From: Tannerella sp. | GTDB taxonomy: Bacteria > Bacteroidota > Bacteroidia > Bacteroidales > Tannerellaceae | Reading direction: 5' to 3' | Length of the DNA: 9,586 nt | NCBI GenBank assembly: GCA_031282485.1 | Contig: JAITDQ010000291.1 | Span: forward strand, 1 to 9,586 | Shown here: in pieces, positions 1 to 9,586 of the stretch | Position numbering within the stretch: position 1 is the stretch's first letter | Layout of the letters: each line of letters opens with the position of its first letter | Position numbers and translations under genes: made by a program | Notes under the pieces: model-generated | Told to the model about the DNA's origin: nothing | What the model saw: only the letters and a program-made list of their open reading frames with translations | The model's database searches: none

Positions 1-27
1 CCCGATGAAATGAAATTTCAACGCCTG

Positions 28-62
28 TTTGAGTGATTTCCGATAAACTTGTATTATCTTTG
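28..62 (+). promoter_or_regulatory. Putative Bacteroides-type promoter for the 92-715 membrane protein gene
   Basis: A -7 box TATCTTTG (55-62) matches the Bacteroidota consensus TAnnTTTG exactly. The nearest TTTG upstream (28-31) would be the -33 element, but its 23-nt spacer is longer than the usual ~19 nt, so only the -7 box is convincing. Transcription would start near position 70, about 20 nt before the ATG. AAAAGGA at 83-89 sits just ahead of the start codon and may help ribosome binding. Confidence 0.5.
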
Positions 63-91
63 CACGTACATTTTTAAAATCTAAAAGGATT

Positions 92-715
92 ATGGAAAAT
101 AAAATTCGTTATTCGGACATTTTCAGGACGGCATGGAAGGGGTTAAAAGCACAGTTTTGGCTTTTGGCGGGGTTATTGATTGGGTTTACAATTATATATT
201 CGCTTTTGTTGATATTCGCGATGCCGGCTGCGGGTGAGACTTTCACCATAAGCGGTATACTTGTATGTGTTTTATGCTTTTTCCTGTTTTGCCTTTTCCA
301 GCTGGGGTATCTCAAAAACTGCTTTCAGACGTTGGACGGCGAAGAACCTCAATTCTCGTCGTACGGACAGGTCTCGCGCAAACTGTTAAGCTTCCTTGCC
401 GCATATATCATTTACTCGATCATCATCTCCATCGGATTTGCATTGCTTGTCATCCCCGGTATATATCTTGCTCTAAGACTGCAATTCTTCTTCGCTTCCA
501 TGGTCGACGAGAACACGGGCGTTTTCGAATCTTTCAAACGGAGCTGGACGATAACCAAAGGTCATTCCTTCAGCCTGTTCGTTGTCACGTTGTTCATGAT
601 TCTGATATGCTTCATCGGCCAGATCGCTCTGTTTGTGGGGTTATTTGCCGCCATTCCGCTCGTCATATTAATGTATGGCGTTACATTTCGCAGACTGACA
701 AGCCCCGTAGCGTAA
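92..715 (+). CDS. Polytopic inner-membrane protein of unknown function (YciC/GPDPase-membrane-domain-like)
   Basis: This 207-residue protein is dominated by hydrophobic segments at about residues 22-43, 53-75, 98-128 and 160-198, which suggests five or six membrane helices. The short loop between them, about 119-160, contains a 'VIPGIYLALRLQF' stretch followed by 'DENTGVFESFKRSWTITKGH'. This resembles the LPGiyla...Al.RSw.ltkG signature seen in YciC/UPF0259 proteins and in the membrane domain fused to some glycerophosphodiester phosphodiesterases. No catalytic domain is attached. The role is unknown; proteins of this sort are annotated only as membrane proteins. The ATG at 92 is preceded by an A-rich AAGGA stretch and a -7 box, and an 84-nt gap with a separate promoter follows, so it is probably monocistronic. 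The gene call is firm, the family assignment moderate and the function not inferable. Confidence 0.85.
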   Translation: MENKIRYSDIFRTAWKGLKAQFWLLAGLLIGFTIIYSLLLIFAMPAAGETFTISGILVCVLCFFLFCLFQLGYLKNCFQTLDGEEPQFSSYGQVSRKLLSFLAAYIIYSIIISIGFALLVIPGIYLALRLQFFFASMVDENTGVFESFKRSWTITKGHSFSLFVVTLFMILICFIGQIALFVGLFAAIPLVILMYGVTFRRLTSPVA

Positions 716-732
716 TAAAATGTTCATATTTT

Positions 733-763
733 CTTGCCGTTTCAAAAACTATATGTATATTTG
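733..763 (+). promoter_or_regulatory. Putative promoter of the LacI-SDR-kinase operon
   Basis: The -7 box TATATTTG (756-763) matches TAnnTTTG exactly. CTTG at 733-736 matches three of four bases of the -33 TTTG element, and the 19-nt spacer is the Bacteroidota norm. The expected start point is near 770, leaving a leader of about 30 nt before the repressor ATG at 800. A LacI-like palindrome (772-787) falls just after the predicted start point. Confidence 0.7.
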
Positions 764-771
764 CCGCGCTC

Positions 772-787
772 TTGTGTTCGTACACAA
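772..787 (+). promoter_or_regulatory. Candidate LacI-family operator (autoregulatory)
   Basis: TTGTGTTCGTACACAA is an imperfect palindrome with 6-bp perfect arms (TTGTGT/ACACAA) around a central CG. An even-length palindrome centred on CG is the usual form of LacI-family operators. It lies just downstream of the predicted transcription start and 12 nt before the start codon of the LacI-family gene, where a bound repressor would block its own operon. I did not find a second full-quality copy in the window, so assignment to this repressor is inferred from position and symmetry only. Confidence 0.45.
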
Positions 788-799
788 AACTGAAAAGAG

Positions 800-1873
800 A
801 TGAAAAACTATCGGATAAAAGACATAGCAGCAATGTCCGGCGTATCGGCAGGAACTGTCGACCGGGTGTTGCATAATCGGGGACGCGTTTCGGAAGATGC
901 ATTAAGGAAAGTACAGGACGCTATCAAAGACATTGATTACCAGCCTAACTTGATAGCCCGCTCGCTGGCCTCAAAAAAGGATTGCCGTATCATAACGCTG
1001 ATACCGTCGTTCAAACCCGGCGAATACTGGGAGGAAGTAAGCAAAGGCATTGACAGGGTCGAGAGCGAACTTTCCGATTATCACCTCCGGATAGAACGCA
1101 AATTTTTCAACCAGTACGATAAAGACAGTTTCGACGCATCAGTCGAAGAATTAAAAAATGAAGAATACCAAGGCATTATCATTGCAACATTATTCTGCGG
1201 CAGTACTTTTTTGTTGACTCGACAGCTCGACAAAAAAGAGATTCCTTATGTGCTCATAGATTCGTATATCGACCATACGAACTGCATCGCCTATTACGGC
1301 ACGGATTCATATAAATCGGGATACATCGGCGGACGATTGCTGTACGAGAACATAAATCCGGATGACAACGTACTTTTGTTCAACATAATCAGCCGGAGCC
1401 GGGGCAGCGTGGAATCGACACAGGTGTCCATGCGCGAAAAGGGCTTCCGCGATTATCTGTCGCAATCCGGTTACAAGGGCAGGCTGTATCCCCTGAGCCT
1501 GTCTACCGAAAAACCGGACTATAACCAACGTGTCTTTGAAGCGCTTTTTGAACGGCTCGCGAACGAGGACAAACCGACTCGCGCAGGTATCATTTTCAAC
1601 TCGCGGGTACATGTTCCGGCAAAATATTTCCGGGAAAACGAGATAAAAAATTTCTGCCTCATCGGATATGATGCAATAAAGGCAAACACGGATTTCCTGA
1701 AGAGCGGAATCGTGTCCCACCTGATTGCCCAGCGACCGGAAGTGCAGGGATACAACAGCGTAAAAGCGCTTTTTTACCACTTGGCGTTAAATCAGGTTGC
1801 CGAAAAAGTGAATTATATGCCGATCGATATCCTGATAAAAGAAAACATTGACTATTATAATAATTATATATAA
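800..1873 (+). CDS. LacI-family transcriptional regulator
   Basis: This 357-residue protein has the standard LacI layout. An N-terminal helix-turn-helix ('IKDIAAMSGVSAGTVDRVLHN', residues 6-26) is followed by a hinge helix near 50-60 ('PNLIARSLASKK'), then a periplasmic-binding-protein-like sugar sensor of the Peripla_BP_4 type (about 62-345). The recognition helix reads TVDRVLHNRG where classic members have TVSRVLN; this Asp variant occurs in many sugar-responsive LacI regulators. It is the first gene of a run with the SDR (14-nt gap) and the PfkB kinase, so it most likely represses this operon and is released by a sugar acid or a KDG-type intermediate. The specific inducer cannot be read from sequence. 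The ATG at 800 follows an A-rich GAAAAGAG leader and gives a complete helix-turn-helix. The 3' end is A/T-rich (YYNNYI) but intact. Confidence 0.93.
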   Translation: MKNYRIKDIAAMSGVSAGTVDRVLHNRGRVSEDALRKVQDAIKDIDYQPNLIARSLASKKDCRIITLIPSFKPGEYWEEVSKGIDRVESELSDYHLRIERKFFNQYDKDSFDASVEELKNEEYQGIIIATLFCGSTFLLTRQLDKKEIPYVLIDSYIDHTNCIAYYGTDSYKSGYIGGRLLYENINPDDNVLLFNIISRSRGSVESTQVSMREKGFRDYLSQSGYKGRLYPLSLSTEKPDYNQRVFEALFERLANEDKPTRAGIIFNSRVHVPAKYFRENEIKNFCLIGYDAIKANTDFLKSGIVSHLIAQRPEVQGYNSVKALFYHLALNQVAEKVNYMPIDILIKENIDYYNNYI

Positions 1874-1887
1874 AATCATCATCAGAT

Positions 1888-2703
1888 ATGGAAAACTTAT
1901 TATTCAGCGTAAAAGACAAAGTGATTATCCTCACGGGAGGATCCGGTATTCTGGGCAGCAGCATGGCAAAGCACTTGGCAAACGAAAAGGCCAAAGTAGT
2001 AATCCTTGACCGCAATGCGGAAACCGGAAAGAATTTGGAAGAGGAAATAAAAAAGGACGGCGGCGTTGCCCTGTTTCTGGAGACGGATGTGTTGAACAAA
2101 GATGTGCTCGTGCAAAACAGGAAGGATATTCTGGATGCCTTCGGTACGATCGACGTGCTGATCAACCTCGCCGGCGGGAACATGGCCGGAGCGACCATCC
2201 CGCCGGAAAAAACATTCTTCGACCTCGACGTAGACGCATTCCGCAAAGTCGTTGATCTCAACCTCTTCGGAACCGTCCTGCCGACAATGGTTTTTGCCAA
2301 AGTAATGGCGGATAACAGGAAAGGATGTATCATCAACATTTCATCCGAATCGGCGTTGCGTCCCCTGACACGTGTCGTAGGTTACGGATGCGCAAAAGCG
2401 GCAATCAGCAACTTCACACAGTACATGGCGGGAGAACTGGCAACGAAATTCGGCGAAGGACTGCGTGTAAACGCCATTGCCCCGGGATTTTTCCTCACCG
2501 AACAAAACAGGGCGCTGATGAGTAATCCCGACGGCTCGCCTACCGAAAGATGCAAAAGCGTTACGGCGCACACACCGTTCCGCCGTCTCGGCCGCCCCGA
2601 CGAGTTGCTCGGCACCGTTCAATGGCTCGCAAGCGAAGCCTCCGCCTTCGTTACAGGCACAATCATCCCAATAGACGGCGGCTTCGATGCCTTCTCCATA
2701 TAA
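1888..2703 (+). CDS. SDR-family oxidoreductase, probable D-mannonate oxidoreductase (fructuronate reductase)
   Basis: This 271-residue classical short-chain dehydrogenase/reductase has a Rossmann dinucleotide loop TGGSGILG (residues 16-23) and Asp41 at the end of strand beta-2, which favours NAD(H) over NADP(H). It also has NLAGG (93-97), the tetrad Asn125, catalytic Ser153, and Tyr166-x3-Lys170. The C-terminal half resembles SDR-type fructuronate reductases such as Bacillus YjmF: 'IAPGFFLTEQNR' (197-208), the TAHTPFRRLGRPDELLGTV region, and an IDGGFDAFS tail. That reaction interconverts D-fructuronate and D-mannonate in cytoplasmic hexuronate breakdown. The enzyme is unrelated in fold to E. 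coli UxuB, so no symbol is given. It starts 14 nt after the LacI gene and precedes a KDG-kinase-like gene, which supports the hexuronate assignment. A gluconate or other polyol/aldonate dehydrogenase is the main alternative. Confidence 0.88.
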   Translation: MENLLFSVKDKVIILTGGSGILGSSMAKHLANEKAKVVILDRNAETGKNLEEEIKKDGGVALFLETDVLNKDVLVQNRKDILDAFGTIDVLINLAGGNMAGATIPPEKTFFDLDVDAFRKVVDLNLFGTVLPTMVFAKVMADNRKGCIINISSESALRPLTRVVGYGCAKAAISNFTQYMAGELATKFGEGLRVNAIAPGFFLTEQNRALMSNPDGSPTERCKSVTAHTPFRRLGRPDELLGTVQWLASEASAFVTGTIIPIDGGFDAFSI

Positions 2704-2720
2704 AATAAACCACCTATATC

Positions 2721-2741
2721 TTTTAATTTTTAATTTTTAAT
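2721..2741 (+). repeat. Three tandem copies of the 7-mer TTTTAAT in the kinase leader
   Basis: TTTTAAT occurs three times without interruption (2721-2727, 2728-2734, 2735-2741), about 10 nt upstream of the kinase ATG. A/T-rich leaders are usual for translation initiation in Bacteroidota, so this may simply be an unstructured ribosome-loading region. A perfect short tandem array can also gain or lose units by slippage. Confidence 0.8.
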
Positions 2742-2751
2742 TCACTCACGT

Positions 2752-3828
2752 ATGAAGCTAAAAGAAAACTACAAATGGTCGCTGGTAGTACCGACAAGCA
2801 TGGGTATACGCCTTACTCCCACAGCACAGGGACAGCCGATACATACGAGCAGCAACCTGTTCATGCAAGCCACAAGTGCAGAGACAAACGTGGCAAACAT
2901 CTCCGCCTATCTCGGACTTCCGGTGAAGGCGCTCACTACCTTCGTAAAAGGCAGCCCCATCGCACAATTCATTAAAGATAACCTGCGCAGCCGCCACATC
3001 GAATACGAAGGAAAGGATGTCGAACAGGGCGGCCCGTGGGGCTATCGTCATCAGATAAACATTGCCGACAGCGGATTCGGGTCACGCGGCCCGCGCGTAT
3101 GGAACGACCGCAGCGGCGAAGTAGGAAGAACGCTCAGTGTAAAAGACTTCGACCTCGACCGTATTTTCGGACAGGAAGGCGTCCAAATACTTCACCTGTC
3201 GGGACTTATCGGCGCTTTATCGCAGGAGACAAGCCGTTTCTGCCTCGAACTGGCGCGGGCGGCAAAAAAATATGACACGAAAATATCGTTCGACCTCAAT
3301 TATCGCGCGTCTTTCTGGAAAGGACGCGAGCAGGAACTGCACGACATCTTCACGGAAATAGCGTCCATAGCGGATATTCTGGTAGGTAACGAAGAGGATT
3401 TCCAGCTTTGTCTCGGCGTCGAAGGACCCGAAGCGGGAGGGAAAGATATTGCCGCCAAGATAGAAAGTTTCAAGGGTATGATACGGAACGTCAAGAAATC
3501 GTTCCCCGGCGCATCGGTTTTCGCTACGACACTGCGCGAAGTGGTAAACGCAAACAGCCATTTATGGGGCGCAATCATGCTCGAAGGCGAGAACTGGCAT
3601 GTCATCGAACCGCGACCCATCCATGTGCTCGACCGTATCGGCGGCGGCGACGGGTTCGTCGGCGGATTGCTTTACGGCATACTGAAAGGCTGGGAACCTG
3701 AAAAATGGCCGCAGTTCGGATGGGCTACCGGCGCGCTCGCCACTACGTTCCTGACGGACTACGGACAGCCGGCCGACGAAGACCAAGTGTGGAGCATCTG
3801 GGGCGGGAACGCGAGAGTTTTAAGATAA
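2752..3828 (+). CDS. PfkB-family carbohydrate kinase, probable 2-keto-3-deoxygluconate kinase-like
   Basis: This 358-residue ribokinase/PfkB-fold kinase carries the anion-hole and catalytic-base motif at 294-303 (DRIGGGDGFV, Asp300 as base). It also has 'DLNYRASFW' (181-189), a close match to the DLNyR..lW motif of KDG kinases, and 'VGNEEDF' (211-217). The expected reaction is ATP-dependent phosphorylation of 2-keto-3-deoxy-D-gluconate to KDPG in the cytoplasm. The N-terminus is less typical: it reads 'LVVPTSMGIRLTP' where the family usually has a GE..lRl.P motif, and the protein is somewhat longer than the common 310-345 residues. The substrate may therefore differ from KDG. It lies 48 nt after the SDR gene, behind an A/T-rich tandem-repeat leader, and a strong hairpin begins 6 nt after its stop, so it is the last gene of the LacI operon. 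Family is certain; substrate is moderate. Confidence 0.87.
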   Translation: MKLKENYKWSLVVPTSMGIRLTPTAQGQPIHTSSNLFMQATSAETNVANISAYLGLPVKALTTFVKGSPIAQFIKDNLRSRHIEYEGKDVEQGGPWGYRHQINIADSGFGSRGPRVWNDRSGEVGRTLSVKDFDLDRIFGQEGVQILHLSGLIGALSQETSRFCLELARAAKKYDTKISFDLNYRASFWKGREQELHDIFTEIASIADILVGNEEDFQLCLGVEGPEAGGKDIAAKIESFKGMIRNVKKSFPGASVFATTLREVVNANSHLWGAIMLEGENWHVIEPRPIHVLDRIGGGDGFVGGLLYGILKGWEPEKWPQFGWATGALATTFLTDYGQPADEDQVWSIWGGNARVLR

Positions 3829-3834
3829 TCGAAT

Positions 3835-3880
3835 AACGGGATATGCCCGCACGTACCGGAGCATATCCCGTTTGTTTATT
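3835..3880 (+). terminator. Strong hairpin terminator (or attenuator) between the kinase and LarA-like genes
   Basis: AACGGGATATGC (3835-3846) pairs perfectly with GCATATCCCGTT (3861-3872), giving 12 bp. Inside the loop, CCG (3847-3849) can pair with CGG (3857-3859) past one bulged A. A T-rich run (TTTGTTTATT, 3871-3880) follows. It begins 6 nt after the kinase stop and ends about 20 nt before the next ATG. No clear TAnnTTTG promoter fits between it and that ATG, so expression of the next gene may rely on read-through or an upstream internal promoter. Confidence 0.85.
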
Positions 3881-3900
3881 CACAAAAAATAAGAAATACT

Positions 3901-5166
3901 ATGTTGTATTACGGGCAGGGTGCGCCTGCAAAAGCTTTTAGCAGCGAAGAAATCAAAACGGCCTTATTTAAAACATTCGACAAACTGGGCGCAAAGAAGA
4001 AAGTGCTCGCCATACCCCCCGATTTCACACGTTTCCATTCGAGGGCAGGCGAACTTACACAATATGCTTACGAATATTACGGTGAACGCCTTACGGACAT
4101 ACTCCCCGCATTGGGAACGCATTTCCCGATGACGGAGGCGGAAACGGGAAAAATGTTTCCCGGCGTACCGAAATCCTTATTCCGCATCCACAACTGGCGC
4201 GAAGATGTAGTCGACGTAGGAACCGTGCCCGGGGAATATATCCGGGAAATATCCGAAGGGGCGATTGATTACCCCGTACCGGTGCAGGTCAATCGCCTGT
4301 TGCTCGAAGGCGGCTACGACCTTATACTGTCACTCGGACAGGTGGTGCCTCACGAAGTTATCGGCATGGCAAACTATAATAAGAATATTTTTGTCGGCGT
4401 CGGAGGGGCGGAATGTATCAATAAAAGTCATTTTATCGGAGCGGCTTACGGCATGGAACGCATTATGGGACGGGCGTCAGGGCCGGTGAGAAAAGTGCTG
4501 AACTATGCATCCGACAATTTCACGAACAACCTGCCGATTGTATACCTGCAGACCGTCATCTCGGAAGGCTCCGACGGATTGCAAATGCGCGGACTTTACA
4601 TCGGCGACGATTTCGAATGTTTCGATAAAGCGGCGACGTTATCGCTCGAAACGAACTTCCGCATGATGGACAGGGAAATAAAAAAAGCGGTTGTCTATCT
4701 CGACCCCGAAGAATTTCGCAGCACGTGGCTCGGCAATAAAAGCATTTACCGCACCCGCATGGCAATCGCCGACGGCGGCGAATTAATCGTACTGGCGCCG
4801 GGACTGCATCAGTTCGGCGAAGACCCGACGAACGACCTGCTCATCCGCAAATACGGTTACGTTCACACCCCGCAGGTGCTGAAATACGTCGAAGAAAACG
4901 AAGACCTGCAAAACAGCCTCGGCGTAGCCGCCCACCTGATTCACGGCACATCCGAAGGACGTTTCCGTATCACGTATTGCCCCGGACACCTTACACGCGA
5001 AGAAATCGAAAGCGTCGGGTTCAATTATGCCGGTCTGGACGGGATGATGAAGAAATATGACCCCCGGAAACTGAAAGACGGCTGGAACACGGTCGACGGC
5101 GAAGAAATATACTATATCTCCAATCCCGCATTAGGACTGTGGGCTTATCGCGAACGGTTCAAATAA
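3901..5166 (+). CDS. LarA-family nickel-dependent hydroxyacid racemase/epimerase (DUF2088), candidate aldonate C2-epimerase
   Basis: This 421-residue protein has the two-domain LarA length. The residues used by Lactobacillus plantarum LarA for its nickel-pincer nucleotide (NPN) cofactor and catalysis are recognisable. DFTR (Asp41, Arg44) corresponds to Asp72/Arg75, and GTHFPMT gives His74 for His108. His151, Lys161 and His177 keep exactly the spacing of His174, Lys184 (covalent cofactor lysine) and His200. The enzyme should therefore bind nickel through NPN and move a hydride at the alpha-carbon of a 2-hydroxyacid. The SGGRK cofactor motif is replaced by NYNK (158-161), marking a divergent subfamily. 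The neighbours (fructuronate reductase-like SDR, KDG kinase-like PfkB, gnd) favour a sugar-acid substrate such as D-gluconate/D-mannonate; gluconate 2-epimerases are known in this superfamily. LarB, LarC and LarE cofactor genes are absent here. pdxB follows after 8 nt. Family is firm; substrate is inferred. Confidence 0.9.
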   Translation: MLYYGQGAPAKAFSSEEIKTALFKTFDKLGAKKKVLAIPPDFTRFHSRAGELTQYAYEYYGERLTDILPALGTHFPMTEAETGKMFPGVPKSLFRIHNWREDVVDVGTVPGEYIREISEGAIDYPVPVQVNRLLLEGGYDLILSLGQVVPHEVIGMANYNKNIFVGVGGAECINKSHFIGAAYGMERIMGRASGPVRKVLNYASDNFTNNLPIVYLQTVISEGSDGLQMRGLYIGDDFECFDKAATLSLETNFRMMDREIKKAVVYLDPEEFRSTWLGNKSIYRTRMAIADGGELIVLAPGLHQFGEDPTNDLLIRKYGYVHTPQVLKYVEENEDLQNSLGVAAHLIHGTSEGRFRITYCPGHLTREEIESVGFNYAGLDGMMKKYDPRKLKDGWNTVDGEEIYYISNPALGLWAYRERFK

Positions 5167-5174
5167 AACGTCAA

Positions 5175-6314
5175 ATGAAACGACTGAAAATTATAGCTGA
5201 CGATAAAATACCTTTCCTTAAAGGAGTACTGGAGCCTTATGCAGACATCGTTTACCTGCCGGGAGCCAAAATAACGGCTGCGGATGTAAGCGATGCCGAT
5301 GCGATTTTCACACGTACAAGAACAAAATGCAACGAAACGTTACTGAAAGGCAGCAGCGTAAAACTTATCGCTACCGCTACGATCGGTTTTGACCATATTG
5401 ATACGGATTACTGCGATGCGGCCGGCATCCGCTGGGTAAACGCGCCGGGATGCAATTCGTGGTCGGTACAGCAATATATCACAGCCGTCATCGTGACGTT
5501 GGCGAAAGAAAAGTCATTCACGCCGGCCGACCTGACACTCGGCGTCATCGGCGTCGGAAACGTCGGCAGCAAGGTCGTGCGGGTTGCGGAAGCGCTCGGC
5601 ATGCGCGTACTGCAGAACGACCCTCCGCGTGCGGAACGCGAAGGCGAAGCGGCCTTTACCGCACTCGACAATCTACTGTCCGAAAGCGACATCGTCACCT
5701 GCCATACGCCGCTTACGAAAGAAGGCATCTACAGGACATATCACTTGGCAACGGATGATTTCTTTGCAAAAATGAAACCCGGATCCGTGTTTATCAACAC
5801 TTCACGTGGTCCCGTAACGGATACGGAGGCGCTGAAACGAGCCATACAGTCCGGCCGCCTGTCCGCTTATATCCTCGACGTTTGGGAAGGCGAACCGAAT
5901 CCCGACCGCGACCTGCTAAACGGCGCCTTCATCGGCACTCCGCACATCGCAGGGTATTCGTCCGACGGCAAAGCGAACGGAACGGCAGCCTGCATCCGCG
6001 AATTTTGCAACTTCTTTAACCTGAATATTCTGCCGGATTGGTATCCCGGGGATGTTCCCCCGCCTCCGATGCCGGTGTCGATCGTTATCGACGGCAGCGG
6101 CAAATCAAACGAACAGATATTTTTCGAAGCCGTCACTCACACTTATCCCGTTTGGGAGGACAGCAACCGGCTGAAGGCGTCGCCGGAAACATTCGAGGAA
6201 CAGCGCGGAGGTTATTGGATACGCCGTGAATTTAAAAATTTCACCGTTCATCCCGTAAATATCGGCGACGATACGGTAGAATCCCTTCGACGCATCGGTT
6301 TCAGGATTGTGTGA
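5175..6314 (+). CDS. pdxB: 4-phosphoerythronate dehydrogenase
   Basis: This 379-residue D-2-hydroxyacid dehydrogenase oxidises 4-phospho-D-erythronate to 2-oxo-3-hydroxy-4-phosphobutanoate in the DXP-dependent pyridoxal-phosphate pathway, in the cytoplasm. It has the NAD-binding GVGNVG (126-131) with Asp149 ending beta-2. The catalytic set is Arg211 (SRGPV), Glu240 (DVWEGEP) and His257 (PHIAGYS). A roughly 90-residue C-terminal dimerisation tail separates PdxB from phosphoglycerate dehydrogenases, and the match extends through its FEEQRGGYWIRREF segment. A proline-rich link (PPPPMP, 295-300) joins the two parts. The ATG at 5175 is chosen over an in-frame ATG at 5139: the earlier one overlaps the LarA-like gene by 28 nt and adds 12 residues (MGLSRTV...) ahead of the 'MKRLKIIADDKIPF' start that matches the family. 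It lies 8 nt after the LarA-like gene and is presumably cotranscribed with it. Confidence 0.93.
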   Translation: MKRLKIIADDKIPFLKGVLEPYADIVYLPGAKITAADVSDADAIFTRTRTKCNETLLKGSSVKLIATATIGFDHIDTDYCDAAGIRWVNAPGCNSWSVQQYITAVIVTLAKEKSFTPADLTLGVIGVGNVGSKVVRVAEALGMRVLQNDPPRAEREGEAAFTALDNLLSESDIVTCHTPLTKEGIYRTYHLATDDFFAKMKPGSVFINTSRGPVTDTEALKRAIQSGRLSAYILDVWEGEPNPDRDLLNGAFIGTPHIAGYSSDGKANGTAACIREFCNFFNLNILPDWYPGDVPPPPMPVSIVIDGSGKSNEQIFFEAVTHTYPVWEDSNRLKASPETFEEQRGGYWIRREFKNFTVHPVNIGDDTVESLRRIGFRIV

Positions 6315-6336
6315 TTAAATACCGCTCCCCAAAAAA

Positions 6337-6837
6337 ATGACGGACAAAAAACGCCTGCGAAACGCAAAACCGGAAGACGCCGCCGGTATTGCCGGCATAT
6401 ACAATTATTATGTCGAAAACACGGACATCACGTTCGAAACGGAACCCGTACCGGAAACGGAAATGCAAAACCGGATTCGCACCGTTTCAGAGCAATATCC
6501 TTACTTGGTGTACGAAGAAACAGGCCGGATACTTGGGTATTGCTACGCCTCAACATGGAAAAAGCGCGAAGCCTACCGCCATACGGTGGAATCGGCGGTC
6601 TACGTCGACCGGGCTTCGCAGGGACGCGGGATTGGCGCGTTGCTTCTGAACGCCCTGATCGAAGCGCTACGGCAGACGTCCGTACATGCGGTCATAGCGT
6701 GTATCACCATGCCCAATCCGCAAAGCGTGAAACTGCATGAAAAATTCGGGTTCCGGCAAGCATCCGGATTCAAAGAAGTCGGCCATAAATTCGGCAAATG
6801 GATTGATGTAGCCGACTGGCAGTTATTATTGCCATAA
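6337..6837 (+). CDS. GNAT-family N-acetyltransferase, phosphinothricin acetyltransferase (PAT/MnaT)-like
   Basis: This 166-residue protein fills a single GNAT domain. The acetyl-CoA pyrophosphate loop is QGRGIG (95-100). The preceding 'ESAVYVDRASQG' strand, the 'ITMPNPQSVKLHEKFGF' segment (123-139), and the 'VGHKFGKWIDVADWQLL' tail (148-164) are the hallmarks of the PAT/Bar/YncA (MnaT) branch. These enzymes acetylate the amino group of phosphinothricin, methionine sulfoximine/sulfone and some natural amino acids, using acetyl-CoA in the cytoplasm. In gut or environmental Bacteroidota the physiological substrate is usually unknown and may be an amino-acid-like metabolite. It starts 22 nt after pdxB with an A-rich leader (CCCCAAAAAA) and is followed 16 nt later by a MATE exporter, suggesting cotranscription. 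Subfamily is confident; substrate is not. Confidence 0.92.
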   Translation: MTDKKRLRNAKPEDAAGIAGIYNYYVENTDITFETEPVPETEMQNRIRTVSEQYPYLVYEETGRILGYCYASTWKKREAYRHTVESAVYVDRASQGRGIGALLLNALIEALRQTSVHAVIACITMPNPQSVKLHEKFGFRQASGFKEVGHKFGKWIDVADWQLLLP

Positions 6838-6853
6838 CCACGTAACAACAGGC

Positions 6854-8185
6854 ATGAACGGGACAGCGTCGACCATAAACAGGAACATATTAAGGCTTGC
6901 CATCCCCAATATGATTTCAAATATCGTCATTCCCCTGCTGGGAATGGTGGATGTTGCCATTGCCGGGTATATCGGTGAAGACGTTAACATTGCCGCGCTT
7001 TCTATCGGTACGACAATCTTCAATTTCATATACTGGAACTGCGCCTTCCTCCGCATGGGCACGAGCGGCATTACAGCTCAGGCTTACGGAGCCGGCGATT
7101 TCAGGGAATGTGCCAACATGCTCGTACGTTCCCTGTGGTTTGCTTTTCTGATGGCCTTACTCCTTGTCGTATTCCGTAAGCCGGCAGGCGACTTCTCGCT
7201 TTACGTCATGCAAGGAAGCGATACCGTACAACGGGTGGCCGGCGAATATTTTTTCGTGCGCATCTGGGCGGCTCCCGCATCCATTTCCCTCTTTGCCGTT
7301 CAGGGCTGGTTCATAGGCATGCAGGACGCCAAAACGCCGATGATTGTTGCGATTCTGTCGGTGATTATGAACGCGGCGTTCAGTCTTCTTTTCGTTTTCC
7401 GCTTTGATATGGGAATCGCCGGTATCGCCCTGGGTACGGTAGTTGCGCAATATATCGGCCTGATAACGTCGTGCATCCTCTGGTTCGTAAAATACCGCGA
7501 ATACATGAAATATTTCGACATCCGGGAATCCCTGCGCTTCGAACCCGTCGTGCGGTTCCTGCATGTGAACAAAGACATTTTCCTCCGTACGGCATGCGTC
7601 GTCGCCGTTTACACGTTTTTCACCGCCGCCTCGGCGCGTTTCGGCGACACGATTCTGACGACAAACGCCCTGCTCATGCAACTGTTTACCCTGTTCTCCT
7701 ACATGTCCGATGGTTTCGCGTATGCCGGCGAAGCGCTCTCCGGCCGTTTTGTCGGCGAACGCAATCCCGGCCTGTTGACGCGTTACATCCGCCGCCTGAT
7801 ATTCTGGTCATTGGTCATAGCCGTACTGTATGTCGGCGTTTACGCCCTGGCATGGCGGGAGATATTAACGATATTTTCACCCTCGGAAGAAGCCTTAAAC
7901 ATGGCGGGGCAATACATCGTCTGGATAATCGCCGTTCCGCTCGCAGGATGTATCCCGTTTATAATAGACGGCATAATGATCGGCGCAACAAAAACAAAAT
8001 TACTGCGAAACACCGTTTTCGTCTCCACCCTGCTGTTTTTCGGAATATTCTACGCCCTCTCCCCTGCCCTGGGCAATACGGCATTATGGCTCTCATTCCT
8101 CGTATTCCTGTTTTCCCGCGGCCTGTTACTGTACCTGTACTCCGGCAAACTTAACGCAAATAAAATAATCGGAGAAGGAACGTAA
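6854..8185 (+). CDS. MATE-family efflux transporter, DinF-like
   Basis: This 443-residue integral membrane protein has the length and hydrophobic pattern of a 12-helix MATE (multidrug and toxic compound extrusion) antiporter in the inner membrane. The first helix carries 'GMVDVAIAGYIG' (30-41) with Asp33, the conserved acidic residue used for H+/Na+ coupling in DinF-type MATEs. 'FLRMGTSGITAQAYG' (65-79) is the typical second-helix signature of that branch. A second MATE repeat follows from about residue 230, with 'YMSDGFAYAGEALSGRFVG' matching the repeat-2 equivalent. Substrates of this group are poorly defined cationic or amphipathic compounds. The start is the ATG 16 nt after the GNAT gene. 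The pairing with an acetyltransferase might reflect modification plus export of one compound, but short spacing alone could equally be an unrelated operon. A 163-nt gap with a possible promoter follows, so the transcript probably ends here. Confidence 0.93.
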   Translation: MNGTASTINRNILRLAIPNMISNIVIPLLGMVDVAIAGYIGEDVNIAALSIGTTIFNFIYWNCAFLRMGTSGITAQAYGAGDFRECANMLVRSLWFAFLMALLLVVFRKPAGDFSLYVMQGSDTVQRVAGEYFFVRIWAAPASISLFAVQGWFIGMQDAKTPMIVAILSVIMNAAFSLLFVFRFDMGIAGIALGTVVAQYIGLITSCILWFVKYREYMKYFDIRESLRFEPVVRFLHVNKDIFLRTACVVAVYTFFTAASARFGDTILTTNALLMQLFTLFSYMSDGFAYAGEALSGRFVGERNPGLLTRYIRRLIFWSLVIAVLYVGVYALAWREILTIFSPSEEALNMAGQYIVWIIAVPLAGCIPFIIDGIMIGATKTKLLRNTVFVSTLLFFGIFYALSPALGNTALWLSFLVFLFSRGLLLYLYSGKLNANKIIGEGT

Positions 8186-8262
8186 AACCTCCGAAGGAAA
8201 AAGTATTTCGATGTGTGCGACAACATTCATCAAAAAAACGATTCCGTTTCGGGAAAAATGCG

Positions 8263-8270
8263 TACCTTTA
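8263..8270 (+). promoter_or_regulatory. Possible -7 box of the gnd promoter
   Basis: TACCTTTA matches seven of the eight bases of TAnnTTTG. No TTTG is present at the expected ~19-nt distance upstream (8240-8243 reads GATT), so the call rests on the -7 box and on position in the only sizeable intergenic gap before gnd. If used, the leader is about 70 nt and includes the hairpin at 8285-8308. Confidence 0.35.
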
Positions 8271-8284
8271 CGCCCTGAAATAAC

Positions 8285-8308
8285 ACATAACAGACAAAAA
8301 AGTTATGT
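8285..8308 (+). other. Inverted repeat in the gnd 5' leader
   Basis: ACATAAC (8285-8291) and GTTATGT (8302-8308) form a perfect 7-bp A/T-rich stem with a 10-nt A-rich loop. It is not followed by a T-run, so it is not a standard terminator. It could be a protein-binding palindrome or a weak leader hairpin. No known riboswitch class is recognised in 8186-8348, and nothing else in that stretch stands out. Confidence 0.4.
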
Positions 8309-8348
8309 CACTTTAAAGAAACTTATTACTAACAATATTTATTTACGT

Positions 8349-9586
8349 ATGAAAAATTTAGCAGACATTGGCTTGATTGGTTTAGCCGTTATGGGCGAAA
8401 ACCTTGTATTGAACATGGAAAGCAAAGGCTTTACGGTAGCCGTATTCAACCGTACGGTAGAGAAAGTCGACAAGTTCGTGAACGGACGCGGAAAGGGTAA
8501 AAATTTTATCGGCGCACATTCTATCGAAGAACTGTGCAACTCGCTTCAGCGTCCGCGTAAAGTAATGATGCTCGTGAAAGCGGGACGTGCGGTTGATGAT
8601 TTCATCGAACAGATCATACCTCACCTTGAGCCGGGAGACGTAATTATCGACGGGGGAAATACACACTTCCCCGATACGATCCGCCGCACGGCATACGTCG
8701 AAAGCAAAGGCTTGCTGTACATCGGCACCGGCGTGTCCGGCGGGGAAGAAGGCGCCCTGAACGGCCCGTCGATGATGCCGGGAGGCTCACCGGCGGCATG
8801 GGAACTCGTAAAACCCGTTTTCCAGTCTATCTGTGCAAAAGCGGACGGACAACCCTGCTGCGAATGGGTGGGCGAAAACGGCGCCGGCCATTTCGTGAAA
8901 ATGGTTCACAACGGCATCGAATACGGCGACATGCAGCTTATTTGCGAGACTTACCAGATAATGAAAGACCTCCTCGGCATGTCCGCCCCGGAAATGCACG
9001 AAGTCTTCAAAGCGTGGAACAGCGGCGAACTGGACAGTTACCTCATCGAAATAACCCGCGACATTCTGGCATACAAGAACGAAGAAGGCGAAACCGTCGT
9101 CGACAAAATACTCGACACCGCCGGACAAAAGGGAACCGGCAAATGGACAGCCGTTTCCGCCCTCGATCAGGGCGTGCCCCTGACGCTTATCGCCGAGGCT
9201 GTGTTCTCCCGCTGCCTGTCCGCACAAAAAGACGAGCGCGTCATCGCCTCCAAACAGCTTTCAGGCCCCGCCCCGTCATTCACAGGCGACAGGAACGCCT
9301 TCATCGAAGATTTGAAAAACGCCCTTTATGCATCCAAAATCGTATCCTACGCCCAGGGATACATGCTCATGCGCGAGGCGGCGAAAGAATACAAGTGGAA
9401 CCTCAACTACGGCGGAATAGCGCTGATGTGGCGCGGTGGCTGCATCATCCGTTCGGTATTCCTGGGAAAAATCAAAGAAGCGTTCGACCGCAATCCCGGA
9501 CTTACGAACCTGTTGTTAGACCCGTTCTTCAAAGAAAAAGTGATGAGTGCGCAGGCCAGCTGGCGCCGTGTCGTAGCATCGGCCGT
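8349..9586 (+). CDS. gnd: 6-phosphogluconate dehydrogenase, decarboxylating (3' end beyond window)
   Basis: The frame runs open from ATG 8349 to the window edge: 412 full codons of a family normally 468-490 residues, so roughly 60-80 residues are missing by truncation of the window, not by mutation. The N-terminal Rossmann domain has GLIGLAVMG (8-16) and NRT (34-36), the NADP-type fingerprint. IIDGGNTHFPD (99-109) and GVSGGEEGALNGPS (128-141) follow. Catalytic Lys184, Asn188 and Glu191 (KMVHNGIEYGD) correspond to Lys183, Asn187 and Glu190 of the sheep enzyme. The all-helical substrate and dimer domain continues to the edge. It converts 6-phospho-D-gluconate to ribulose 5-phosphate and CO2, yielding NADPH, in the oxidative pentose phosphate pathway. 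A 163-nt gap and possible promoter separate it from the MATE gene, so it is probably a separate transcription unit. Identity is certain. Confidence 0.97.
   Translation, partial: MKNLADIGLIGLAVMGENLVLNMESKGFTVAVFNRTVEKVDKFVNGRGKGKNFIGAHSIEELCNSLQRPRKVMMLVKAGRAVDDFIEQIIPHLEPGDVIIDGGNTHFPDTIRRTAYVESKGLLYIGTGVSGGEEGALNGPSMMPGGSPAAWELVKPVFQSICAKADGQPCCEWVGENGAGHFVKMVHNGIEYGDMQLICETYQIMKDLLGMSAPEMHEVFKAWNSGELDSYLIEITRDILAYKNEEGETVVDKILDTAGQKGTGKWTAVSALDQGVPLTLIAEAVFSRCLSAQKDERVIASKQLSGPAPSFTGDRNAFIEDLKNALYASKIVSYAQGYMLMREAAKEYKWNLNYGGIALMWRGGCIIRSVFLGKIKEAFDRNPGLTNLLLDPFFKEKVMSAQASWRRVVASA

Follow-up and report, generated by a model that had tools for sequence, protein, structure and literature searches.

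A predicted D-mannonate/D-gluconate 2-epimerase of LarA-superfamily group 18, and a gap in the genes for its presumed nickel-pincer cofactor

Gluconate 2-epimerases have been described in several groups of the LarA superfamily. GntE1 of Corynebacterium glutamicum (LarAH group 19) and LarAH15 of Phytophthora nicotianae were assayed as such, and their signature begins with E, V (PMC7583248; PMC11770544); we liken them to the protein studied here on the published description. The full GntE signature is E, V, A and H at the positions of LarA F175, F176, W358 and T359 (PMC11770544). GntE2 (LarAH group 20, PDB 4NAR) belongs to Thermotoga maritima, in which gnd, uxaE, uxaD, gntE and gntK form a set (PMC3750489). 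For group 18, Desguin and colleagues hypothesised a hexonate epimerase in 2020 (PMC7583248). A survey of 2024 assayed a further GntE member, and group 18 is unnamed in its main text (PMC11770544). Searches of open-licence PMC papers yielded neither an assay of a group-18 enzyme nor a description of LarA homologues where LarB, LarC and LarE are missing, nor a PfkB gluconokinase. The opposite gap is in print: LarB, LarE and LarC occur without LarA in about 15% of genomes (PMC11796402).

The window, that is the whole stretch of 9,586 nucleotides analysed here, comes from an assembly of 2.56 Mb in 384 contigs that is 80% complete. Among the matches listed, the closest relatives of the host were Tannerella-like and Tannerellaceae MAGs, which probably originate from termite or cockroach guts. 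The window contains the following features.

800..1873, plus strand: LacI-family regulator, the first gene of the cluster (Pfam PF00356, PF13407), 14 bp before the SDR gene
1888..2703, plus strand: SDR, predicted D-fructuronate reductase (D-mannonate oxidoreductase); NF006132, 379.4 bits, cut-off 281
2752..3828, plus strand: PfkB-family sugar kinase, predicted gluconokinase; in a clade apart from KdgA-adjacent PfkB, with GntK instead in 3/81 listed loci
3901..5166, plus strand: LarA-superfamily group 18 protein (LarA18), predicted D-mannonate/D-gluconate 2-epimerase; NF052594
4021..4032, plus strand: codons Asp41 to Arg44 (LarA D72, R75); Asp41 and Arg44 invariant in 112 rows
4120..4122, plus strand: codon His74 (LarA H108); invariant in 112 rows
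4351..4359, plus strand: codons His151-Glu152-Val153 (LarA H174, F175, F176); invariant in 112 rows, E and V being part of the GntE signature (PMC11770544)
4372..4383, plus strand: codons Asn158-Tyr159-Asn160-Lys161 (SGGRK region; Lys161 corresponds to K184); Asn160 and Lys161 invariant in 112 rows
4429..4431, plus strand: codon His177 (LarA H200, nickel ligand); invariant in 112 rows
4738..4740, plus strand: codon Lys280 (counterpart of LarA K298); invariant, aligned with the GntE2 lysine
5175..6314, plus strand: PdxB-like 4-phosphoerythronate dehydrogenase, co-located; NF001309, 425 bits, slightly below the cut-off of 434
6337-6837: GNAT acetyltransferase; arsinothricin-resistance family ArsN1b, 201.1 bits, just below the cut-off of 210
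6854-8185: DinF-like MATE transporter, between PdxB and gnd
8349..9586, plus strand: gnd, 6-phosphogluconate dehydrogenase, running past the window end, start codon inferred; TIGR00873, 662.5 bits, cut-off 426.7

The window protein has a Lar_N domain and the LarA fold, as expected for the LarA superfamily. It scored 660.3 bits (cut-off 500) against NCBIfam NF052594, "nickel-dependent putative hexonate epimerase" (NPN_18_hexonate), and is a member of that family by score. We compared it with other group-18 proteins in an alignment of 112 rows (80 loci listed, 29 family rows, two second-match rows and the window), from which the window copies L001 and L105 were dropped and in which several rows are one gene fetched twice. 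The residues that bind the nickel-pincer nucleotide (NPN) in LarA, R75, K184 and H200, correspond to R44, K161 and H177 and were invariant in the 112 rows; the catalytic residues D72, H108, H174 and K298 correspond to D41, H74, H151 and K280. A sequence-only reading of the window had matched Asp41/Arg44, His74, His151, Lys161 and His177 to LarA, and all of them proved invariant. Positions 158 and 159 of the NYNK stretch varied across the 112 rows. For the GntE signature, E152 and V153 fit, and the invariant A344-H345 are candidate counterparts of W358/T359. Identity with GntE2 is 26% over 390 aligned residues, and the loop reads Glu-Val in LarA18 and Glu-Ser in GntE2. A malate racemase was considered and rejected, since the NCBIfam models scored 32.5 and 23.1 bits where 500 and 462 are required. 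A tagaturonate epimerase of the UxaE type was also considered and rejected: 4NAR, labelled 'putative uronate isomerase', is GntE2 according to PMC7583248, and the clusters carry UxaE (PF16257) as a gene of its own. Two lower-scoring group-18 proteins, G002:C178 and G065:C130 (L162), reached 584 and 562 bits, still above the NF052594 cut-off; the L162 protein shares 43% identity with the one in the window and still has the residues for cofactor binding and catalysis.

To describe the gene context, 17 protein types, LarA18 included, were placed on 81 loci with a distance limit of 5 kb. These loci are the best 80 LarA18 matches listed plus the window, many close Tannerella relatives are among them, and 47 have more than 4 kb of sequence on both sides of LarA18. 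Within 5 kb we found SDR in 58 of the 81 listed loci, gnd in 52, PfkBb in 46, PdxB in 28, KdgA in 16, UxaC in 15, UxaE in 14, KdgK in 11, KduI in 10 and UxuA in 8; in the 47 loci with long flanks, SDR and gnd each occurred in 36 and PfkBb in 26. The sequence-only reading had pointed to a fructuronate reductase-like SDR and to gnd nearby, and the model scores given above bear out both. SDR, gnd and one of four kinases stood together within 5 kb on the strand of LarA18 in 35 of the 81 listed loci (25 of the 47 with long flanks), and these 35 span Bacteroidota, Ignavibacteriota and Planctomycetota by record title. The matched stretches of these genes are tightly packed, with median gaps of 74 nt between SDR and PfkBb, 47.5 between PfkBb and LarA18 and 42 between LarA18 and gnd. 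Genome-wide, UxaC was present in 66 of 68 group-18 genomes (64 over the cut-off) and in 7 of 14 control genomes. UxuA was above the cut-off in 36 of the 68 and thus coexists with LarA18 in many genomes, not in all. A search of the genome for uxuA and uxaC, proposed with the earlier reading, gave UxuA above the cut-off and UxaC as a fragment in a 272-residue frame, below the cut-off; since UxuA is present, mannonate has another exit in the host.

On this basis we predict that LarA18 catalyses the C2 epimerisation between D-mannonate and D-gluconate, likely as the middle step of a path from hexuronates to the pentose phosphate pathway (probability about 0.7). The C2 inversion is proposed because of the family, the signature and the gene context. 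UxaC, together with UxaE for galacturonate, would supply D-fructuronate, which the SDR would reduce to D-mannonate. LarA18 would invert C2 to give D-gluconate, presumably by proton-coupled hydride transfer as in LarA, its homologue. The adjacent PfkB would phosphorylate gluconate to 6-phosphogluconate, and Gnd would oxidise this to ribulose 5-phosphate, CO2 and NADPH. The sequence-only reading had suggested such a mannonate/gluconate epimerase linking hexuronates to pentose phosphates; in outline it is the best-supported reading, and the idea of a hexonate epimerase for group 18 was already in print (PMC7583248, and the NCBIfam name). What is new here is the substrate case from gene context (mannonate to gluconate, with PfkB as the predicted gluconokinase) and the gap in cofactor genes. 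Group 18 of the nickel-pincer superfamily would thereby gain a concrete, testable substrate and pathway.

The window LarA18 differs from GntE2 of T. maritima in having a PfkB as the kinase beside it. The nearest PDB relatives of this PfkB include the KDG kinases 2afb (2-keto-3-deoxygluconate kinase TM0067) and 1v19. The description as KDG kinase-like, given in the sequence-only reading, therefore holds for its relatedness and does not extend to clade or motif. In the KdgA-adjacent PfkB proteins (nine loci) the motifs resemble RASKVVYDR and GGGDSF. The majority of those beside LarA18 show RGPRVxNDRxGEVGR and GGGDGF, and RxPVVFYNR marks a smaller set, PfkBc. In a PfkB tree of 62 of 64 rows (two fragments dropped; quick search with SH-aLRT only), one label change separated the KdgA-adjacent copies from the LarA18- or gnd-adjacent ones. 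Forty-two LarA18-adjacent copies fell in a single clade; five others (PfkBc) did not, and these lay to the KdgA side of the longest branch. The window PfkB grouped with the KdgA-adjacent copies neither in this quick tree nor by sugar-site motif, a stretch of low confidence in the structure model.

Each of the 81 listed loci had at most one of the four kinase types near LarA18: PfkBb in 46, a PPi-PFK-like protein in 7, PfkBc in 6, GntK in 3 and none in 19, of which 11 had more than 4 kb on both sides. The chance of such exclusivity is 1.2e-7 when the loci are treated as independent despite their kinship. KdgK joined one of the four kinases in nine loci. In L029 and L039 it was the sole sugar kinase found nearby, an argument against a dedicated gluconokinase in these two. 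GntK (TIGR01313) occurred in 3 of 68 group-18 genomes, all Acidobacteriaceae, each copy lying between UxaE and SDR beside LarA18. These counts cover gluconokinases matched by TIGR01313, a model that left T. maritima unmatched as a control, so that another gluconokinase, for instance of the FGGY type, could exist in these genomes. For example, L081 has the order UxaC-LarA18-UxaE-GntK-SDR-HAD, close to the gnd, uxaE, uxaD, gntE and gntK set of T. maritima, as given in the cited part of PMC3750489. As the three genomes form one acidobacterial clade, the GntK replacement counts as one evolutionary event. What argues most strongly for the proposed reaction is that the SDR is predicted to yield mannonate, while gluconate is the substrate of GntK; group 18 would thus join the two, and PfkBb would do the job of GntK. 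The PfkB beside LarA18 is therefore better read as a predicted gluconokinase than as a KDG kinase, given that GntK stands without PfkB in 3 of the 81 listed loci. If so, a PfkB protein resembling KDG kinase would serve as gluconokinase in many bacteria.

A PPi-phosphofructokinase-like protein (PF00365, f19) was seen near LarA18 where PfkB is missing, in L042, L050, L054, L067, L069, L037 and L040; in five of these seven loci a weakly HAD-like protein of ~300 aa lies directly upstream of LarA18. PPi-PFK-like enzymes could serve sedoheptulose phosphate. The f19 protein, found without PfkBb or PfkBc in 7/7 listed loci, could be a gluconokinase and could equally have that other role. In the acidobacterial cluster, a HAD phosphatase resembling fructose-1-phosphate/6-phosphogluconate phosphatase, below the model cut-off, follows the SDR (L081:8111-8755, L061:12893-13504, L055:12903-13610).

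Gene context can mislead, because GntE1 has a KM of 120 mM for mannonate despite a context of uronate metabolism, and its authors suggest a uronic or aldaric acid (PMC7583248). LarA18 might in the same manner epimerise another sugar acid, such as an aldarate, altronate or a phosphorylated aldonate, and its link to gluconate would then be a coincidence of neighbourhood. We consider this unlikely, as the cluster contains genes for enzymes that act on gluconate or its phosphate, a GntK-type gluconokinase in 3 and gnd in 52 of the 81 listed loci, and as D-mannonate, the predicted SDR product, is the C2 epimer of D-gluconate. It seems quite unlikely that the cluster is an ordinary KDG route in which PfkB is the KDG kinase and LarA18 has a side role. 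The kinship of PfkB with 2afb and 1v19 would agree with such a route, as would KdgA within 5 kb in 16 and UxuA in 8 of the 81 listed loci and the two loci, L029 and L039, with KdgK and no other kinase near LarA18. However, the motifs differ (RASKV-type in nine KdgA-adjacent PfkB, RGPRVxNDR with GGGDG in most LarA18-adjacent ones), the tree splits the two sets, KdgA is absent from the window, and GntK is found where PfkB is missing in three Acidobacteriaceae.

The predicted conversion of mannonate to gluconate by LarA18 raises the matter of its cofactor. We searched 68 group-18 genomes with profile models for LarC (PF01969), LarE (TIGR00268) and LarB (NF033503). The genomes were hand-picked for completeness and spread; they carry 73 handles, five genomes having two, and derive from 23 of 40 family genomes matched by group 18 and 50 of the best 80 loci listed. 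Completeness figures apply to the family assemblies, as the genomes behind the listed loci come without them. By judgement we set aside LarB matches at E 1e-9 to 1e-14, most of which lie in frames of 160-240 aa, as cross-hits to PurE-like proteins, and likewise LarE matches weaker than 1e-12; the LarB counted were at or below 1e-50 and the LarE counted at or below 1e-36. All three genes were found in 30 of the 68 genomes, some in six (G015, G070, G094, G142, G163, G170) and none in 32. Eight of the 30 complete sets include a divergent LarC with a partial match only (E 1e-20 to 1e-32). None of the three was found in the host assembly (80% complete), which differs in this from T. maritima, the host of GntE2, where the LarB, LarC and LarE models all match. 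The same was true of 9 of 12 assemblies with a completeness of 90% or more and a contamination of 5% or less, and of 5 of 11 named-strain loci (Draconibacterium sediminis, D. mangrovi, Maribellus sp. YY47, M. sediminis and Perlabentimonas gracilis). L020 (Barb4), not marked as a MAG and outside the named-strain count, also had none.

The sequence-only reading had assumed NPN use and had held that lack of larB, larC and larE would refute its proposal; that lack is what we observed in the host assembly (80% complete), and 31 more of the 68 group-18 genomes share it. We do not think that it overturns the predicted reaction, given the intact active site and the retained operon; NPN dependence is putative. 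The window protein is thus placed in the LarA superfamily and not as a proven NPN enzyme, LarB, LarC and LarE being without a match in the host assembly. The name of NF052594 asserts nickel dependence, which gene content leaves unexplained in 32 of 68 genomes. The residues would by themselves point to NPN as the cofactor. In hosts devoid of LarB, LarC and LarE, we think it most likely that the hydride-accepting cofactor is NPN, or an analogue close to it, that the cells acquire by uptake or by an unrecognised route. We give weight to this in view of the nickel ligand and the lysine, both retained in 112/112 rows. It is an even bet, in our judgement, that in many Bacteroidota and Ignavibacteria a LarA-type epimerase works on a cofactor not made via LarB, LarE and LarC (NPN from neighbours, or NPN or an analogue by an undiscovered route), with a second, unrelated PfkB-family gluconokinase as its operon partner. 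The gap thus exposed is an intact active site of the nickel-pincer type in 32/68 genomes in which no known pincer-making gene was found; if it is real, bacteria share the cofactor or have a second way of making it.

An absence of this kind could arise from assembly or search. The host assembly, 80% complete, is split into 384 contigs, and in several relatives (G002, G007, G012) larB, larC and larE are near one another, so a single assembly gap could remove all three. Such an artefact is very unlikely, as the absence recurs in nine of the 12 low-contamination assemblies with a completeness of 90% or more noted above and in five named strains, and identical searches recover all three genes in 30/68 genomes. 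Furthermore, at least one NPN gene accompanies the second Lar_N protein in all eight genomes that have such a protein (E up to 1e-28; hypergeometric p 0.004). It is also conceivable that group 18 has abandoned NPN in these genomes and works there with some other hydride acceptor or by different chemistry, which we regard as doubtful. The 32 of 68 genomes devoid of LarB, LarC and LarE would fit this, and so would the LarA18 tree (63 rows), which as drawn shows nine changes of status, starred branches forcing five to six; the labels are clustered on it (0/500 shuffles as low). LarC was found in 10 of 37 LarA18 family genomes and in 10 of 81 others (p 0.06; 118 family genomes, LarC in 20; two fragmented LarA18 genes counted, one contig-end stub left out), so that the presence of the enzyme hardly predicts that of the pathway. 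However, all NPN-binding residues, the nickel ligand His177 included, are invariant in the genomes with and without these genes. Twenty-five genomes combine all three NPN genes with a lone Lar_N match, any second one falling short of E 1e-28 (G143 among them has a weak one, 6.7e-4), and for that reason LarA18 is their likeliest NPN client. Rough dN/dS values of LarA18 were 0.027 to 0.126 in the five measurable pairs of genomes devoid of the three genes (dS 0.15 to 1.87), 0.032 to 0.087 in three pairs with all of them and 0.082 in one mixed pair; three pairs of the former kind and one other were saturated. Because dN/dS is low where measurable, LarA18 has no look of decay in these genomes.

Two further neighbours were considered and rejected. 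PdxB, weighed as part of the cofactor story, is commoner near LarA18 in loci devoid of LarB, LarC and LarE (12 vs 2), but it follows taxonomy, and such loci in Ignavibacteria are without PdxB. The MocA-like f18 was near LarA18 in only seven loci (six of them in genomes devoid of the three genes), mainly of Prolixibacteraceae. As a separate observation, the PdxB-like gene between LarA18 and gnd could link erythrose 4-phosphate use for pyridoxal phosphate to the operon. The DinF-like transporter occurs near LarA18 in six further loci of the 80 listed. No Rfam family matched in the window, promoter-like sites numbered 15 there as compared with 9.7 (sd 3.6) in shuffles, and terminator-like sites 12 as compared with 13.7.

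Three genomes of Planctomycetota (G142, G163, G170) have LarB and LarE and no PF01969 match; their LarC may be split, divergent or missing. A possible variant NPN pathway was seen mostly in Marinilabiliaceae (G172:C3:78869-81161, and also G139, G140, G145, G149, G158, G162 and G176). These genomes have a short divergent LarC-like protein (frames of ~270-360 aa, partial PF01969 match) and a divergent LarB (173-186 bits), and some have a divergent LarE (121-148 bits), which in G162 and G172 is found alongside a normal LarE.
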